A stretch of 64,000 nucleotides of DNA from Sphingobium yanoikuyae (GTDB lineage: Bacteria; Pseudomonadota; Alphaproteobacteria; Sphingomonadales; Sphingomonadaceae), in NCBI RefSeq assembly GCF_013001025.1, contig NZ_CP053021.1, forward strand, positions 4,058,001 through 4,122,000. The letters are read 5' to 3'. The notes beneath the pieces were generated by a model. The model was not told the DNA's origin. It ran no database searches and was given only the letters and a program-made list of their open reading frames with translations. This document shows positions 1 through 64,000 of this stretch, piece after piece (position 1 is the first letter of the stretch; the number at the start of each line of letters is the position of its first letter). A program made the translations under genes and the position numbers.

Positions 1-486
1 CGCATGGCCAAGGATGGCGAGATGGAAATGCAGGCACAGGTGGCCGAAGCCGATCTGGCAACGCTGCGCGCCGGCAACAGCGCGACCGTGACCCCGGTCG
101 GCAGCAACCAGCATTTCAGCGGCCGCGTCTGGCAAGTATCGCCGGTCGTCGACCCGCAGACCCGCCAGGGCATCGCCCGCATCGCAGTCGCCTATAATGA
201 CGCGATCCGCCCCGGCGGTTTCGCGTCGGCGACGATCACCAGCGGTTCGGGCAATGCCCCGCTGTTGCCGGAATCTGCGGTGCAGAGCGACGCCAAGGGC
301 AGCTATGTCTATATCGTCAACAGCAAGAATCAGGTCGAACGGCGTGACGTGAAGGTGGGCCAGGTGTCCGACACGGGCGTCGCCATCACCAGCGGCATCA
401 CCGGCGCCGAGCGCATCGTGACGTCGGCCGGCGCCTTCCTGACCGTCGGGCAGAAGGTGAAGCCGGAAGCGCTCAAGGCGCGCTGA
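1..486 (+). CDS. RND efflux periplasmic adaptor subunit (partial, C-terminal part)
   Basis: The reading frame is open from base 1 to the TGA at 484-486, so the gene begins before the window; 161 residues are visible. The segment reads as the beta-barrel and membrane-proximal end of an HlyD/AcrA-type membrane fusion protein: an N-terminal stretch with repeated AQVAEADLATLRAG-like beta strands, the family phrase VDPQTRQGIARIAV, then RPGGFASATI, a typical LLPESAVQSD segment and a final GAERIVTSAGAFLTVGQKV. These proteins are periplasmic, anchored to the inner membrane, and bridge an RND pump to an outer-membrane channel. The RND pump gene starts 92 bases downstream on the same strand, so the two are almost certainly one operon. 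No outer-membrane factor is seen in the window. The substrate cannot be told from sequence. Confidence 0.9.
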   Translation, partial: RMAKDGEMEMQAQVAEADLATLRAGNSATVTPVGSNQHFSGRVWQVSPVVDPQTRQGIARIAVAYNDAIRPGGFASATITSGSGNAPLLPESAVQSDAKGSYVYIVNSKNQVERRDVKVGQVSDTGVAITSGITGAERIVTSAGAFLTVGQKVKPEALKAR

Positions 487-578
487 CGCAATGGTCCCGG
501 CCGGGTCATCGTGCCCGGACCGGCAGGACTGACAATATTGGAAGCGGGCGCGGTGGCGTCCGGTGAGGGAAGCCCGTC

Positions 579-3500
579 ATGAGTTTTCGCAATATCTCCG
601 CATGGGCGATCCGCAATCCGGTGCCGCCGCTGGTCCTGTTCGCCGCGCTGATGCTGGCCGGTGTCGTCAGCTTCCTGCGGATGGACATCAACCAGAATCC
701 CGACATCAGCTTCCCCATGGTTAGTGTCACCGTGTCCCAGCCGGGCGCCGCACCGACCGAACTGGAAACCCAGGTGACCCAGCGGGTCGAGGCGGCCGTG
801 CGCGGTATCAGCGGGGTCGAGGACATCACCTCCTTCGCATCCGAAGGCCAGTCGCTGACCAATGTCCAGTTCAAGATCGGCACGCCGGTCGATCGTGCGG
901 TCAATGACGTCAAGAATGCCGTTGACCAGATTCGCAGCGATTTGCCCGACGGCATCCTGGAACCGCAGGTCCAGCGCATCGACGTGGATGGCGGACCGAT
1001 CGCCTATTTCAGCGCAGAAGCGACCGACATGACGCTGGAGGAACTGTCCTGGTATGTCGACAATACGGTCGCCAAGCGATTGCTGTCGGTCAGCGGCATG
1101 GCGGCGGTGCGGCGCGGTGGCGGCGTCAGCCGCGAAATCCGCGTCATCCTGGATCCTGCCCGCCTACAGGCCTATGGCGTCACCGCCGCGCAGGTGAATG
1201 CGCAGTTGAGCCAGGTCAATATCAACGCGGCCGGCGGTCGCACCGAAATTGCCGGTGCCGAACAGTCGATCCGCGTGCTGGGCAATGCGCGCAACGCCCA
1301 TGACCTGGGCCAGACCCAGATCGCCATTTCCGGCGGTCGCACGGTCAAGCTGGCCGATATTGCCGATGTTCGCGACATGTATGCCGAACAGCGTAGCCTG
1401 GCGCTGATGAACGGCCGGCAGGTGACCAGTTTCAGCCTGGAAAAGGCCAAGGGATCGTCCGACGTCACCGTCTATGACGATGCCATGAAGGTGCTGGACA
1501 AGCTGAAGAAGGAAAATCCCAAGGTCCAGTTCAAGCAGCTCTATTCAAGCGTCGAATATACACGCGGCCAATATCACAGCGCCATGTCGGCGATGATCGA
1601 GGGCGCAGTGCTGGCGGTCGTCATCGTCTTCCTGTTCCTGCGCGACTGGCGCGCGACGATGATCTCTGCCCTCGCCATTCCGCTGTCGGCGATCCCGTCC
1701 TTCTGGTTCATGGACATGCTGGGCTTCACGCTGAACGGCATTTCGCTGCTGGCATTGAGCTTGGTGGCGGGCGTGCTGGTCGATGACGCGATCGTGGAGA
1801 TCGAGAATATCGTGCGCCACATGCGCATGGGCAAATCGGCCTATCAGGCATCGATCGACGCGGCCGACGAAATCGGCCTAGCCGTGCTGGCGACAACCAT
1901 GGCGATCGTCGCGGTGTTCCTGCCGGTCGCGCTGATGCCGGGTATTTCGGGCCAGTTCTTCATCCAGTTCGGCATGACCGTGGTCGTGTCGGTGCTGATG
2001 AGCCTGGCCGTGGCGCGCCTCATCACGCCGATGATCGCAGCCTATTTCCTGAAGGCCCATGGCGAGGCGAGCCATGGCGAAGGCTGGCTGATGGACCGCT
2101 ATATGGGCGTGCTCCACTGGTCGCTGGACCAGCGCAAGGCAAAGGCGCGGCGCGCGCGCGGCGGGTTCCGCAATCGCTTCGTCGCCTTCTTCGTCGACCA
2201 TCGCGTGTGGACTCTGGGCATCGGCATGCTCGCCTTCGTGGCGACCCTGTTCGCCTTCGGCACTTTGCCCATGACCTTCCAGCCGACGATCAACACCGAT
2301 TTCAGCCAGGTGAAGATCGAGACCGTGCCGGGCAGCACGCTGGAGCAGACCACCGCCATCACCCGCAAGGTCGCCGACATGCTGGCCGCCGACACGGATG
2401 TGGTCGAGGCCGCCTTCGCCGATATCGAGCCGACCAGCGCCGACATCTTCCTGACGCTCAAGAAGACCCGGCCGATGTCGTCGGTGGATTGGGAACGCAA
2501 GATCGCGCCCAAGTTCCAGACGATCGCCGACGCACGGGTCAATTTCCAGTCCCAGTCGGGTGGTGGCTTCGGCCGCGACATCATCATGATGTATGGTTCG
2601 GACGATCCGGAGCTGCTGGAAAAGACCGCCAATCAGCTGGTGCATGAAATGGCCGGCATCCGCGAACTGCGCGCGCCGCGCGTGCAGGGCGACATGCAGC
2701 GGCCCGAGATCATCATCAAGCCGCGCCTCGACCTGGCCGCCAGCCTGGGCGTGACGACCGCTGCGCTCAGCCAGTCGATCCGCATCGCGACGATCGGCGA
2801 CATCGACCAGAATGTCGCCAAATTCTCGCTGTCCGATCGCCAGATCCCGATCCGCGTCGCCCTGGCCGAGGATAGCCGCAAGGATATCGCCACGATCGAG
2901 AATATGCCGGTGCCGACCGTGTCGGGTGGTTCCGTGCCGCTCAAGGTGGTCGCCGACATCAGCTTTGGCGCCGGACCGACGCAGATTCGCCGCTATAACC
3001 AGATCCGCCGCGTCGTCGTCGGCGCGGATCTGGCGCCCGGCATCGTCACCAGCCAGGCCAATCAGAAGATCAACGAACTGCCGACGATGAAGGCCATCAA
3101 GGAAGGCCGCATCCAGGGCGTGCAGAAGATCGAGGCAGGCGACAGCAAGTTCCAGGCGGAAATGCTGACCAACTTCGTGATCGCCGTCTTCTCCGGCATC
3201 ATGCTGGTGCTGGCGGTGCTGGTGCTGCTCTACAAGCGGATCATGCCGCCCTTCGTGAATCTGGGGTCGCTGCTGCTCGCGCCGCTGGGCGGGGCGATCG
3301 CGCTGCACATTGCCGGCCAGCCCATGTCGCTGCCGGTGTTCATCGGCCTGCTGATGCTGCTGGGCATCGTCGCCAAGAACTCGATCCTGGTGATCGACTT
3401 CGCGCTGGAGGAGATGGAGAAGGGCGTGCCCAAGCAGGAGGCGATTCTCGACGCCGGTCACAAGCGTGCGCAGCCGATCGTGATGACCACGGTCGCCATG

Positions 3501-3743
3501 GTCGCGGGCATGGTGCCGACCGCCCTTTCGCTGTCGGGTGACGCCGCCTGGCGCGCGCCGATGGGCATCACGGTGATCGGCGGCTTGCTGCTGTCGACGG
3601 TGCTGACGCTGGTGATCGTGCCGGCCGTGTTCAGCCTGGCGCTGGGCGTCGAGCAATGGGCCGGGCCGCGGCTGAGCCGCCGCTTCCTGACCCACAAGTC
3701 GCATGATGGTCATGCGGGCAGCCATGCCCAGCCGGCGGAATAA
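579..3743 (+). CDS. RND efflux transporter, inner-membrane permease (HAE-1 type)
   Basis: This 1054-residue protein has the length and layout of AcrB/MexB pumps: a first TM helix (about 12-32), a large periplasmic porter loop, TM2-TM6 (about 335-490), a second porter half and TM8-TM12 near 865-1030. The proton-relay acids are visible as the Asp pair in [13 protein letters not shown] (TM4), and the TM10 lysine in [14 protein letters not shown]. It exports drugs, detergents or other small amphiphiles using the proton gradient. An ATG at 579 follows a GAGGGAAG ribosome site. It lies directly behind its adaptor gene. An atypical feature is the Arg/Lys-rich cytoplasmic loop after TM6 (around residue 520). 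The family call is firm; the substrate is unknown. Confidence 0.95.
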
Positions 3744-3824
3744 AGAATCGGGTTCGCGCGGGCAGCCCCATGGCAAAATATGGAGCTTGCCTGAACGAAA
3801 CGGGCGCGTAACCGTTTCACCGCC

Positions 3825-5090
3825 ATGAAGCTGCTGCGCATGCCCCGTTCGCCCCTCGACGCTGCCGCCCATCCCGCGCGGCGCATGCGGCTGGTGGCGA
3901 CGGGGATGTTGCTGGCGATGGCGGCGATCTTCATCGCGGCGCGCGCCACCGTCCATCTCCACCCCGCGATCGGCTTCGTCCAGGCCTTTGCCGAAGCGGC
4001 GATGGTCGGCGGCCTGGCCGACTGGTTCGCGGTCACCGCCCTGTTCCGCCATCCGCTCGGCCTGCCGATCCCGCATACGGCGATCATTCCGCGCAACAAG
4101 GACCGGATCGGCGACACGCTGGCGATTTTCCTGCGCGACAATTTCCTGACCCCGGCCGTCGTCGCGCGGCGGATGCGCGGCATGGACGTGGCCGGTGCGG
4201 CCGGCCGTTTCCTCGCCAGCCCGTCCGCCGGCGACGGCCGACTGCGCATGGGCGCATCCCGGCTGCTGGCCGACATGCTGGAGGCGCTGGACCAGGAACG
4301 GTTGGGCGGCATGGTGAAGGGTGCGATCGGCCAGCGGCTGCGCGCGATCAATGTCGGCCCGCTGGTGGGGCAAGCAATTGAGGCGGCGATGCGCGACGGC
4401 CGCCATGCGCCGGTGATGGATGGCATCATCCAGTGGGCAGACAGGGCGCTGGAGGCGAATGACCATCTGATCCGCCAGATGGTGCATGAGCGCGCGGGCA
4501 CGGTGCTGCGCTGGACCGGGCTGGACGAAAATCTGGCCAATGCGATTCTCGGCGGCCTGCGCAAGTTGTTGGCGGACATGGCCGCCGATCCTGGCCACAG
4601 CCTGCGCCTCAAGGCCGAGGAAGGCATGGCCAAGCTTGCCTTCGACCTGCAGTTCGACATCGAGATGCAGGCGAAGGCGGCCAAGATCCGCGACGAGATA
4701 CTCGACAATCCGGCGATGCAGCGCTGGATCGAGGGGATGTGGGAACAGGCCCGCACCGGCCTGCTGCGTGCGGTGCGCGATCCCGGCAAGGCGATGGCCG
4801 GGCGACTGGGCGAGGCGCTGCAGCAACTGGGCGGCACCCTGCAGGAGGATGCGCGGCTGAAACTGGTGATCAATCGCTTCGTGCGGCGCGGCGCGGTCGG
4901 GGCCACGGCGACCTATGGCGATTCGATCGTCAAGCTGGTGAGCGAGACGGTGCGCGGATGGGATGCCGGCACGGTCACCAGCCGGCTGGAAAATGCGGTC
5001 GGCCGCGACCTGCAATATATCCGCATCAACGGCACGCTGGTCGGCGGGCTGGTTGGCCTGGCGATCCACGCGATCGACACATTCTTCTGA
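3825..5090 (+). CDS. DUF445 family membrane-anchored protein (YjiN-like)
   Basis: The 421-residue product has the DUF445 signature near its start: a hydrophobic segment (about 22-45), then AEAAMVGGLADWFAVTALFR and a PIPHTAIIPRNKDRIG stretch, followed by a long helical, charged middle and a C-terminal membrane segment ending in VGLAIHAIDTFF. The two membrane anchors with a large helical domain between them are typical of the family. The molecular role of DUF445 proteins is not established. It is separated from the RND pump by 81 bases and may be a separate transcription unit. It is followed by an 11-bp perfect hairpin that probably ends the transcript. There is no strong ribosome site at the ATG; the frame and family match make the start plausible. 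Confidence 0.85.
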   Translation: MKLLRMPRSPLDAAAHPARRMRLVATGMLLAMAAIFIAARATVHLHPAIGFVQAFAEAAMVGGLADWFAVTALFRHPLGLPIPHTAIIPRNKDRIGDTLAIFLRDNFLTPAVVARRMRGMDVAGAAGRFLASPSAGDGRLRMGASRLLADMLEALDQERLGGMVKGAIGQRLRAINVGPLVGQAIEAAMRDGRHAPVMDGIIQWADRALEANDHLIRQMVHERAGTVLRWTGLDENLANAILGGLRKLLADMAADPGHSLRLKAEEGMAKLAFDLQFDIEMQAKAAKIRDEILDNPAMQRWIEGMWEQARTGLLRAVRDPGKAMAGRLGEALQQLGGTLQEDARLKLVINRFVRRGAVGATATYGDSIVKLVSETVRGWDAGTVTSRLENAVGRDLQYIRINGTLVGGLVGLAIHAIDTFF

Positions 5091-5095
5091 GAAAT

Positions 5096-5134
5096 GGTCG
5101 GGGCGCATCGGGCCAAAAACGACGCGCCCCGACC
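5096..5134. terminator. inverted repeat after the DUF445 gene
   Basis: GGTCGGGGCGC (5096-5106) and GCGCCCCGACC (5124-5134) are perfect 11-bp complementary arms around a 17-base loop. It lies between convergent genes and could stop transcription from both sides. There is no run of T after the stem, so it is not a classic intrinsic terminator. Confidence 0.55.
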
Positions 5135-5180
5135 GGAACCGGTCGCACAGAGGAGAAGGCCCCCGGTTCCTAGCTGAACA

Positions 5181-5774
5181 TCAGTCTTCGGGACCGCCCT
5201 CTCTGCCGGGCGGCGGCGATGGCGGCAGTTCGTCGGCGCTCAACACGCCATCGTCATTGCGGTCGAGATCATGGAACATGGCGAGCGACGGGGCGGAAAA
5301 TTCGGCGCGGTCGATCACGCCATCCTCATTGCCATCCTCGGGATAGGGCATGGCGCGGCCCGGAGGTGGGGGTGGAGCGGCGTCGCCACGCTGGCCGCCG
5401 GGCGGTGGTCCTCCCGGCGGGGGGCCGCCGGCGCCACCGGGGCCGCCACCAGGACCACCACGGCCATGCCGGCGTTCACCCTGCCCTTCCTGGCGCGGGG
5501 TGCGCTGATGGCCCAGCATCTGCTGCATGGCTTCGGCCGAGATCGCTCCATCGCCATCTGAATCAATCGCCGAAAAGCGGCGGTCGAGCCAGGCCTGCAT
5601 CTCGTCCCGCGTGATCCGGCCATCACCGTCGGCATCGGCAGCCCAGGGGCCCTCGGGCCGTGCCCCGCCGTCATGCGGACCTTCCGTCCGCGCGGACAGG
5701 TCGGCCGGCTGCTGGGCGAACAGTGGCACCGGCAGCAACAGGGTCGACAATAGCAGCATCGTGGGAAGGCGCAT
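5181..5774 (-). CDS. exported EF-hand calcium-binding protein
   Basis: From the ATG at 5774 the product has 197 residues: a signal peptide (MRLPTMLLLSTLLLPVPLFAQ), then two EF-hand loops (DADGDGRITRDE and DSDGDGAISAEA), a low-complexity Gly/Pro/Arg linker of roughly 50 residues, and two more loops (DGNEDGVIDRAE and DRNDDGVLSADE). Loops 1, 3 and 4 have the canonical acidic residue at position 12; loop 2 has Ala there and may bind calcium weakly or not at all. The frame is open further upstream to 5963, but that extension overlaps the divergent tonB-like gene and would put 63 non-signal residues ahead of a good signal peptide, so I reject it. It is likely periplasmic or surface-bound; its job is unknown. 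It is divergent from the TonB-family gene. Confidence 0.82.
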   Translation of the reverse strand: MRLPTMLLLSTLLLPVPLFAQQPADLSARTEGPHDGGARPEGPWAADADGDGRITRDEMQAWLDRRFSAIDSDGDGAISAEAMQQMLGHQRTPRQEGQGERRHGRGGPGGGPGGAGGPPPGGPPPGGQRGDAAPPPPPGRAMPYPEDGNEDGVIDRAEFSAPSLAMFHDLDRNDDGVLSADELPPSPPPGREGGPED

Positions 5775-5877
5775 CGGGGTTCCTGGATTTGCGTTGCCGC
5801 AGTGTCTCGCATCGCCGCATTGCCCCGATATGTCCCGAAGCAGCGCGAATATTTCAGGCGCACCGCCCCTTTGAAAA

Positions 5878-5915
5878 TTGATGTTGCAACATATCATATT
5901 TTGATGTTGTATCAT
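5878..5915. promoter_or_regulatory. two-copy motif in the EF-hand/tonB divergent promoter region
   Basis: TTGATGTTGCAACATATCAT (5878-5897) is followed by TTGATGTTGTATCAT (5901-5915), the same sequence minus an internal CAACA, with starts 23 bases apart (about two helical turns). The first copy holds the perfect 12-base palindrome ATGTTGCAACAT (5881-5892). The AT-rich patch sits in an otherwise GC-rich divergent intergenic region. This looks like paired binding sites for a dimeric regulator; a metal-uptake regulator is an attractive guess next to a TonB gene but the sequence does not prove which. Confidence 0.45.
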
Positions 5916-5961
5916 TCCATGGGCGCCAGAGAGCTGGCGCCACGAGAGGAGGGTGCAGTCC

Positions 5962-6651
5962 ATGTATATGACGATGCAACCGACACAGGATGCGACCCGG
6001 TCGGGCTATGCCGCGCGGCGCAAATCACCGATCGGGATCGGCGGGGCAATTGCGGTCCATGCCGTGGTGGTCGGCGCCTTCCTGCTGATGCCCAAGGAGG
6101 TCATCGACTGGGTCCGCCCGACACCGCCGATTACCGGCTATCCGGTGCCGCTGCCCCCGCCACCCGAACCGGCACCACCGGAACCGACCACCCAGACGGT
6201 CCAGACCAACCCGCTGCCGCAAAAGCCGACCACCACCGATCCGATCGTGCCGATGCCCGTTCCGGCCGGCCCGACGATCGAAACCGGCCCATCCTCGCCC
6301 TTTGACGGCTCCGGAACCGGGACGGTCATTGATCCCCCCCTGCCCCCGCCACATATTCCGGTGCTTGTCGAAGCCAGCATAGCGCCCAATGCGCTCGGGT
6401 CTTTTCAGCCCGATTATCCCGGCGCGATGATCCGCCAGGGGCTGGAAGGCAACGTCACCGTGCGCGTCACCATCAGCCCGGAAGGGCGCGTCAGCGACAT
6501 CGTCAAGATTTCGGCGACCGACGAGAGCTTCTGGCTCGCCACGCAGAAGCATGCGCTGCGCAAATGGCGCTTCCGCCCGGCGACGCGCGACGGCGTCGCG
6601 GTGAGCAGCGTCAAGACGCTGACGGTGCGCTTCACCCTGACCGATCGCTGA
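5962..6651 (+). CDS. TonB family energy-transducing protein
   Basis: The 229-residue protein has the TonB plan: a short cytoplasmic N-terminus, one membrane helix (about residues 22-40, GGAIAVHAVVVGAFLLM), a long Pro-rich periplasmic spacer (residues about 50-135, with repeated PPPEP/PPEP-like stretches), and a C-terminal TonB fold with YPGAMIRQGLEGNVTVRVT and a final ALRKWRFRPAT. It would energise TonB-dependent outer-membrane receptors with ExbB/ExbD, which are not in this window. I place the start at the ATG at 5962, because AGGAGG lies 9 bases upstream (5947-5952); a GTG at 5953 in the same frame is too close to that site. Its promoter region has a repeated motif that may control it. Confidence 0.9.
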   Translation: MYMTMQPTQDATRSGYAARRKSPIGIGGAIAVHAVVVGAFLLMPKEVIDWVRPTPPITGYPVPLPPPPEPAPPEPTTQTVQTNPLPQKPTTTDPIVPMPVPAGPTIETGPSSPFDGSGTGTVIDPPLPPPHIPVLVEASIAPNALGSFQPDYPGAMIRQGLEGNVTVRVTISPEGRVSDIVKISATDESFWLATQKHALRKWRFRPATRDGVAVSSVKTLTVRFTLTDR

Positions 6652-6660
6652 GCAGAGGAT

Positions 6661-6679
6661 GGGCGGGCATAGCCCGCCC
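6661..6679 (+). terminator. short GC-rich hairpin after the TonB gene
   Basis: GGGCGGGC (6661-6668) and GCCCGCCC (6672-6679) form a perfect 8-bp stem with a 3-base loop, 10 bases after the tonB stop codon, followed by GTTCCTTC. It separates the TonB gene from the riboflavin operon. Confidence 0.6.
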
Positions 6680-6712
6680 GTTCCTTCATGAAGGGATGTT
6701 CGATGGATCATT

Positions 6713-6740
6713 TTGCATCCGCGCCCGCCCTGCCCTATAA
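6713..6740 (+). promoter_or_regulatory. putative promoter of the riboflavin operon (leaderless)
   Basis: TTGCAT (6713-6718), a 16-base spacer and CTATAA (6735-6740) resemble a sigma-70-type promoter. The -10 box ends 7 bases before the ATG at 6748, so transcription would begin at or next to the start codon. This agrees with the absence of any ribosome binding site in front of that ATG. Confidence 0.4.
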
Positions 6741-6747
6741 GCGCGGC

Positions 6748-7203
6748 ATGGCGATATTTCCCCGTCCCGTTTCTCCCAAAAGCGCCTTTGGCGATTTCTG
6801 GAGCTATTTCCGGCAGCAGCGCCAGCATAAATGGCCGCTGCTCGGCGTGTCTGCGGCCTTCACCTATGTGATCGTCTGGGCCTTCATCGTCGACGCCAAC
6901 ACCAACACGATGCCGACCCGCAACAAGATCATCTATGTCCAGAGCTGGGACGCGAACCGGTCCGACGCGGCGGTGATCCTGCAGCAGAAGATCGACTTCG
7001 CCAAGCGCGAGGCGGCCCTCGTCAAGCAGCAGAAGAAGATGCAGGGCTTTGCCGACGCCTTCGGCATCGAATGGCGCGACGAAGAGGCTCGCAACACCGC
7101 ACGGCGCAAGGAGGCCGTCCGCCAGATCAATGGCTTGCTGGACCAGCGGCTGGCCAAGGCGGAGGCCGATCAGAAGGTCGACGCGGCAACCGCCAAGCCC
7201 TGA
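6748..7203 (+). CDS. conserved small membrane protein of unknown function, first gene of the rib operon
   Basis: The 151-residue product has one clear membrane segment (about residues 31-52, WPLLGVSAAFTYVIVWAFIV) followed by a soluble, Lys/Glu/Gln-rich helical tail (residues about 75-150) that could form a coiled coil. I do not recognise a named domain. I place the start at the ATG at 6748; the frame is open from 6688, but the 20 extra residues have no ribosome site and would overlap the proposed promoter. The stop codon is 2 bases from the ribD start, so the two are co-transcribed. Being first in a riboflavin operon suggests, but does not prove, a link to flavin metabolism. Confidence 0.72.
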   Translation: MAIFPRPVSPKSAFGDFWSYFRQQRQHKWPLLGVSAAFTYVIVWAFIVDANTNTMPTRNKIIYVQSWDANRSDAAVILQQKIDFAKREAALVKQQKKMQGFADAFGIEWRDEEARNTARRKEAVRQINGLLDQRLAKAEADQKVDAATAKP

Positions 7204-7205
7204 CC

Positions 7206-8192
7206 ATGACCACAGACGTCGCCGCTGACCGTCGCTACATGGCGGCGGCGATTGCCCTGTCGGAACGTGGCCGGGGCCTGTCGACCCCGAACCCCAATGT
7301 CGGCTGCCTGATCGTTCGCGACGGCCATGTCGTCGGCCGCGGCTGGACCCAGAAGGGCGGCCGCCCCCATGCCGAGGCGCAGGCTCTGGACGAGGCGATG
7401 GACCGGGCCGAGGGGGCCACTGCCTATGTGACGCTGGAACCCTGTTTTCACCTGAGCCCGCGCGGACCGCGCTGCGCCGACCTGATGGCGCGGGCGGGTA
7501 TTGCCCGAGTCGTGATTGCCCTGCGCGATCCCGATCCGCGCACCGATGGCCAGGGTGCCGCCTGGCTGCGCGAACGCGGCGTGACGGTCGAGATGGGGCT
7601 GATGGCGGCCGAGGCCGCCGAGGCGATGCGCGGTTTCGTGCTGCGCCAGACGCTCGGGCGCCCGGCAGTGACACTGAAGCTGGGACTCTCGCTCGACGGA
7701 CGGATCGCGCTGGCTGACGGGTCGAGTCGCTGGATCACCGGGCCGGATGCCCGTGCCCATGCTCATCTGGAGCGGGCGCGACATGACGCCATCCTGGTCG
7801 GCGGTGGTACGTTGCGGGCCGATGCGCCGAGCCTGGACGTGCGCCTGCCAGGGCTGGAGGAGCGATCGCCCCGCCGGCTGCTGCTGAGCCGTGGCCCGGC
7901 GCCCGAAGGCTGGAGCACCATTGCCGATCCGGCGGATATCGCAACGCTCGACCGGGTCGACCATCTGATGATCGAGGGCGGGGCCGAGACCGCCACCGCC
8001 TTCCTGCGTGCCGATCTGGTCGACCGGCTGCTGCTCTATCGCGCGCCGATCCTGATCGGATCGGGCCTGGCCGGGATCGGCGATATCGGCCTGACCGACC
8101 TGGCCGATGCCCATGGGCGTTGGCGGCAGACCGAGGAGCGTCAGTTCGGCCCGGACCGGCTGGAGGTTTACGCGCGCACGCGCAGCGCCTAG
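7206..8192 (+). CDS. ribD: bifunctional diaminohydroxyphosphoribosylaminopyrimidine deaminase / 5-amino-6-(5-phosphoribosylamino)uracil reductase
   Basis: RibD carries out the second and third steps of riboflavin synthesis, deamination of the pyrimidine and reduction of its ribosyl side chain. The 328-residue protein has the deaminase domain first (about 5-145) with zinc motifs HAEAQ and LEPCFHLSPRGPRCADLM, and the reductase domain after (about 155-325) with LKLGLSLDGRIALADGSSRWIT and VGGGTLRADAPSLDVR. The deaminase loop between the two zinc cysteines differs from the usual PCSHxGRTPPC but keeps both cysteines. The ATG at 7206 is 2 bases after the preceding gene; overlapping upstream open frames are shadows. 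Next comes ribE. Confidence 0.95.
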   Translation: MTTDVAADRRYMAAAIALSERGRGLSTPNPNVGCLIVRDGHVVGRGWTQKGGRPHAEAQALDEAMDRAEGATAYVTLEPCFHLSPRGPRCADLMARAGIARVVIALRDPDPRTDGQGAAWLRERGVTVEMGLMAAEAAEAMRGFVLRQTLGRPAVTLKLGLSLDGRIALADGSSRWITGPDARAHAHLERARHDAILVGGGTLRADAPSLDVRLPGLEERSPRRLLLSRGPAPEGWSTIADPADIATLDRVDHLMIEGGAETATAFLRADLVDRLLLYRAPILIGSGLAGIGDIGLTDLADAHGRWRQTEERQFGPDRLEVYARTRSA

Positions 8193-8228
8193 ATCAGCGC
8201 AAATTTCTTTCCCAAGGATCTGGGCACC

Positions 8229-8837
8229 ATGTTCACCGGCATCATCACCGACATCGGCACCATCCGCACCCATGAGCAGCGCGGCGACCTGCGCCTGGTC
8301 ATCGAAAGCGGCTATGACATGGAGACGGTCGCGATCGGCGCATCGATCGCCTGTTCGGGCGCCTGCCTGACGGTGGTGGAAAAGGGGCCAGGCTGGTTCG
8401 CGGTCGACCTGTCGGCCGAGACCGTCGCCCGCACCGCGCCGGGCCTGTGGGCACAGGGCGGCAAGCTCAACCTGGAACGCGCGCTGAAGGTCGGCGACGA
8501 ACTGGGCGGCCATATCGTCACCGGCCATGTCGACGGCATCGGCCATCTGGTGTCGGCCAGCCGCGAGGGCGATTCGATCCGCCTGGTCATCAGCGCACCA
8601 GCCGAACTGGCCGCCGCACTGGCCGCCAAGGGATCGATCACATTGGACGGCATTTCGCTGACCGTGAACAGCGTCGAGGACCAGCCCGACGGGAGCGTGC
8701 ATTTCGGCCTCAACATCATCCCGCACACCGCGATCGCCACCACGCTGGACAGCCTGCCCGACGGCCGGGCGTTCAATCTGGAGATCGATGTGCTGGCCCG
8801 TTATCTCGACCGGATGCAGAGCCTTCGCAGCAAATGA
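8229..8837 (+). CDS. ribE: riboflavin synthase, alpha chain
   Basis: The enzyme dismutates two 6,7-dimethyl-8-ribityllumazine molecules to riboflavin. The 202-residue sequence is two lumazine-binding barrels: the first starts MFTGIITDIGTI and holds GACLTVVEKG, the second holds HIVTGHVDGIGHL and GISLTVNSVED. Length and both repeats are normal. It starts 36 bases after ribD. Its stop codon at 8835-8837 abuts an inverted repeat that appears to belong to the ribB promoter region, so the operon may have an internal promoter here. Confidence 0.95.
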   Translation: MFTGIITDIGTIRTHEQRGDLRLVIESGYDMETVAIGASIACSGACLTVVEKGPGWFAVDLSAETVARTAPGLWAQGGKLNLERALKVGDELGGHIVTGHVDGIGHLVSASREGDSIRLVISAPAELAAALAAKGSITLDGISLTVNSVEDQPDGSVHFGLNIIPHTAIATTLDSLPDGRAFNLEIDVLARYLDRMQSLRSK

Positions 8838-8881
8838 TGTGATTTCACCCTTGAAGAAATCACATTGCAGTGTGATATAAT
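8837..8881 (+). promoter_or_regulatory. operator array and putative promoter in front of HTH-ribB
   Basis: ATGTGATTTC (8837-8846) and GAAATCACAT (8856-8865) are perfect 10-bp inverted arms with a 9-base gap. An overlapping near-perfect palindrome, ATCACATTGCAGTGTGAT (8859-8876), has 8 matching base pairs of 9. Together they give three TGTGAT half-sites at 8838-8843, 8859-8864 (reverse) and 8871-8876. A TTGAAG (8851-8856) to TATAAT (8876-8881) pair with a 19-base gap could be the promoter the sites overlap. The order suggests repression of ribB and ribH from an internal promoter, possibly by the HTH in RibB itself. I recognise no FMN riboswitch here. Confidence 0.5.
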
Positions 8882-8910
8882 CCTCATACCCGATCCGGGA
8901 AGGAGTGTTT

Positions 8911-10191
8911 ATGTCGTCCTCGCTTATCGATTCCGTCCGCGCCCTCGTCACCGATGGCGGCATGTCCCGATCGGGCCTGGCGCGCGCCGCCGGCCTGCAC
9001 GCCAACAGTCTGCGCAAGCTGGGCGAAGGCGACTGGAACCCGACGGCCGAGACGCTGGGCAAGCTGGAAGCCTATCTGCTCAAGCGCGAGGGCGGCACCG
9101 CACTTGCCAGCCCCGAGGAAATCATCAACGAGGCCCGCAACGGCCGCATGTTCATCCTGGTCGATGACGAGGATCGCGAAAATGAAGGCGATCTGGTCAT
9201 CCCCGCCCAGATGGCGACCCCCGACGCGATCAATTTCATGGCTACCCATGGCCGCGGCCTCATCTGCCTGGCGCTGACCAAGGGCCGGGTCGAGGAACTG
9301 GGCCTGGACCTGATGAGCCGCAACAACGGCACCCGCCATGAAACCGCCTTCACCGTATCGATCGAGGCGCGCGAAGGCGTCACCACTGGCATCAGCGCCG
9401 CAGACCGCGCCCGTACCGTCTCGGTCGCGATCGATTCCGGCAAGAGCAAGCGGGACATCGTCACGCCGGGCCATATCTTCCCGCTGATCGCCAAGGACGG
9501 CGGCGTGCTGGTGCGCACCGGCCATACCGAGGCCGCCGTCGATGTCGCCCGCCTGGCTGGCCTGAACCCGTCCGGCGTCATCTGCGAGGTGATGAAGGAT
9601 GACGGCACGATGGCGCGCCTCGACGACCTCATCCCCTTCGCCGCCAAGCACAAGATGAAGATCGGCACGATCCGCGACCTGATCGCCTATCGTCGCCGCC
9701 ACGACCATGTCGTCGAGCGACGCGCCGAAACCGTGTTTGAAAGCAAGTGGGGCGGCGAATGGAAGGCGATCACCTTCTTCAACAAGGCGACCAAGTCGGA
9801 ACAGCTGGTGCTGCAGAAGGGCAAGGTCGACCCCGACCAGCCGACCCTGGTGCGCATGCATCAACTCGCCCCGCTGAGCGACATTTTCGGCGGCGAAGGG
9901 CCGCGCGGTGACGTGCTGGCCCGGTCGATGGACATCATCGCCAAGGAAGGCGCTGGCGTGGTCGTGCTGCTGCGTGACGGCGAACCCGACATGCTGACCC
10001 GGATGATCCAGGCCCATGCCGGCAAGCAGCCCGGTGGCATGGACGAACTGCGCGACTATGGCGTAGGCGCGCAGATCCTGGCGGAGCTGGGCGTGCATGA
10101 CATGATCCTGCTCAGCAACACCCAGCACAGCCTGATCGCCCTTGACGGCTATGACCTGGCCGTGGTTGGGCAGCGTCCGATCGAGCTCTGA
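8911..10191 (+). CDS. ribB: 3,4-dihydroxy-2-butanone-4-phosphate synthase with N-terminal helix-turn-helix and degenerate GTP cyclohydrolase II domain
   Basis: The 426-residue protein has three parts. Residues about 5-58 look like an XRE-type helix-turn-helix ([20 protein letters not shown]). Residues about 66-262 are the DHBP synthase, with [21 protein letters not shown] and [10 protein letters not shown] catalytic motifs. Residues about 275-426 follow the GTP cyclohydrolase II fold ([14 protein letters not shown]), but where RibA has three zinc cysteines this protein reads [16 protein letters not shown] (319-334) with no Cys, so GTP cyclohydrolase activity is very unlikely (a RibX-like domain). 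A standalone RibA is expected elsewhere. The ATG at 8911 has GGAAGGAG 6 bases upstream; the earlier GTG at 8905 sits at the end of that site. Operator-like repeats precede the gene. Confidence 0.9.
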
Positions 10192-10202
10192 AGGATATTC
10201 GC

Positions 10203-10625
10203 ATGGCCAAGTTTCTCATCGTCGAAGCCCGCTTCTACGACCATCTCAACGACCTGCTGATCGAAGGCGCGAAGGCCGCGCTGGACGAAGCCGGCCACAA
10301 ATATGAGGTGGTGACCGTTCCGGGCGCGCTGGAAATCCCCGGCGCGATCGCACTGGCAGCCGAAACCGGCCGCTATGACGGCTTCGTCGCGATCGGCGTG
10401 GTGATCCGCGGCGAAACCTATCATTTCGAAGTGGTGTCGAACGAAAGCGCGCGCGGCCTGATGGCGCTGAGCATGGACGCCATCGCCATCGGCAACGGCA
10501 TCCTGACTGTCGAGAATGAGGAGCAGGCCCTGGTCCGGGCCCGCCCCGACCAGAAGGACAAGGGCGGCGAAGCGGCCAAGGCCGCGATCGCCATGTTGGG
10601 CCTGCGCGAGCGTTTCGCGATCTGA
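10203..10625 (+). CDS. ribH: 6,7-dimethyl-8-ribityllumazine synthase
   Basis: RibH condenses the RibB product with the pyrimidine from RibD to form lumazine, the substrate of RibE. The 140-residue chain has the family blocks [12 protein letters not shown] (about 40-51), [13 protein letters not shown] with the active-site His, and [12 protein letters not shown]. It is at the short end of the family (usually about 150-160), lacking a few N-terminal residues. It starts 11 bases after ribB and is the last gene of the operon, followed by a strong hairpin. Unlike many alphaproteobacteria, nusB does not follow. Confidence 0.95.
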
Positions 10626-10650
10626 TCCCCGGCCTTTTGGCAGACACAAG

Positions 10651-10682
10651 GAAGGGCGCGCTCCGCGAGGAACGCGCCCTTC
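10651..10682. terminator. bidirectional-type hairpin between ribH and the OYE gene
   Basis: GAAGGGCGCG (10651-10660) and CGCGCCCTTC (10673-10682) pair perfectly over 10 bp with a 12-base loop. It lies between the ends of convergent genes and probably ends both transcripts. Confidence 0.65.
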
Positions 10683-10700
10683 TTCATGGGTGACGAGGGA

Positions 10701-11792
10701 TCAGGCGGCCGCCTTTTCCTCGGCCAAGGTCGGATAGTCGGTATAGCCTTCCGCACCCTGGCTGTAGAAGGTCGCCATCTGCGCCTGGGTCAGCGGCGCG
10801 CCTTCGCGCAGGCGATCGACCAAATCGGGATTGGCGAGGAAGGGACGACCGAAGCTGATCGCGTCGGCCAGACCAGAGGCGAGATCGGCCTGGGCGCGAC
10901 CCAGCCCATAATCGCTGTTGAGAACCAGCGGCCCCTTGAAATGCTGGCGGATCAGCGGCGACAGGCGCGGCACGTCGGTGGCGCCGAAGGTGCCGTCCGG
11001 GCCGGGCTCGCGCAGTTCGAGGAAGGCGATGCCGATCTGGTTCAGCACATCGGCGGCGGCGGCAAACAGCGGCTCGGGATTGCTGTCATTGACGCCCTGG
11101 GTATCGCCATTGGGCGACAGGCGTACGGACACGCGATCGGCGCCGATCGCATCGACCACCGCCTGCGTCACTTCACGCAGCAGGCGGACGCGATTTTCGA
11201 TGCTGCCGCCATAGATGTCGTCGCGGAAATTGCTGTTGTCGCGCAGGAACTGGTCGATCAGATAGCCGTTCGCGGCGTGGATCTGCACCCCGTCGAAGCC
11301 GGCGGCGATCGCATTGTTGGCCGCCTTCACATAGTCGGCGATGATGCCGGGAATTTCGTCGATGGCGAGCGGACGGGCGACCTCATAGGGCTTCTTGCCC
11401 TCATAGGTATGGGCGTCACCCGGCGTCGCGGTGGCACTGGACGAAACCGGCTGCTCGCCGGTGACGGCCGAATGGACGGCGCGGCCCATATGCCAGAGCT
11501 GGGCGACGATCAGCCCACCCTTGTCATGCACGGCCTGGGTGACCGGCTTCCAGGCCTCGACCTGATCGTCGGACCAGAGGCCCGGCGCATAGGGCCAGCC
11601 CAGGCCCTGGTGCGAAATGCCGGTCGCCTCGCTGATGATGAGGCCGGCCGAGGCGCGCTGCGCGTAATAATCGACCATGATCGGGGTCGGGACATGGTCG
11701 CGGGTTGCGCGGCCACGGGTGAGCGGCGCCATGATGGCGCGGTTGGCGGCAGTGTCGGCGCCGAGCTTTATCGGATCGAAAATAGTGGTCAT
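10701..11792 (-). CDS. alkene reductase, Old Yellow Enzyme family (NemA-like)
   Basis: FMN-dependent NADPH ene-reductases of this family reduce activated C=C bonds, nitrate esters and quinone-like electrophiles in the cytoplasm. The 363-residue protein carries the family markers: NRAIMAPLTRGRA near the N-terminus, QLWHMGR, the substrate-binding HAANGYLIDQFLRD and the conserved DDIYGGSIENRVRL, with a C-terminal FMN phosphate site DAISFGRPFLANPDL. The ATG at 11792 is preceded by a GGAGG site 5 bases away; an upstream in-frame ATG at 11873 overlaps the divergent gene and has no such support. It is divergent from a DMT-family exporter across a 17-base palindrome, which suggests joint control by an electrophile-sensing repressor not encoded here. 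Confidence 0.92.
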   Translation of the reverse strand: MTTIFDPIKLGADTAANRAIMAPLTRGRATRDHVPTPIMVDYYAQRASAGLIISEATGISHQGLGWPYAPGLWSDDQVEAWKPVTQAVHDKGGLIVAQLWHMGRAVHSAVTGEQPVSSSATATPGDAHTYEGKKPYEVARPLAIDEIPGIIADYVKAANNAIAAGFDGVQIHAANGYLIDQFLRDNSNFRDDIYGGSIENRVRLLREVTQAVVDAIGADRVSVRLSPNGDTQGVNDSNPEPLFAAAADVLNQIGIAFLELREPGPDGTFGATDVPRLSPLIRQHFKGPLVLNSDYGLGRAQADLASGLADAISFGRPFLANPDLVDRLREGAPLTQAQMATFYSQGAEGYTDYPTLAEEKAAA

Positions 11793-11809
11793 GAAACCTC
11801 CCTCATGAA

Positions 11810-11826
11810 CGTTGCAATTTGCAACG
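11810..11826. promoter_or_regulatory. palindromic operator candidate between the OYE and DMT genes
   Basis: CGTTGCAATTTGCAACG is an exact inverted repeat: 8-bp arms with a single central base. It lies in the 68-base gap between divergent starts, 18 bases from the OYE start codon. Size and symmetry fit a TetR- or MarR-like dimer site. No regulator gene is adjacent. Confidence 0.55.
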
Positions 11827-11860
11827 GGACTTGATGCAGAAAGCCAGCTAGGGAGCCGCC

Positions 11861-12742
11861 ATGGCCGCTTCAACCCCCATGGCGCATATCGCGACGCCCA
11901 GACTCGCTTTTCCGGCGCTGATCCTGGCCAATATCATTCTGGCGCTGGGACCGGTGCTGGTGCGGCTGGCCGATGTCGGGCCGGTGGCTGCCGCCTTCTG
12001 GCGACTGGCGATCGCCATGCCCTTCCTGTTCATCCTGGCATTGCCGAAGCTGCGCAAGAGCCGCTTGTCGCGCGGCCAGTGGACGATCGTGATTCTGGCC
12101 GGCGTCTGCTTTGCCGCCGATCTGGCCGCCTGGCATCTGGGCATCGGCCATACCAAGGTCGCCAACGCAACGCTGTTCGGCAATATGAGCGCGCTGATGC
12201 TGCCGCTCTGGGGCCTCGTCGTACTGCGGGAGCATGTATCGAAGCTGCAGATCGGCGCGCTGATCCTGGCCGCGATCGGCGCGGCCATATTGATGGGCAG
12301 CAGCTATGAACTGTCGCCTGTCAACCTGAAGGGCGACCTGTTCTGCCTGCTCGCCGGGCTGCTCTACACTACCTATCTGCTGCTGATCCAGGGCGCGCGC
12401 AAGCGGCTGGACAGCTGGTCGGTGCTGGCGGTCGTCAGCGCGGCCGGGGCCTTGCCGCTGCTGCTCGCCGCCAATGCGATGGGCGAAACGGTGATGCCGC
12501 AGGACTGGACCCCGCTCATCATCCTCGCCCTGTCCAGCCAGATCGTCGGCCAGGGACTGCTCACCTATGCGCTCGGCTGTTTTTCGCCACTGGTGCTGGG
12601 GCTCAGCCTGTTGCTGCAACCCGCAGTTGCCGCGCTGGCCGGGTGGCTGCTGTTCGGCGAAACATTGAGCGCGACCGACATTGTCGGCGGCGTGGCCGTG
12701 GCGGTCGCACTGGTGCTTGTGCGCCTGCCCCGACGGGCCTAG
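11861..12742 (+). CDS. DMT superfamily (EamA) transporter
   Basis: The 293-residue membrane protein has about ten hydrophobic helices arranged as two EamA repeats (about residues 15-145 and 155-290), typical of drug/metabolite exporters. Recognisable spots are the GPVLVRLADVGPVAAAFWRLA start of repeat 1 and the QIVGQGLLTYALGCFSP stretch of repeat 2. The substrate is unknown. It is divergent from an ene-reductase and may export the same kind of reactive compound that the reductase detoxifies; that is inference from position. The start ATG at 11861 has a weak GGGAG site. Confidence 0.9.
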   Translation: MAASTPMAHIATPRLAFPALILANIILALGPVLVRLADVGPVAAAFWRLAIAMPFLFILALPKLRKSRLSRGQWTIVILAGVCFAADLAAWHLGIGHTKVANATLFGNMSALMLPLWGLVVLREHVSKLQIGALILAAIGAAILMGSSYELSPVNLKGDLFCLLAGLLYTTYLLLIQGARKRLDSWSVLAVVSAAGALPLLLAANAMGETVMPQDWTPLIILALSSQIVGQGLLTYALGCFSPLVLGLSLLLQPAVAALAGWLLFGETLSATDIVGGVAVAVALVLVRLPRRA

Positions 12743-12751
12743 GTTACGACC

Positions 12752-13417
12752 ATGAGCGACCAGACCCAAGACCTGACCCTGGACGAAATCCGCGCGCTGC
12801 TGGCGCCGGTACTGCCGCGCCACGCCGCCTTTGATGGCTGGCGACCCGAAGCGGTGGCGATGGCGGCGGCGGAAAAGGGCATCGATGCCGATGTCGCCGC
12901 GCTGGCCTTCGACGGCGGCGCCATGGGCATGATCGAGGCATGGTTCGCCAGCATCGACGCACGGATGCTGGAGGCGTTTCCGCCCGAAAAGCTGGCCGCC
13001 ATGTCGATCCGCAAGAAGATCAGCGCGCTGATCGAGGCCCGCCTGTCCCTGTTGGCGCCCGACCGCGAAGCGCTGCGCCGGGCGCAGGCGATTCTGGCGA
13101 TGCCGACCAATGCCGTGCGCGCCGCCAAGCTGGGCTGGCACGCCGCCGATATCATGTGGCGGGCAGCGGGCGACACCGCCACCGACCTCAACCATTATAG
13201 CAAGCGCGCGACGCTCGGCAGCATCTATGCCGCGACGCTGCTGACCTTCGTCAATGACGAGAGCGAGGATCATGCCGACAGCCGCGCCTTCCTGGCCCGG
13301 CGGATCGAGGGGATCATGCGCTTCGAGAAGATGAAGGCCCGGTTCAAGGGCGTGGGCGATGGCGAGCATCTCAGCCTGTCGCGCTTCATCGGCCGGCTGC
13401 GCTACCCGGCGGTGTGA
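12752..13417 (+). CDS. COQ9 family ubiquinone biosynthesis protein
   Basis: The 221-residue protein matches the COQ9 family, a TetR-like fold that has lost DNA binding and instead binds lipid and supports ubiquinone hydroxylation. Visible features are the helical N-terminus, AAMSIRKKISALIEARL (about 86-102), and the lipid-pocket segment with LGWHAADIMWRAAGDTATDLNHYSKRA (split over about 128-154), followed by TLLTFVNDES. It starts 10 bases after the DMT gene, so both may be co-transcribed. The family is typical of alphaproteobacteria and mitochondria. Confidence 0.88.
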   Translation: MSDQTQDLTLDEIRALLAPVLPRHAAFDGWRPEAVAMAAAEKGIDADVAALAFDGGAMGMIEAWFASIDARMLEAFPPEKLAAMSIRKKISALIEARLSLLAPDREALRRAQAILAMPTNAVRAAKLGWHAADIMWRAAGDTATDLNHYSKRATLGSIYAATLLTFVNDESEDHADSRAFLARRIEGIMRFEKMKARFKGVGDGEHLSLSRFIGRLRYPAV

Positions 13418-13445
13418 AGTTCGGGCTGGCCTTCACCAGACGTAA

Positions 13446-13462
13446 TTGATAGTCAGTCGCAA
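13446..13462 (+). promoter_or_regulatory. Fur-box-like sequence upstream of feoA
   Basis: TTGATAGTCAGTCGCAA resembles the Fur 7-1-7 pattern TGATAATnATTATCA (10 of 14 fixed positions agree on my reading) and the proteobacterial form TTGCGAnTnAnTnTCAA on the other strand. It lies 31 bases before the feoA start, where iron repression of feoAB would be expected. The match is partial. Confidence 0.45.
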
Positions 13463-13492
13463 ATCTGATTTCTGGTTAAGAGTCCATCCTCC

Positions 13493-13750
13493 TTGCGCCT
13501 GACCGATCTGCCCCTGCGCCAACCCGCTTTTGTTGAAACCATCGACTGGGAATCGCTGTCGTCCGTGGAAGGACAGCGCCTGCGCGAGTTCGGCCTGTGC
13601 GAAGGCGCCAGCGTCGAGGCGCTGCATCATGGCGGATTGCTGGGTCGCGGGCCGCTGGCGGTGAAGATCGGGCGCATGACCATCGCCATGCGCCGCAGTC
13701 ATGCCGCCGCCGTGGAGGTCAGCACCGGCCCGCAGGAGGCGCAGGCATGA
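13493..13750 (+). CDS. feoA: ferrous iron transport protein A
   Basis: FeoA is a small SH3-like cytoplasmic protein that supports the FeoB iron channel. The 85-residue product has the expected body: an N-terminal LTDLPLR strand, LSSVEGQRLREFGLCEGASVEAL, and a terminal GPLAVKIGRMTIAMRRSHAAAVEV. Its only suitable start seems to be the TTG at 13493, as no ATG or GTG lies in frame upstream of the conserved part; no clear ribosome site is visible. The stop overlaps the FeoB start (ATGA at 13747-13750), so the two are translationally coupled. No feoC is present. Confidence 0.9.
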   Translation: MRLTDLPLRQPAFVETIDWESLSSVEGQRLREFGLCEGASVEALHHGGLLGRGPLAVKIGRMTIAMRRSHAAAVEVSTGPQEAQA

Positions 13751-15603
13751 GCGGTCTTCCCCTCGTCGCGCTGGTCGGCAATCCCAATGCGGGCAAGTCC
13801 GCCCTGTTCAACGCGCTGACCGGTGCGCGGCAGAAGCTGGGCAATTATCCGGGCGTCACGGTGGAGCGCAAGGCGGGGCGCCTGTCGCTGGCTGACGGCC
13901 GGCCGGTCGAACTGGTGGACCTGCCCGGCACCTACAGCCTGTCGCCGGCCAGCCCCGACGAGCAGGTGACGCGCGACTTCGTGCTGGGCAAGCAGGCCGG
14001 CGAGAAGCTGCCCGACGCGCTGGTGATCGTGATCGACGCGTCGAACCTCGACAATCATCTGCGCTTCGCGCTGGAGTTGATCGCGCTGGGTCTGCCCACC
14101 GTGGTCGCGCTCAACATGGTCGATCTGGCTACCCGCGACGGGCTGGAACTCGACGCCAATGTGCTGGCGCAGGAACTGGGCGTGCCGGTGGTGTCCACCG
14201 TGGCGGTGCGCAAGCGCGGCCTGGATCATCTCAAGACCGAGCTGGAAACGCTGCTCGGCGCGCAGACGGGCATGCTGCGCGCCTCCGCCGGTGAACCGGA
14301 TTTCGACGCCGTGCGCCGCGAGGCGCGGCGCATCGCCCGCGCGGCGATCGTGCGCGAGACGCCATCGCGCCGGCTGACGGCGGCGGTCGACCGGGTCGCG
14401 CTGCACCCGGTGTTGGGCCTCGCCCTGTTGCTCAGCCTGTTGTTCGTGATGTTCCAGGCGGTCTTCTCCTGGGCATCAGTGCCCGCCGACATGCTGGAAG
14501 GTTGGGTCACGGCGCTGGGCGAGGCGGTGACCAACACTTTGCCGCCTGGCATCATCCACGACTTCCTGCTGCAGGGCGTAGTCGGCGGCGTCGGCGCGGT
14601 GATCGTGTTCCTGCCGCAGATCCTGATCCTCTTCTTCTTCATCCTGATGCTGGAGGCGACCGGCTATATGGCCCGTGCCGCCTTCCTGATGGATGGCATC
14701 ATGGCCAAGGTCGGCCTGTCGGGCCGGGCCTTCATCCCGCTGCTCTCCTCCTTCGCCTGCGCGGTGCCGGGGATCATGGCGACGCGCACGATCAGCGATC
14801 CCAAGGACCGGCTGACCACGATCCTGATCGCGCCGCTGATGACCTGTTCGGCGCGACTGCCGGTCTATGGCCTGATCATCGCCGCCTTCATCCCGGCGCG
14901 CAGCGTGGGACCGGGCATCGGCCTGCAGGGGCTGGTGCTGTTCCTGCTCTATGTCGCCGGCATCGTCGGCGCCATGCTGGCCGCCTGGGCGCTGCGCCTG
15001 ACCGTCGCCAAGGGCCGCAGCGGTGGTTTCCTGATGGAAATGCCGAAATATCAGTGGCCCCGGCCGCAGGATATCCTGATCGGCCTGTGGCAGCGCGGCG
15101 TCATCTTCCTGAAGCGCGCCGGCACCATCATCCTGGCCACCAATATCGTGCTGTGGGTGCTGGCCAGCTTCCCTCATGCGCCCGAGGGCGTGAAGCAGAG
15201 CGAATATTCGATCGCCGGGCGGATCGCGGGCGGCATCAACGTGCTGGTCGAGCCGATCGGCTTCAACCGCGACATTTCGCTCGCCCTGCTGCCCAGCATG
15301 GCGGCGCGCGAAGTCGCCGTGTCCGCCATCGCGACCGTCTATGCGATCGATGCCGAGGATGATGCAGAGGCGCTGGAACAAGGGTTGGGCGACCGGCTGG
15401 CGGGCCGCTGGAGCCTGGCCACCGCCCTCGCCTTCCTGGCCTGGTTCGTGTTCGCGCCGCAGTGCATTTCGACCATTGCCGTTACCCGGCGCGAGACCAA
15501 TGGCTGGAAATGGCCATTGTTCATGATCGGTTACCTGTTCGTGCTGGCTTATGCCGCGGCGGGCGTGACATATTGGGCGGCGGTCGCGATGGGACTCGGC
15601 TGA
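13747..15603 (+). CDS. feoB: ferrous iron transporter B
   Basis: FeoB imports Fe(II) across the inner membrane and is gated by its GTPase domain. The 618-residue protein starts with the G domain: GNPNAGKSALFNALTG (G1), GNYPGVTVERK (G2), DLPGTYSLSP (G3) and NMVD (G4), followed by a helical insertion and then the membrane part from about residue 215, with the two gate repeats including FACAVPGIMATRTI and the APLMTCSARLPVYGLI segment. It is shorter than E. coli FeoB (773) but normal for alphaproteobacteria. The ATG at 13747 overlaps the feoA stop. A hairpin follows. Confidence 0.95.
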   Translation: MSGLPLVALVGNPNAGKSALFNALTGARQKLGNYPGVTVERKAGRLSLADGRPVELVDLPGTYSLSPASPDEQVTRDFVLGKQAGEKLPDALVIVIDASNLDNHLRFALELIALGLPTVVALNMVDLATRDGLELDANVLAQELGVPVVSTVAVRKRGLDHLKTELETLLGAQTGMLRASAGEPDFDAVRREARRIARAAIVRETPSRRLTAAVDRVALHPVLGLALLLSLLFVMFQAVFSWASVPADMLEGWVTALGEAVTNTLPPGIIHDFLLQGVVGGVGAVIVFLPQILILFFFILMLEATGYMARAAFLMDGIMAKVGLSGRAFIPLLSSFACAVPGIMATRTISDPKDRLTTILIAPLMTCSARLPVYGLIIAAFIPARSVGPGIGLQGLVLFLLYVAGIVGAMLAAWALRLTVAKGRSGGFLMEMPKYQWPRPQDILIGLWQRGVIFLKRAGTIILATNIVLWVLASFPHAPEGVKQSEYSIAGRIAGGINVLVEPIGFNRDISLALLPSMAAREVAVSAIATVYAIDAEDDAEALEQGLGDRLAGRWSLATALAFLAWFVFAPQCISTIAVTRRETNGWKWPLFMIGYLFVLAYAAAGVTYWAAVAMGLG

Positions 15604-15607
15604 TCCC

Positions 15608-15634
15608 AAGCTGGCCTTTGGCCTAGCTTTGTTC
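15608..15634 (+). terminator. hairpin after feoB
   Basis: AAGCTGGCC (15608-15616) pairs with GGCCTAGCTT (15620-15629) with one bulged base and a 3-base loop; TGTTC follows. It probably ends the feoAB transcript 5 bases after the stop codon. Confidence 0.5.
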
Positions 15635-15678
15635 TTCGAGGCTTCTATAACGGCGCCTTTAGTGCTTTCGGAGGAATC

Positions 15679-16305
15679 ATGGCAGGCTCGGTCAACAAGG
15701 TCATTCTCATCGGGAATCTGGGGGCCGACCCGGAAGTGAAGAGCTTCCAGAATGGCGGCAAGATCTGCAACCTGCGGATCGCGACCTCGGAAAGCTGGAA
15801 GGATCGCATGTCGGGGGAGCGCAAGGAGCGCACCGAATGGCATAGCGTCGTCATCAATTCCGAAGGCCTGGTCGGCGTCGCCGAGCGCTTCCTGCGCAAG
15901 GGATCGAAGATCTACATCGAAGGCCAGCTGCGCACCCGCAAGTGGCAGGACAATAATGGCAATGACCGTTACACCACCGAGGTCGCCCTGTCGGGCCCCG
16001 GCGCGGTGCTGACCATGCTGGACGGTGCACCGGGTGGCGGTGGCGGCCAGGGTGGCGGCTATGGCGGTGGTCGCTCGTCGGGCGGCGGCAACCAGGGCGT
16101 CAGCGACTGGGGCGCGAGCAGCGGCGGCTTTGGCGGCGGCGATTATGACGATTTCGGCGGCGGCAACAGCGGCGGCGGCTTTGGTGGCGGACGCTCCTCG
16201 GGCGGCGGCAACCAGGGTGGCGGCTTTGGCGGCGGACGCGCCTCGGGCGGCGGTCAGGGCGGCCCGAACTTCGACAACGACCTGGACGACGAAGTGCCGT
16301 TCTGA
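15679..16305 (+). CDS. ssb: single-stranded DNA-binding protein
   Basis: The 208-residue protein has the OB-fold in residues 1-115 (MAGSVNKVILIGNLGADPEVK, ERTEWHSVV, SKIYIEGQLRTRKWQD), a long Gly-rich linker from about 118 to 195, and the acidic tip DLDDEVPF that recruits repair and replication partners. The linker consists of near-repeats of GGGFGGGRSSGGGNQGG and makes the DNA locally repetitive. A good GGAGG site precedes the ATG. It works as a homotetramer in replication, recombination and repair. Confidence 0.95.
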   Translation: MAGSVNKVILIGNLGADPEVKSFQNGGKICNLRIATSESWKDRMSGERKERTEWHSVVINSEGLVGVAERFLRKGSKIYIEGQLRTRKWQDNNGNDRYTTEVALSGPGAVLTMLDGAPGGGGGQGGGYGGGRSSGGGNQGVSDWGASSGGFGGGDYDDFGGGNSGGGFGGGRSSGGGNQGGGFGGGRASGGGQGGPNFDNDLDDEVPF

Positions 16306-16334
16306 TCGGTCCTTTCCACAGGGATTGACCTGAC

Positions 16335-17288
16335 ATGCATGTCCTGCTGACCGGATCGTCGGGCTGGCTGGGCCGTTTCCTGGCGCCGATGCTGCGCGCG
16401 GCGGGACATGCAGTGACCGGCCTGGACGTCGCGCCAGGCCGGGACACCGACATCATCGGATCGGTCGCCGACCGGGCGCTGGTCGACCGGACCTTTGCCG
16501 AACGCGGGATCGAGGCGGTGATCCATGGCGGCGCGCTGCACAAGCCGGACATCGTCCGCTACCCCGCCCACTCCTTCATCGACGTCAATGTCACCGGCAC
16601 GCGCAACCTGCTGGAGGCTGCGGTCGCGGCGGGGCATGACCGCTTCGTCATGACATCCACCACATCGCTGATGATCAGCCAGGCGGTGCGCGACGAGGCC
16701 GGCGACGCGGCGGTGTGGCTGGACGAGCAGAGCGGCCCGCTGGAGCCGCGCAACATCTATGGCGTGACCAAGCTGGCGGCCGAGGGGCTGTGCCGGGTGC
16801 AGCAACTGGAGTGCGGCATCGGCTGTACCATCCTGCGCACCGCCCGCTTCTTCCCGGAGGATGACGACACGGACGCCAGCCTGACGGGACAAAATCTGAA
16901 GGCCAATGAATTTCTCCATCGCCGGCTGACGGTCGAGGATGCGGCGCGGGCGCATCTGGTCGCGCTGGAACGGACGCCACCGGCGCGCTGCGAAACCTAT
17001 CTGGTTTCCGCGCCAACGCCGTTCGTCCGCGAGGAAACGGTGGATCTGAAACGCGATGCGGCGGCGGTGATCGCGCGCCATTTTCCCGAAGCCGCAGAGC
17101 TATATGCCCGGCGCGGCTGGCAACTGCCGGCTTCGATCGGCCGGGTCTATGACGCGGGGTTGGCGCAGCGCCAGATGGGTTTTCGCTGCGAAACAGACTT
17201 TGCCGCGATCCTGACGGCGCTGGCGAACGATGCGGCGATGTCGTTCATCCACGACGCCGATTATGTGTCACCGGCGGTGCAAAGTTGA
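16335..17288 (+). CDS. NAD-dependent epimerase/dehydratase family protein (extended SDR)
   Basis: The 317-residue protein has the Rossmann start LLTGSSGWLGRFL (about 4-16), where the TGxxGxxG cofactor motif is TGSSGWLG, and the SDR catalytic pair Tyr/Lys in NIYGVTKLAAEG (about 138-149), with a Thr/Ser-rich FVMTSTTSLMIS stretch before it. The second half (RTARFFPEDDDTD, AHLVALERTP) fits an extended SDR acting on a sugar nucleotide or similar substrate, but I cannot assign a specific reaction. It is 29 bases after ssb, in the same direction. A galU gene lies nearby on the other strand. Confidence 0.85.
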   Translation: MHVLLTGSSGWLGRFLAPMLRAAGHAVTGLDVAPGRDTDIIGSVADRALVDRTFAERGIEAVIHGGALHKPDIVRYPAHSFIDVNVTGTRNLLEAAVAAGHDRFVMTSTTSLMISQAVRDEAGDAAVWLDEQSGPLEPRNIYGVTKLAAEGLCRVQQLECGIGCTILRTARFFPEDDDTDASLTGQNLKANEFLHRRLTVEDAARAHLVALERTPPARCETYLVSAPTPFVREETVDLKRDAAAVIARHFPEAAELYARRGWQLPASIGRVYDAGLAQRQMGFRCETDFAAILTALANDAAMSFIHDADYVSPAVQS

Positions 17289-17347
17289 CAGCGAAGCTGA
17301 CAGTTTGAGCCCATTGTTGCGTTACTGATTTGAAAGCGGCCATTCCG

Positions 17348-17376
17348 ATCATTCGTTACTTTTAATCACGAATGAT
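17348..17376. other. inverted repeat upstream of the 43-residue ORF
   Basis: ATCATTCGT (17348-17356) and ACGAATGAT (17368-17376) pair perfectly over 9 bp with an 11-base AT-rich loop. It lies 60 bases after the epimerase-like gene, in an AT-rich patch. It may be a terminator for that gene or an operator for the next one; there is no T run. Confidence 0.4.
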
Positions 17377-17434
17377 GATCGATCCGCTGCATCAGTGTGA
17401 GTGGAGAGATGGGTGTGACTCTCCGTTCGCTTTA

Positions 17435-17443
17435 TGCGATAAT
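17435..17443 (+). promoter_or_regulatory. extended -10 promoter element of the small ORF
   Basis: TGCGATAAT has a TGn extension and a -10-like GATAAT. It ends 7 bases before the ATG at 17451, as expected for leaderless initiation. No -35 box is evident. Confidence 0.35.
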
Positions 17444-17450
17444 GATTTGC

Positions 17451-17582
17451 ATGAGCAAGATTGAAGCTGCGATCGGTGTGCCAATCCGGCAGATAGTCCG
17501 CCCGCGGCAGCTGGCCATCGGGGGCACCATCACCCTGTCGGGCATGGGAATTCTGCTGGCACAGGCCGTCCGCCTGTTCTGA
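17451..17582 (+). CDS. small single-span membrane protein of 43 residues
   Basis: The frame from the ATG at 17451 gives MSKIEAAIGVPIRQIVRPRQ followed by a hydrophobic segment LAIGGTITLSGMGILLAQAV and the end RLF: a basic juxtamembrane stretch and one membrane helix, which is what a genuine small inner-membrane protein looks like. The frame is open from 17397, but the extra 18 residues would overlap the -10 element. A shared hairpin follows at 17589. I do not recognise a family. It could also be a chance ORF. Confidence 0.5.
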   Translation: MSKIEAAIGVPIRQIVRPRQLAIGGTITLSGMGILLAQAVRLF

Positions 17583-17588
17583 CGGGCA

Positions 17589-17615
17589 GCAGGGGTGACC
17601 AGCGGCCACCCCTGC
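17589..17615. terminator. hairpin between the small ORF and galU
   Basis: GCAGGGGTG (17589-17597) and CACCCCTGC (17607-17615) form a 9-bp stem with a 9-base loop between convergent ends, 11 bases after the galU stop on the other strand. Confidence 0.55.
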
Positions 17616-17625
17616 GGATCGAAGC

Positions 17626-18504
17626 TTAGTTGGCCAGTTCGGCCTTCGCGAAGTCGCGGATATGGGCGCCGATATCCTCGCGCTCCAGCGCCAGGGCGAG
17701 GTTCGCCTCGATATAGCCGGCCTTGGAGCCGCAGTCGAAACGGCGACCGTCGAAGGTGACACCGTGGAAGGGCTGCTTGCCGATCAGCGAGGCCATGGCA
17801 TCGGTCAGTTGGATCTCGCCGCCCGCGCCCTTTTCCTGGGTTTCCAGGATCGTCATGACGTCGGGCTGCAGGATATAGCGACCGGGCAGGATGAGGTTGG
17901 AGGGGGCGGTGCCGAGCTTGGGCTTTTCCACCAGGCCCTTCACTTCGGTCAGGGCACCGTCGCGCGCGCCCGGATCGATCACGCCATAGCTGGGCGTCTG
18001 GTCCATCGGGATTTCGAGCGCGCAGACCAGATTGCCACCGACCTTTTCATAGGCCTCGACCATCTGCTTCATGCAGCCATTGCCGGGCGCGCCCTTCATG
18101 AACTCGTCGGGCAGGATGATGGCGAACGGCTCGTCGCCGACGATGTCACGGGCACACCAGATCGCGTGGCCCAGGCCCAGCGGCTCCTGCTGACGCAGGA
18201 ACACCGCATCGCCGGGCGCCAGGCGCGTCCCTTCGAGCGCCGAAAGATCCTTGCCGCGCTCGCGCTGGGTGATCTCGCATTCGAAGGCGATGTCGAAATA
18301 ATCCTCGATCGCGCCCTTGCCGCGTCCGGTGACGAAGATCATCTGCTCGATCCCGGCCTCGCGCGCTTCATCCACGGCATATTGGATCAGCGGACGGTCG
18401 ACCACGGGCAGCAATTCCTTGGGCACCGACTTGGTGGCGGGCAGGAAACGCGTGCCAAGGCCGGCGACAGGAAAGACGGCTTTGCGAATCGGTTTGTTCG
18501 ACAT
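17626..18504 (-). CDS. galU: UTP-glucose-1-phosphate uridylyltransferase
   Basis: The enzyme makes UDP-glucose for exopolysaccharide, LPS and other glycans. The 292-residue chain opens with KAVFPVAGLGTRFLPATKSV (the nucleotide-binding signature GxGTRFLPxTK), then KELLPVVDRPLIQYAVDEA, EPFAIILPDEFM and SLVEKP-like GLVEKPKLGTAP, and ends with an AGYIEANLALALE segment, all typical of bacterial GalU (about 290-300 residues). It stands alone, convergent with the small ORF. It could supply the flippase, GT-C and GtrA systems found elsewhere in this window. Confidence 0.95.
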   Translation of the reverse strand: MSNKPIRKAVFPVAGLGTRFLPATKSVPKELLPVVDRPLIQYAVDEAREAGIEQMIFVTGRGKGAIEDYFDIAFECEITQRERGKDLSALEGTRLAPGDAVFLRQQEPLGLGHAIWCARDIVGDEPFAIILPDEFMKGAPGNGCMKQMVEAYEKVGGNLVCALEIPMDQTPSYGVIDPGARDGALTEVKGLVEKPKLGTAPSNLILPGRYILQPDVMTILETQEKGAGGEIQLTDAMASLIGKQPFHGVTFDGRRFDCGSKAGYIEANLALALEREDIGAHIRDFAKAELAN

Positions 18505-18594
18505 GGGACTCCGTTCTCGATGAGTGCCGGCTCGCTTGGGGGATCGCGAACCGGGAGAAAAAGGTCAAGCGCTACGGCAACTTGTCTTTATGGG

Positions 18595-19065
18595 TCAGAT
18601 CGTCAGAAGACGCTGTGCAACCTGTTCCAGCGCCGCAATTTCATTATCCAAATGCTCCAGGCTTACATATTGAGCATTGTTACGTAAGTCGCGGCACAGA
18701 AAGCCTTCAGGTGACGGCTGCTGAAAGCCGCCGATGATGAGGGTACGGAAACGGTCGATCCGCTGGAGATCGCGCTCGACCTCCGCAATTTCGGTCAGCC
18801 CGGCCGCGTTGCGCCGATCGCGCATGGCGACGGTCGTGCGCAATTCGGTCATCAGCTTGGTCATGGTCGGCCGCGTGCGCGCGCCCACGGTGCGGACGTC
18901 GCCCATGGTTTCCCGCAGTTCGGCCAGCCGCGCCTCCAGACTCTGTTCCAGCATCGTCCAGGCGCAGACCAGCCGACCGATACCGCACAATAATGCCGCA
19001 TCTTCCGGCGCATAGGCCGCAACCGGCTTCGTCACCTTGTCGTCCTGCGCCAATTCCGCGCTCAC
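18595..19065 (-). CDS. protein of unknown function, helical
   Basis: The 156-residue product is rich in Leu, Arg and Glu and predicted mainly helical, with a long heptad-like region (about 38-115: LEQSLEARLAELRETMG, then MTELRTTVAMRDRRNAAG and EIAEVERDLQRIDRF) and a C-terminal helix EHLDNEIAALEQVAQRLL. I see no signal peptide, membrane span or known motif. I choose the GTG at 19065, as AGGAG lies 10 bases upstream; an in-frame ATG at 19074 is only 1 base from that site and one at 19083 precedes it. It lies 90 bases beyond the galU start, on the same strand as galU. Confidence 0.62.
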   Translation of the reverse strand: MSAELAQDDKVTKPVAAYAPEDAALLCGIGRLVCAWTMLEQSLEARLAELRETMGDVRTVGARTRPTMTKLMTELRTTVAMRDRRNAAGLTEIAEVERDLQRIDRFRTLIIGGFQQPSPEGFLCRDLRNNAQYVSLEHLDNEIAALEQVAQRLLTI

Positions 19066-19232
19066 GCCCCGCATACTCCTCATGCCCCTGAATCTGCGCA
19101 GACCCGGCCGGAAAGGCCAGAGCAACGGGTCGCGCTCGCCCGCTAGCCGGGCACGGGCCAGCGGAATATGTGCTGAAACGTCGGCAAGCCGAACAAGTTG
19201 CGTTCAGCGATGGCCGATCGGACGGCGCCAGA

Positions 19233-19406
19233 TCAGAAGTCGATGGCGATGCCCTTGCGTTCCCAGTCGCCATAGCGGACCGGGCTCAGTTCCTCGTCCA
19301 GCACCGGCTGCTGGTCGACCGGATCGGGCTGGGGCACGGGCGGGCTCTTGGAGAGATGCTCGGGCGCCTTCACATGCGCCGGGCGCTTGCCGTTGAAATG
19401 TCCCAT
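19233..19406 (-). CDS. succinate dehydrogenase assembly factor 4-like protein (DUF1674)
   Basis: A 57-residue frame reading from the ATG at 19406 to the stop at 19233 starts [18 protein letters not shown], continues with a Pro-rich segment ([20 protein letters not shown]) and ends in [17 protein letters not shown]. The conserved C-terminal RYGDWExKGxxxDF block is the signature of the SDHAF4/DUF1674 family, which in mitochondria and alphaproteobacteria helps SdhA acquire or protect its FAD during succinate dehydrogenase assembly. A GAAAGG site lies just upstream. Its size makes it easy to miss, and a longer open frame overlaps it on the same strand. It is divergent from htpX. Confidence 0.85.
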
Positions 19407-19487
19407 GTCGGGCCTTTCGATTGCGGAGCGCGCGCGGCAACCCCATATTCAGTAGAAGGCCCGCTATCTGGGCCGCAAAGGAGCGAT

Positions 19488-20459
19488 GTGCAAGTGAGTG
19501 GTTTTCGCACGGTGATGCTGTTGTCGGCGCTGACGGCGCTGTTCATGGCACTGGGCTATACGCTGGGTGGCAGCGGCGGCGCGGTGATCGCCCTGCTGGT
19601 GGCGGCGGGGATGAACCTGTTCACCTTCTGGAATGCCGACAAGATCGTGCTCTCCATGCACAATGCGCGCGAGGTGGATGCGCAGAGCGCGCCCGAATTT
19701 CACGGCCTGGTCCAGGCGCTGAGCCAGCGCGCCGGCCTGCCGATGCCGCGCGTCTATGTGATCGACCAGGATGCGCCCAACGCCTTTGCCACCGGCCGCA
19801 ACCCCGAAAACGCCGCCGTGGCGGCGACCACCGGCTTGCTCAACATGCTGACCCGCGACGAGGTGGCGGGCGTGATGGCGCATGAACTGGGCCATGTGAA
19901 GAATCGCGACACCCTGATCATGACGATGGTGGCAACCATTGCCGGCGCCATTTCGATGCTGGCCAATTTCGGCCTCTTCTTCCGCGGCGGCAATGAGGAG
20001 AATGGCCATAGCAACATGATCGCGACCTTGCTGGCGGTGATCGTCGCCCCCTTTGCCGCGATGATCGTGCAGATGGCGATCAGCCGCACCCGCGAATATG
20101 GCGCCGACCAGGCGGGGGCGGAGATCAGCGGCAATCCGCGCGCACTTGCCTCCGCCCTGGCCAAGATTTCCGGCCGGGCCGAGCTGATCCCCAACCCGGT
20201 GGCCGAGCGCAATCCCGCCGCTGCGCAGCTCTATATCGTGCCGGTGCATGTGAGCGAGTTGTTCTCGACCCACCCGGCAACCGAGAAGCGCATCGCCGCG
20301 CTTGAGGAAATCGCGCAGGATATGGGCCAGATGGACGGCCCGCCGCCCATGACTATGCCGGCGCAGACTTCGATGCGCGCATCGGCGCTGTCTCCAGTGG
20401 TGCCGCCGGTGGCAGCACCCAAGCCGCGCCGCAGCGCCCTCGATCCGCACGGGCGCTGA
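19488..20459 (+). CDS. htpX: HtpX family M48 zinc metalloprotease
   Basis: HtpX is an inner-membrane protease that degrades misfolded membrane proteins. The roughly 323-residue protein has two N-terminal membrane helices (about residues 8-45), the zinc site [13 protein letters not shown] (HExxH), two more membrane segments (about 145-195) and the third zinc ligand in [14 protein letters not shown]. The C-terminal 50 residues are Pro/Ala-rich and variable. AAAGGAG (19477-19483) is followed by GTG codons at 19488 and 19494 in frame; either could start, spacing 4 or 10. The open frame reaching back to 19170 is not real, as it crosses the opposite-strand SDHAF4-like gene. Confidence 0.92.
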
Positions 20460-20776
20460 TGCCGGTCGACGAGATTGGCGAGATCGCCTTCCGCGCCGCC
20501 GGGTTCGTGGCGCGCGAAGCGGCCGGCCTGGTTGTCGATATTGCCGTCGACTATATCTTCTCCCGCCACACGCCGCGCCTGTTTCACGCCATCGGCCGGC
20601 GGACGATCGCGATCGCCACGCTGGGCCGCAAACGCATCCCCTCTTCCTTGCGGGTGGTGCCAAAGGGGATGGTGCCGCGCCCGCGCCGGTCGGACTGGTT
20701 GGCGCTGTGGGTCGGCGTTGCCACCAGCATCGGCCTGGTTGCGGCGGCCATCTACACGGTCATCTGCTTCGTTTGA
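20459..20776 (+). CDS. small membrane protein of unknown function
   Basis: The 105-residue product has an amphipathic N-terminal half (EIAFRAAGFVAREAAGLVVDI), a basic middle (HAIGRRTIAIATLGRKRIPS and PRPRRSDW) and a C-terminal membrane helix (about 78-104, WLALWVGVATSIGLVAAAIY). Its ATG overlaps the htpX stop by one base (TGATG), so it is translationally coupled to htpX. I do not recognise a domain; the coupling suggests a partner of HtpX or of the membrane. Confidence 0.7.
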   Translation: MPVDEIGEIAFRAAGFVAREAAGLVVDIAVDYIFSRHTPRLFHAIGRRTIAIATLGRKRIPSSLRVVPKGMVPRPRRSDWLALWVGVATSIGLVAAAIYTVICFV

Positions 20777-20813
20777 AGATGACCCCAAGGGCAAAAGCGC
20801 GTAGGGGCCGCTG

Positions 20814-22124
20814 ATGTCCCGTCGTCCCAACGCCCGTTCCGGTGCCCCGCGCGCCGATGATGTCCCCGGCCTGCCCGCGCGCCGCGCGGCCCTGAAGCTG
20901 CTGGACGCCGTCTTGCGTCGGGGCGACCCGCTGGAAATCGCGCTGCATGGCGCGACCCAGGGGCTGGCCGACCGAGCCGACCGCGCGCTGGTCCATGCCA
21001 TCGTCGCCGAGACGTTGCGCCATTTGCCCGATCTCGACGCGCTGATCGACGGCGCGACCAAGCAGCCCCTGCCCGCCGATGCCAAGGCGCGCATGGTGCT
21101 GCGCATCGCGCTCATCCAAGTGCTGGCGCTGGGCACTGCGCCCCATGCGGCGATCGCCACTGCGCTGCCGCTGGTCGACGGCGGGCCGCGCAAGCTGGTC
21201 CATGGCGTGTTCGGCACCGTGACCCGCGCCGAGCCGAGCCTGCCCGTGCCGCCCACCCTGCCCGCCGAGGTCGCCGAACGCTGGGCCGGACAATGGGGCG
21301 AGGCGATGCCGCTGGCCGCCGCCCATGCCTATGCCGTGCGCCCGCCGGTCGATGTCAGCCTGCGCGATCCGGCCGAGACCGGCAAATGGGTCGAGGCGCT
21401 GGGCGGCAGCAGCTTTGCGCCCGGCCATGTCCGCTTGCCCGAGGGGGCGGTCGTGCCCGAGCTGCCCGGCTTTGCCGAGGGCGCCTGGTGGGTGCAGGAT
21501 ATCGCTGCCTCCTGCCCGGCCCGACTGCTCGGTGCGGGCGAAGGCCGGACCGTGCTGGACCTATGCGCCGCGCCGGGCGGCAAGACGATGCAGTTGGCGG
21601 CCGCCGGCTGGACCGTGACCGCGGTCGACCAGTCGAAAAAGCGACTGGAGCGGCTGAGCGAAAATCTGGCGCGCACCGGCCTGTCGGCCGATGTCGTGCA
21701 GGCGGATCTGCGCCAATGGGCGCCCGAGGCGCCGGTCGATGCGCTGCTGCTCGACGCGCCCTGCACCGCCACCGGCATCTATCGCCGTCATCCCGACGTT
21801 TTGCACCGCATCGGCCCGCGCCAGATCGCGGAACTGGCCGACCTGCAGGGCGAACTGCTGGCCCGCGTCGCCGACTGGGTGAAGCCGGGCGGGACGCTGA
21901 TCTACGCCACCTGCTCGCTGGAACAGGCCGAGGGCGAGGCGCAGCTGGCGCGCTTCCTGGCGGCGCGTCCCGATTTTGCGGCCCAGCCGGTGACGGCAAG
22001 CGAACTGCCCGACGGCATGGCGCCCAGCGCCGACGGCTGGCTGCGCACCCTGCCCGACACGCTGGCGGAGCAGGGCGGCACCGACGGCTTTTTCGTTGCA
22101 AGGATCGTGCGCATCGGGAACTAA
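20814..22124 (+). CDS. rsmB: 16S rRNA m5C967 methyltransferase
   Basis: RsmB methylates C967 of 16S rRNA using S-adenosylmethionine. The 436-residue protein has an N-terminal NusB-like RNA-binding domain (about 15-140) and a Rossmann methyltransferase domain with motif I VLDLCAAPGGKTMQLAAAG, the DQSKKRLERLSENL segment, motif IV LLLDAPCTATGIYRRHPDV with the release Cys, and motif VI IYATCSLEQAEGE with the catalytic Cys. Length and motifs are normal. It leads a run of same-strand genes, with the PAS, rpe and heparinase-like genes behind it. Confidence 0.94.
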   Translation: MSRRPNARSGAPRADDVPGLPARRAALKLLDAVLRRGDPLEIALHGATQGLADRADRALVHAIVAETLRHLPDLDALIDGATKQPLPADAKARMVLRIALIQVLALGTAPHAAIATALPLVDGGPRKLVHGVFGTVTRAEPSLPVPPTLPAEVAERWAGQWGEAMPLAAAHAYAVRPPVDVSLRDPAETGKWVEALGGSSFAPGHVRLPEGAVVPELPGFAEGAWWVQDIAASCPARLLGAGEGRTVLDLCAAPGGKTMQLAAAGWTVTAVDQSKKRLERLSENLARTGLSADVVQADLRQWAPEAPVDALLLDAPCTATGIYRRHPDVLHRIGPRQIAELADLQGELLARVADWVKPGGTLIYATCSLEQAEGEAQLARFLAARPDFAAQPVTASELPDGMAPSADGWLRTLPDTLAEQGGTDGFFVARIVRIGN

Positions 22125-22175
22125 GGCTTAACCATGAGGGGCTTAAGGTGAGGCCCTTCGCTGGAAAGGCCCGTC

Positions 22176-22661
22176 TTGCGTCCGACCGAACCCCTGCCCC
22201 TGCATCATAGCTGGCCGCTCTACGACCTGCGCGAGCATCTCGCACCGGTGGTGCTGGACCAGGATATTGCGGGGAATGAGGCGGCGCTGGCCGACCGGGG
22301 GCTGGGCCTGTGGCATTGCAATCTGGCCGACAACAGCATCAGTTGGACCCAGGGCGTCTATGACATTTTCGGGCTGGAGCCGGGCAGCATCGTGCCCCGG
22401 CCATTGTCGGTGTCGCTCTATGCCCATGACAGCCGCGAGGCGATGGAGCGGCTGCGCGCCTATGCCATCCGCCACCAGCGCGGCTTCACCCTGGACGTCG
22501 ACATTCGCCGCCCGGACGGCAGCGATTGCGCGATGCGGCTGATCGCCGCGCCGGTGCTGCTGGACGGCGAGACGGTCGCGCTGCACGGGGTCAAGCAATG
22601 GCTGCCGAAGGATGTCGGTGCGCCGGTCCGACTGGAACCCACGACCTTCTTCATCCCCTGA
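22176..22661 (+). CDS. PAS domain protein
   Basis: The 161-residue protein is a single PAS sensor domain (about residues 43-140) with LGLWHCNLADNSISWTQGVYDIFGLEPG at the front, which is a PAS_3/PAC-like pattern split here across two stretches, and FTLDVDIRRPDG plus VALHGVKQWL at the end. It lacks a GGDEF, kinase or HTH output domain, so it may bind another protein. The start is the TTG at 22176, which follows GGAAAGG by about 6 bases; no ATG fits. Its partner is not evident. Confidence 0.72.
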   Translation: MRPTEPLPLHHSWPLYDLREHLAPVVLDQDIAGNEAALADRGLGLWHCNLADNSISWTQGVYDIFGLEPGSIVPRPLSVSLYAHDSREAMERLRAYAIRHQRGFTLDVDIRRPDGSDCAMRLIAAPVLLDGETVALHGVKQWLPKDVGAPVRLEPTTFFIP

Positions 22662-22733
22662 CGCGACTCATCGCCGCACCGCGCAAATCATGCGTTGCCC
22701 TCGCCCCAAGGGAGGGCTAATGCGGGCGGTCAA

Positions 22734-23396
22734 ATGACCCATCCCATTCTCATCTCTCCGTCCATCCTGTCCGCCGATTTCGCACGGCTGGGCGAGGAAG
22801 TCCGCGCCATCGACGAAGCCGGTTGCGACTGGATCCATATCGACGTGATGGACGGCCATTTCGTGCCCAACATCACCATCGGTCCGGCCGTGGTGAAGGC
22901 GCTGCGCCCGCACACGAAAAAGCCGTTCGACGTGCATCTGATGATCTCGCCGGTGGACCAGTATCTCGACGCCTTCGCCCAGGCCGGCGCCGACATCATC
23001 ACCGTCCATCCCGAGGCCGGCCCGCACATCCACCGCACCGTGCAGCATATCAAGTCGCTGGGCGTGCAGGCCGGCGTGGTGCTGAACCCCGGCACCCCGG
23101 CCAAGATGCTGGACTATCTGATCGACGATATCGACCTGATTCTGGTGATGAGCGTCAATCCCGGTTTCGGCGGCCAGAGCTTCATCGAAAATCAGCTGCG
23201 CAAGATCGAGGCGTGCCGCAAGATGATCGAGAAGAGCGGCCGTGACATCCGCCTGCAGGTCGATGGCGGCATCGACATCAACACCGCGCCCAAGGCGATC
23301 GCGGCGGGCGCCGACGTGCTGGTCGCCGGCACCGCGACCTTCCGTGGCGGCCCGGCCGCCTATGCCGACAATATCAGGACGCTGCGGGGCGGGTGA
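22734..23396 (+). CDS. rpe: ribulose-phosphate 3-epimerase
   Basis: The enzyme interconverts ribulose-5-P and xylulose-5-P in the pentose phosphate pathway. The 220-residue TIM barrel has all family blocks: [16 protein letters not shown], the metal ligands in [23 protein letters not shown], the [14 protein letters not shown] loop and DGGI. The ATG at 22734 fits the family; the frame is open to 22695 but the extra residues look unlike Rpe. Its TGA overlaps the GTG start of the next gene. Confidence 0.95.
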
Positions 23397-25159
23397 CGAA
23401 CCAGCGGCGCCAGTCCTCCCCTGTCGCGGTCGAGGCCGGTCATGAACCGGCCGACGACGGCATCGAACAGGGCAAGCGGCTCATCCGCGTCGCGGATGAC
23501 AAGGGCCTGTCGCTGGCCGAGCGGATCGCCAATCATTTCTATCGGCTGAGCTGGAAGACGCCGCTGCACAGCCGGCGGCTGAAGGGCAAATATCCGCTCA
23601 AGCTGCTGGCAGTGCCGGACGATGTTGTGCCCGGCGACCCGCGCGCCGGCCAGGCGATCCGTGCCGGCTATTTCCTGTTCCGGGGCCAGAAGCTGGCGAT
23701 CGACACGATCGATTTCGGCAAATTGGCGGTCGGCCCGGCCTTCACCGACTATCTGCACAGTTTCCGCTGGCTGCGCGACCTGTCGACCGCCGCGACGCGC
23801 GAGCAGGGCGCGCCGGTGGCCGAGGCGCTGATGCGCAAATGGCTGGCGGCCCATGCCGAAACGCCGAGCGACCCGGCCTGGCGCGCCGACAATGCGGCCT
23901 GGCGCTTGCTGTTCTGGACCGCCCATGCGCCGCTGATCCTGTCGTCGAGCGACCTTGTCTATCGGTCGCTGGTGCTCAACTGCATCGCCCGCACCGCGCG
24001 CCATCTGGATCAGAGCGCGGACAAAGCCGCGCCGGGCCTGCCGCGCCTGGTCGCCTGGGGCGGGATCGTCGCGGCGTCGATGCTGATGCCCGGCGGCAAT
24101 CCGCGCAAGCTGTTCGGCGAAGCGGGCCTGAAGCGCGCGATCGACAGCGCCTTCCATGCCGATGGCGGCATCATTTCCCGGTCGCCGCTGGCGCAGCTGG
24201 AAGGCGTGATGCTGCTGGCGATGGTGGTCGCGGTCTATGAGGTGCGGCGCGAACAGGTGCCCGGCTTCCTGATCGACGGGCTGAGCCGCGCGGTGCCGGC
24301 CTTGCTGGGCCTGACCCATGGCGATGGGGGGCTGGGCAACTGGCAGGGCGCGGGTGCGGTCGACCCCGACATGGTCGAGGCGCTGGTGCAGGCCAGCCGG
24401 GTGCGGACCCGGCCGCTGCGCCAGGCGCGCGACTGGGGCTATCAGCGGATCAGCGCGGGCAATACGGTGGTGCAGATCGATGCGGCGCCGCCGCCGGTCG
24501 CGCGCCTGGCCGCCGCCGGCTGCGCCTCCACCGGCGCGATCGAGATCAGCGACGGACGGCTGCGGCTGGTCATCAATTGCGGCGGCGCAGCGCTGGAAGG
24601 CGCCTATATCCCGCGCGATCTGGCCCAGGCGCTGCGTTCCACCGCGGCGCACAGCACATTGGTGCTGGACGACAGCAATTCGACCGCGCTGATGCCCGAC
24701 GGCACGCTGGGCAAGGGCGTGACCGAGGTCGAGCTGAACCGGCAGGAGCTGGACAATGGCAGCCGGGTGGAGCTGAGCCATGACGGCTATGTCCGCCGCA
24801 TGGGCTATGTCCACCGCCGCCTGCTGATGATGAGCGGCGACGGCAAGGAAGTTCGCGGCGAGGATATGCTGACCCCGGCGACGCGCGGCAAGAAGCCGGT
24901 CAAGCGGCCGGTGCAGCTGCGCTTCCATCTGGCGCCCGGCGTGGAACCGACCCTGACCGCGGACAGCCAGGGCGCGCTGCTGCGGATCGAACTGGGCGCG
25001 CTATGGCAGTTCCGGACCGGGGCCGGCGTGCTGAGCGTCGAGGATAGCCTGTGGGTCGATGGCGACGGCCGCCCCCACCCCACAAGGCAGCTGGTGGTGA
25101 CGAGCGAGGCGCTGCCGGGCGGCTCCAGCATCGGCTGGCTGTTCAAGCGGGTCGGCTGA
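23393..25159 (+). CDS. heparinase II/III family protein
   Basis: The 588-residue protein has an all-alpha toroid in the first 370 residues and a beta-sandwich C-terminal half (from about 375), the architecture of the heparinase II/III family; DLRVGRK-like substrate motifs are absent, but [32 protein letters not shown] and the beta-rich [14 protein letters not shown] region fit the family. A role in uronic-acid polysaccharide breakdown is the family prototype, yet sphingomonad members next to rsmB and rpe lack evidence for it. The GTG at 23393 overlaps the rpe stop. No signal peptide is obvious. Confidence 0.82.
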
Positions 25160-25254
25160 CCCGCATCGCATTGGCCATCACGCGGGCGCTATTGTTCGGC
25201 CGGCCGTCGATGTCCGTTTTTTCCTATGAACGGCCCGGACAAGGGCGCATGCAA

Positions 25255-25330
25255 GAGAGGCGACCCGAGGCCCGTTTGCTACCAATCAACGACCTCGCTC
25301 TCAGGCCCGGCCACTTTCAGCGGCCGGGCC
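25255..25330 (+). ncRNA. candidate structured RNA in the gap after the heparinase-like gene
   Basis: GAGAG (25255-25259) and CGAGG (25266-25270), separated by a bulged GCGACC, pair as one continuous arm with CCTCGCTCTC (25293-25302); a second stem, GGCCCGGCC (25304-25312) with GGCCGGGCC (25322-25330), follows at once. The 232-base gap has no plausible gene. It could be a small RNA with its terminator, a 5' leader of the next gene, or simply the terminator of the heparinase-like operon. There is no T run and no clear promoter. Confidence 0.35.
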
Positions 25331-25391
25331 GTTAGCGCCTCACCTAGTCGCGCCTAATCCGATCTTCATTCTTTCATCCTAGGCAGTCCGC

Positions 25392-26594
25392 ATGATGGCG
25401 GGGCTTTACGACCGGATGGGATCGATCCCGACCGCGCAGTTGCGACGGATTGCGTATATATGGTGCGTGGTCGCGGGCATGCTGTTCCTGGCCTATCTGG
25501 CGCGGCAGCTGCGCCAGGGCATGACCGATGGCGCCGGCCATCCTTTTGGCGAGGATTTCCTGAATTTCTGGTCCGGCGCGCATCTGGCGGTGACGGGACA
25601 GGCCGGCATCATCTATGATCTGGCCGCTTTCCATGCGTTCGAGACCGGGATCGCCGGCGCGCCAATCGACCTTTATCATTACAGCTATCCGCCGGTGATG
25701 TGGCTGATCTCCGCCCCGTTCGGCCTGATGTCCTATCCGCTGGCCTGGGCCGCCTGGCAATTGCTGGGATGGGGCGCCTTCGCGCTGGCGGTGCGGCGAC
25801 TGGCGGTTTGGCAACTGGCGCCGGCGCAGTGGCTGCTGGTCGCGCTGGCGGTGCCGGCGGTGTTCATCAATGCGATGGGCGGCCAGAATGGCTGCTGGAC
25901 GGCGGCCATAATCGGCTGGGGCCTGATCCTGCTGCGCGAGCGGCCGGCGGTGGCGGGCATGATCCTGGCGCTGTTCGTGGTGAAGCCGCAACTGGGCTGG
26001 CTGATCCCGCTCGCCCTGCTGGCCGGGCGACAATATCGGGCGCTGGGCGCGTTCATCGGGACGGCGCTGGCGCTGACCCTCACCACCCTGCCGCTGTTCG
26101 GGATCGATGCCTGGATCGCCTATGTGCAACAGGGCAGCCTGCTCAAGAGCGTGATCCTGGAACATGGCGATGGCACCTGGCATCGGATGCTGTCCATCTT
26201 CGTGCTGGTCCGGCATGGCGGCGCACCGATCCCGCTGGCCTATGCCGCGCAGGCGATCGCCAGCCTGACCGTCGCCCTGCTGGTGCTGCGGGTCTGGCAC
26301 CGGGAGGGACCGACGGCGCGGGCCAAGGCCCTGCTGGTACTGGGTGTGCTGGCAGGGTCGCTCTATGTCAGCGACTATGATTGCGTGATGGCGCTGCTCG
26401 CTGCGCTATGGCTGGGGCCACAGGCAACGGCAGGGCTGCGTGGGCGGATGGTGTTGCTGCTGGCGATGCCCTTGTTCGCCGCGCCGCTGGCGCTGATGAG
26501 CGGAGTCGCGCTGGGCGCTTTGGCCTTGTGGCCGGCGCTGCTGGGCGCCAGCCTGCGCCGCACATCCTATTTGGCGGACGACGGCTTGAGATAG
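25392..26594 (+). CDS. DUF2029 / GT87 family polyprenyl-linked mannosyltransferase-like membrane protein
   Basis: The 400-residue protein has about ten membrane helices and an early extracytoplasmic loop with GEDFLNFWSGAHLAVTG, matching the acidic loop of GT-C enzymes of the GT87 family. Later helices carry GGQNGCWTAAIIGWGLILL and VVKPQLGWLIPLALL, both typical of DUF2029. Such enzymes transfer a sugar from a polyprenyl phosphate donor. The substrate is unknown. The last 28 bases overlap the convergent S9 peptidase gene. It and the peptidase sit between the heparinase-like gene and purH. Confidence 0.8.
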   Translation: MMAGLYDRMGSIPTAQLRRIAYIWCVVAGMLFLAYLARQLRQGMTDGAGHPFGEDFLNFWSGAHLAVTGQAGIIYDLAAFHAFETGIAGAPIDLYHYSYPPVMWLISAPFGLMSYPLAWAAWQLLGWGAFALAVRRLAVWQLAPAQWLLVALAVPAVFINAMGGQNGCWTAAIIGWGLILLRERPAVAGMILALFVVKPQLGWLIPLALLAGRQYRALGAFIGTALALTLTTLPLFGIDAWIAYVQQGSLLKSVILEHGDGTWHRMLSIFVLVRHGGAPIPLAYAAQAIASLTVALLVLRVWHREGPTARAKALLVLGVLAGSLYVSDYDCVMALLAALWLGPQATAGLRGRMVLLLAMPLFAAPLALMSGVALGALALWPALLGASLRRTSYLADDGLR

Positions 26595-28513
26595 GTGTCG
26601 AACCAGGCGACGGTGCGGGTCAGCGAATCGAGCTGATTCTCCTTCTTCTGGAAGCCATGGCCCTCGGCCGGGTAGAAGATCGTCTCCACCACATTGCCCT
26701 TCGCCTTGAGGATGTCATGCACCTCCTGCGCCTGGCCGCGCGGCACGCGGATGTCGTTTTCGCCCTGGATGGTGAGCAGGGGCGCCTTCGCCGCGCGGAT
26801 ATAGGTGAGCGGCGAGGCGGCATCATAGACCTGCGGATCGCTCTCCGGCGTGCCGAGCAGGCTGCGCTGATAGGCTTTCAACTCCTCATCCTGGTCGCGA
26901 TACATGGTGCGCCAGTTGATGATGCCGAACCACTGGACGGCGGCGGCGAACTCGTCGGGCGCCCGGCCGATCGCCATCAGGGTCATGAAGCCGCCATAGC
27001 TGCCGCCGAAGATGCCGACCCGCTTGACATCGACATAGCCGCTATCGACCAGGAAATGCTTGGCCGCGACCGTGTCCTTGAGGTCGGCGCCGCCCAGATC
27101 CTTGACATTGCCGTCCTGGAACGCCTTGCCATAGCCGGTCGAGCCGCGGAAATTGGGCTGGATCACGACATAGCCGCGGCTGGCAAAGGCGGTGGCGTAG
27201 CGGCTGTAACCATCCTGCGCCTGACCGGTGGGGCCGCCATGGGGTAGGACGATGGCGGGGTTGCTGCCGTTGCGCTTGAGATTGGCGGGCATGGTCACGA
27301 TCGCGCTGATCAGCGTACCGTCGAAGCTCTTGTAGGTGACGACATCCGACTTGGGCAGCGCGGCGGGCTGGAGGCTGGCGATGGCAAGCTGTGTCGCCGG
27401 GCGCGCAGTGCCAGCCGCAAGATCATAGAGATAGAGATTGGCCGGCGAGTCGGCGCCCGAATGGTTGAGCATCAGCATGGCGCCGTCGGGCGAGCGCGGC
27501 TCGCTGCCGACCAGATAATTGACGCCCGGCGGGATGGCGAGTGGGGTTTCCGCGCCGCTCGCCAGATCGAAGCGATAGAGGGTGCTGGGCGCGTCGGCGT
27601 TGATGCGGAAGATGAGCGCCCGGCCGTCACGGGTGAAGCTGGCCGGCACCTGTTCCCAGGGCGTGGATTTGAGCCAGCGCCATTTGCCGGTGGCGGCTTC
27701 GAGCAGGCCGCCATGAATCTGGCCGCTGCCTTCATCGGTGGAGACGGCGATCCATTTGCCGTCCGCACTCGCATCGGTCGCGGCATAGACGGTGTCGGCC
27801 TTGCCGAGCAATTTCGCCGCCTTGCCGCTGGCGACGTCGATGCGCCAGATTTCGCTGACCTTGGAATCGATCCGCATGCGGTTGGCGATCAGCGCCTTGC
27901 CATCCGCGATCCAGGCGACCGGTGACCAGCTGAACTGCGGGTCGGCCTCCTGCGTGAGGTCACGCACCCTGCCCGCCCCGTCCATCACCGCGACATTGGA
28001 CTGGCCCTGGGTCTTGAGCTTGGTGACGAGTGCGACCAGGCCGCCGCTGGGTCCCACCAGCAGGTCACTTTCGCGCCGGTCGGGCGTGTTGGTGAGATTC
28101 TCGACCGCGCCGCCGCTCACCGGCACGCGGTAGATGTCGCTATATTCGTTGCCGCCGACATCCTGCTGGAACAGCAGGTAGCGGCCGTCGGCGGAGGCGG
28201 CGAGGCCGGTCTGGGCATCGTCCGACTGGGTCAGCTGCACCGGCCAGCTGCCGGCGGTGTCGGTGCGCCAGATATTGGTGCGGCCGGTGAGGTTGGTGGC
28301 GACGAAAATCTGTTTGCCGTCGGCGCTCCACGCCGCGCTCGACAGGCTGCGCGAGGCGCCGATGTCGGCGAGTGGCACGGCGCGGGCATCGGGATTGACC
28401 GGCGAGGTCAGGCTCTTGGGATCGGTAACTGCCCGTTCCGGCGTGGGAATTTGCGCCAGCACCGGGAAGGCGACGAGCAAGGGCAAGGCTGTGGCGGCGA
28501 GCAGATAGCGCAT
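26567..28513 (-). CDS. secreted S9 family (prolyl oligopeptidase) peptidase
   Basis: The 648-residue protein has a signal peptide ([21 protein letters not shown]), a beta-propeller made of WD/TolB-like repeats (about 60-380) and a C-terminal alpha/beta-hydrolase domain (about 400-648) with the catalytic Ser in [13 protein letters not shown], the Asp near GENDIRVP and the His in EGHGF. It is likely an exported dipeptidyl- or acylaminoacyl-peptidase. I start it at the ATG at 28513: the proposed promoter (28530-28558) lies just upstream, so the ATG at 28558 cannot be used. It overlaps the 3' end of the GT87-like gene by 28 bases. Confidence 0.9.
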
Positions 28514-28529
28514 GTCAGATCCCCCAACT

Positions 28530-28558
28530 GTTATGCAATCACAATACAGCAGCGGCAA
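28530..28558 (-). promoter_or_regulatory. putative promoter of the S9 peptidase gene
   Basis: On the minus strand TTGCCG (28558-28553), a 17-base spacer and CATAAC (28535-28530) form a sigma-70-like promoter. The start codon is about 17 bases downstream with a GGGGGA ribosome site. It supports the shorter start of the gene. Confidence 0.45.
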
Positions 28559-28672
28559 AAGCCCGCAAGATCGGGAAATTCCCTGCGCGTGAGGACTGTA
28601 TTTTTGCGCCGCGCGCGACTAGAGGGCTGCGGCAAGCCTGAAGCGGCATCCCGAACAGCAGGAAGCATCCCC

Positions 28673-30265
28673 ATGACCACCGACGTCACCATCAAGCGCG
28701 CCCTCCTTTCCGTATCGGACAAGACCGGCCTCATCGAACTGGGCCAGGCACTGGGCCAGCATGGCGTCGAACTGGTGTCGACCGGCGGCACTGCCAAGGC
28801 GCTGCGCGAGGCGGGCCTGGACGTGAAGGATATTTCCGAGCTGACCGGCTTCCCCGAAATGATGGACGGCCGCGTCAAGACGCTGCACCCCAAGGTCCAT
28901 GGCGGCCTGCTGGCCGTGCGCAACAATGCCGAGCATGTCGCGTCGATGGACGAGCATGAAATCGGCGCGATCGACCTGGTGATCGTCAACCTCTATCCCT
29001 TTGCCGCGACCGTGGCCAAGGGCGCCGATCGCGACGAGATCATCGAGAATATCGACATTGGTGGCCCGTCGATGGTCCGTTCGGCCGCGAAGAATCATGA
29101 GAGTGTCGCGATCGTCACCGATCCGGCCGACTATGCCCGCCTGATCGCCGAAATGGCGGAGAAGGGCGGCGCCACCAGCTATGATTTCCGCCGGATGCTG
29201 GCGGCCAAGGCCTATGCCGCCACTGCCGCCTATGATTCGATGATCGCCAGCTGGTTCGCCTTCGCCGACCAGGGCGTCGCCTTCCCCGAGAGCCTGTCGC
29301 TGTCGAGCAAGCTCAGCACCACGCTGCGCTATGGCGAGAATCCGCACCAGTCGGCCGCGCTCTACTTGCCTAACGGCCCGACCGCGAACGGCATCGCCCA
29401 GGCCAAGCAGATCCAGGGCAAGGAACTGAGCTACAATAATTATAACGACGCCGATGCGGCGCTGGAGCTGGTCAGCGAATTCCGCGACGGCCCGCCGACC
29501 GTCGTCATCGTCAAGCACGCCAATCCGTGCGGCGTCGCCACCGGCGATACGCTGATCGAAGCCTATGAAGCCGCGCTCGCCTGCGACAGCGTATCGGCAT
29601 TCGGCGGCATCATCGCCGTCAACCGTCCGCTCGACGGCCCGACCGCCGAGGCGATCAGCGGCATCTTCACCGAAGTCGTCGCCGCGCCCGACGCCGATGA
29701 CGAAGCCAAGGCGATCTTCGCCAAGAAGAAAAATCTGCGCCTGCTGCTGACCGGCGAACTGCCCGATCCGGCCCGCCCCGGCCTGATGGTCAAGAGCATC
29801 GCCGGTGGCCTGCTGGTCCAGAGCCGCGACAATGGCAAGGTCGACCTGGACGCGCTGAAGGTCGTGACCAAGCGCGCGCCGACCGAGCAGGAACTGAAGG
29901 ACTGCCTGTTCGCCTGGACCGTCGCCAAGCATGTGAAGTCGAACGCGATCGTCTATGCCCAGGGCGGCAGCACCGCCGGCGTCGGCGCGGGCCAGATGAA
30001 CCGCCTGGAATCCGCCCGCATCGCCGCCTGGAAGGCCAAGGACGCCGCCGAGAAGGCCGGCTGGAGCGAACCGCGCACGATCGGTTCGGCGGTCGCTTCC
30101 GACGCCTTCTTCCCCTTCGCCGACGGCCTGCTGGCGGCAGTGGAAGCCGGCGCGACGGCGGTGATCCAGCCGGGCGGCTCGATCCGTGACGAGGAAGTCA
30201 TTGCCGCAGCAGACGAAGCGGGCCTGGCGATGGTCTTCACCGGCATGCGCCACTTCCGTCATTAA
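28673..30265 (+). CDS. purH: bifunctional phosphoribosylaminoimidazolecarboxamide formyltransferase / IMP cyclohydrolase
   Basis: PurH makes the last two steps of IMP synthesis. The 530-residue protein has the IMP cyclohydrolase (MGS-like) domain first, with [30 protein letters not shown] and [15 protein letters not shown], then the transformylase domain with KHANPCGVA and the [14 protein letters not shown] block, and the C-terminal phosphate-binding end [13 protein letters not shown]. The ATG at 28673 has GGAAG upstream. The frame is open to 28451 only because the S9 gene is on the other strand. Confidence 0.96.
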
Positions 30266-30273
30266 GGCTTGTT

Positions 30274-30301
30274 TCCCAACGCGCTAGATGGCGCGTCGGG
30301 A
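30274..30301 (+). terminator. imperfect hairpin after purH
   Basis: TCCCAACGCGC (30274-30284) pairs with GCGCGTCGGGA (30291-30301) with one A-C mismatch and a 6-base loop, 8 bases after the purH stop. There is no clear T run, so confidence is moderate. Confidence 0.4.
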
Positions 30302-30322
30302 CAATATCTCGATCAGGTTTAT

Positions 30323-30353
30323 GCGGGTGCGAAACGATCCTGTTCGCACCCGC
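30323..30353. other. 11-bp perfect inverted repeat between purH and urcA
   Basis: GCGGGTGCGAA (30323-30333) and TTCGCACCCGC (30343-30353) pair perfectly around 9 bases. A second small hairpin, TGCCA-T5-TGGCA (30369-30383), follows. Either may be a terminator, an operator of the urcA gene, or part of a leader RNA. Confidence 0.4.
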
Positions 30354-30493
30354 AAAATCGCAGAAAACTGCCATTTTTTGGCAATTGGCCTCTTTTCAAT
30401 GTCACCGGGCAATCCTATTTAGGATGACGACCCTGCACCCACGTCAGGCGTTGGGCACGACATAAGAAAAAGCATGTTCGACAGGAGAATAGG

Positions 30494-30826
30494 ATGACCA
30501 AGAAGACGCTGGTGGCGATGGCCGCCACCCTGGCCCTTGCGCTGCCTGGCATGGCTATCGCCGGCAACAGCAGCAACGAAGTCGTCGTCGACGGCACCAC
30601 CGGCCTCACCACCCGCACCATCGCCGTATCGGTCGCTGACCTGAACCTGGCCAGCAACAATGGCCTGCGCCGCGCCGATTATCGCATCAGCCGCGCCGCC
30701 AAGCAGGTGTGCGGCTGGGTCAACGGGTCGATCCTGCCGGCGACGCCCGACTATCGCGACTGTGTCGGCAGCGCGCTGGACGGCGCACGCAGCGACCTCA
30801 ACGCGCTGGCGCAGCGCCAGGGCTGA
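30494..30826 (+). CDS. UrcA family exported protein
   Basis: The 110-residue product has a signal peptide (about 1-23, MTKKTLVAMAATLALALPG then MAIA), and the mature part has the UrcA pattern: TIAVSVADLNLASNNGLRRA, then two cysteines, VCGW and DCVGSALDGARSDLNALA. UrcA proteins are short periplasmic proteins of alphaproteobacteria with unknown function; the two cysteines may form a disulfide. A good GGAGA site lies 7 bases before the ATG. A hairpin follows. Confidence 0.85.
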   Translation: MTKKTLVAMAATLALALPGMAIAGNSSNEVVVDGTTGLTTRTIAVSVADLNLASNNGLRRADYRISRAAKQVCGWVNGSILPATPDYRDCVGSALDGARSDLNALAQRQG

Positions 30827-30873
30827 TCTTCACCCATCCCGCAAGGGAAGCCTTCCCCGTCACGGGGACTGCA

Positions 30874-30906
30874 GGGGGCCGTTCCGCACATGCGGGGCGG
30901 CCCTTT
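30874..30906 (+). terminator. hairpin terminator after urcA
   Basis: GGGCCG (30876-30881) with CGGCCC (30898-30903) and inner CCGC (30884-30887) with GCGG (30892-30895) form a stem with a 4-base loop and a short internal loop, followed by TTTGTC. It lies 50 bases after the urcA stop. Confidence 0.55.
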
Positions 30907-31006
30907 GTCACGTCCGCGACCACTCATGCTTACCGGCGATTAACCACTCCTTAGAGGATTTCCTTCACTCAGCGAGACACGAAGGACCATCCAGGGGATA
31001 TAGAGC

Positions 31007-32533
31007 ATGTCGCGTGTCGACCAGAGTGTGGACGTCGCCATCATCGGGGCAGGCCCGGCCGGCCTGACCGCCGCCTATCTGCTGACGAAAAAAGGCTTTT
31101 CCGTCACCGTCATCGAGAAAGACCCGGTCTATGTCGGCGGCATCAGCCGCACGGTCGAGCTGGATGGCTATCGATTCGATATTGGCGGCCACCGCTTCTT
31201 TTCCAAGTCGAAGGAAGTGGTGGACCTGTGGAACGAGATCCTGCCGGACGATTTCATCCAGCGCCCGCGCATGAGCCGCATCTATTATGAAGGAAAATTC
31301 TACTCCTATCCCCTGCGCGCGTTCGAGGCGCTGTGGAATCTGGGTGTGTGGCGCTCGACCCTGTGCATGGCGAGCTTCGCCAAGGCCAAGCTGTTCCCCA
31401 ACCGCAATGTCCGCTCCTTCCAGGACTGGACCGTCAACGCGTTCGGCCACAAGCTCTTCTCGATCTTCTTCAAGACCTATACCGAGAAGGTCTGGGGCAT
31501 GCCGTGCGACGAAATGTCGGCCGACTGGGCGGCGCAGCGGATCAAGGGCCTGTCGCTGTGGGGTGCGGTGGTCGATGGGCTGAAGCGCTCGCTGGGCCTC
31601 AACAAGAAGCCCAATGACGGTATGGCGACCAAGACTCTGCTGGAAACCTTCCGCTATCCGCGTCTTGGCCCCGGCATGATGTGGGAAGCCGCGCGCGACC
31701 GGGTGATCGAGGGCGGGAACCAGATCTTGATGGCGCACAGCCTGAAGCAGCTGGCGCAGGACCAGGGCACCGAGCGCTGGCGCGTGGTGGCGGACGGCCC
31801 GGATGGCGATGTCATCATCAACGCCGCCCATGTGATTTCGTCCGCGCCGATGCGCGAACTGGCCGCGCGCATCCATCCGCTGCCCGAAACCCTGCCCGAG
31901 GCGATGGAACTCAAATATCGCGACTTCCTGACCGTGGCGCTGATGATCAAGTCGGAGGACCTGTTCCCCGACAACTGGATCTATATCCACGACAGCAAGG
32001 TGCAGGTCGGCCGTATCCAGAATTTCCGCAGCTGGTCGCCCGAAATGGTGCCCGATGAATCGGTCGCTTGCGTGGGCCTCGAATATTTCTGCTTCGAGGG
32101 CGACGGGCTGTGGGCGTCGGCTGACGCCGATCTGATCGACCTGGCCAAGAAGGAAATGGCCATATTGGGCCTGTGCAATCCCGACGATGTCGTTGGCGGC
32201 GCGGTGGTGCGGCAGGAAAAGGCCTATCCGGTCTATGACGATGCCTATGCCGACCATGTGCTGGCGATGCGCACCGAGCTGGAAGCCGTCGCCCCGACGC
32301 TCCATCTGGTCGGCCGCAACGGCATGCACCGCTATAACAACCAGGATCATGCGATGATGACGGCGATGTTGACAGTGCGCAACATCGAGGCCGGCACCCG
32401 CGTCTATGACGTCTGGGGCGTCAACGAGGACGCCGAATATCATGAATCGGGCGAGGAAGGGCAGGATGTCGAAGGACAGCGCGCCGCCCTCGCCAGCGAA
32501 CGGCTGGTGCCCTCTCGCCTGAAGGCTGCATGA
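31007..32533 (+). CDS. FAD/NAD(P)-binding oxidoreductase, UDP-galactopyranose mutase/amine-oxidase-like
   Basis: The 508-residue protein begins with a dinucleotide site VAIIGAGPAGLTAAYLL (about 10-26) and the second FAD phrase EKDPVYVGGISRTVEL, RFDIGGHRFFSKSKEV. The middle has a YTEKVWGMPCDEMSADW block and the C-terminal FAD motif LVGRNGMHRYNNQDHAM (about 428-444), as in the COG1232 group of amine-oxidase/flavin-mutase-like proteins often found beside GtrA and glycosyltransferases. The reaction is unknown; a polyprenyl- or sugar-linked oxidation or isomerisation is a reasonable guess. It is the first gene of a three-gene operon. Confidence 0.8.
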   Translation: MSRVDQSVDVAIIGAGPAGLTAAYLLTKKGFSVTVIEKDPVYVGGISRTVELDGYRFDIGGHRFFSKSKEVVDLWNEILPDDFIQRPRMSRIYYEGKFYSYPLRAFEALWNLGVWRSTLCMASFAKAKLFPNRNVRSFQDWTVNAFGHKLFSIFFKTYTEKVWGMPCDEMSADWAAQRIKGLSLWGAVVDGLKRSLGLNKKPNDGMATKTLLETFRYPRLGPGMMWEAARDRVIEGGNQILMAHSLKQLAQDQGTERWRVVADGPDGDVIINAAHVISSAPMRELAARIHPLPETLPEAMELKYRDFLTVALMIKSEDLFPDNWIYIHDSKVQVGRIQNFRSWSPEMVPDESVACVGLEYFCFEGDGLWASADADLIDLAKKEMAILGLCNPDDVVGGAVVRQEKAYPVYDDAYADHVLAMRTELEAVAPTLHLVGRNGMHRYNNQDHAMMTAMLTVRNIEAGTRVYDVWGVNEDAEYHESGEEGQDVEGQRAALASERLVPSRLKAA

Positions 32534-32537
32534 TCCG

Positions 32538-32957
32538 ATGGGCGAGCTGGTACGCGCCCTGACGGTCCGGCTGGGCGCCATCGCCGCGCGCTTCATGTTC
32601 GCTCGCTATCTGCTGGCCAGCATCTGCGCGCTGTCGAGCGACATGGCTGCCTTCCTGATGCTGAGCCGGGCCGGTACAACGCCGACTCTGGCCGCGTTCG
32701 GGGGCTATGCGATCGGCCTGATCGTGCATTGGGTGATCAGCATCCGCTTCGTGTTCGATACGGGCACCGGCCCCAGTCATGCCCAGCGGTTCGGCTTCGT
32801 GGCCAGTGCGCTGGTTGGCATGGGGATCACCATGGTCCTGGTTGGCGGGCTGAGCGCGGTCGGCATTGCCCCGGCGATCGCCAAGCTGATATCGGTGCCC
32901 GCCAGTTTCCTGAGCGTCTATGCGATCCGCAAATATGGCATTTTCGCGCGCAGCTGA
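32538..32957 (+). CDS. GtrA family membrane protein
   Basis: The 139-residue protein has four membrane helices (about 19-41, 52-72, 84-106 and 112-132) with the GtrA pattern ending in SVYAIRKYGIFA. GtrA proteins are thought to flip polyprenyl-phosphate-linked sugars across the inner membrane. The usual GtrB glycosyltransferase is not next to it; instead an FAD oxidoreductase precedes and a GT-C-like protein follows. The last 23 bases overlap the next gene, so they are coupled. Confidence 0.85.
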   Translation: MGELVRALTVRLGAIAARFMFARYLLASICALSSDMAAFLMLSRAGTTPTLAAFGGYAIGLIVHWVISIRFVFDTGTGPSHAQRFGFVASALVGMGITMVLVGGLSAVGIAPAIAKLISVPASFLSVYAIRKYGIFARS

Positions 32958-34704
32958 GCGTCATGGCCGCTGGCTGATCCTGCTCGCCTGGCTGGCGTGC
33001 AGCGCGGTCATGCTGTGGCTGTTCCATGGCGATTTCGCCGCGCTGGGCTTTCGCGATCCCGATGATGCCATGCGGCTGGTGCAGGTGCGTGACTGGATCG
33101 GCGGACAGGGCTTCTGGGACGTCAGCCAGCATCGGGTAAACCCGCCACTGGGCGGACCGATGCACTGGTCGCGCATCGTCGACATGCCGGTGGCAGGGCT
33201 GATCCTGCTGGCGCGACCGCTGCTGGGGCCTGTGGCGGCAGAGCTGGCCGCCTGCATCACCGTGCCGCTGCTGTTGCTGGGCGGGTTGACCGCTGCCATG
33301 CATCTGGCTGCCCGGCGACTGGGCGATCCTGTTCTGGCTCTGGTGACCATGGCCTTGCTGCTGACGACACCGTCGATCCTGGTGCAGTTCACGCCGCTGC
33401 GGATCGACCATCATGGCTGGCAGATCTGGATGGCGACGATCGCGCTGGCCGGCGCACTGGATAGCGGCCGGGTGCGTGGCGGCGTGACGAGCGCGCTGGC
33501 GCTGGCGGTCTGGTTGCAGATTTCGAGTGAAGCCCTGCCTTATGTCGCGCTGTTCGCCGGGCTGTTCGCGTTGCGCCAATGGCTCGACGGCCGGGAAGCA
33601 TCGCGCTTCATAGCCTTTGCGGCGACGCTGGGCGGGGCGGCGGTTGCGCTGCTGGCTTTGCTGCGCGGAAAGGCGGCCTTGCTGCATGACCAGTGCGACG
33701 CACTGTCGGCCGCCTATGTCTGGCCGCTGGTGGCAATGGCGGTGCTGGTGCCGCTGGCCGGCAAGCTGATCGGCACGGCCAGCATGACCCGGCGCTTCCT
33801 GATCGCGGCGATCGGCGGCGGGGCGGCCATCGCGATCCTGCTGGCGATCGGCGGCCCCTGCCTGTCGGGCGATCCGTTCCAGGCGCTCGGGCCGCTGGCC
33901 TATAAATATTGGTATTTGCAGGTGATGGAGGGCCGGCCGATCTGGGACCAGAGCCTGTCATTGCGCGGCGTCATCCTGTTGCCCGCGCTGGTTGGGCTGG
34001 CAGGGGCCCTGTCCGCCGCCCGCCTGGCCGCCAACAGGGATGTACGCAAGCGCTGGTTGGCGCTGGGCCTGTTGCTGCTGGGGGCGATGGCGGTGTCGCT
34101 GCTGGTGATGCGCGCCGTGTCGGTCGCCCATGTCTATGCTCTGCCCGGTGTCGCCTGGTTGCTGATCGCCCTGTTCCGCAAGGTACAGGCGTCGTCGCAG
34201 GCGCTGGTGCGCGTCCTGGGATCGGTGGCGCAGATCCTGCTGACTCCCGCCGGGATCAGCGCATTGTGGATTGCCCTGATCCCCGAAGCTCCGTCGGCCA
34301 AGACCAGCGCCGTCAATTGCCGAGCCGCAGCCACGCTTGCGCCGCTGCACACCCTGCCCCCGTCCACCCTGTTCGCGCCGCTGGACCTTGGCCCCGACAT
34401 ATTGGTGCAGACGCCGCACCGCGTGATCGGCACTGCCCATCATCGCAATGCCGCCGGCATCACCGCCGTGATCGAAGGGTTCATGGCGACACCCGACACG
34501 GCGCGCGCGGTGATCCGGTCGGTCAATGGCGGGCGTGGCGCCGACTATGTCGTGACCTGCGCGGGCCTGACCGAATATGCGCTCTATGCCAAGGAGCATC
34601 CCCAGAGCCTGTCGGCGCAATTGTCGCGTGGCAATGTACCCGACTGGTTGCAGCCGCTGCCCACCAAGGGGCCGCTGCGCATCTACAAGGTCAGGCGGGA
34701 CTGA
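32935..34704 (+). CDS. GT-C superfamily membrane protein (oligosaccharyltransferase-like)
   Basis: The 589-residue product has about 12 membrane helices in its first 430 residues and a soluble C-terminal domain of about 150 residues. After the first helix is GFRDPDDAMRLVQVRDWIGG, matching the acidic DxD-like loop of GT-C enzymes, followed by PPLGGPMHWSRIVD, and the C-terminal part carries GADYVVTCAGLTEY. It may transfer a lipid-linked sugar to a protein or polysaccharide. I put the start at the ATG at 32935, inside gtrA; the ATG at 32920 is possible. It overlaps the convergent msrB end by 14 bases. Confidence 0.75.
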   Translation: MAFSRAAERHGRWLILLAWLACSAVMLWLFHGDFAALGFRDPDDAMRLVQVRDWIGGQGFWDVSQHRVNPPLGGPMHWSRIVDMPVAGLILLARPLLGPVAAELAACITVPLLLLGGLTAAMHLAARRLGDPVLALVTMALLLTTPSILVQFTPLRIDHHGWQIWMATIALAGALDSGRVRGGVTSALALAVWLQISSEALPYVALFAGLFALRQWLDGREASRFIAFAATLGGAAVALLALLRGKAALLHDQCDALSAAYVWPLVAMAVLVPLAGKLIGTASMTRRFLIAAIGGGAAIAILLAIGGPCLSGDPFQALGPLAYKYWYLQVMEGRPIWDQSLSLRGVILLPALVGLAGALSAARLAANRDVRKRWLALGLLLLGAMAVSLLVMRAVSVAHVYALPGVAWLLIALFRKVQASSQALVRVLGSVAQILLTPAGISALWIALIPEAPSAKTSAVNCRAAATLAPLHTLPPSTLFAPLDLGPDILVQTPHRVIGTAHHRNAAGITAVIEGFMATPDTARAVIRSVNGGRGADYVVTCAGLTEYALYAKEHPQSLSAQLSRGNVPDWLQPLPTKGPLRIYKVRRD

Positions 34705-35167
34705 AGGCCAGCGCGACGCCGTTCATGCAGTAGCGCAGGCCCGTGGGCTTGGGCCCGTCGTCGAACACATGGCCGAGATGGCCGCCACAACGGGCGCAAT
34801 GGACTTCGGTCCGGGGCACGCCCAGGCTGAAGTCGCGCGAGGTGCCGATGGCGCGGGGCAAGGGCGCATAGAAGCTGGGCCAGCCGGTGCCGCTGTCGAA
34901 CTTGGTCTTGGAACTGAACAGATTCTGGGCGCAGCCGGCGCAGGTGAAGGTGCCGGCGCGATGTTCGCGGTTGAGCGGGCTGCTGTCGGGAAATTCGGTC
35001 GCGCCCTGGCGCAGCACCTTATAGGCCCAGGGGCTGAGCTTGTTGCGCCATTGCGCGTCGGTCAGGCGATAGGGATAGGCGGCTTCCGCCGCGTCGGGGC
35101 GGAATTGCCACAGGGCCAGTGCAGAGGCGCCGGTCGCGACGCCATAGAGAAAATGCCGCCGGTTCAT
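34691..35167 (-). CDS. msrB: peptide-methionine (R)-S-oxide reductase with Tat signal
   Basis: MsrB repairs R-methionine sulfoxide. The 158-residue protein has an N-terminal twin-arginine signal, MNRRHFLYGVATGASALAL, implying export in folded form, then the MsrB fold: zinc cysteines in TCAGC and HCARCGG, the substrate loop SGTGWPSF, and the catalytic RYCMN. The two CxxC zinc pairs are intact. Most MsrB proteins are cytoplasmic; the Tat signal makes this one likely periplasmic. No msrA or msrPQ gene is next to it. It overlaps the GT-C gene end by 14 bases. Confidence 0.9.
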   Translation of the reverse strand: MNRRHFLYGVATGASALALWQFRPDAAEAAYPYRLTDAQWRNKLSPWAYKVLRQGATEFPDSSPLNREHRAGTFTCAGCAQNLFSSKTKFDSGTGWPSFYAPLPRAIGTSRDFSLGVPRTEVHCARCGGHLGHVFDDGPKPTGLRYCMNGVALAFSPA

Positions 35168-35185
35168 TATCCCTCCCTAGCCTGT

Positions 35186-36376
35186 TCAGCCTGTCGAGCT
35201 CCTGAACAACTGCTTCCACCAGCGGCCGCCCGATTTGAGCACATGGCGGCGGAACAGCAGCACGCCGATGCGGATGATGAGGGCGACCCAGACGCCCTGC
35301 CACAGGATCGCCACCAGATGCGGCCAGAGCGCCGCATCCTGCGCCGCCCGCGCGATCATCGCGAAGGGCGAGGAGAAGGGAAAGACCACCGACGCCACTT
35401 CCAGCGGCGATCCCATATGGTCGACCGTGTAGGAGACGAAGAAGAAGATCATCATCTGCCCCATGGTGATCGGCATGTTGAGCGTCTGCACCTCGCGCAC
35501 GGTCGCCGCCTGCGCGCCGATGCCCAGGAACAGCGAGCCGAGGAGCGTATAGGCCATGGCGAAATAGATGATGCCGAGCGCGATGAAGGCGGGCCAGCCC
35601 ACCGCCGGATCGAGCAGGACCGTGCCGGGCGCCTTCAACGCCATGAAGATGGTGAAGGCGGTCGCGCCCCAGAAGGCGATGCCGACGAAGCTCATCCCCA
35701 GCATGGCGATCAGCTTGCCGAGGAAGATCGCGTCCACCGGCACGGCGGCGGCCAATATCTCGATGATCTTGTTCGTCTTTTCCTCGACCAGATTGGACAG
35801 GATCATGCCCGCCAGCAAGATGGTAAGGAAGAAGATGACGATCTGGCCGGTGCGGCCGATCAGCAAACGGGCCTGCGACTGGGCGCCGAGACTGGTCGCC
35901 ACTTCCTGTCGCTCGACCTTGACCATGTGCAGCACCTTTTCGGCCTGCGCCGCGCTGGCGATCAGGCTGAGATCGCCCTGTAGCCGGTCCAGATCCTCTG
36001 GCTTGCCGGTCAGGACCGGGCGGGAGACCGTGCCCGAGAGAATGGCGACGACGTCCGATTCCGGTCGTGCCAGCAAGATGCGCGGCGGGATATCAGGAGA
36101 AACGGCGTGAAGCCGCGGCAGCGCCTGTGGCCCCATGCGTTCGGTCAGGCGCTTGTGCGCCCGTTCGAGCGCGCCGACATCGGCCGGCGTCATGGCGATG
36201 CCGACGACCGGCCGCAGGTCGGTGCTGGAAATCTTCTGGGTGAAACCGGCAAAGACCATGCCGATGACGATCGGCACCAGCGGCCCGATCAGGAACAGGA
36301 TGAAGGTGCGCGACAGTACGACGGCGGTGAAGTCCCGCCGGGCGATGACGCTGGCGGCGCGCAGCAATTCCTTCAT
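35186..36376 (-). CDS. ABC-2 type transporter permease (NatB-like)
   Basis: The 396-residue protein has one N-terminal membrane helix (about 22-44), a roughly 130-residue extracytoplasmic domain and five to six helices at the end (about 180-375), the layout of ABC-2 permeases such as NatB. GQIVIFFLTILLAGMILSNLVEEKTNKIIEI carries the conserved EEKTN coupling motif that follows TM2. Its ATG overlaps the ATPase stop (ATGA), so the two make one exporter. The substrate is unknown; Na+ export has been shown only for the B. subtilis homologue. Confidence 0.88.
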   Translation of the reverse strand: MKELLRAASVIARRDFTAVVLSRTFILFLIGPLVPIVIGMVFAGFTQKISSTDLRPVVGIAMTPADVGALERAHKRLTERMGPQALPRLHAVSPDIPPRILLARPESDVVAILSGTVSRPVLTGKPEDLDRLQGDLSLIASAAQAEKVLHMVKVERQEVATSLGAQSQARLLIGRTGQIVIFFLTILLAGMILSNLVEEKTNKIIEILAAAVPVDAIFLGKLIAMLGMSFVGIAFWGATAFTIFMALKAPGTVLLDPAVGWPAFIALGIIYFAMAYTLLGSLFLGIGAQAATVREVQTLNMPITMGQMMIFFFVSYTVDHMGSPLEVASVVFPFSSPFAMIARAAQDAALWPHLVAILWQGVWVALIIRIGVLLFRRHVLKSGGRWWKQLFRSSTG

Positions 36377-37338
36377 GCCCCGGCCTCCTGCGTGGCGTCA
36401 TCGCGCATCTGGCGCGCAGCAGCCTCCCCCGCGATCGCGACGAAGGCGTCATGCAGGCCCGGCCGTTCGATCGACAGGCTTTCGATGCCCGCCTGACCGT
36501 CAAGCAGGGCGCGCAGTAGCGGTTCGATGCCATCATCGGGCAGCGCGAAATGCCAGGCGCCATCCTGTGCCAGCGTGTCGGTCGGCAAGGCGCGGCGCCA
36601 GGCACCGTCGCTCAGCCGTGTGCGCAATGTCACCTGGGGCGGCAGACGATCGCGCGCGTCGCTGACCGATCCTTCGAACCGGATGCGGCCGCCCGCGACG
36701 ATGGCGATGCGTTCACACAATCGTTCGGCATGGGCGATGACATGGGTGGAAAAGAGGATGGTGACCCCCTTGCGCGCCTGATCGCGGATCAGCGCCTCCA
36801 GCTTTTCCTGATTCATTGCGTCGAGGCCGGAGAAGGGCTCGTCGAGGACGATGAGGCGCGGTTCATGGACGATCGTGCCGAACAATTGCACGGTCTGGGC
36901 CATGCCCTTGGAGAGCTGGCGGATCGGCTTTTCGACCGAGGCGCCCATGCCATAGTCCTGGAGCATGGCGCGCGCCCGTTCGCGCCCGACATGGAGCGGG
37001 AGGCCGCGTAATGCGCCCATGAAGGCGATCGCCTCATAGGCCTTCATCGACGGGTAGAGGCCGCGCTCCTCGGGCAGATAGCCGACCTGCTTGGCCATGC
37101 GCAGCGGCGCGCCATCCCCCAGCAGGGTGCGATGGCCCTCGTCAGGGTCGATGATGCCGAGCAGGGTGCGCAGCAAGGTCGTCTTGCCCGCGCCATTCGG
37201 CCCCAAAATGCCGTAGATGGTGCCGGCGGGCACGGCGATATCGACGCCATCCACCGCGCGAAAATCGCCGAACGCCTTGACAAGGGCATGGCCTTCGACG
37301 GCATAGGGGGCGGCAGGAGCCGGAGTGTCACCGATCAT
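36373..37338 (-). CDS. ABC transporter ATP-binding protein (NatA-like)
   Basis: The 321-residue product has Walker A GPNGAGKTTLLRTLLG, the Q-loop region VGYLPEERGLYPSM, the signature LSKGMAQTVQLF, Walker B RLIVLDEPFSGLD and a switch His in FSTHVIAHAERLCERI, plus a C-terminal 80-residue extension typical of ABC-2 exporters. The ATG at 37338 follows AGGGGCGG; the open frame up to 37464 would overlap the start of queG. It pairs with the permease gene that overlaps its stop. Confidence 0.92.
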   Translation of the reverse strand: MIGDTPAPAAPYAVEGHALVKAFGDFRAVDGVDIAVPAGTIYGILGPNGAGKTTLLRTLLGIIDPDEGHRTLLGDGAPLRMAKQVGYLPEERGLYPSMKAYEAIAFMGALRGLPLHVGRERARAMLQDYGMGASVEKPIRQLSKGMAQTVQLFGTIVHEPRLIVLDEPFSGLDAMNQEKLEALIRDQARKGVTILFSTHVIAHAERLCERIAIVAGGRIRFEGSVSDARDRLPPQVTLRTRLSDGAWRRALPTDTLAQDGAWHFALPDDGIEPLLRALLDGQAGIESLSIERPGLHDAFVAIAGEAAARQMRDDATQEAGA

Positions 37339-37360
37339 CCGCCCCTGATAATCCCGGACC

Positions 37361-38419
37361 ATGCCAGTGCAAAACGAAACATTGGAGCAGCGCCTGAAAG
37401 CGCAGGCCGCGCAGTTGGGCTTTGCCGCCTGCGCGATCGCGCGCGCCGATGCCGCGCCGCGCACGGCCGAGCGGCTGCGCCAATGGCTGGAGGCCGGCCA
37501 TCATGGCGACATGTTGTGGATGGAGGAGCGGGCCGAGCAGCGCGGATCGCCCACCGGTTTGTGGCCCGAGGCGCGGAGCGTTATCATGCTGGGCATGAGC
37601 TATGCCCCCGGCCGTGATCCGCTGGCGTTGGCCGAGGTCGGCGATCGGGGCCGCATTTCCGTCTATGCGCAGGGTCGCGACTATCATGATGTGGTCAAGA
37701 AGGCACTGAAGGCGCTGGCCCGCTGGCTGGTCGATCAGCAGCCGACCGCGCTCAAGGTGTTCGTCGATACCGCACCCGTGATGGAGAAGCCGCTGGCGCA
37801 GGGCGCGGGGCTGGGCTGGCAGGGCAAGCACAGCAATCTGGTGAGCCGCCAGCATGGCAGCTGGCTGTTCCTGGGCGCCATCTACACCGAGATCGCGCTG
37901 GAGCCCGATCCACCGGAGGTGGACCATTGCGGCAGCTGCACTGCCTGTCTGTCATCCTGCCCGACCGACGCCTTTCCCGCGCCCTATATCGTCGATGCGC
38001 GGCGCTGCATCTCGTACCTGACGATCGAGCATAAGGGGTCGATCCCGGAAGAGTTCCGGGCACGGATGGGCAATCGCATCTATGGCTGCGACGATTGCCT
38101 GGCAGCCTGCCCGTGGAACAAGTTTGCGCAGGGGGCAGCGGCCAACCGCGCCTTCATCGGCCGGGCGGAGCTGGCGGCGCCGGCGCTGGGCGACCTGCTC
38201 GACCTGGACGATGCGGGCTTTCGCGAGATTTTCTCCGGGTCGCCGATCAAGCGGATCGGGCGCGACCGGATGGTGCGCAATGCGGCGATCGCGGCGGGCA
38301 ATAGCGGCGACCTGCGGCTGGTCGACCGGCTGCGGCCGCTGACATCCGATCCCGATCCGGTGGTGGCGGAAGCGGCCGAATGGGCGCTAGGCCAATTGCT
38401 CAGCGCTGCTGGAGCGTAG
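37361..38419 (+). CDS. queG: epoxyqueuosine reductase
   Basis: QueG makes the last step of queuosine tRNA modification using a cobalamin cofactor and two [4Fe-4S] clusters. The 352-residue protein contains [23 protein letters not shown] in two parts, the cluster motifs [16 protein letters not shown] and [15 protein letters not shown], and a C-terminal HEAT-like helical tail. It is divergent from the ABC exporter with only 22 bases between start codons. Its 3' end overlaps the convergent lipoprotein gene by 20 bases. Confidence 0.94.
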
Positions 38420-38768
38420 CCGCGCAGGAAGCGTGGTCGACGTCTGTGCCGGCGGGCGTGCGGGCATCGACATGGGTCACCACCGGCTCCTTCCCCTTGC
38501 CGGGCGAATAGAGATAGGCGTCGAGCACGCAGCGACCATTGGCGAATTGCAGCTTGCGCACGGTCGTTTCGCGAATGTCGAGGCGCGGCGTGCCGAACAT
38601 CTGGGTCAGGCGCTTGGCATCCATGCCCATCAGCGGGCCGGTCTTGGTGAAGGCGCTGGCCGGCGGACCGGCGGGCGGCGGGGTGTAACTGGTGGCGGGC
38701 GGGACGACGCCGCCACAGGCCGCGAGCGGCAGCGACAGGAGCGCGGCGAGCGCGAAACGGGGCGACAT
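38400..38768 (-). CDS. putative lipoprotein
   Basis: The 122-residue product has a lipoprotein signal ([18 protein letters not shown], lipobox LAAC with Gly after), a Pro-rich linker ([16 protein letters not shown]) and a small mature domain with [20 protein letters not shown] and a single pair of cysteines. It is likely inserted in the cell envelope. No name can be given. Its start ATG overlaps the stop of the EI24 gene (TGATG), so the two are an operon. A 358-residue open frame that contains it is an artefact of high GC. Confidence 0.72.
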
Positions 38769-39442
38769 CAGACCGGCTTCCTCTTGGACCCTAGCAACAT
38801 GTGGACCGCCATAGCCGCGCTCCAGATCGGCGCAAGCAGGTTGACCAGGGGAATGAGGAAGAGAAGCGCCGAAACGAGGCCCATGAGCCACCGGTTGCCA
38901 CGGCCGATCGGCGGCAGGGCGGGATGGCGCGGCTCGACCATGTCGGCAAGGTCGCGGCCGAGCAGATAGGCGTTCACCGCCAGGAACAGCCCGATCGTGC
39001 CGACCCCCGTCACCAGTAGCAGCACATAGCCCGGCAGCGCCACCAGGTTCCAGCCCAAGGTGCGACCAACCGACCGCAACGCATAATGGAAGCTGCGCGC
39101 ATAGCCCACCGGCCTGCCCAGAGCCTGTGGATAAGTATCGCGCTCCACCGCCTCGATCACATCGTCGGCGAACAGGCCCATGACCAGCATAGCGATGGTG
39201 CGGAACAGCAGCCAACTGGCCGCGATCATGGCAAGGCCGGTGGCAGCCGCCTCCGCCATGCCGCCCCAACCGTCGCCCTCGCCCCAGCCGAAATGCAGGC
39301 GCGTGGCGTGAAAGGCCGCCCATAGGCCGACGCCCAGCAGGGCGAAAAGCAATAGGGTCAGCGCCAGCGTCTTGACCAGCAGCCGGCGGGCCGCGGCGTG
39401 GAAGATCAGGGGGAAGGCGCGCAGCGCCGCGGTGATGATCAT
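38768..39442 (-). CDS. EI24 domain (CysZ-like) membrane protein
   Basis: The 224-residue protein has four long hydrophobic regions (about 20-45, 65-95, 125-160 and 190-218). The phrase ALRSVGRTLGWNLVALPGYVLLLV and the late ALLFLIPLVNLLAPIWSAAMAVHML fit the EI24/CysZ family, in which some members transport sulfate. No cys gene is nearby, so the role is open. It overlaps the lipoprotein gene by one base. Confidence 0.82.
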   Translation of the reverse strand: MIITAALRAFPLIFHAAARRLLVKTLALTLLLFALLGVGLWAAFHATRLHFGWGEGDGWGGMAEAAATGLAMIAASWLLFRTIAMLVMGLFADDVIEAVERDTYPQALGRPVGYARSFHYALRSVGRTLGWNLVALPGYVLLLVTGVGTIGLFLAVNAYLLGRDLADMVEPRHPALPPIGRGNRWLMGLVSALLFLIPLVNLLAPIWSAAMAVHMLLGSKRKPV

Positions 39443-39561
39443 GGCCCGATATCCTGCGCCCCGACGCGCCCGTCAATCAGCAGCGTTGCGCCCCGCGCCC
39501 CGGACCGGTAGAGACGGCCCAATTTACCGCTATTTTCCCATCATCTTTCACAGGAGCTCGC

Positions 39562-40560
39562 GTGACTTCTTCCCCCACGCTTGACGTTGTCGCGATCGGC
39601 AATGCCATTGTCGACGTTCTGGCCCGCAGCGACGACGCCTTCCTGGCGCAGCATGCGCTGACCAAGGGCGGCATGCAGCTGATCGACGCCGAAATGGCCG
39701 AAACCCTTTATGCCGACATGCCCCAGGCCAAGGAAATCAGCGGCGGTTCGGCCGCCAACACGCTGGCCGGCCTCGCCGCGCTGGGCGCCAAGTGCGGCTT
39801 CATCGGCCAGGTCAATGACGACCAACTGGGTGCGGTGTTCGCCCATGACGTGCGCGCGCTGGGCATCAAGTTCGACACGCCGGTGATGCAGGGCGACATC
39901 CCGACCGCCCGCTGCCTGATCCTGGTGACGCCGGACGCGCAGCGCACCATGAACACCTTCCTGGGTGCCTCGCAGTTCCTGCCCGAAGCGGCGCTGGACC
40001 TGGAGCTGATTCAGTCGGCCCGCATCCTGTATCTGGAAGGCTATCTGTGGGATCCCGAGCAGCCGCGCGCCGCGATGCGCGCCGCGATCGACGCCGCCCG
40101 CAATGCCGGCCGCAAGGTCGCCTTCACCCTGTCCGACAATTTCGTGATCGACCGCCATCGCGCCGACTTCATCGACCTGATCGAACAGGGGCTGATCGAC
40201 ATCCTCTTCTCGAACGAGGGCGAAATCCAGTCGCTGGCGCAGGTCGATGATTTCGATGCAGCGCTGGCCCGCTTCGCCGACAAGGTGCCGGTGCTGGTGT
40301 CGACCCGCAGCGAAAAGGGCGCGGTCGCCATCGTCGATGGCGTGCGTCACGAGGCGCCGGCTGCGCCCGTCAGCCAGATCATCGACACCACCGGCGCGGG
40401 CGACCTGTTCGCCGCCGGCTATCTGGCCGCGCATCTGGAAGAGCGCAGCGTCGAGGATTGCCTGGCGCTGGGCGCGGCGGCGGCGGCCGAGGTCATTTCG
40501 CACTGGGGCGCGCGTCCCGAGGAAGATCTGAACCTGATCCGCGCCAAGCTGTTCGCCTGA
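39562..40560 (+). CDS. PfkB family sugar/nucleoside kinase, adenosine kinase-like
   Basis: The 332-residue protein is a ribokinase-fold kinase. It has the N-terminal GNAIVDVLARSDD, a GGSAANTLAGLAALG segment, and the catalytic loop DTTGAGDLFAAGYLAAHL with the Asp base. Sequence and length fit the bacterial adenosine kinase/ribokinase-like group, but the substrate is not certain. The GTG at 39562 is preceded by CAGGAG 5 bases upstream. A near-ideal terminator follows at 40578. Confidence 0.88.
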   Translation: MTSSPTLDVVAIGNAIVDVLARSDDAFLAQHALTKGGMQLIDAEMAETLYADMPQAKEISGGSAANTLAGLAALGAKCGFIGQVNDDQLGAVFAHDVRALGIKFDTPVMQGDIPTARCLILVTPDAQRTMNTFLGASQFLPEAALDLELIQSARILYLEGYLWDPEQPRAAMRAAIDAARNAGRKVAFTLSDNFVIDRHRADFIDLIEQGLIDILFSNEGEIQSLAQVDDFDAALARFADKVPVLVSTRSEKGAVAIVDGVRHEAPAAPVSQIIDTTGAGDLFAAGYLAAHLEERSVEDCLALGAAAAAEVISHWGARPEEDLNLIRAKLFA

Positions 40561-40577
40561 TCGCGACAGACACTGAC

Positions 40578-40616
40578 AAAAAAGCCCGCCTCTCCGGTCG
40601 AGAGGCGGGCTTTTTT
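40578..40616. terminator. strong bidirectional rho-independent terminator
   Basis: A6 (40578-40583), GCCCGCCTCTC (40584-40594), a 5-base loop, GAGAGGCGGGC (40600-40610) and T6 (40611-40616) make a perfect 11-bp stem with T runs on both strands. It serves the kinase gene on the plus strand and the flippase gene on the minus strand. Confidence 0.92.
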
Positions 40617-40626
40617 ATGGGGCGGA

Positions 40627-42159
40627 TCAGGCCGCGTTCTTCTGCTTGCGGAACAGGGCGCGGTCGTCCGGGCCGAAGCCCCAGCGCCAGATGACGAAGC
40701 CATAGGCGCCCAGAATCGCCCAGACACCGACCGCCAGTTCGACCCATTCGAAGCGCGCCGGCAGGGCGACGAAGGCCGCACCGACGATGCAGGCGACGCC
40801 CGAGGCGCTGAGCAGGGGCCAGCGCCAGGCATTGACGCGGGCGTGGAGCAGGCTGGAGAGCAGCCGCGCCTTGACGAAGGCGCCAGCGCCGAGCGCGATG
40901 CAGAGGCCCAGAGCGGGCGCGGCGGCCAGTTCCTGCGGCGTGAGGCCGAAGCGCTTGCCGAGCAGGATCAGGCCGAAGCTGAGCGCGGCCTGCAACGCGA
41001 TCATGCTGAGCGAGATCATCAGATTGCGGTGGCGGGCAATATAGACCAGCGCGGATTCGCTGACCACGGCGGTTGCGGCCACCACTTCGGCCAGCAGCAG
41101 GAAGGCGAGCGCGCCGGTGCCGCCGACGAAATGCGGACCAACCAGGCCCATGACGGCCTCACCCGGAATGCCGAGCGCCAGCGCGATGCCGGCCTGCGCC
41201 GCGATGATCCAGAAGCCGACCTGGCTGACCTGGCGCGCGATCGCCGCCAGATTGCCCTCGGCAAGGTTGCGGGTGATGACCGGGCCAAGGATCGGATCGA
41301 AGCTGGTCTTGAGTTTCTGCGGCAGCGAGGCGACCTGCTGCGCAACATAATAGATGCCGACGATCGCCGGGCTGACGAACAGGCCCAGGATCGCCATGTC
41401 GAGCCGACGCGAGCCCCATTCGACGCCATCCGCCGCGGCGAGCGGCAGGTTGCGGCGGGCGAGGCGCCAGAGCCGCCCGGCATCGGGACGCCAGCCATGC
41501 GGCCGGCCATAATGACGCCACATCGGGATGATCGAGGCGATCATCGCCGCGACCATCGATACGACATAGGAGAGGATCAGGCCGTCGCGCAGCGAATAAT
41601 AAGCGAAACCGAAGGCCCCGATGCTGATCGCCCAGGGTTCAATGATCGAGCGCGCGCGGACCGTGGCGCCGATGTCGAAGCGATAGGCGCAGGCGGCAAG
41701 CGCCACGTCGGAGGTCGCAACGGCGATGACGATCAGCGCCAGCAAGCGGTCGAGCCCGTTGATGCCGCTATTGGGGAACATCGCCTGGGGGAAGGCGATC
41801 AACAAGCCGGCACCCAGCAGCGACGCGATCAGCGTCACCACCATCGCGTCGGTCACGACATGGCTGTGCGGCCGTTCGGTCTGGGCGAGCGCGCCGGCAA
41901 GACCGCGCTTGAGACCCAGCGTCGCGATCTGGGCGACGAATTCCACCACCAGCACGGCATAGGCGAAGCGCCCCAGCGCATCGGCGCCATACCAGCGGCC
42001 GGCGATGAACAGGAAAGGCAGGCGCGCGGCGAGGCGCAGCAGGAAGCCGAAGACGTTGGTGCGTCCGCCCTTGGCCAGGGCGGCGATGTCATCCTTCTGT
42101 TCGGCAGGGGTCGCCTGCGCGGTCACAGGACCCTGGTCCCCCTCGATTGTCATGCTCAT
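40627..42159 (-). CDS. lipopolysaccharide/polysaccharide flippase, oligosaccharide-transporter family
   Basis: The 510-residue protein has about 12-14 membrane helices and the layout of Wzx-like flippases in the MATE/MOP superfamily, which move lipid-linked oligosaccharides across the inner membrane. Recognisable segments are GGRTNVFGFLLRLAARLPFLF in the first helix and FDIGATVRARSIIEPWAISI in the middle. No polymerase gene is next to it, so the glycan is unknown. The galU, GtrA and GT-C genes of this window could feed the same envelope pathway. Confidence 0.85.
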   Translation of the reverse strand: MSMTIEGDQGPVTAQATPAEQKDDIAALAKGGRTNVFGFLLRLAARLPFLFIAGRWYGADALGRFAYAVLVVEFVAQIATLGLKRGLAGALAQTERPHSHVVTDAMVVTLIASLLGAGLLIAFPQAMFPNSGINGLDRLLALIVIAVATSDVALAACAYRFDIGATVRARSIIEPWAISIGAFGFAYYSLRDGLILSYVVSMVAAMIASIIPMWRHYGRPHGWRPDAGRLWRLARRNLPLAAADGVEWGSRRLDMAILGLFVSPAIVGIYYVAQQVASLPQKLKTSFDPILGPVITRNLAEGNLAAIARQVSQVGFWIIAAQAGIALALGIPGEAVMGLVGPHFVGGTGALAFLLLAEVVAATAVVSESALVYIARHRNLMISLSMIALQAALSFGLILLGKRFGLTPQELAAAPALGLCIALGAGAFVKARLLSSLLHARVNAWRWPLLSASGVACIVGAAFVALPARFEWVELAVGVWAILGAYGFVIWRWGFGPDDRALFRKQKNAA

Positions 42160-42192
42160 GTCTATAGGCGATCTATTGTGTCGCGGCGATGC

Positions 42193-43164
42193 TTATTCAG
42201 GCCGCAGCGGACGCGCCAGCAGCGCGTCGATGACCTGTGCCAATGGTGCGGCGTCGCCGAGCAGGGCACAGACGGCTTCCACCACCGGCATTTCGACGCC
42301 GGCCGCGCGGGCCGCATCACGCAGCACCGGCGCGGTGTGCGCCCCTTCGGCCACGGTGCGACGGTTGGAGAGGAGGTCGGCGGCGGCCTGCCCCTCGCCC
42401 AGCCCCTTGCCGAGCGAGAAGTTGCGCGAATTGGTGGAGGAACAGGTGAGGACGAGATCGCCCAGGCCCGACAGGCCGCCCAGCGTTTCGGCGCGGGCGC
42501 CGCGGGCGAGACCGAAGCGGGTCATTTCGGCAAAGCCCCGGCTGATGAGCGAGGCGCGCGCATTGAGGCCGAGGCCGGCCCCTTCCGACACGCCGCAGGC
42601 GATGGCGAGCACATTCTTGACCGCGCCGCCGATTTCCGCGCCGACGACATCATCCGACAGATAGGGGCGGAAGGTCGGCCGGGCGATGCGCGCCGCCAGC
42701 TTTTCGACCAGCGCCGGATCGGCGCAGGCGAAGGTGACGGCGGTCGGCAGGCCCTTTGCCACTTCATGGGCGAAGGTCGGGCCGGAGAGGACAGCGATCG
42801 GCGAGCTTGGCTGCGCCTGCGCCGCGACTTCCGACATCAACAGGCCGGTGCCCGCCTCTATCCCCTTGGAACAGAGGACCAACGGCACGCCGGCCGGCGC
42901 CTGCGCCACGACGCTGCGCAGATGCTGGGCCGGGCTGACCACCAGGATCAGGTCGCGATCGGCCAGGTCCGACAGGACACCGGTCGCCCGGATCGAGGGC
43001 GAAAGCGGCAGGCCGGGCAGATAGAGCGGATTTTCATGGGCGCCGTTGATCGCGTCGACCACATCGGCTTCCAGCGCCCAGAGGCGCACATCCTGCCCGT
43101 CGGCCGCCAGCAACTGCGCCAGCGCGGTGCCCCAGGCGCCTGCTCCGATGACTCCCGCCTTCAT
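42193..43164 (-). CDS. gpsA: glycerol-3-phosphate dehydrogenase [NAD(P)+]
   Basis: GpsA reduces dihydroxyacetone phosphate to sn-glycerol-3-phosphate for phospholipid synthesis. The 323-residue chain has [14 protein letters not shown] (the dinucleotide site), [36 protein letters not shown] and [17 protein letters not shown] with the catalytic Lys. Its ATG overlaps the tsaD stop (ATGA), so the two are co-translated. Confidence 0.95.
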
Positions 43165-44195
43165 GCCTTCACTCCTGCTCCACGCGCCTTTTCCGCCGTC
43201 GGATCGAGCGGCCAGCGCGGCCGGGCGGGGATGGTGAGATCGTCGGTCATGCCGGCCGCATAGCGCTCCGCGCCGGCCCAGGCGATCATCGCCGCATTAT
43301 CGGTGCAGAGCCACAAGGGCGGCGCGACGAAGGGCAGGCCATGATCCTGCGCCAGCGTGGTCAATGCTCCACGCACCGACTGGTTGGCGGCGACGCCGCC
43401 AGCGACGACCAGCGCGGTCACGCCTTCGCTCGCGGCGAGCGCGCGGCGGGTGCGATCGAGCAGGCAGTCGATCACCGCCTGCTGGAAGCTGGCGGCGATA
43501 TCCTCCACCGCATATTGGCCCGACTGCGCGGCGCGCATCACCGCGCTCTTGAGGCCGGCGAAGGAGAAATGGGGTTCATCGGTGCCGACCAGCGGACGCG
43601 GCAGCGGCACGGCGCGCGGATTGCCCTGCGCCGCCGCCTTTTCCACCGCCGGACCGCCAGGGAAGCCGAGGCCGAGCAGCTTGGCGGTCTTGTCGAAGGC
43701 TTCACCAGCAGCGTCGTCGATCGTGGTGGCGAGGCGGCGATACTGGCCGACGCCATCCACCCTGAGCAGTTGGCAATGGCCGCCCGACACCAGCAGCAGC
43801 AGATAGGGGAATTGCAGATTCTGGTCGGCGAGGCGCGGCGAGAGCGCATGCCCCTCCAGATGATTGACCGCGACCAGCGGCTTGCCGGCGGCATGGGCGA
43901 GCGCCTTGCCGGTGACAAGGCCGACCATCACGCCGCCGATCAGGCCGGGGCCGGCGGTGGCAGCGATGACATCGACATCGGCCAGCGTCATCTTTGCGTC
44001 GGCCAGTGCCGCCTCGACCAGCGGGGCCAAAGCCTCGACATGGGCGCGGGCCGCGATTTCGGGCACGACGCCGCCATAGGGGCGGTGCGCGTCTTCCTGC
44101 GTGGCGAGGCGATGGGCCAATATCTGCCCGTCAGCCGTCACCAGCGCCGCCGCGGTTTCGTCGCAGCTTGATTCCAGGCCGAGGATGATGGTCAT
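43161..44195 (-). CDS. tsaD: tRNA N6-adenosine threonylcarbamoyltransferase
   Basis: TsaD moves the threonylcarbamoyl group to A37 of ANN-decoding tRNAs, acting with TsaB and TsaE. The 344-residue protein opens with [15 protein letters not shown] and has the metal-ligand motif [17 protein letters not shown], the [14 protein letters not shown] site, [14 protein letters not shown], and the C-terminal [18 protein letters not shown] start it at the ATG at 44195, where GGAAG lies about 6 bases upstream; the ATG at 44207 is in the same frame. It is divergent from hemC with only 44 bases between start codons. Confidence 0.95.
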
Positions 44196-44239
44196 TGCCG
44201 CTTCCATCTAGTGCCCGTGGCCATTAGAGCAAGCCGCTT

Positions 44240-45166
44240 ATGAAAAGACCCGAACGACCGTTGCGCCTTGGCACCAGGGGATCGCCGCTTGCGCTGGCTC
44301 AGGCCCATATGACCGCGCAGGCGCTGCGCGACGCCCATGGCTGGGATCAGGACGCCATCACCACCGTCATCGTCCAGACCAGCGGCGACCGGATCCAAGA
44401 CCGGGCGCTGGCGGAAATCGGCGGAAAAGCGCTGTGGACCAAGGAGCTGGACCGGGCGCTGGCAGAGGGCGAGATCGACTGCGCCGTCCACAGCATGAAG
44501 GATGTCGAGACGATCCGACCCGATGCGATCCGCATTGCCGCGATGCTGCCGCGCGCCGATGTGCGCGACCGGCTGGTCGGCGCGGAAAATTTTGCCGCGC
44601 TGCCGCCGCAGCCGATCGTCGGCACCAGTTCGCCGCGCCGCGCCGCGCAGGTGAAGCGACTGCGCCCCGATGCGCAGATCATCCTGTTCCGCGGCAATGT
44701 TGCCACCCGGCTGGCCAAGCTGGAAGCCGGCGAGGCCCATGCGACTTTGCTCGCCGCCGCCGGGCTCGACCGGCTGGGCCAGGCGGACATTGGCGCCACG
44801 GTCGAGGTCGACACCATGTTGCCGGCGCCGTCGCAGGGGGCGGTCGGCATCGAGACGCTGGCCGACAATGACGCCATGCGGGGCTGGCTGGCGGCGATCA
44901 ACCATCGCGACACATTCGATTGCGTGATGGCTGAACGCGCGGTGCTGCGGGGCCTGGGCGGCACCTGCCATTCGCCGATCGCGGCGCTGGCGCTGCTGGA
45001 GGGCGGGCAGATTCACCTGCGCGCCGAGATCATCAGCCCGGAAGGGGACGAGACGGTGCGGGACGAGGCACGGCTGGCGCGCGGCGATTTCGACGCGGCC
45101 GAGGCGATCGGCCGGGGCCTGCTGGAGCGGGCAAGCCCAGCGCTGCGCAGCCTGTTCGAGGGGTGA
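44240..45166 (+). CDS. hemC: hydroxymethylbilane synthase (porphobilinogen deaminase)
   Basis: HemC assembles four porphobilinogens for haem, sirohaem and B12. The 308-residue protein opens with LRLGTRGSPLALAQAHM, has SMKDVET and the GTSSPRRAAQ arginine block, and the dipyrromethane-cofactor Cys in LGGTCHSPIAALA. Motifs and length are normal. HemD follows with an overlapping GTGA, so the two are coupled. Confidence 0.95.
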   Translation: MKRPERPLRLGTRGSPLALAQAHMTAQALRDAHGWDQDAITTVIVQTSGDRIQDRALAEIGGKALWTKELDRALAEGEIDCAVHSMKDVETIRPDAIRIAAMLPRADVRDRLVGAENFAALPPQPIVGTSSPRRAAQVKRLRPDAQIILFRGNVATRLAKLEAGEAHATLLAAAGLDRLGQADIGATVEVDTMLPAPSQGAVGIETLADNDAMRGWLAAINHRDTFDCVMAERAVLRGLGGTCHSPIAALALLEGGQIHLRAEIISPEGDETVRDEARLARGDFDAAEAIGRGLLERASPALRSLFEG

Positions 45167-45822
45167 GACCGCTCATCATCCTGCGGCCCGCGCCCGGCGC
45201 CGGCAGGACGGCGGACAAGGCGATGGCCATGGGGCTGGCGGTGCGGCTGTGTCCGCTGTTCGCGGCCGAGGCACTGGCCTGGACGCCGCCACCCGCTGAG
45301 GATTTCGATGCGCTGCTGGTGACGAGCGCGCAGACGGTGCGATTCGGCGGGGTTGCGCTGCAGGCCTATCGCGCCTTGCCGACCTATGCCGTGGGCGCGG
45401 CGACGGCCGAGGCGCTGCGGGAAGCGGGATTTGCCGATCCGGTCGCGGGGCATGGCGATGCCAGCGCGATCGCCGCGCGGATCGCGGCCGACGGGCACCG
45501 CACACTGCTGCACCTGTCGGGAGAGGCGGTGGCGCCGATGGACGCGGGGCCGCTGCGGGTGACGCGCGCGCCGGTCTATCGGATGATGCCCCTGCCCTGC
45601 GATCCGCTGGACCTGAGCGGTGGCGTGCTGCTGGTCCATTCTGCGGCCGCCGGCGCCCGGTTGGCGGAGATATTAGCCGAAAATCAGCGCGCAACCAGCG
45701 ACGTGGTGGCGATAAGCCCGGCCGCGCTTGCCGCCTGCGGCAGCGGATGGGGCAGCGCGCAGGCCGCCGACGCACCCAATGATGCGGCGGTACTGGCCCT
45801 CGCCCGTCGATTGTGCGAATGA
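45163..45822 (+). CDS. hemD: uroporphyrinogen-III synthase
   Basis: HemD closes and inverts the hydroxymethylbilane ring. The 219-residue protein shows the weakly conserved family traits: an RPAPGAGRTADKA start, the FDALLVTSAQTVRFGG block, YAVGAATAEALREAG and LHLSGEAV in the middle, and VVAISPAALAACG near the end. The family call relies largely on position, next to hemC. The GTG at 45163 overlaps the hemC stop. Confidence 0.88.
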   Translation: MRPLIILRPAPGAGRTADKAMAMGLAVRLCPLFAAEALAWTPPPAEDFDALLVTSAQTVRFGGVALQAYRALPTYAVGAATAEALREAGFADPVAGHGDASAIAARIAADGHRTLLHLSGEAVAPMDAGPLRVTRAPVYRMMPLPCDPLDLSGGVLLVHSAAAGARLAEILAENQRATSDVVAISPAALAACGSGWGSAQAADAPNDAAVLALARRLCE

Positions 45823-45850
45823 AACCGCGGTCGCAAACGAGAGAGACTTG

Positions 45851-46723
45851 ATGAACGAGCAGGAGAGTGTGGAAATTCAGCAGGAAACGCCGCCGCCCGC
45901 GCGCCGACGCACATCCTGGCTGACGCCCGTGCTGCTGCTGTTCGCGTTTCTGATCGGCATCGGCGTCACCATCTGGGCGATGCCGCAGATCGAACGGCGC
46001 TGGGGCCAGGACGAGGCGGCGGCGCCCGCCCTGCCTGCGCCGCTGCTGGGCAGCAACGCCATCCCGTCGGGCCGTCCGCTGACGGCGGATGCCGCGCAGA
46101 TGCTCGACGCCCGCGTGATCCAGCTGGAGGAGCGGCTCAACCGCATCACCGTCGAGGCGCAGGCCGCGTCGGGCAATGCCGCGCGCGCCGAAGGGCTGCT
46201 GGTCGCCTTTGCCGCCCGCCGCGCGCTCGATACCGGCGCCCCGCTCGGCTATGTCGAGGGGCAGTTGCGGCTGCGCTTCGGCCAGGCCCAGCCCCGCGCC
46301 GTCGCCACCATCATCAATGCCGCGCGCGAGCCGGTGACGCTCGCCGACCTGCGCGCCGGCCTGGTCGATGTCGCCGATCGCGTCACGTCCCCGCCGGCCG
46401 ATGCCAGCTGGTGGGACAGCTTCGAGCATGAGGCCCGCGAGCTGATCATCATCCGCAAATCCTCCACCCCCTCGCCGCGGCCGCAAATGGCGATGCAGCG
46501 GGCGCTGCGCTATATCGACGCCAGCCGGGTCGGCGCGGCACTGGCCGAAGTGGAGCGCATGCCCGATCGCGCGGCGGCCGATCGCTGGATGCAATACGCC
46601 CGCCGCTATCTGGAGGCGCGCCGGGCACTCGACCTGATTGAGACGGCGGCGATATTGGAGCCGCGCCAGCTACGCACGACCGAGGGCGCCAGCGTCGCCC
46701 AGACATCGCCCCTCGCCCCCTGA
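45851..46723 (+). CDS. mitofilin-like inner-membrane protein (COG4223 type)
   Basis: The 290-residue product has a Pro/Arg-rich cytoplasmic tail (residues 1-22), a membrane helix (about 23-43), then a helical periplasmic domain of about 240 residues, including ARVIQLEERLNRITVEAQA. Proteins of this kind follow hemD in alphaproteobacteria and are distant relatives of Mic60 of mitochondria, which shapes cristae. The ATG at 45851 fits the hydrophobic layout; upstream residues would overlap hemD. Function is inferred from order and layout. Confidence 0.75.
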   Translation: MNEQESVEIQQETPPPARRRTSWLTPVLLLFAFLIGIGVTIWAMPQIERRWGQDEAAAPALPAPLLGSNAIPSGRPLTADAAQMLDARVIQLEERLNRITVEAQAASGNAARAEGLLVAFAARRALDTGAPLGYVEGQLRLRFGQAQPRAVATIINAAREPVTLADLRAGLVDVADRVTSPPADASWWDSFEHEARELIIIRKSSTPSPRPQMAMQRALRYIDASRVGAALAEVERMPDRAAADRWMQYARRYLEARRALDLIETAAILEPRQLRTTEGASVAQTSPLAP

Positions 46724-46759
46724 GCTTCATTTCCTGAGACATACCGTTCATCGCTTGCG

Positions 46760-47584
46760 ATGAAACCCATGGACGCACCCTGCGTTTGTCACGAGAATGT
46801 CACCTTTTCCGCCCGGTTCAGGACAGAGTCTCTCGTGCCACCCTATGCCGATGCCATTGCCAGCTTCTGGAAGGGCCGCCTTGCCAGCGGTCCGCGCGCG
46901 TCCGCGCGCCCGTCGCTGTCGCATCTGCTGGGCAATGCCTCGGTGCCGTTCGACATCAACCGGACCAAGGCCCAGGCCGAACAACTGAGCCGCGCGATTC
47001 GCGGCGACGGGCGACACGTCCTGCTGGTGCCCGGCCTGATGGCGTCGGAACATCGCATGGAGCCGCTGCGCGCGATCCTCAACGCGGCGGGCTATCAGGC
47101 GCATGGCTGGGACATGGGCCGCAATTTCGGACCGCGCGCCGACACGCTGGAGAAGATCGACGCCCGCGTCGATGCGATCCGCCGGACAAGTGGCAAGCCG
47201 GTGACTTTGGTCGGCTGGAGCCTGGGCGGCCTTTATGCGCGCGAATATGCCAAGTTCGCGCGATCCAAGGTTGGCGGCGTGGTAACGATGGGTACGCCCT
47301 TTTCCGGCGATCCGCGCGCCAACCATGCCTGGCGCCTCTATCAGCTCGTGTCGGGCTTCCCGGTCGACACGCCCCCCTTCCCCTGCACCCGCGAGGAGAA
47401 GCCGCCGGTGCCGACCGTGGCACTCTGGTCGCAGCGCGACGGCGTGATCCTGCCCGAATGCGCAAGAGGCCGCGCCGGCGAGCGCGACCGCGCAATCGAG
47501 GTCGATTGCACCCATATGGGCTTCGCCGCAGCGCCGGAGGGGATCTTGGCCGTCGGCAAGGCGCTGGAGATGATGGCCGCCTGA
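46760..47584 (+). CDS. alpha/beta hydrolase fold protein
   Basis: The 274-residue protein has the hydrolase nucleophile elbow GWSLGGLYAREYAK (Ser in GxSxG), an oxyanion segment LLVPGLMASEHRMEPL before it, and candidate acid and base at SQRDGVILPE and DCTHMGF. A lipase or esterase is likely. The true start is unsure: the ATG at 46760 lacks a ribosome site, and an in-frame GTG at 46835 (VPPYADAIASFWKGRL) may be the real one. It sits alone, 36 bases after the mitofilin-like gene. Confidence 0.8.
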   Translation: MKPMDAPCVCHENVTFSARFRTESLVPPYADAIASFWKGRLASGPRASARPSLSHLLGNASVPFDINRTKAQAEQLSRAIRGDGRHVLLVPGLMASEHRMEPLRAILNAAGYQAHGWDMGRNFGPRADTLEKIDARVDAIRRTSGKPVTLVGWSLGGLYAREYAKFARSKVGGVVTMGTPFSGDPRANHAWRLYQLVSGFPVDTPPFPCTREEKPPVPTVALWSQRDGVILPECARGRAGERDRAIEVDCTHMGFAAAPEGILAVGKALEMMAA

Positions 47585-47588
47585 ACGG

Positions 47589-48038
47589 TCAGTAACGGAC
47601 TGGTTCGCCCTCCACCGTCAGCAGGCTGGGATCGGTCAGCCGCACATGGGTTTGATAATAATATTTTTCGGTCGGCCGGCCATCCGCCAGAAAATGAATT
47701 TTCACCCGCTTCGCTTCGCCGCGGACCGCGATGGTCTTGCCCGTCAGATATTGATCGAGTTCCGCACCGAAACGCTGTGCCAGTGCATCGGCCATGGCGC
47801 CGGGAATGGCGATCGTCAGGTTGCGGGGATCGCGATAATCCTGCTGAGAATTAAGATAGAACCAGCCGCCCTGGCGCCCAGCGGCGCGGACGGGCAGCTC
47901 GAACACCCCCTTCACCCCATCGGGGGCGACAGCCGCGGCATTCATCACCGCCTGTTCGGGAAAGATATTATAGGAAGCAGACGGCGCTGCGGCTCCCATG
48001 AGCAGCAGGCCGGACGACAGGATGAGAGCATAACGCAT
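47589..48038 (-). CDS. exported protein of unknown function
   Basis: The 149-residue product has a signal peptide (MRYALILSSGLLLMGAAAPSA) and a mature domain with FELPVRAAGRQGGWFYLNSQ, DYRDPRNLTIAIPGAM and GEAKRVKIHFLADGRPTEKYYY. The latter half reads like an OB-type beta domain, but I cannot name a family. The ATG at 48038 gives a clean signal peptide; the frame extends 16 residues further. It is likely periplasmic. Confidence 0.7.
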   Translation of the reverse strand: MRYALILSSGLLLMGAAAPSASYNIFPEQAVMNAAAVAPDGVKGVFELPVRAAGRQGGWFYLNSQQDYRDPRNLTIAIPGAMADALAQRFGAELDQYLTGKTIAVRGEAKRVKIHFLADGRPTEKYYYQTHVRLTDPSLLTVEGEPVRY

Positions 48039-48082
48039 CAGGCTGGCCTCCAGAATGGTCCGGTCCGGCCAGCCTAACCCGA

Positions 48083-49417
48083 TCAACCGGCCACCGCCAG
48101 CCTCTTCAACGCCTCGTCCCGGCCGATCAGGGGCAGGAGTTGGCCCATGTCGGGGCCGTGGTCCAGGCCGGTGAGGGCGCGGCGCAGGGGTTGGAACAGG
48201 GTCTTGCCCTTGCGGCCGGTTTCTTCCTTGAGTGCGCCGGTCAGCGTGCGCCAGATGTCGGCGTCGAAGGGGACGGCGGACAGGATGCGATGGGCGGCGG
48301 CGAGGAAATCGCGGTCTTCATCGGCTACCTCCGGCCCGTCGATCGGGCCGGTGACGATCTGCCACCAGTCGGCGGCGCCCGCGACCGTCTCCAGATTGGG
48401 GCGGATCGCGGCCCAGGCGGCGGCGTCCATGCCCGCGGGCAGGCGGTCGGCAACCGCTTCATAAGGAAGCGCGTGAACGATCTTCTGGTTGAGGCTCGCC
48501 AGTTCGGCTTCGTCGAAGCGCGCGGGGGCGCGGCCGAAATGGGCGAAGTCGAACGTCTCGATCAGCGGCGCACGGTCGGCGAAGGGCTCGATCGGCTGCG
48601 AGCTGCCGAGACGGGCGAGCAGCGACGCGATCGCGGCCGGCTCCAGACCGATCTCGCGGAAATGGGCGACGCCGAGCGAGCCGAGCCGCTTGGACAGCTT
48701 GCCCTCGCTGCCGGTCAGTAGCGCTTCGTGCGCGAAGGCAGGGAGCGACGCGCCGAGCGCGCTGAACATCTGGATCTGGGTCGCGGTGTTGGAGACATGA
48801 TCCTCGCCGCGCAGCACATGGGTGACGCCCATGTCGACATCGTCGATCACCGAGGGGAGCATGTAGAGCCATGAGCCATCGGCGCGGCGGATCACCGGGT
48901 CGGACAGCAATTTGGGGTCGAAGCGCTGCTCGCCACGGATCAGGTCGGTCCAGACGATCGGCTGCTCATGATCGAGCTTGAAGCGCCAGTGCGGCGTGCG
49001 CCCTTCGGCTTCATAAGCGGCGATCTGATCCGGGGTCAGCGCCAGGGCGGCGCGATCATAGACCGGCGGCAGGCCGCGGCCCAGCAGCACCTTGCGGCGC
49101 AGTTCCAGTTCCTGCTGGGTTTCATAGGCGGGGTAGACATGGCCCGAGGCCTTGAGCGCCGCGAACCGCGCTTCATAGAGAGCGAAGCGTTCGGACTGTT
49201 TTTCCTCGCCGTCCCAGTCGAGGCCGAGCCAACGCAGATCAGCCTTGATCGAGTCCGCATATTCGGGGCGCGAGCGCTCCAGATCGGTGTCGTCGAGGCG
49301 CAGCAGGAAACGGCCACCGGATTTGCGCGCCCACAGCCAGTTATGGAGCGCGGCGCGGATATTGCCGACATGGAGATGGCCGGTCGGCGACGGGGCGAAG
49401 CGGGTGATGACGGTCAT
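48083..49417 (-). CDS. gltX: glutamate-tRNA ligase
   Basis: GltX charges tRNA-Glu (and perhaps tRNA-Gln for later amidation). The 444-residue class I synthetase has FAPSPTGHLHVGNIRAALHNW (HIGH-like), RLDDTDLERSRPEY, LRGEDHVSNTATQI and KLSKRLGSLGVAHFR (KMSKS-like), with a helical C-terminal anticodon domain. Alphaproteobacteria often have two GltX copies; this is one of about normal length. It is followed upstream by a palindromic repeat. Confidence 0.95.
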   Translation of the reverse strand: MTVITRFAPSPTGHLHVGNIRAALHNWLWARKSGGRFLLRLDDTDLERSRPEYADSIKADLRWLGLDWDGEEKQSERFALYEARFAALKASGHVYPAYETQQELELRRKVLLGRGLPPVYDRAALALTPDQIAAYEAEGRTPHWRFKLDHEQPIVWTDLIRGEQRFDPKLLSDPVIRRADGSWLYMLPSVIDDVDMGVTHVLRGEDHVSNTATQIQMFSALGASLPAFAHEALLTGSEGKLSKRLGSLGVAHFREIGLEPAAIASLLARLGSSQPIEPFADRAPLIETFDFAHFGRAPARFDEAELASLNQKIVHALPYEAVADRLPAGMDAAAWAAIRPNLETVAGAADWWQIVTGPIDGPEVADEDRDFLAAAHRILSAVPFDADIWRTLTGALKEETGRKGKTLFQPLRRALTGLDHGPDMGQLLPLIGRDEALKRLAVAG

Positions 49418-49433
49418 AAATCCGGTCCTGAAC

Positions 49434-49509
49434 CCGTTCGGTTCGAGCTTGTCGAGAACAGTTCTCGACGACGCTTCTCGACACGCTTGAAGCGGCTCGA
49501 ACCGAACGG
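49434..49509. repeat. complex palindromic repeat, copy A
   Basis: CCGTTCGGTTCGAGC (49434-49448) and GCTCGAACCGAACGG (49495-49509) are exact 15-bp inverted arms. Inside are a second perfect 9-bp hairpin, GTCGAGAAC-A-GTTCTCGAC (49451-49469), and a further TTCTCGACACGCTTGAAGCG stretch. The unit lies in the gap between the gltX start and the nadE end and shares its consensus with a copy at 58506. Confidence 0.7.
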
Positions 49510-49519
49510 CCTGAATTAC

Positions 49520-51181
49520 TTATACGCTGCGGAAGGCGTTGGTGATCGGGTAGCGGCGGTCGCGGCCGAAATTGCGGATACCCAGCTTCACGCCGGGCGG
49601 CGACTGGCGACGCTTATATTCGGCGATGTAGAGCAGATGCTCGATCCGGGTGACGACCGCCTTGTCGAAGCCGCGCTCGACCAGCTGGGCCACCGACAAT
49701 TCCTCCTCGACCAGGCCATAGAGGATCGGATCCAGCACCTCATAGGGCGGCAGGCTGTCCTCATCCTTCTGATTGTCGCGCAGTTCGGCGCTGGGCGGCT
49801 TGCTGATGACGCGTTCGGGCATCACCGGGCCGGCCGGGCCGAAGCCTTCGCCGAGCGAGGGCATATTGTCGTTGCGCCAGCGGCAGAGGTCGAACACCGT
49901 CGTCTTGTACGCGTCCTTCAACACCGAATAGCCGCCCGCCATGTCGCCATAGATGGTGGCATAGCCGACCGACATCTCGCTCTTGTTGCCGGTGGTCAGC
50001 AGCATATGGCCGAACTTGTTGGAGAGGGCCATCAGGGTGAGGCCGCGAATGCGCGACTGGATATTCTCTTCGGTGAGGTCGCGCGCCTTGCCCTCGAACA
50101 CCGGGGCCAGCATCGTGTCGAAGGCGGAAACCGCCGGTTCGATCGGGATGGTGTCATAGCGGACGCCGAGCAGGCGGGCGCATTCAACCGCGTCATCCAG
50201 GCTTTCCTGGCTGGTGAAGCGCGAGGGCATCATCACGCACCACACCCGGTCGGCGCCCAGCGCATCGACCGCAACGGCGGCGGACAAGGCGGAATCGATG
50301 CCTCCCGACAGGCCCAGGACGACGCCGGGGAAGCGGTTGCGGTTCACATAGTCGCGCAGGCCCAACACCATCGCATTATAGATGTCGGCCGGGCGCGGAT
50401 CGAGTGCATGACGCTCGCCGGGCAGGCAGACCCACTGGCCGTCCCATTTCTCCCACTGGGTCAGCACCAGCTTTTCTTCCCAGTCGGGCAGTTGCTGGGC
50501 GATGGAGAGGTCGCCGTTCATGACGAAGGAGGCGCCGTCGAACACCAGTTCGTCCTGGCCGCCGACGCGGTTGAGATAGACGAGCGGCAGGCCGGTTTCG
50601 CGCACGCGGGTGCCGGCGACGACGTTCAGGCGGCGATCATCCTTGTCGACCTCGAACGGGCTGCCATTGGGGCTGATCAATATTTCCGCGCCCTCGGCTC
50701 GCAGATGGGCGGTGACGAAGGGGAACCAGATATCCTCGCAGATCGGCACGCCGATCTTCACGCCGCGAAACTCGATCGGCGCGGGCAGCGGGCCGGGCGC
50801 GAACAGGCGCTTTTCGTCGAACGTGCCGTAATTGGGCAGTTCGCGCTTCTGGCGGATCGCGGTGACGGCGCCATTTTCGATCAGGGCGACGACGTTGAAC
50901 AGCACGCCCTGTGAGGCGACAACGGTGCCGACCAGCATCGCCGGGCCGCCATCGGCGCTTTCCTGCGCCAGCCGGTCGAGATGATAATTGGCCTGGTCGA
51001 GCAGGGCAGGCTTGAGCACCAGATCCTCGGGCGGATAGCCGATCAGTTGCAGTTCGGGATAGACGATCAGGTCCGCGCCCTTGGCGCGGGCGCGCCATTC
51101 CAGCATGGCGTCGGCATTGGCCCTGGGGTCGCCCATCGTCTGGGTCATCTGGGCGAGCGCGATCACGAGTTTGTCGGTCAT
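49520..51181 (-). CDS. nadE: glutamine-dependent NAD+ synthetase
   Basis: The enzyme amidates nicotinic acid adenine dinucleotide. The 553-residue protein has an N-terminal nitrilase-type glutaminase domain (about 1-250; Glu in [11 protein letters not shown], Lys in [10 protein letters not shown] and Cys in [12 protein letters not shown]) and a C-terminal ATP-pyrophosphatase domain with [39 protein letters not shown] and the final [20 protein letters not shown]. It is divergent from prs; the gap holds hairpins. Confidence 0.95.
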
Positions 51182-51193
51182 GCACCGCGCCCT

Positions 51194-51224
51194 AGAGCAT
51201 TTTGCCTATTTGCGAAAATGCTCT
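51194..51224. repeat. first inverted repeat in the nadE-prs gap
   Basis: AGAGCATTTT (51194-51203) and AAAATGCTCT (51215-51224) are perfect 10-bp arms around 11 bases. The stem holds the same GCATTTT core as the next repeat. Confidence 0.6.
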
Positions 51225-51235
51225 GTTTTCCGATG

Positions 51236-51315
51236 CCGCATTTTCGAACCGAACACCCGCTTCGCGCGTGTTCTGAAAATGCGGGGGCCATTTTGTCGCA
51301 GGGCGCAAAAGCGCC
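51236..51315. repeat. nested hairpins in the nadE-prs gap
   Basis: CCGCATTTTC (51236-51245) and GAAAATGCGG (51275-51284) enclose a second stem, GAACAC (51251-51256) with GTGTTC (51268-51273). Shortly after lies GGCGC-AAAA-GCGCC (51302-51315). The group lies between divergent genes, so it is probably regulatory or a repeat element rather than a simple terminator. Confidence 0.55.
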
Positions 51316-51403
51316 TTTCCACATGGGACATGCGCCGCTAAAGGGGCCGCGTTTCGCGCATCGTCATCAATTCGTCACGCCAATTAGCCTGGGGATTTTC
51401 GCC

Positions 51404-52339
51404 ATGAAACTCATGACCGGCAATTCGAACAAGCCGCTCGCGGCCGCCATCGCCGACTATATCGAAATCCCCCTGACCGAGGCCAGCGTCCGCCGCTTTG
51501 CCGACGAAGAAGTTTTCGTGGAAATTCATGAGAATGTCCGCGGCGAAGACGTGTTCGTGATCCAGTCGACGGCCTATCCGACCAACGACAATCTGATGGA
51601 ATTGCTGATCATGATCGATGCGCTCAAGCGCGCGTCGGCCAAGCGAATCACCGCCGTCGTCCCCTATTTCGGCTATGCCCGCCAGGACCGTAAGCCCGGC
51701 CCGCGCACGCCGATCAGCGCCAAGCTGGTCGCCAACCTGATCACCACCGCCGGCGCCGACCGCGTCCTCTCGGTCGATCTCCATGCCGGCCAGATCCAGG
51801 GCTTCTTCGATATCCCGACCGACAATCTGTTCGGCGCCCCGGTGATGTCGGCCGATATCCAGGCCCGTTTCGGCGACAAGAATATCATGGTCGTGTCGCC
51901 CGACGTCGGCGGCGTGGTGCGCGCCCGTGCGCTCGCCAAGCGGCTCGACAACGCCCCGCTCGCGATCGTCGACAAGCGCCGCGAGCGCGCCGGCGAGTCG
52001 GAAGTGATGAACATCATCGGCGACGTGAAGGGCCGTTTCTGCATCCTGATCGACGATATCGTCGATTCGGCCGGCACGCTGTGCAACGCCGCCGCCGCGC
52101 TGAAGGCACAGGGCGCCGAGGAAGTCGTCGCCTATGTCAGCCATGGCGTGCTGTCGGGCGGTGCGGTCGCCCGTGTCGAGGCGTCGGAACTGCTGGAACT
52201 GGTCATCACCGACTCGATCCAGGGCACCGATGCGGTGAACGATGCCAAGCGCATCCGCCACCTGCCGATCGCCCCGCTGCTGGGCGAAGCGATCAAGCGC
52301 ATCGCCGACGAAAGCTCGGTGTCGAGCCTGTTCGACTGA
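51404..52339 (+). CDS. prs: ribose-phosphate pyrophosphokinase
   Basis: Prs makes PRPP for nucleotides, NAD, histidine and tryptophan. The 311-residue protein has [20 protein letters not shown], the flexible-loop region [49 protein letters not shown] and the PRPP-binding loop [17 protein letters not shown]. The ATG at 51404 suits the family and has a GGGGA site; the open frame before it is a shadow. The neighbouring NAD synthetase gene also depends on PRPP-derived precursors. Confidence 0.96.
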
Positions 52340-52398
52340 TCGCGACAATGGGGGGAGGCAGCCGGTCGGTTGCCTGTCCTTTGGCGGTCACAGACCCA

Positions 52399-52430
52399 CG
52401 CCGGTCGAGCCTCGCTCGGCCGGCGTTGTC
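52399..52430 (+). terminator. hairpin terminator after prs
   Basis: CGCCGGTCGAGC (52399-52410), a 3-base loop and GCTCGGCCGGCG (52414-52425) make a 12-bp stem with one G-T wobble, followed by TTGTC. Confidence 0.7.
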
Positions 52431-52440
52431 GTATTTGACG

Positions 52441-52677
52441 TCAGTGCGTCGGGAACAGGATGATCGGCAGGGCGAAGACGAGGGCCAGGCCGGAGACGAT
52501 GCGCTGGCCGCGCGAGATGCCCAAGGGCAGGTCGCGCCAGACCATCGGGCAGGCGAGCAGGGCGAAGACGACGAGGATGTTGGAGATCGCCACCGATCCG
52601 CCGATCGGCATGTCCTGCCGCAGCGCGAGGCCCGCGAACAGGCAGATGAAGCTCAAGATCCAGCCAACCAGCGCCAT
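52441..52677 (-). CDS. small membrane protein of 78 residues
   Basis: The product has three hydrophobic segments (about 4-22, 28-47, 58-76) with short polar loops, so it is a small polytopic inner-membrane protein. No family is recognised. The ATG at 52677 is preceded by AAAGGGGG on the coding strand. It is convergent with prs. Confidence 0.65.
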   Translation of the reverse strand: MALVGWILSFICLFAGLALRQDMPIGGSVAISNILVVFALLACPMVWRDLPLGISRGQRIVSGLALVFALPIILFPTH

Positions 52678-52726
52678 GACGGCCCCCTTTCCCTTGGGAG
52701 GCTAGAACGGCACGGTTTCCAAAAGC

Positions 52727-53167
52727 TTAATCACCGTCTTCGGGGATAGGCTCCCAGGGATCATAGCTGCCGAAGCTCCACACATTCCCCTCGGGATCGA
52801 GCGCGGTATAGCCGCGCCCCGGATAGCCCGGATTGTCATGCGGTTCGTCGACCACCACCGCGCCTTCGTTGCGGGCATGGAGGCAATGGGCGTCGACATC
52901 GGGCACGACCATGTAGACGCAGGCGGTGATGCCGCCGAGGTCGCGGACCGTCGACCAGGTGTAGAGCGACTCGCCCTCCATATCCTTGACGCTGCCCAGC
53001 ATCACCATGCCCTCGCCCAGCACCAGCTGGGCATGATGGATGATGCTGTTGTCGAGATCGTCGGGATAGACGGCATGCCGCTCGAAGCCGAAGGCGGCGC
53101 ACAGGAAATCGATGGCGGCGGGCGCATCGGCATAGCGCAGGCACGGGATGACGGGTGAACCGGGCAT
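52727..53167 (-). CDS. VOC family protein (glyoxalase/bleomycin resistance-like)
   Basis: The 146-residue protein is a two-module vicinal-oxygen-chelate fold. It opens with PVIPCLRYADAPAAIDFLCAAFGF, has MVMLGSVKD in the middle and a second module ending in GYTALDPEGNVWSFGSYDP, the typical YxxxDPxGNxWxF ending. Metal-binding His and Glu positions are not certain, so catalysis cannot be claimed. A TCTCTCC/GGAGAGA site precedes it on the coding strand. It is divergent from hisN. Confidence 0.85.
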   Translation of the reverse strand: MPGSPVIPCLRYADAPAAIDFLCAAFGFERHAVYPDDLDNSIIHHAQLVLGEGMVMLGSVKDMEGESLYTWSTVRDLGGITACVYMVVPDVDAHCLHARNEGAVVVDEPHDNPGYPGRGYTALDPEGNVWSFGSYDPWEPIPEDGD

Positions 53168-53181
53168 CTTTCCTCTCTCCT

Positions 53182-53208
53182 TTCGGTGAATCGGGCCTTC
53201 GGTGAATC
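53182..53208. repeat. short direct repeat in the VOC-hisN gap
   Basis: TTCGGTGAATC occurs at 53182-53192 and again at 53198-53208, 16 bases apart, inside the 216-base gap between the divergent VOC and hisN genes. Copy 1 lies 15-25 bases before the VOC start codon. It may be a local duplication or paired sites. Confidence 0.4.
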
Positions 53209-53383
53209 AGGATGGCGAAGTCTGGACCTTGATCGCTTCAGGCTGAACCGGCCCGACGTGTGAATCAAGGCCCAGAATCACAGAATAGCGCCCGATCCCC
53301 GCCATCGATGAAGGCGGCAAGCGCTCCCCCCTCAGATGATCGGGCTCTAGCCTAGCGCGCGCCGACCGGCTAGGCGAAGGGGC

Positions 53384-54211
53384 ATGACGACCCGCGATGA
53401 CCTGGCCCTTGCCAACCGCCTTGCCGACGCCGCCGGCGCCGCCATCCGCCCCTTTTTCCGCGCGCGCTACGATCTGGAGATCAAGGCCGACAAGTCGCCG
53501 GTGACGGAGGCCGACCGCGCCGCCGAAGCCGCGATCCGCGCGATCCTGGAAAAGGAACGGCCGAACGACGGCATCATCGGCGAGGAATATGGATCGGTCC
53601 GCACCGATGCCGAGCGGGTGTGGATATTGGATCCGATCGACGGCACGCGCAGCTTCATCGCCGGGCGGCCGATCTTCGGCACGCTGATCGCGCTGACGCA
53701 AGGCAGCTGGCCGACGATCGGCATCATCGACCAGCCGATCGCGCAGGAACGCTGGGCCGGGATGAGCGGCCAGCCCACCACCTTCAACGGCAAGCCGGTG
53801 CGCACCCGCGCCTGCAAGGCGCTGGAAGGCGCCGGCATCGCCACCACCAGCCCGCATCTGTTCGCGCAAGGTGACGTGCCCCATTATATGGCGCTGGTCG
53901 GCGCCGTGTCGGGCGGATCGCCGCGGCAGGGGCCGGTCTATGGCGGCGACTGCTATAATTATGGCCTGCTGGCCTCGGGCTTCCTCGACATCGTCATCGA
54001 ATCCGGGCTGCAAAGCTATGACTTCGCCGCTCTGGTGCCGGTGGTCGAGGGCGCGGGCGGCCTGATGTGCGACTGGAATGGCGAGCCACTGACCGCCGAC
54101 AGCGAAGGCCATGTGCTGGCGCTGGGCGATCCGGCACGGCTGGAGGATGTGCTGGAGGCGATCCACGGCGCGGGTGACGCGCATGACCATGAGCATCATC
54201 ACGATCATTGA
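53384..54211 (+). CDS. hisN: histidinol-phosphatase, inositol monophosphatase family
   Basis: The 275-residue Mg-dependent phosphatase has the IMPase metal sites GEEYG, WILDPIDGTRSFIAGRPIFG and LQSYDFAALVPVVEGAGG. The RSFIxGxPxFGTLIAL block matches HisN-type histidinol phosphatases better than SuhB, so histidine synthesis is the likely role. The C-terminus carries an unusual His-rich tail HDHEHHHDH that could bind metal. The ATG at 53384 follows GAAGGGGC. Confidence 0.88.
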   Translation: MTTRDDLALANRLADAAGAAIRPFFRARYDLEIKADKSPVTEADRAAEAAIRAILEKERPNDGIIGEEYGSVRTDAERVWILDPIDGTRSFIAGRPIFGTLIALTQGSWPTIGIIDQPIAQERWAGMSGQPTTFNGKPVRTRACKALEGAGIATTSPHLFAQGDVPHYMALVGAVSGGSPRQGPVYGGDCYNYGLLASGFLDIVIESGLQSYDFAALVPVVEGAGGLMCDWNGEPLTADSEGHVLALGDPARLEDVLEAIHGAGDAHDHEHHHDH

Positions 54212-54220
54212 GTGTGAGTT

Positions 54221-54508
54221 ATGAAGCGCAGGTCAGTGATCCGAGCTTTGGGATTGGCGCTTCCATTTGCCTTGGCAATCGGAGGATGTGATCACCGGCT
54301 GCCGTTTTCGCCTGAGCTCTTCGAAAAGGCGAAGAAGCAGTGTGGTGCGCGGGATGCCTATATTTTGCCGGATTATCCGAAAGCCATCGCCTTTCACGGC
54401 GCTTCGGTCGATCATGAAAAGCAGGCCAAGTGCCTGAAGGACAAATTGCGAGAGACGGATATGGAGCAAATCATCCTGATCAGCTCGCAAATGTACGTCA
54501 CTCCTTAA
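54221..54508 (+). CDS. small putative lipoprotein, low G+C
   Basis: The 95-residue product has a lipoprotein signal ([23 protein letters not shown], written here over two stretches: a basic [11 protein letters not shown] start and lipobox IGGC). The mature part has [21 protein letters not shown] and [12 protein letters not shown], with two further cysteines that may form a disulfide. By my hand count the gene is about 52% G+C, well below its neighbours, and its codon choice looks foreign. It starts 9 bases after hisN. No family is recognised. Confidence 0.68.
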
Positions 54509-55041
54509 TCCCCCGCCAACGCATCCCTGACGGCAGCATCGTAGAGGGCGCGATTGTCTTCGTCGAAGCAGACGAAGAGGATTTGGTCGAAGGCGTCGGG
54601 ATCGCGGTGCAGCACCTCGACCACGGCGCGGGCGGCGACCTTGGCTGCTTGCGCCTTGGGGTAGCCATAGACGCCGGTCGAGATTGCCGGGAAGGCGACC
54701 CTGCGCAGGCCATGATGGCGGGCGAGCGAGAGGCTGTGGCTGTAGCAGCTGGCGAGCAGGTCGCGCTCGCTTTGATTGCCGCCCTGCCAAAGCGGGCCGA
54801 CGCTGTGGATGACGTAGCGGGCCGGCAGCCGATAGCCGCGCGTGATCCGCGCCTCGCCGGTCGGGCAGCAGCCGATGCCCCGACATTCCTCCAGCAGGTC
54901 CGGCCCGGCGGCGCGGTGGATCGCGCCATCCACGCCGCCGCCGCCGAGCAGGCTGTTATTGGCAGCGTTGACGATCGCGTCGACCGCGCAACGGGTGATG
55001 TCGCCCGTCACTACCTCCCAGCGCGTCGTCCCGACCATCAT
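54505..55041 (-). CDS. macrodomain protein, O-acetyl-ADP-ribose deacetylase-like
   Basis: The 178-residue product has the macrodomain ADP-ribose site [34 protein letters not shown] and [17 protein letters not shown], close to YmdB-type O-acetyl-ADP-ribose deacetylases. Such enzymes remove ADP-ribose signals or by-products of sirtuins. Two adjacent ATGs (55041 and 55038) can start it, the upper one 4 bases after the VOC stop, so the two genes are an operon. Its 3' end overlaps the lipoprotein stop by 4 bases (convergent). Confidence 0.88.
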
Positions 55042-55045
55042 CGCG

Positions 55046-55459
55046 TCAGTCCCTGATCGGCCCGCCGATCGACCAGACATGGCCGAAGGGATCGGTGAGC
55101 TGGCCATAGCGGGCGCCCCAAAACTGATTGTCGATCGGGAAGCGGATCGCCCCGCCGGCGGCCACCGTGCGATTCCACCAGCGATCGGCATCGTCCACTT
55201 CCAGATGCAGCGTGACCGCCGCCGGCTTTTCCGCCGTGGCACCGCCGCACATTTCGGGAAAATGATCGTTCAGCATCAGCCCGCCATCATTGACCGTCAG
55301 ATGGGCGTGCATGATCCGCGTGCTATCCTCTTCCAGATGGCGGCTCTGTTCGGTGGCGCCGAAGGCAGCGGTGTAGAAGGCGATGGCGTCGGCGGCCTTG
55401 CCGTCGGCGATGGTCAGATGGGGCGTGACCCCTGGCAGGACGAACGACGTGTCGCTCAT
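55046..55459 (-). CDS. VOC family protein (PhnB-like)
   Basis: The 137-residue protein opens with [25 protein letters not shown] and ends with [21 protein letters not shown]. The repeated betaalphabeta modules and the [13 protein letters not shown] ending match the PhnB/3-demethylubiquinone-type group of VOC proteins, which often lack enzyme activity. GAGAGGATC precedes the ATG at 55459. It is followed directly by the macrodomain gene on the same strand. Confidence 0.85.
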
Positions 55460-55526
55460 GATCCTCTCCTCGCGTCGACCCCTGATCGAGTCGGCAGGGC
55501 CGCAGGATAGGCCCGACGCATGACGT

Positions 55527-57689
55527 TCAGAAGATGCCGAGAAACTTCTTGTCCTGCGTCTTCTTCTCGGCCTTGCTGCCCTTGCCCGCTTCATCCTTTG
55601 CGGTGGTGCCGCGGCCGACATCGTCGCGTGGCTTGCCGCCACGGGTGCGCTGGGCGGCAGCATCGGCGCCGGCCAGCACCGGGCCGCAGGCCGCTGCCTT
55701 GGCATCGCCGATATCGACGAAGGCGAGCGTCGCGGCGATCGGCGTGGCAACGATGCCCAGCGCCGCCGCTGCGCCGCCGCGCGCGATCAGGTCCGGGCTG
55801 ATGACGTTGATCGACGGCCGGGCGAAATAGCCGCCAATGCCGACCGGCGACTGGCCGGAGAAGAGGCTGATCTTCTTACCGTCAGCGCGGAAGGCGAGAT
55901 CGAGGCTTTCATTCCTGAACGAGAAGCCGCCCCGGCCGACCATCACATTCTTGCGCGTGTCGATCAGGATCGGGTCGGCCGCCGCCACGCCGTTGCGCAC
56001 GGTGAAGGCGATCAGGCCGCAATTGATCTGCACCGGATCCTTCAGCTTCTTCTCGAACATCTTGGTGATGAAGGTGCCGACATCGATTTCCGACAGCTGG
56101 ACATTGCGCGCCCACATGCTGCCCGCCGGCAGGATGACGGCGATGCGGCCATTGGCGGTGGCAAGCGAGTCATGGACGGTATCGCCCAGGCCCGTCATCT
56201 GCATCCGCGCCTTGACCATGCCGGTCGTACCCGATTGCTCGACGCCCCAGCGGGCAAGCAGCGTGCCCATCGGCGTGGGTGCCAGGCGGACGTCATAGCT
56301 CGTGCGCACCGGCTGGTTGCGGGCGTTGATCTCTATGTCCGACGCGACATGGCCGCCCGCCATGTCGAAGCTCAAAGGCGACAGGGTGAGCAGGCTATGG
56401 TCGAGCTTCACCGTCATAGCGGCGTTGGCGATCGGCACGTTGGGCGCGCGGATCGTCTTCACGCTGTAGCGGACATTGGCATCGAAATTGCGGATCGCCT
56501 CGATCCGCAGCGGCGCGTCGGGCAGCAGGCGCGGCGTGCCCTGCACGGTCGTGATCGCGCCCGCCCCGCCCTGTGCATCCAGCCTCTGCGGATCATAGCC
56601 GATGAAGGGGCCGACATCGATGATGTCGAGCCGCTGGGTCGCCAGATCGGCGTCGAGCAGCAGGCGATTATTGGGCAGCGACACGGTGAAGCGGCCGGCA
56701 AGGTCGGACGCGCCGAACCGGCCCTGCAAATGGGTGAAGCGCCACTCCTCGCCCGCCTTGGTCAGGGCCGAGGTGAAGCGATAATGGCGGGTGCCGGGGA
56801 TGGCCACGCCCAGGAAATCGAACAAATGGCTGAGATTGGGCCCCTGCGCCACGACGCGCAGGTCGCTGCCCTCCAACTCGGTCGCGCCGGGCAGCGTGCC
56901 GGTAACCTCCAGCACGGTCGCGCCCGCCTGTGCCCGCAACGCCAGGCTGTTCTTGCCGCCGGTGACGGTGGCGTTGGGCGACAGCAGACCGCCCTTCAGG
57001 GTGAAGGGCTTGCCGCGCATCGTGCCGGTGCCGGACAGGCGGACATCGCTGGCGAAGCGGGTGTCCTGCGCCTTCACCGTCTCGAAGCCGATATCGGTCG
57101 AGAGCATCAGCACCGGATCGCGATAGCGCATCGTCGTGCCGGCGAGCAGCGCACGGCGGACGAGCGGCAGGGTCATCGGCTCGCCCTTGCGGTCGGGGTC
57201 GCCCAGCGTCCATGTATTATGCTGCCGGTCGCGCGACCATTCCAGGTCGGCGGCGGCACCCCGCAGTTCGAGCCATGGGACGCGATATCTGCTGCCGAAG
57301 ATCAGGCTCAAGGGCGCGATCCGTGCATCGATCAGGTCGGCGCGCAGCAGGTCGGGCCGGCTGGCCCAGGGCAAATTGGCGATGCGCATGTCTTCGGCCC
57401 GGAACTTGATCGCGATCGGCGCGAAATAGAGCTGAAAGTCGCCGCCGACCTGCACCTGCCGCTCCAGCCGGGCGGACAGGATGCGCTCGAACGGTCCCTT
57501 GAGGAACCGCCCCTTGGTGATGAACAGGATCAGCCACAGGGCGAAGATTATGCCGATGATCCACAATAGGATGCGCGCCGGCAGCGGCAGGCGCCGCCAG
57601 CGGTCGCGCGCGCGGCGAAGATGCGCACTCGCGCCACCGGGCTGGGCGGGCTTGGACGCGCTGGGCGGCACAGGTTCGACATCGGCCAT
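55527..57689 (-). CDS. AsmA family protein
   Basis: The 720-residue product has one N-terminal membrane helix (about 36-57) after a Pro/Arg-rich cytoplasmic start, then a long beta-rich periplasmic domain. AsmA features include the start IKFRAEDMRIANLPWASRPDLL and the C-terminal MGRGGFSFRNESLDLAFRADGKKIS-like block (position about 595-620). AsmA-like proteins bridge the inner and outer membranes and move phospholipids; this one's exact role is unproven. The last 50 residues are polar and variable. Confidence 0.88.
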   Translation of the reverse strand: MADVEPVPPSASKPAQPGGASAHLRRARDRWRRLPLPARILLWIIGIIFALWLILFITKGRFLKGPFERILSARLERQVQVGGDFQLYFAPIAIKFRAEDMRIANLPWASRPDLLRADLIDARIAPLSLIFGSRYRVPWLELRGAAADLEWSRDRQHNTWTLGDPDRKGEPMTLPLVRRALLAGTTMRYRDPVLMLSTDIGFETVKAQDTRFASDVRLSGTGTMRGKPFTLKGGLLSPNATVTGGKNSLALRAQAGATVLEVTGTLPGATELEGSDLRVVAQGPNLSHLFDFLGVAIPGTRHYRFTSALTKAGEEWRFTHLQGRFGASDLAGRFTVSLPNNRLLLDADLATQRLDIIDVGPFIGYDPQRLDAQGGAGAITTVQGTPRLLPDAPLRIEAIRNFDANVRYSVKTIRAPNVPIANAAMTVKLDHSLLTLSPLSFDMAGGHVASDIEINARNQPVRTSYDVRLAPTPMGTLLARWGVEQSGTTGMVKARMQMTGLGDTVHDSLATANGRIAVILPAGSMWARNVQLSEIDVGTFITKMFEKKLKDPVQINCGLIAFTVRNGVAAADPILIDTRKNVMVGRGGFSFRNESLDLAFRADGKKISLFSGQSPVGIGGYFARPSINVISPDLIARGGAAAALGIVATPIAATLAFVDIGDAKAAACGPVLAGADAAAQRTRGGKPRDDVGRGTTAKDEAGKGSKAEKKTQDKKFLGIF

Positions 57690-57731
57690 GGCGGGGTCAA
57701 CGCGGGCATGCCGCCTTTGGGTCCGAATCGC

Positions 57732-57760
57732 TTGCTTTTGCGGGCGCGGCCGACTATGGG
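57732..57760 (+). promoter_or_regulatory. possible promoter of rpmI-rplT
   Basis: TTGCTT (57732-57737), a 17-base spacer and TATGGG (57755-57760) resemble a sigma-70 promoter about 90 bases before the rpmI ATG. The -10 match is weak; the leader between has no clear attenuator. Confidence 0.3.
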
Positions 57761-57848
57761 CCGCCCTTCGCGATATTCAGTGAGACCGCCCGGCTAACTA
57801 GGGCTGCCGTGGCTGTCTGTAATCGTCGCGCCAAACAAGGAGACGAAA

Positions 57849-58052
57849 ATGCCCAAGCTCAAGACCAAGAGCGGTGTGAAGAAGCGCTTCAAGTTCACCG
57901 CTTCCGGCAAGGTCAAGCACGGCGTCGCTGGCAAGCGTCACCGCCTGATCTCGCACAACGCCAAGTATATTCGCCAGAACCGTGGCACTTCCGTGCTGTC
58001 CGATGCCGACGTGGCTCACGTCCGCCTCTGGGCACCCTACGGCCTGAAGTAA
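57849..58052 (+). CDS. rpmI: 50S ribosomal protein L35
   Basis: The 67-residue protein is very basic and has the L35 pattern [29 protein letters not shown] and [13 protein letters not shown]. It is preceded by AAGGAGACGAAA. The rplT gene is 13 bases downstream. The infC gene, usually upstream, is absent here. Confidence 0.96.
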
Positions 58053-58065
58053 GGAGTAGAGGACA

Positions 58066-58428
58066 ATGGCACGCGTAAAACGTGGTGTAACCACCAAGGC
58101 GAAGCATAAGAGGATTTTGGTTCAGGCGAAGGGCTATTATGGCCGTCGCAAGAACACGATCCGCGTCGCTCGCCAGGCCGTCGAAAAGGCCGGCCAGTAC
58201 GCTTATCGCGACCGCAAGGTCAAGAAGCGCACTTTCCGTGGCCTGTGGATCCAGCGCATCAACGCGGGTGTCCGCGCTGAAGGCCTGACCTATTCGCAGT
58301 TCATGCACGGCCTGAAGCTGGCCGGCGTCGAGCTGGACCGCAAGGTCCTGGCCGACATCGCGATGCACGAAGGCGAGGCGTTCAGCGCCATCATCGCCCA
58401 GGCCAAGGCTGCGCTGCCCGCAGCCTGA
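58066..58428 (+). CDS. rplT: 50S ribosomal protein L20
   Basis: The 120-residue protein begins [20 protein letters not shown], a conserved basic tail that binds 23S rRNA early in assembly, and continues with [17 protein letters not shown] and [31 protein letters not shown] site precedes it. It is followed by a strong terminator, so pheST is not part of this transcript. Confidence 0.96.
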
Positions 58429-58456
58429 AGCTGATCGATCGTAGAGATCGTCAAAG

Positions 58457-58496
58457 GGGCGCCGGGGCAGAAGCCTTCGGCGCCCTTTTTGTTTTT
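58457..58496 (+). terminator. rho-independent terminator after rplT
   Basis: GGGCGCCG (58457-58464) pairs with CGGCGCCC (58478-58485), followed by TTTTTGTTTTT. The stem plus T run is a typical intrinsic terminator. Confidence 0.85.
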
Positions 58497-58505
58497 CCTC
58501 GACCT

Positions 58506-58578
58506 CCGTTCGTTTCGAGCGTGTCGAGAAATGCCCGCACTGCGCGTGCCGCTTCTCGACTTCGCTCGAAGCGAACGG
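58506..58578. repeat. complex palindromic repeat, copy B
   Basis: CCGTTCGTTTCGAGC (58506-58520) and GCTCGAAGCGAACGG (58564-58578) are inverted arms with one mismatch; inside, GTCGAGAA (58523-58530) pairs with TTCTCGAC (58553-58560). It shares its consensus with the repeat at 49434-49509. It lies between the rplT terminator and the LysE-family gene. Confidence 0.7.
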
Positions 58579-58607
58579 TGAAGGGAGCGCCTTGGAGAAG
58601 TGATCCC

Positions 58608-59228
58608 ATGTCGCTGCATCTCTGGTGGTTATATGTCACGGCGGTCTTCCTGATCTCGGCCACGCCCGGCCCCAACATGCTGCATGTGATGACGCAGAGC
58701 ATCGCCCATGGTCCGCGCAAGGCGCTGGTGACGATGGCGGGGCTGATGAGCGCCGTGCTGCTGTGCCTGATCGCGTCGGCGCTGGGCCTTGGCGCGCTGC
58801 TCAAGGCGTCGCCGCGCCTGTTCGACATATTGCGCTATGCCGGCGTCGCCTATCTCATCTGGCTGGGGATCAAGGCCTGGCGCGCGCCGGTCGGCACTGC
58901 CGACGGCGGCGATGCCGGCCCGGTCCGCTCCGCCCGTGCGCTGTATGCGACCGGCCTGCTGACCGGCCTGTCCAACCCCAAGCTCATCATCTTCGCCGCC
59001 GCGCTCTTCCCCCAGTTCATCGACCTGGCCCGCCCCTTCTGGCTGCAGCTGGCAATCCTGATCGTCAGCTTCGTGGTGATCGAAAGCTTCTGGTACTCGG
59101 TCTATGCGCTGGGCGGCCTGCGCCTCGCCCGCTGGCTGGCGCCCGCCAACCGGCAGAAGCTGTTCAACCGCGGCACCGGCCTGATGTTCATCGGCTTTGG
59201 CGGCGCACTGCTGGGGGCAAGGGCTTAA
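58608..59228 (+). CDS. LysE family translocator
   Basis: The 206-residue membrane protein has about six helices and the LysE/RhtB front SATPGPNMLHVMTQSIAHG, followed by GLLTGLSNPKLIIFAAALFPQF, both family marks. It exports an amino acid or similar compound. The ATG at 58608 gives a hydrophobic start and avoids the repeat element; an open frame from 58521 would read through that repeat and is rejected. It stands between rplT and the GIY-YIG unit. Confidence 0.9.
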   Translation: MSLHLWWLYVTAVFLISATPGPNMLHVMTQSIAHGPRKALVTMAGLMSAVLLCLIASALGLGALLKASPRLFDILRYAGVAYLIWLGIKAWRAPVGTADGGDAGPVRSARALYATGLLTGLSNPKLIIFAAALFPQFIDLARPFWLQLAILIVSFVVIESFWYSVYALGGLRLARWLAPANRQKLFNRGTGLMFIGFGGALLGARA

Positions 59229-59238
59229 CCCCCAACTC

Positions 59239-59266
59239 CGTCATTCCCGCGAAAGCGGGAATCCAT
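59239..59266. repeat. REP-like palindrome, left copy
   Basis: A 28-base element starting CGTCATTCCCGC and ending GCGGGAATCCAT, with an ATTCCCGC-GAAA-GCGGGAAT hairpin at its centre. It lies 15 bases before the GIY-YIG gene and is the inverted match (27 of 28 bases) of the element at 59637-59664. Confidence 0.8.
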
Positions 59267-59281
59267 TTCCGGACAAGGCCA

Positions 59282-59608
59282 ATGCAGCGAGACTTCGATC
59301 CGACAGTCTACATATTGGCCAGCCATAAAAATGGCACACTCTACGTCGGTGTCACATCAAACCTCGTGCAACGCCTGTATCAGCACCGTTCTGGCTTGAT
59401 CGAAGGCTTCACCAGCGACTACGGGGTCAAGCGACTGGTCTGGTTCGAATGCGGCGCATCCATGGAGGAAGCAATCCGGCGCGAGAAGCAGATCAAGAAG
59501 TGGAACAGGCAATGGAAGATCGACCTGATCGAACGGAGCAATCCCGATTGGCGCGATCTGGCTATCGATTTGGGCTTTGAGCCATTGGACAGTCGGCGCA
59601 TCGATTGA
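59282..59608 (+). CDS. GIY-YIG nuclease family protein
   Basis: The 108-residue protein is a stand-alone GIY-YIG domain: TVYILASHKNGTLYVGVT supplies the GIY and YIG strands, LVQRLYQHRSG has the catalytic Arg, and MEEAIRREKQIKKWNRQWK is the typical basic helix that follows a catalytic Glu. The gene is about 54% G+C by my count, clearly lower than the neighbourhood. It is flanked by 28-bp inverted palindromes, giving a 426-bp unit. Its role is unknown; the relation to REP elements suggests mobility or recombination. Confidence 0.88.
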   Translation: MQRDFDPTVYILASHKNGTLYVGVTSNLVQRLYQHRSGLIEGFTSDYGVKRLVWFECGASMEEAIRREKQIKKWNRQWKIDLIERSNPDWRDLAIDLGFEPLDSRRID

Positions 59609-59636
59609 GCGTCAGGATGATTGGTTAGCGCGGGAG

Positions 59637-59664
59637 ATGGATTCCCGCCTTCGCGGGAATGACG
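59637..59664. repeat. REP-like palindrome, right copy
   Basis: The inverted copy of 59239-59266, beginning ATGGATTCCCGC and ending GCGGGAATGACG, with one mismatch (CCTT loop instead of CTTT). It ends 6 bases before the pheS start codon, so its hairpin covers the normal ribosome-binding area. Confidence 0.8.
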
Positions 59665-59670
59665 AATGAT

Positions 59671-60762
59671 ATGACCGAAATTAGCGCACTGAAAGCCGGC
59701 CTGATCGCCGACATCGAGGCTGCCGACACGCTGGACGCGCTGGAAGGGCTGCGCGTGGGCGCGCTGGGCAAGAATGGGGTCGTCACCGGCCTGTTGAAGA
59801 CGCTGGGCGGCATGTCGCCCGAGGAGCGTCTGGAGAAAGGCCCGCCGATCCAGGATCTGCGCGAAAGCGTGACCGCCGCCATCGCCGACCGAAAGGCCGC
59901 GCTGGAGCAGGCCGCGCTCGACGCCCGCCTCGCTTCGGAAAAGGTCGACATGACCCTGCCCGCCGATCTGGGGCCGCAGGGCAGCGTCCACGCCGTCAGC
60001 CAGGTGATGGACGAGCTGGCGGAAATCTTCGCCGACCTCGGCTTCTCGGTCGCGACCGGTCCGGAGATCGAGGACGACTGGCATAATTTCACCGCGCTCA
60101 ATATCCCGGAGACGCACCCGGCGCGCGCGATGCACGACACCTTCTACTTCCCCGACGAGGAAGGGCAGAAGAAGATGCTGCTGCGCACCCACACCTCGCC
60201 GGTGCAGATCCGCACCATGATGACGCAGGAGCCGCCGATCCGCATCATCGCGCCCGGCCGCGTCTATCGCAGCGACTCCGACGCGACCCACACGCCGATG
60301 TTCCACCAGATCGAAGGTCTGGTGATCGACAAGGGCATCACGCTTGGTCATCTGAAGTGGACGCTGGAGACCTTCCTCAAGGCCTTTTTCGAGCGCGAAG
60401 ATATCGTCCTGCGCCTGCGCCCGAGCTATTTCCCCTTCACCGAACCCTCGGTGGAAGTCGATGTCGGCTACACGCTGACCAATGGCCAGCGCGTCATCGG
60501 CGGCGACGGCGATGCACCCGGTGGCGGCTGGCTGGAAGTGCTGGGCAGCGGCATGGTCAACCGCCGCGTGATCGAGGCCTGCGGTCTTGATCCCGACGAA
60601 TGGCAGGGCTTCGCCTTCGGCACCGGCGTCGATCGCCTCGCCATGCTGAAATATGGCATGAACGACCTGCGCGCCTTCTTCGACGGCGATCTGCGCTGGC
60701 TGAAACATTATGGATTTTCGGCACTCGACGTGCCCACGCTGTCGGGAGGAGTCGGCGCATGA
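59671..60762 (+). CDS. pheS: phenylalanine-tRNA ligase, alpha subunit
   Basis: PheS is the catalytic chain of the class II heterotetramer. The 363-residue protein has a coiled-coil arm (about 1-85), then motif 2 around [20 protein letters not shown] and [23 protein letters not shown], and motif 3 at [18 protein letters not shown]. An ATG at 59659, inside the REP palindrome, is in the same frame and would add four residues; I favour 59671. There is no good ribosome site for either, a consequence of the inserted repeat. Its stop overlaps pheT. Confidence 0.94.
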
Positions 60763-63176
60763 AGTTCACCCTGAGCTGGCTCAAGACGCACCTCAAGACC
60801 GATGCCGATCTGGCCACCATCCTCAAGACCCTGAATGCCATCGGGCTGGAAGTCGAGGATGTGGAGAACCCGGCGGAGAAGCTGGGCGCGTTCAAGATCG
60901 CCAAGATCCTGACCGCCGAGCGTCACCCGCAGGCCGACAAGCTGCAGGTGCTGAGCGTCGACCATGGCGACGGCAACCCGCTGCAGGTCGTGTGCGGCGC
61001 GCCCAATGCCCGCGCCGGCCTGATCGGCGTGTTCGGGGTCGAGGGCGCGGTGGTGCCGGTCAACGGCATGGTGCTCAAGAAGACCGCCATTCGCGGCGTC
61101 GAATCCAACGGCATGATGTGCTCCACCCGCGAACTGGAGCTCGGCGACGATCATGACGGCATCATCGAACTGGCCGGCGACGCGCCGGTGGGTGAGGTCT
61201 ATGCGAACTGGGCCGGCCTCAACGATCCGGTCATCGACGTGTCGATCACGCCGAACCGTCAGGACTGCATGGGCGTGCGCGGCATCGCGCGCGATCTGGC
61301 GGCGGCGGGCCTGGGTACGCTCAACGCCATCATCGTGCCGGAGATTGCCGGCGTCGGCCCCGGCCCCGACGTGCGCACCCACGATGTCGAGGGCTGCCCC
61401 GCCTTCTTCGCCCGCTCGGTCAAGGGCGTGACCAACGGCGCCTCGCCCGAATGGATGGCGCGCCGGCTGAAGGCGATCGGTCAGAAGCCGATCAGCGCGC
61501 TGGTGGACATCACCAACTACATCATGATCGACCTCGGCCGGCCGCTCCATGTCTATGACATGGCGACGCTCAAGGGCGGACTGGTCGCGAGGCTGGGCAA
61601 GGCCGGCGAGGAAGTGCTGGCACTCAATGGCAAGACCTATGCCATTGACGAGACGATGACCGTCATCGCCGACGACGAAGCCGTGCATGACATTGGCGGC
61701 ATCATGGGCGGCGAACATTCGGGCGCGCAGGACGGCACCACCGACGTGCTGATCGAATGCGCCTATTTCACGCCCGAGCGGATCGCGGTGACCGGCCAGA
61801 AGCTGGCGCTGACCTCTGATGCGCGCGGCCGGTTCGAGCGCGGCGTCGACCCCGCCTTCCTGGACGACGGCCTGTCGATCGCCACCAGCCTGGTCATGAC
61901 CCTGTGCGGCGGCACCGCGTCGGAAGCGACTCGCGCCGGCACCCCGCCCGCCACGCCCAAGACGGTCGCCTATGCGCCCGACCAGTGCCTGGCGCTGGCC
62001 GGCGTCGACGTGCCGCATGACGTGCAGAAGCGCATTCTGGAAAGCCTGGGCTTCGGCGTCAGCGGCGACGCCGGCGGCATCGAATATCAGGATGGCGTGC
62101 CGGTGAGCGTGCCGGGCCACTGGACCATCAGCGTGCCGACCTGGCGCCGCGATGTCGATGGCTGGCCCGACATTGTCGAGGAAGTGGTGCGCATCGTCGG
62201 TCTGGACCATGTGCCGTCCACCCCGTTGCCGCGTGTGCCGGGCGTCGCCCGCCCGACCGCCACGGCCGAGCAGCTGGTCGAGCGCCGCGTGCGCCGCACC
62301 GCCGCCGCCCGAGGCCTCGCTGAAGCGATCAACTGGTCCTTCATTTCCGAGAAGGAAGCCGCAAGCGTTGGCGGTGGCGACTGGACGCTGGCCAATCCGA
62401 TCTCCGAAGACCTCAAGGTCATGCGGCCCTCGCTGCTGCCCGGCCTGCTGTCGGCGACCAAGCGCAATGTCGATCGCAGCGCCACGTCGATCCGGCTGTT
62501 TGAACTCGGCCGGCGCTATTTCAAGCAGGGCGAGCGCGCCACCGTCGGCTTCGTGCTGGCTGGCGAGAAGAGCCCGCGTGGCTGGCAGGGCGGCAAGGCC
62601 CAGCCCTTCGACGCGTTCGATGCCAAGGGCGAAGTGATTGCGCTGCTGGCGGCGGCCGGCGCGCCGGTCGGCAATCTGCAGAGCATGGGCGAGGCATCGG
62701 CGGCCTATCATCCGGGCCAGTCGGGCACGCTGCGCCTTGGCCCCAAGGTGGTGCTGGCCGAATATGGCGTGCTGCATCCCAGCCTGGCCAAGCAGTTCGG
62801 CCTGTCGGGCACGGTGGTCGCAGGCGAGATCTTCCTCGACGCGATTCCGGCCAAGCGCAAGAGCGGCTTCATGCGCGCGCCTTACGCCCCGCCGGCCCTG
62901 CAGGCGGTGAAGCGCGACTTCGCTTTCCTGGTGCCCGAAGCCGTCGAGGCCGATGCGCTGGTGCGCGCGGTCAAGGGCGCGGACAAGAAGGCAATCGTCG
63001 ACGCGCGCCTGTTCGACGTCTTCACCGGCCCCGGCGTGGATGAAGGCCACAAGTCGCTGGCGGTGGAGATCACGCTGCAGTCGGGCGAGAAGAGCTTCGC
63101 CCAGGAAGAGCTGGACGCGATCAGCGCGGCGGTGGTCAAGGCCGCCCAGAAGCTGGGCGCGAGCCTGCGCGGCTAA
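60759..63176 (+). CDS. pheT: phenylalanine-tRNA ligase, beta subunit
   Basis: PheT supports tRNA binding and editing of mischarged tyrosine. The 805-residue protein has an N-terminal EMAP/OB domain (about 40-150, [20 protein letters not shown]), the B3/B4 editing domain with [14 protein letters not shown]5 and a catalytic-like core ([28 protein letters not shown]), and the C-terminal anticodon-binding domain ([19 protein letters not shown]). A strong GGGAGGAG site precedes the ATG at 60759, which overlaps the pheS stop (ATGA). Confidence 0.96.
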
Positions 63177-63193
63177 AGCAAGAAAGGCTGGCG

Positions 63194-63898
63194 ATGGACG
63201 GGAAGGCTGAACGACTTCAGGCCCGCCTCGCCGGCCTTTTCTACATCGGCACCATTGGCTGCGGCATGTTCGCCGAGGCGGTGGTGCGCGCGGCCCTGAT
63301 CGTGCCGGGCAACGGGCGCGAGACGATGCGCAACATCGCCGACTATCCCTGGCTCTATCGCGCCGGCGGGGCGAGCGATGTCGCTATGCTCTGCTGCTAT
63401 CTGGCGGTGACCGCCCTGCTCTATGGCCTGTTCGCGCCGACCGGGCGGGTGCTGGCGCGCACCGCCGCGCTGTTCAGCCTGACCGGCATTGCCGTGCTGG
63501 CGGGCAACAGTCTGCTGCATCTGCTGCCGCTTGCGCTGATCGATGGTGCGCCGCATCCCGGCATTCCGATGGCGGAGGTGCAGTCGCTGGTGCGGATCAG
63601 CCTCAGCCTCCACAACGACCTCTACGGCATCAGCCTGATCTTCTTCGGCATCTATTGCCTGTTGATAGGCTGGCTGGCGATCCGATCGCGACGATTGCCG
63701 GTGGTGGTCGGTGCGCTGCTGATGGCGGGCGGCGCGGTCCATCTGATCGCGCGCAGCCTGGCGCTGCTGTCGCCGGCGATCGGCGAGGCGATCCCCGGCC
63801 AGCTCGATTTCGTGCCGTTGCTGGGCGAAGGCGCCTTCGCCATCTGGCTGCTGCTGTTCGGGGCGCCGCGCCCGGCGGCGCCGGAGATCAGCCCGTGA
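63194..63898 (+). CDS. DUF4386 family membrane protein
   Basis: The 234-residue product has six membrane helices (about 12-35, 55-80, 85-108, 137-160, 165-190, 198-225) and the DUF4386 N-terminal ARLAGLFYIGTIGCGMFAE. The internal SLHNDLYGISLIFFGIYCLLIGWL is typical of the family. The function is unknown. It starts 18 bases after pheT in the same direction and may be read through with it. Confidence 0.85.
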   Translation: MDGKAERLQARLAGLFYIGTIGCGMFAEAVVRAALIVPGNGRETMRNIADYPWLYRAGGASDVAMLCCYLAVTALLYGLFAPTGRVLARTAALFSLTGIAVLAGNSLLHLLPLALIDGAPHPGIPMAEVQSLVRISLSLHNDLYGISLIFFGIYCLLIGWLAIRSRRLPVVVGALLMAGGAVHLIARSLALLSPAIGEAIPGQLDFVPLLGEGAFAIWLLLFGAPRPAAPEISP

Positions 63899-64000
63899 TC
63901 TTGCAGCCCTTTTCTGCCGCCATACCCCGCAGATAACCGCGTCGGGCGATGCCAGCGGCTACGGCCGCGCGCAGGCGACGTTCGGCCGGAGCGGCCCCGC
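63888..64000 (-). CDS. C-terminal end of an unknown gene (partial)
   Basis: On the minus strand a frame is open from the window edge to a TGA at 63888-63890. The visible residues read GAAPAERRLRAAVAAGIAR, then RGYLRGMAAEKGCKITG and stop. Its codon use resembles that of real genes here. It overlaps the DUF4386 stop by 11 bases, which is normal for convergent genes in this window. The family cannot be named from 37 residues. Confidence 0.5.
   Translation of the reverse strand, partial: GAAPAERRLRAAVAAGIARRGYLRGMAAEKGCKITG

Follow-up and report, generated by a model that had tools for sequence, protein, structure and literature searches.

A phage Cro-type helix-turn-helix fused to RibB, with a matching predicted operator, points to autogenous control of riboflavin genes in Sphingomonadaceae

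In the 64,000-nucleotide stretch of Sphingobium yanoikuyae DNA analysed here (the window), the ribB gene encodes an enzyme that carries a phage Cro-type helix-turn-helix (HTH) domain at its N-terminus, and a predicted operator lies just ahead of the gene. The protein is most probably an autogenous repressor-enzyme, whose HTH module would derive from a phage operator-promoter-cro cassette. The domains, the operator, its co-occurrence with the HTH, the phage homologues and the shared geometry can be read directly from sequence, and from them we infer DNA binding, repression, the direction of transfer and any role of a ligand. The usual view places riboflavin genes under riboswitch control; in a large bacterial family, the switch seems to be a protein one, located within an enzyme of the riboflavin pathway.

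Domain architecture and gene context

The gene runs on the plus strand from the ATG at 8911 to 10191, encodes 426 aa and is preceded by a putative ribosome-binding site AAGGAG (8900..8905, +). Its product consists of the Cro-type HTH domain (8911..9087, +; residues 1-59), a RibB (DHBP synthase) domain with the conserved catalytic motifs present (9115..9696, +; residues 69-262), and a GTP cyclohydrolase II-like X domain (9718..10179, +; residues 270-423). The RibB domain gives a Pfam match with an E value of 1.6e-83, and its motif residues, including T206-E207 and E226, are invariant in 52 aligned sequences. The X domain retains the RibA fold and lacks cysteines, the zinc ligands and the EGRG motif; the protein has no cysteine past residue 225. 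A complete RibA is encoded elsewhere in the 5.94 Mb genome (G000:C1:4377871, 209 bits), which keeps all zinc cysteines (ECLTGDVFGSLKCDCG) and the EGRG motif within RQEGRGIGL. An earlier note on this DNA had described an HTH, an intact RibB and a zinc-less GTP cyclohydrolase II-like domain, a description borne out by the domain matches and by the lack of cysteines after residue 225, and the separate RibA for which it proposed a genome search is present. The HTH-less RibBX proteins contain an X domain of the same kind as the HTH-bearing ones, so the X domain is not tied to the HTH. Close relatives bear the name Sphingobium.

The N-terminal HTH of the earlier note stands as well. Matches between the first 60 residues and HTH families are weak, with a Pfam score under the cut-off, and the recognition helix is not clearly helical in AlphaFold models of the region; the assignment is supported by homologues of the phage Cro type. 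Judged by these comparisons, the HTH is of the phage Cro type with a phage-type operator geometry, which was absent from the earlier account. Its recognition stretch, LHANSLR, contains N32 and R35, both constant in 127/127 HTH-bearing (HTH+) rows, duplicates still included.

The neighbouring genes are ribE (riboflavin synthase; 8229..8837, +) upstream and ribH (lumazine synthase; 10203..10625, +), which starts 11 nt after ribB and is probably on one transcript with it. Beside the riboflavin cluster, the end of a minus-strand gene (10701-11873) adjoins it, the product of which presumably resembles an Old Yellow Enzyme-type flavoprotein.

The predicted operator and its co-occurrence with the HTH

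An 18-bp palindrome with the consensus ATCACATTnnAATGTGAT sits in the likely ribB promoter. In the window, the predicted operator O1, ATCACATTGCAGTGTGAT (8859..8876, +), has 1 mismatch to the consensus and ends 34 nt ahead of the ATG, while an upstream half-site, GATGTGAT (8836..8843, +), precedes the right half of O1 by 33 bp and overlaps the ribE stop codon. The putative promoter comprises TTGAAG (8851-8856) and TATAAT (8876-8881) on the plus strand, separated by a 19-bp spacer; a promoter consensus scan of the window with 16-18 nt spacers gave no match. Among relatives, TT(G) is enriched 4-6 bp ahead of the palindrome, and TA where the palindrome ends, and therefore it would fill the promoter spacer. 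The distance from palindrome to ATG is 11-13 nt in 76/107 ribB loci (75/107 by another count), at which little or no leader RNA would remain. The predicted operator region coincides with the candidate region 8837-8881 of the earlier note.

The operator accompanies the HTH. In the upstream regions of 15 sphingomonad loci, palindrome-like sites were present at 11/11 HTH-ribB and 0/4 HTH-less loci. In a first set of 159 loci, 69 of the 75 HTH+ loci have a site with at most 3 mismatches to the consensus, and 0/84 HTH-less (HTH-) rows have one with at most 4; one of these 84 rows (L130, 5 mismatches) actually bears an HTH and is counted as HTH+ in the enlarged set. The enlarged set contains 120 HTH+ and 64 HTH- loci, which are distinct sequence keys rather than species, with L378 counted as HTH+ and 35 of the 64 HTH- keys, including the decaying copy L167, coming from Sphingomonadaceae. 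Here a site with at most 3 mismatches lies upstream of 107/120 HTH+ loci and one with at most 5 upstream of 120/120, whereas none of the HTH- loci reaches 3 (best value 5) and an HTH-profile search of these 64 loci gave no match. Among 2440 shuffled upstream controls, 1 reaches 3 mismatches, 14 reach 4 and 73 reach 5; the best site of the remaining 13 HTH+ loci, with 4-5 mismatches, is at a level that some shuffles also reach. After removal of L101, a duplicate of L010, the aligned HTH+ operators show CACA and TGT as invariant (69/69) and the next G in 68/69, the edge columns of the logo being partly selected because the best match was picked per locus. An extra half-site is found 30-33 bp upstream (about 31 bp) in 42 of these 69 loci. 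Additionally, in genome G079, which has two ribB genes, the HTH+ copy (L090) has 0 mismatches and the distant HTH- copy (L168) has 9.

Several individual loci deviate. Three HTH+ ribB loci (L214, L234 and L097) have a best operator with 5 mismatches and other inverted-repeat-like stretches nearby; their operator may have drifted. L167 (G120:C2:61260-62459) is a second ribB copy beside an intact HTH-ribB of the same genome; its match to the query starts at residue 19, inside the HTH, and it contains an in-frame TGA and has 9 mismatches, apparently representing a decaying copy.

The whole-genome survey covered 99 family genomes from 94 genera, of which 96 contain a matching protein and 95 a RibB row. 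The HTH is present in 73 of these 95 genomes and absent from 22, which agrees with the lineage-wide control system envisaged in the earlier note. Sites with at most 2 mismatches number 61 in the 99 genomes: 51 at HTH-ribB promoters, 3 in the G210 prophage and 7 elsewhere; a reversed-pattern control has matches in 4 genomes. Such a site stands at ribB in 51/73 HTH+ genomes, leaving 22/73 without one, versus 0/22 HTH- genomes. O1 itself is the sole site at this level in its own 5.94 Mb genome, where 3 others have 3 mismatches. A single target is thus likelier than a wider regulon, which we set aside, because there is one site with at most 2 mismatches here and mostly one per genome elsewhere.

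The gene order was compared at 88 loci of more than 2.5 kb, with duplicates kept and most of the 31 HTH-less loci coming from outside the family. ribE is located just upstream of 19/57 HTH-ribB versus 30/31 HTH-less loci, and ribH follows ribB at 44/57 (2 flanks too short) versus 30/31. As ribE is far rarer upstream of HTH+ loci, the operator travels with the HTH and not with the upstream neighbour. An operator that is conserved and tracks the HTH in this manner lends weight to the proposal of the earlier note that the enzyme could be its own repressor.

Phage homologues, shared geometry and history of the fusion

The closest stand-alone HTH homologue that we found is located in a sphingomonad prophage. 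Specifically, genome G210, both ribB matches of which are without HTH, contains a prophage encoding a 68-aa homologue (L225 9212-9415), and the same stretch also occurs in IMG/VR contig L243. The L225/L243 Cro-like protein shares 53% identity over 59 aa with the window HTH, including the same starting methionine. Its gene occupies the cro position, divergent from that of an HTH and S24 peptidase protein (phrog_4, transcriptional repressor, E 6.9e-17), with a phage-type primase about 3 kb away. The operator pair between the ci-like and cro-like genes (9161-9199) has the ribB-type word, and its two members stop 12 and 43 nt ahead of the Cro-like ATG. This pair and a second one at 6372-6420 each have 31 bp spacing and lie 2.8 kb apart, an arrangement resembling OR and OL of lambda.

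Further homologues were found in other phages and genomes. The exact ribB operator occurs in 52 IMG/VR contigs, in one of which (L284) a Cro-like frame, 43% identical to the window HTH over 54 aa, starts 10 nt after the operator, with a divergent XRE-type frame opposite that has a weak PHROG match (E 0.004); the exact operators in the other 51 contigs may be due to chance. Stand-alone homologues lie opposite CI-like genes in two sphingomonad genomes (L226 and L227), opposite an XRE-type gene outside the family (L304), and on two viral contigs (L246 and L247). In Pseudanabaena phage Pan3 (ON968454.1), an unannotated cro-like frame (L300 4007-4192) is opposite two annotated hypothetical genes and has AGCATATTCTGATATGCT 12 nt upstream.

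Most of these genes share the position of the palindrome relative to the start codon. The proximal palindrome is exactly 12 nt from the ATG in five of eight phage-type genes (L225, L226, L227, L247 and Pan3), the geometry being clear in these 5/8 only: in L246 the 12-nt palindrome is one of three tied best, with 5/8 pairs each, and the best palindromes of L304 and L321 are not at 12 nt. A second, often weaker palindrome lies 42-43 nt from the ATG in L225, L226, L227, Pan3, L304 and L321. Best palindromes of 7-8/8 pairs are present in six of the eight genes, versus 111/4000 shuffles; that of L247 has 6/8 pairs. The half-sites fall into types that follow residues 32 and 35 of the HTH. N32/R35 goes with TGTGAT (ribB, L225 and L284, and approximately L246), T32/R35 with TGCGAT (L247 and L304), and N32 without R35 with TATGCT (L226, L227 and Pan3), in a small set whose members are related by descent and with L244 and L321 outside the three types. 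It is possible that this pattern reflects direct reading of the half-site by the recognition helix.

To place the fusion, we searched 289 class genomes with the HTH profile, which matched 21 places in 18 genomes. RibB-length HTH frames occurred in 3, all of them family members, and a fusion outside the family was rejected on this result; the other 18 places are frames of 78-312 aa, with translations inspected at 9 of the 18. A tree of 175 RibB cores contains a family clade with the HTH (SH-aLRT 98). Inside this clade fall 31 HTH-less rows, many Sphingomonas-like, and outside it, without HTH, are three family members (G093, G235 and G237) together with the second ribB copy from G079. The HTH was apparently gained once, after the first family splits, and later lost together with the operator in Sphingomonas relatives. 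This sequence of events is a reading and not a proof, because inner support is weak and the supported branches allow one independent HTH+/HTH- contrast, related sequences not being independent. A phage operator-promoter-cro cassette would have joined ribB in frame early in the history of Sphingomonadaceae, if the transfer went in the proposed direction.

Mechanism, alternatives and known systems

Since the enzyme carries a Cro-related HTH and the matching operator stands ahead of its own gene, ribB is very probably self-repressed, in a role for which other bacteria often rely on an RNA switch. Known RibB structures are homodimers, and the same is expected of the core here. The core dimer would place two N-terminal Cro-type HTHs on the palindrome O1, and a further site lying three helical turns, or about 31 bp, upstream would assist this binding; bound RibB would block RNA polymerase, and ribB-ribH would not be made. 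Like phage Cro, which requires none, the protein could exert simple level control without a ligand; tuning by a ligand that acts at the active site of RibB or within the X domain would also be possible.

A ligand-gated trigger enzyme, in which repression would require ribulose-5-phosphate at the RibB site, or else a flavin, GTP or a pathway intermediate at the X domain, is a quite plausible though not the favoured form of control. The sensing X domain, which the earlier note envisaged, is a guess. The X domain is of the same kind in HTH-less RibBX, which argues that it did not arise for gating; moreover, it is devoid of the zinc ligands and EGRG motif, and Cro works unaided. If gating does apply, HTH-RibB would stand in, as a protein, for the FMN riboswitch. 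With respect to origin, phages might have acquired the HTH and operator from ribB, as the nearest stand-alone homologue found, that in the sphingomonad prophage, could suggest. However, stand-alone homologues with varied operator types are also present elsewhere, for instance in cyanophage Pan3 and in G540, which does not belong to the family, and RibB-length HTH frames in three family members only (289 class genomes), which makes this direction improbable; the HTH domain is short, so the direction of a phage-versus-RibB tree is not firm. It is hardly credible that the HTH is a structural remnant and that a different regulator, e.g. of CRP/FNR type, recognises the palindrome: although the TGTGA half-site resembles CRP half-sites, a CRP/FNR-type site at O1 was rejected for its half-site order (TCACA-N6-TGTGA, reversed from the TGTGA-N6-TCACA of CRP sites), there is typically one site per genome, with 51/61 at HTH-ribB, and the same operator precedes stand-alone homologues in phage regions.

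The putative RibB switch parallels that of phage Cro in its domain, its operator and its spacing and, for most species, also in start-codon distance. It would clearly exemplify the absorption of an entire phage cis-plus-trans regulatory cassette into a core metabolic gene. The operator offers a directly testable target, with relevance to flavin production in sphingomonads. A bolder conjecture, which we consider unlikely, is that RibB silences the early promoter of TGTGAT-operator phages, as a metabolic superinfection immunity, and that the repressors of such phages act on ribB. The one prophage found with a ribB-type operator sits in G210, where the host RibB is HTH-less, and the cro-like prophage genes inspected in two HTH+ genomes, G213 and G227, have the TATGCT operator type, a pattern that is suggestive only because n=3. 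If the conjecture is true, host flavin supply and prophage switches would share one DNA word.

The FMN riboswitch controls riboflavin genes in many bacteria, according to the accessible part of one report (PMC3766115), and its distribution across bacteria is covered in the accessible part of another (PMC4418817). It is an RNA element, whereas the HTH-ribB system consists of a protein and a DNA operator. We found no RF00050 in the window, in 41 genus genomes including its own, or in the 74 family genomes of a 157-genome order sample (16/157 positive, all outside the family), the genome scans having used stricter Infernal filters with which weak matches can be lost; riboswitch control of ribB in the window or the family was rejected on these results.

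RibBX proteins of Shewanella, Aeromonas and Acinetobacter (6mnz) resemble the window protein in combining RibB and X, in the loss of the zinc cysteines and in having a separate RibA. In Shewanella, X affects RibB activity by means that are not known, as stated in the available part of the source (PMC10012899). In both sequence and fold, 6mnz ranks with the best matches to the window protein, and it has no N-terminal HTH, because the alignment starts at residue 65 of the window protein. The Aeromonas RibBX gene, unlike that of the window, is described without an HTH in the available part of its source. A literature search, thin on subscription journals, recognised no report of an HTH-RibB repressor, and absence from print is not established.

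Trigger enzymes, as outlined in the accessible text of PMC8249747, are both metabolic enzyme and transcription factor, and among them PutA confines its repression to its own put region; BirA and NadR likewise combine an enzyme with a DNA-binding domain (accessible part of PMC5343134). All three have both parts in one chain, as the window protein does by homology and fold, but they belong to other enzymes and pathways, and the window HTH is of the phage Cro type with a Cro operator layout. RbkR also joins a riboflavin enzyme to a DNA-binding domain, through which rib genes are controlled; it is an archaeal HTH-riboflavin kinase, with another enzyme and another HTH family. It is described as a regulator of the riboflavin operon in the available part of PMC10746257. 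Phage Cro shares with the HTH-ribB system a small XRE-type HTH, paired upstream palindromes, the 12-nt gap (34 nt in the window itself) and the spacing of about 31 bp. It differs in that the window HTH is fused to a vitamin enzyme and has no CI gene beside it: a divergent CI gene is absent at the window ribB, where the neighbours are ribE and ribH, and ribB has a Cro-type HTH domain without being a cro gene.
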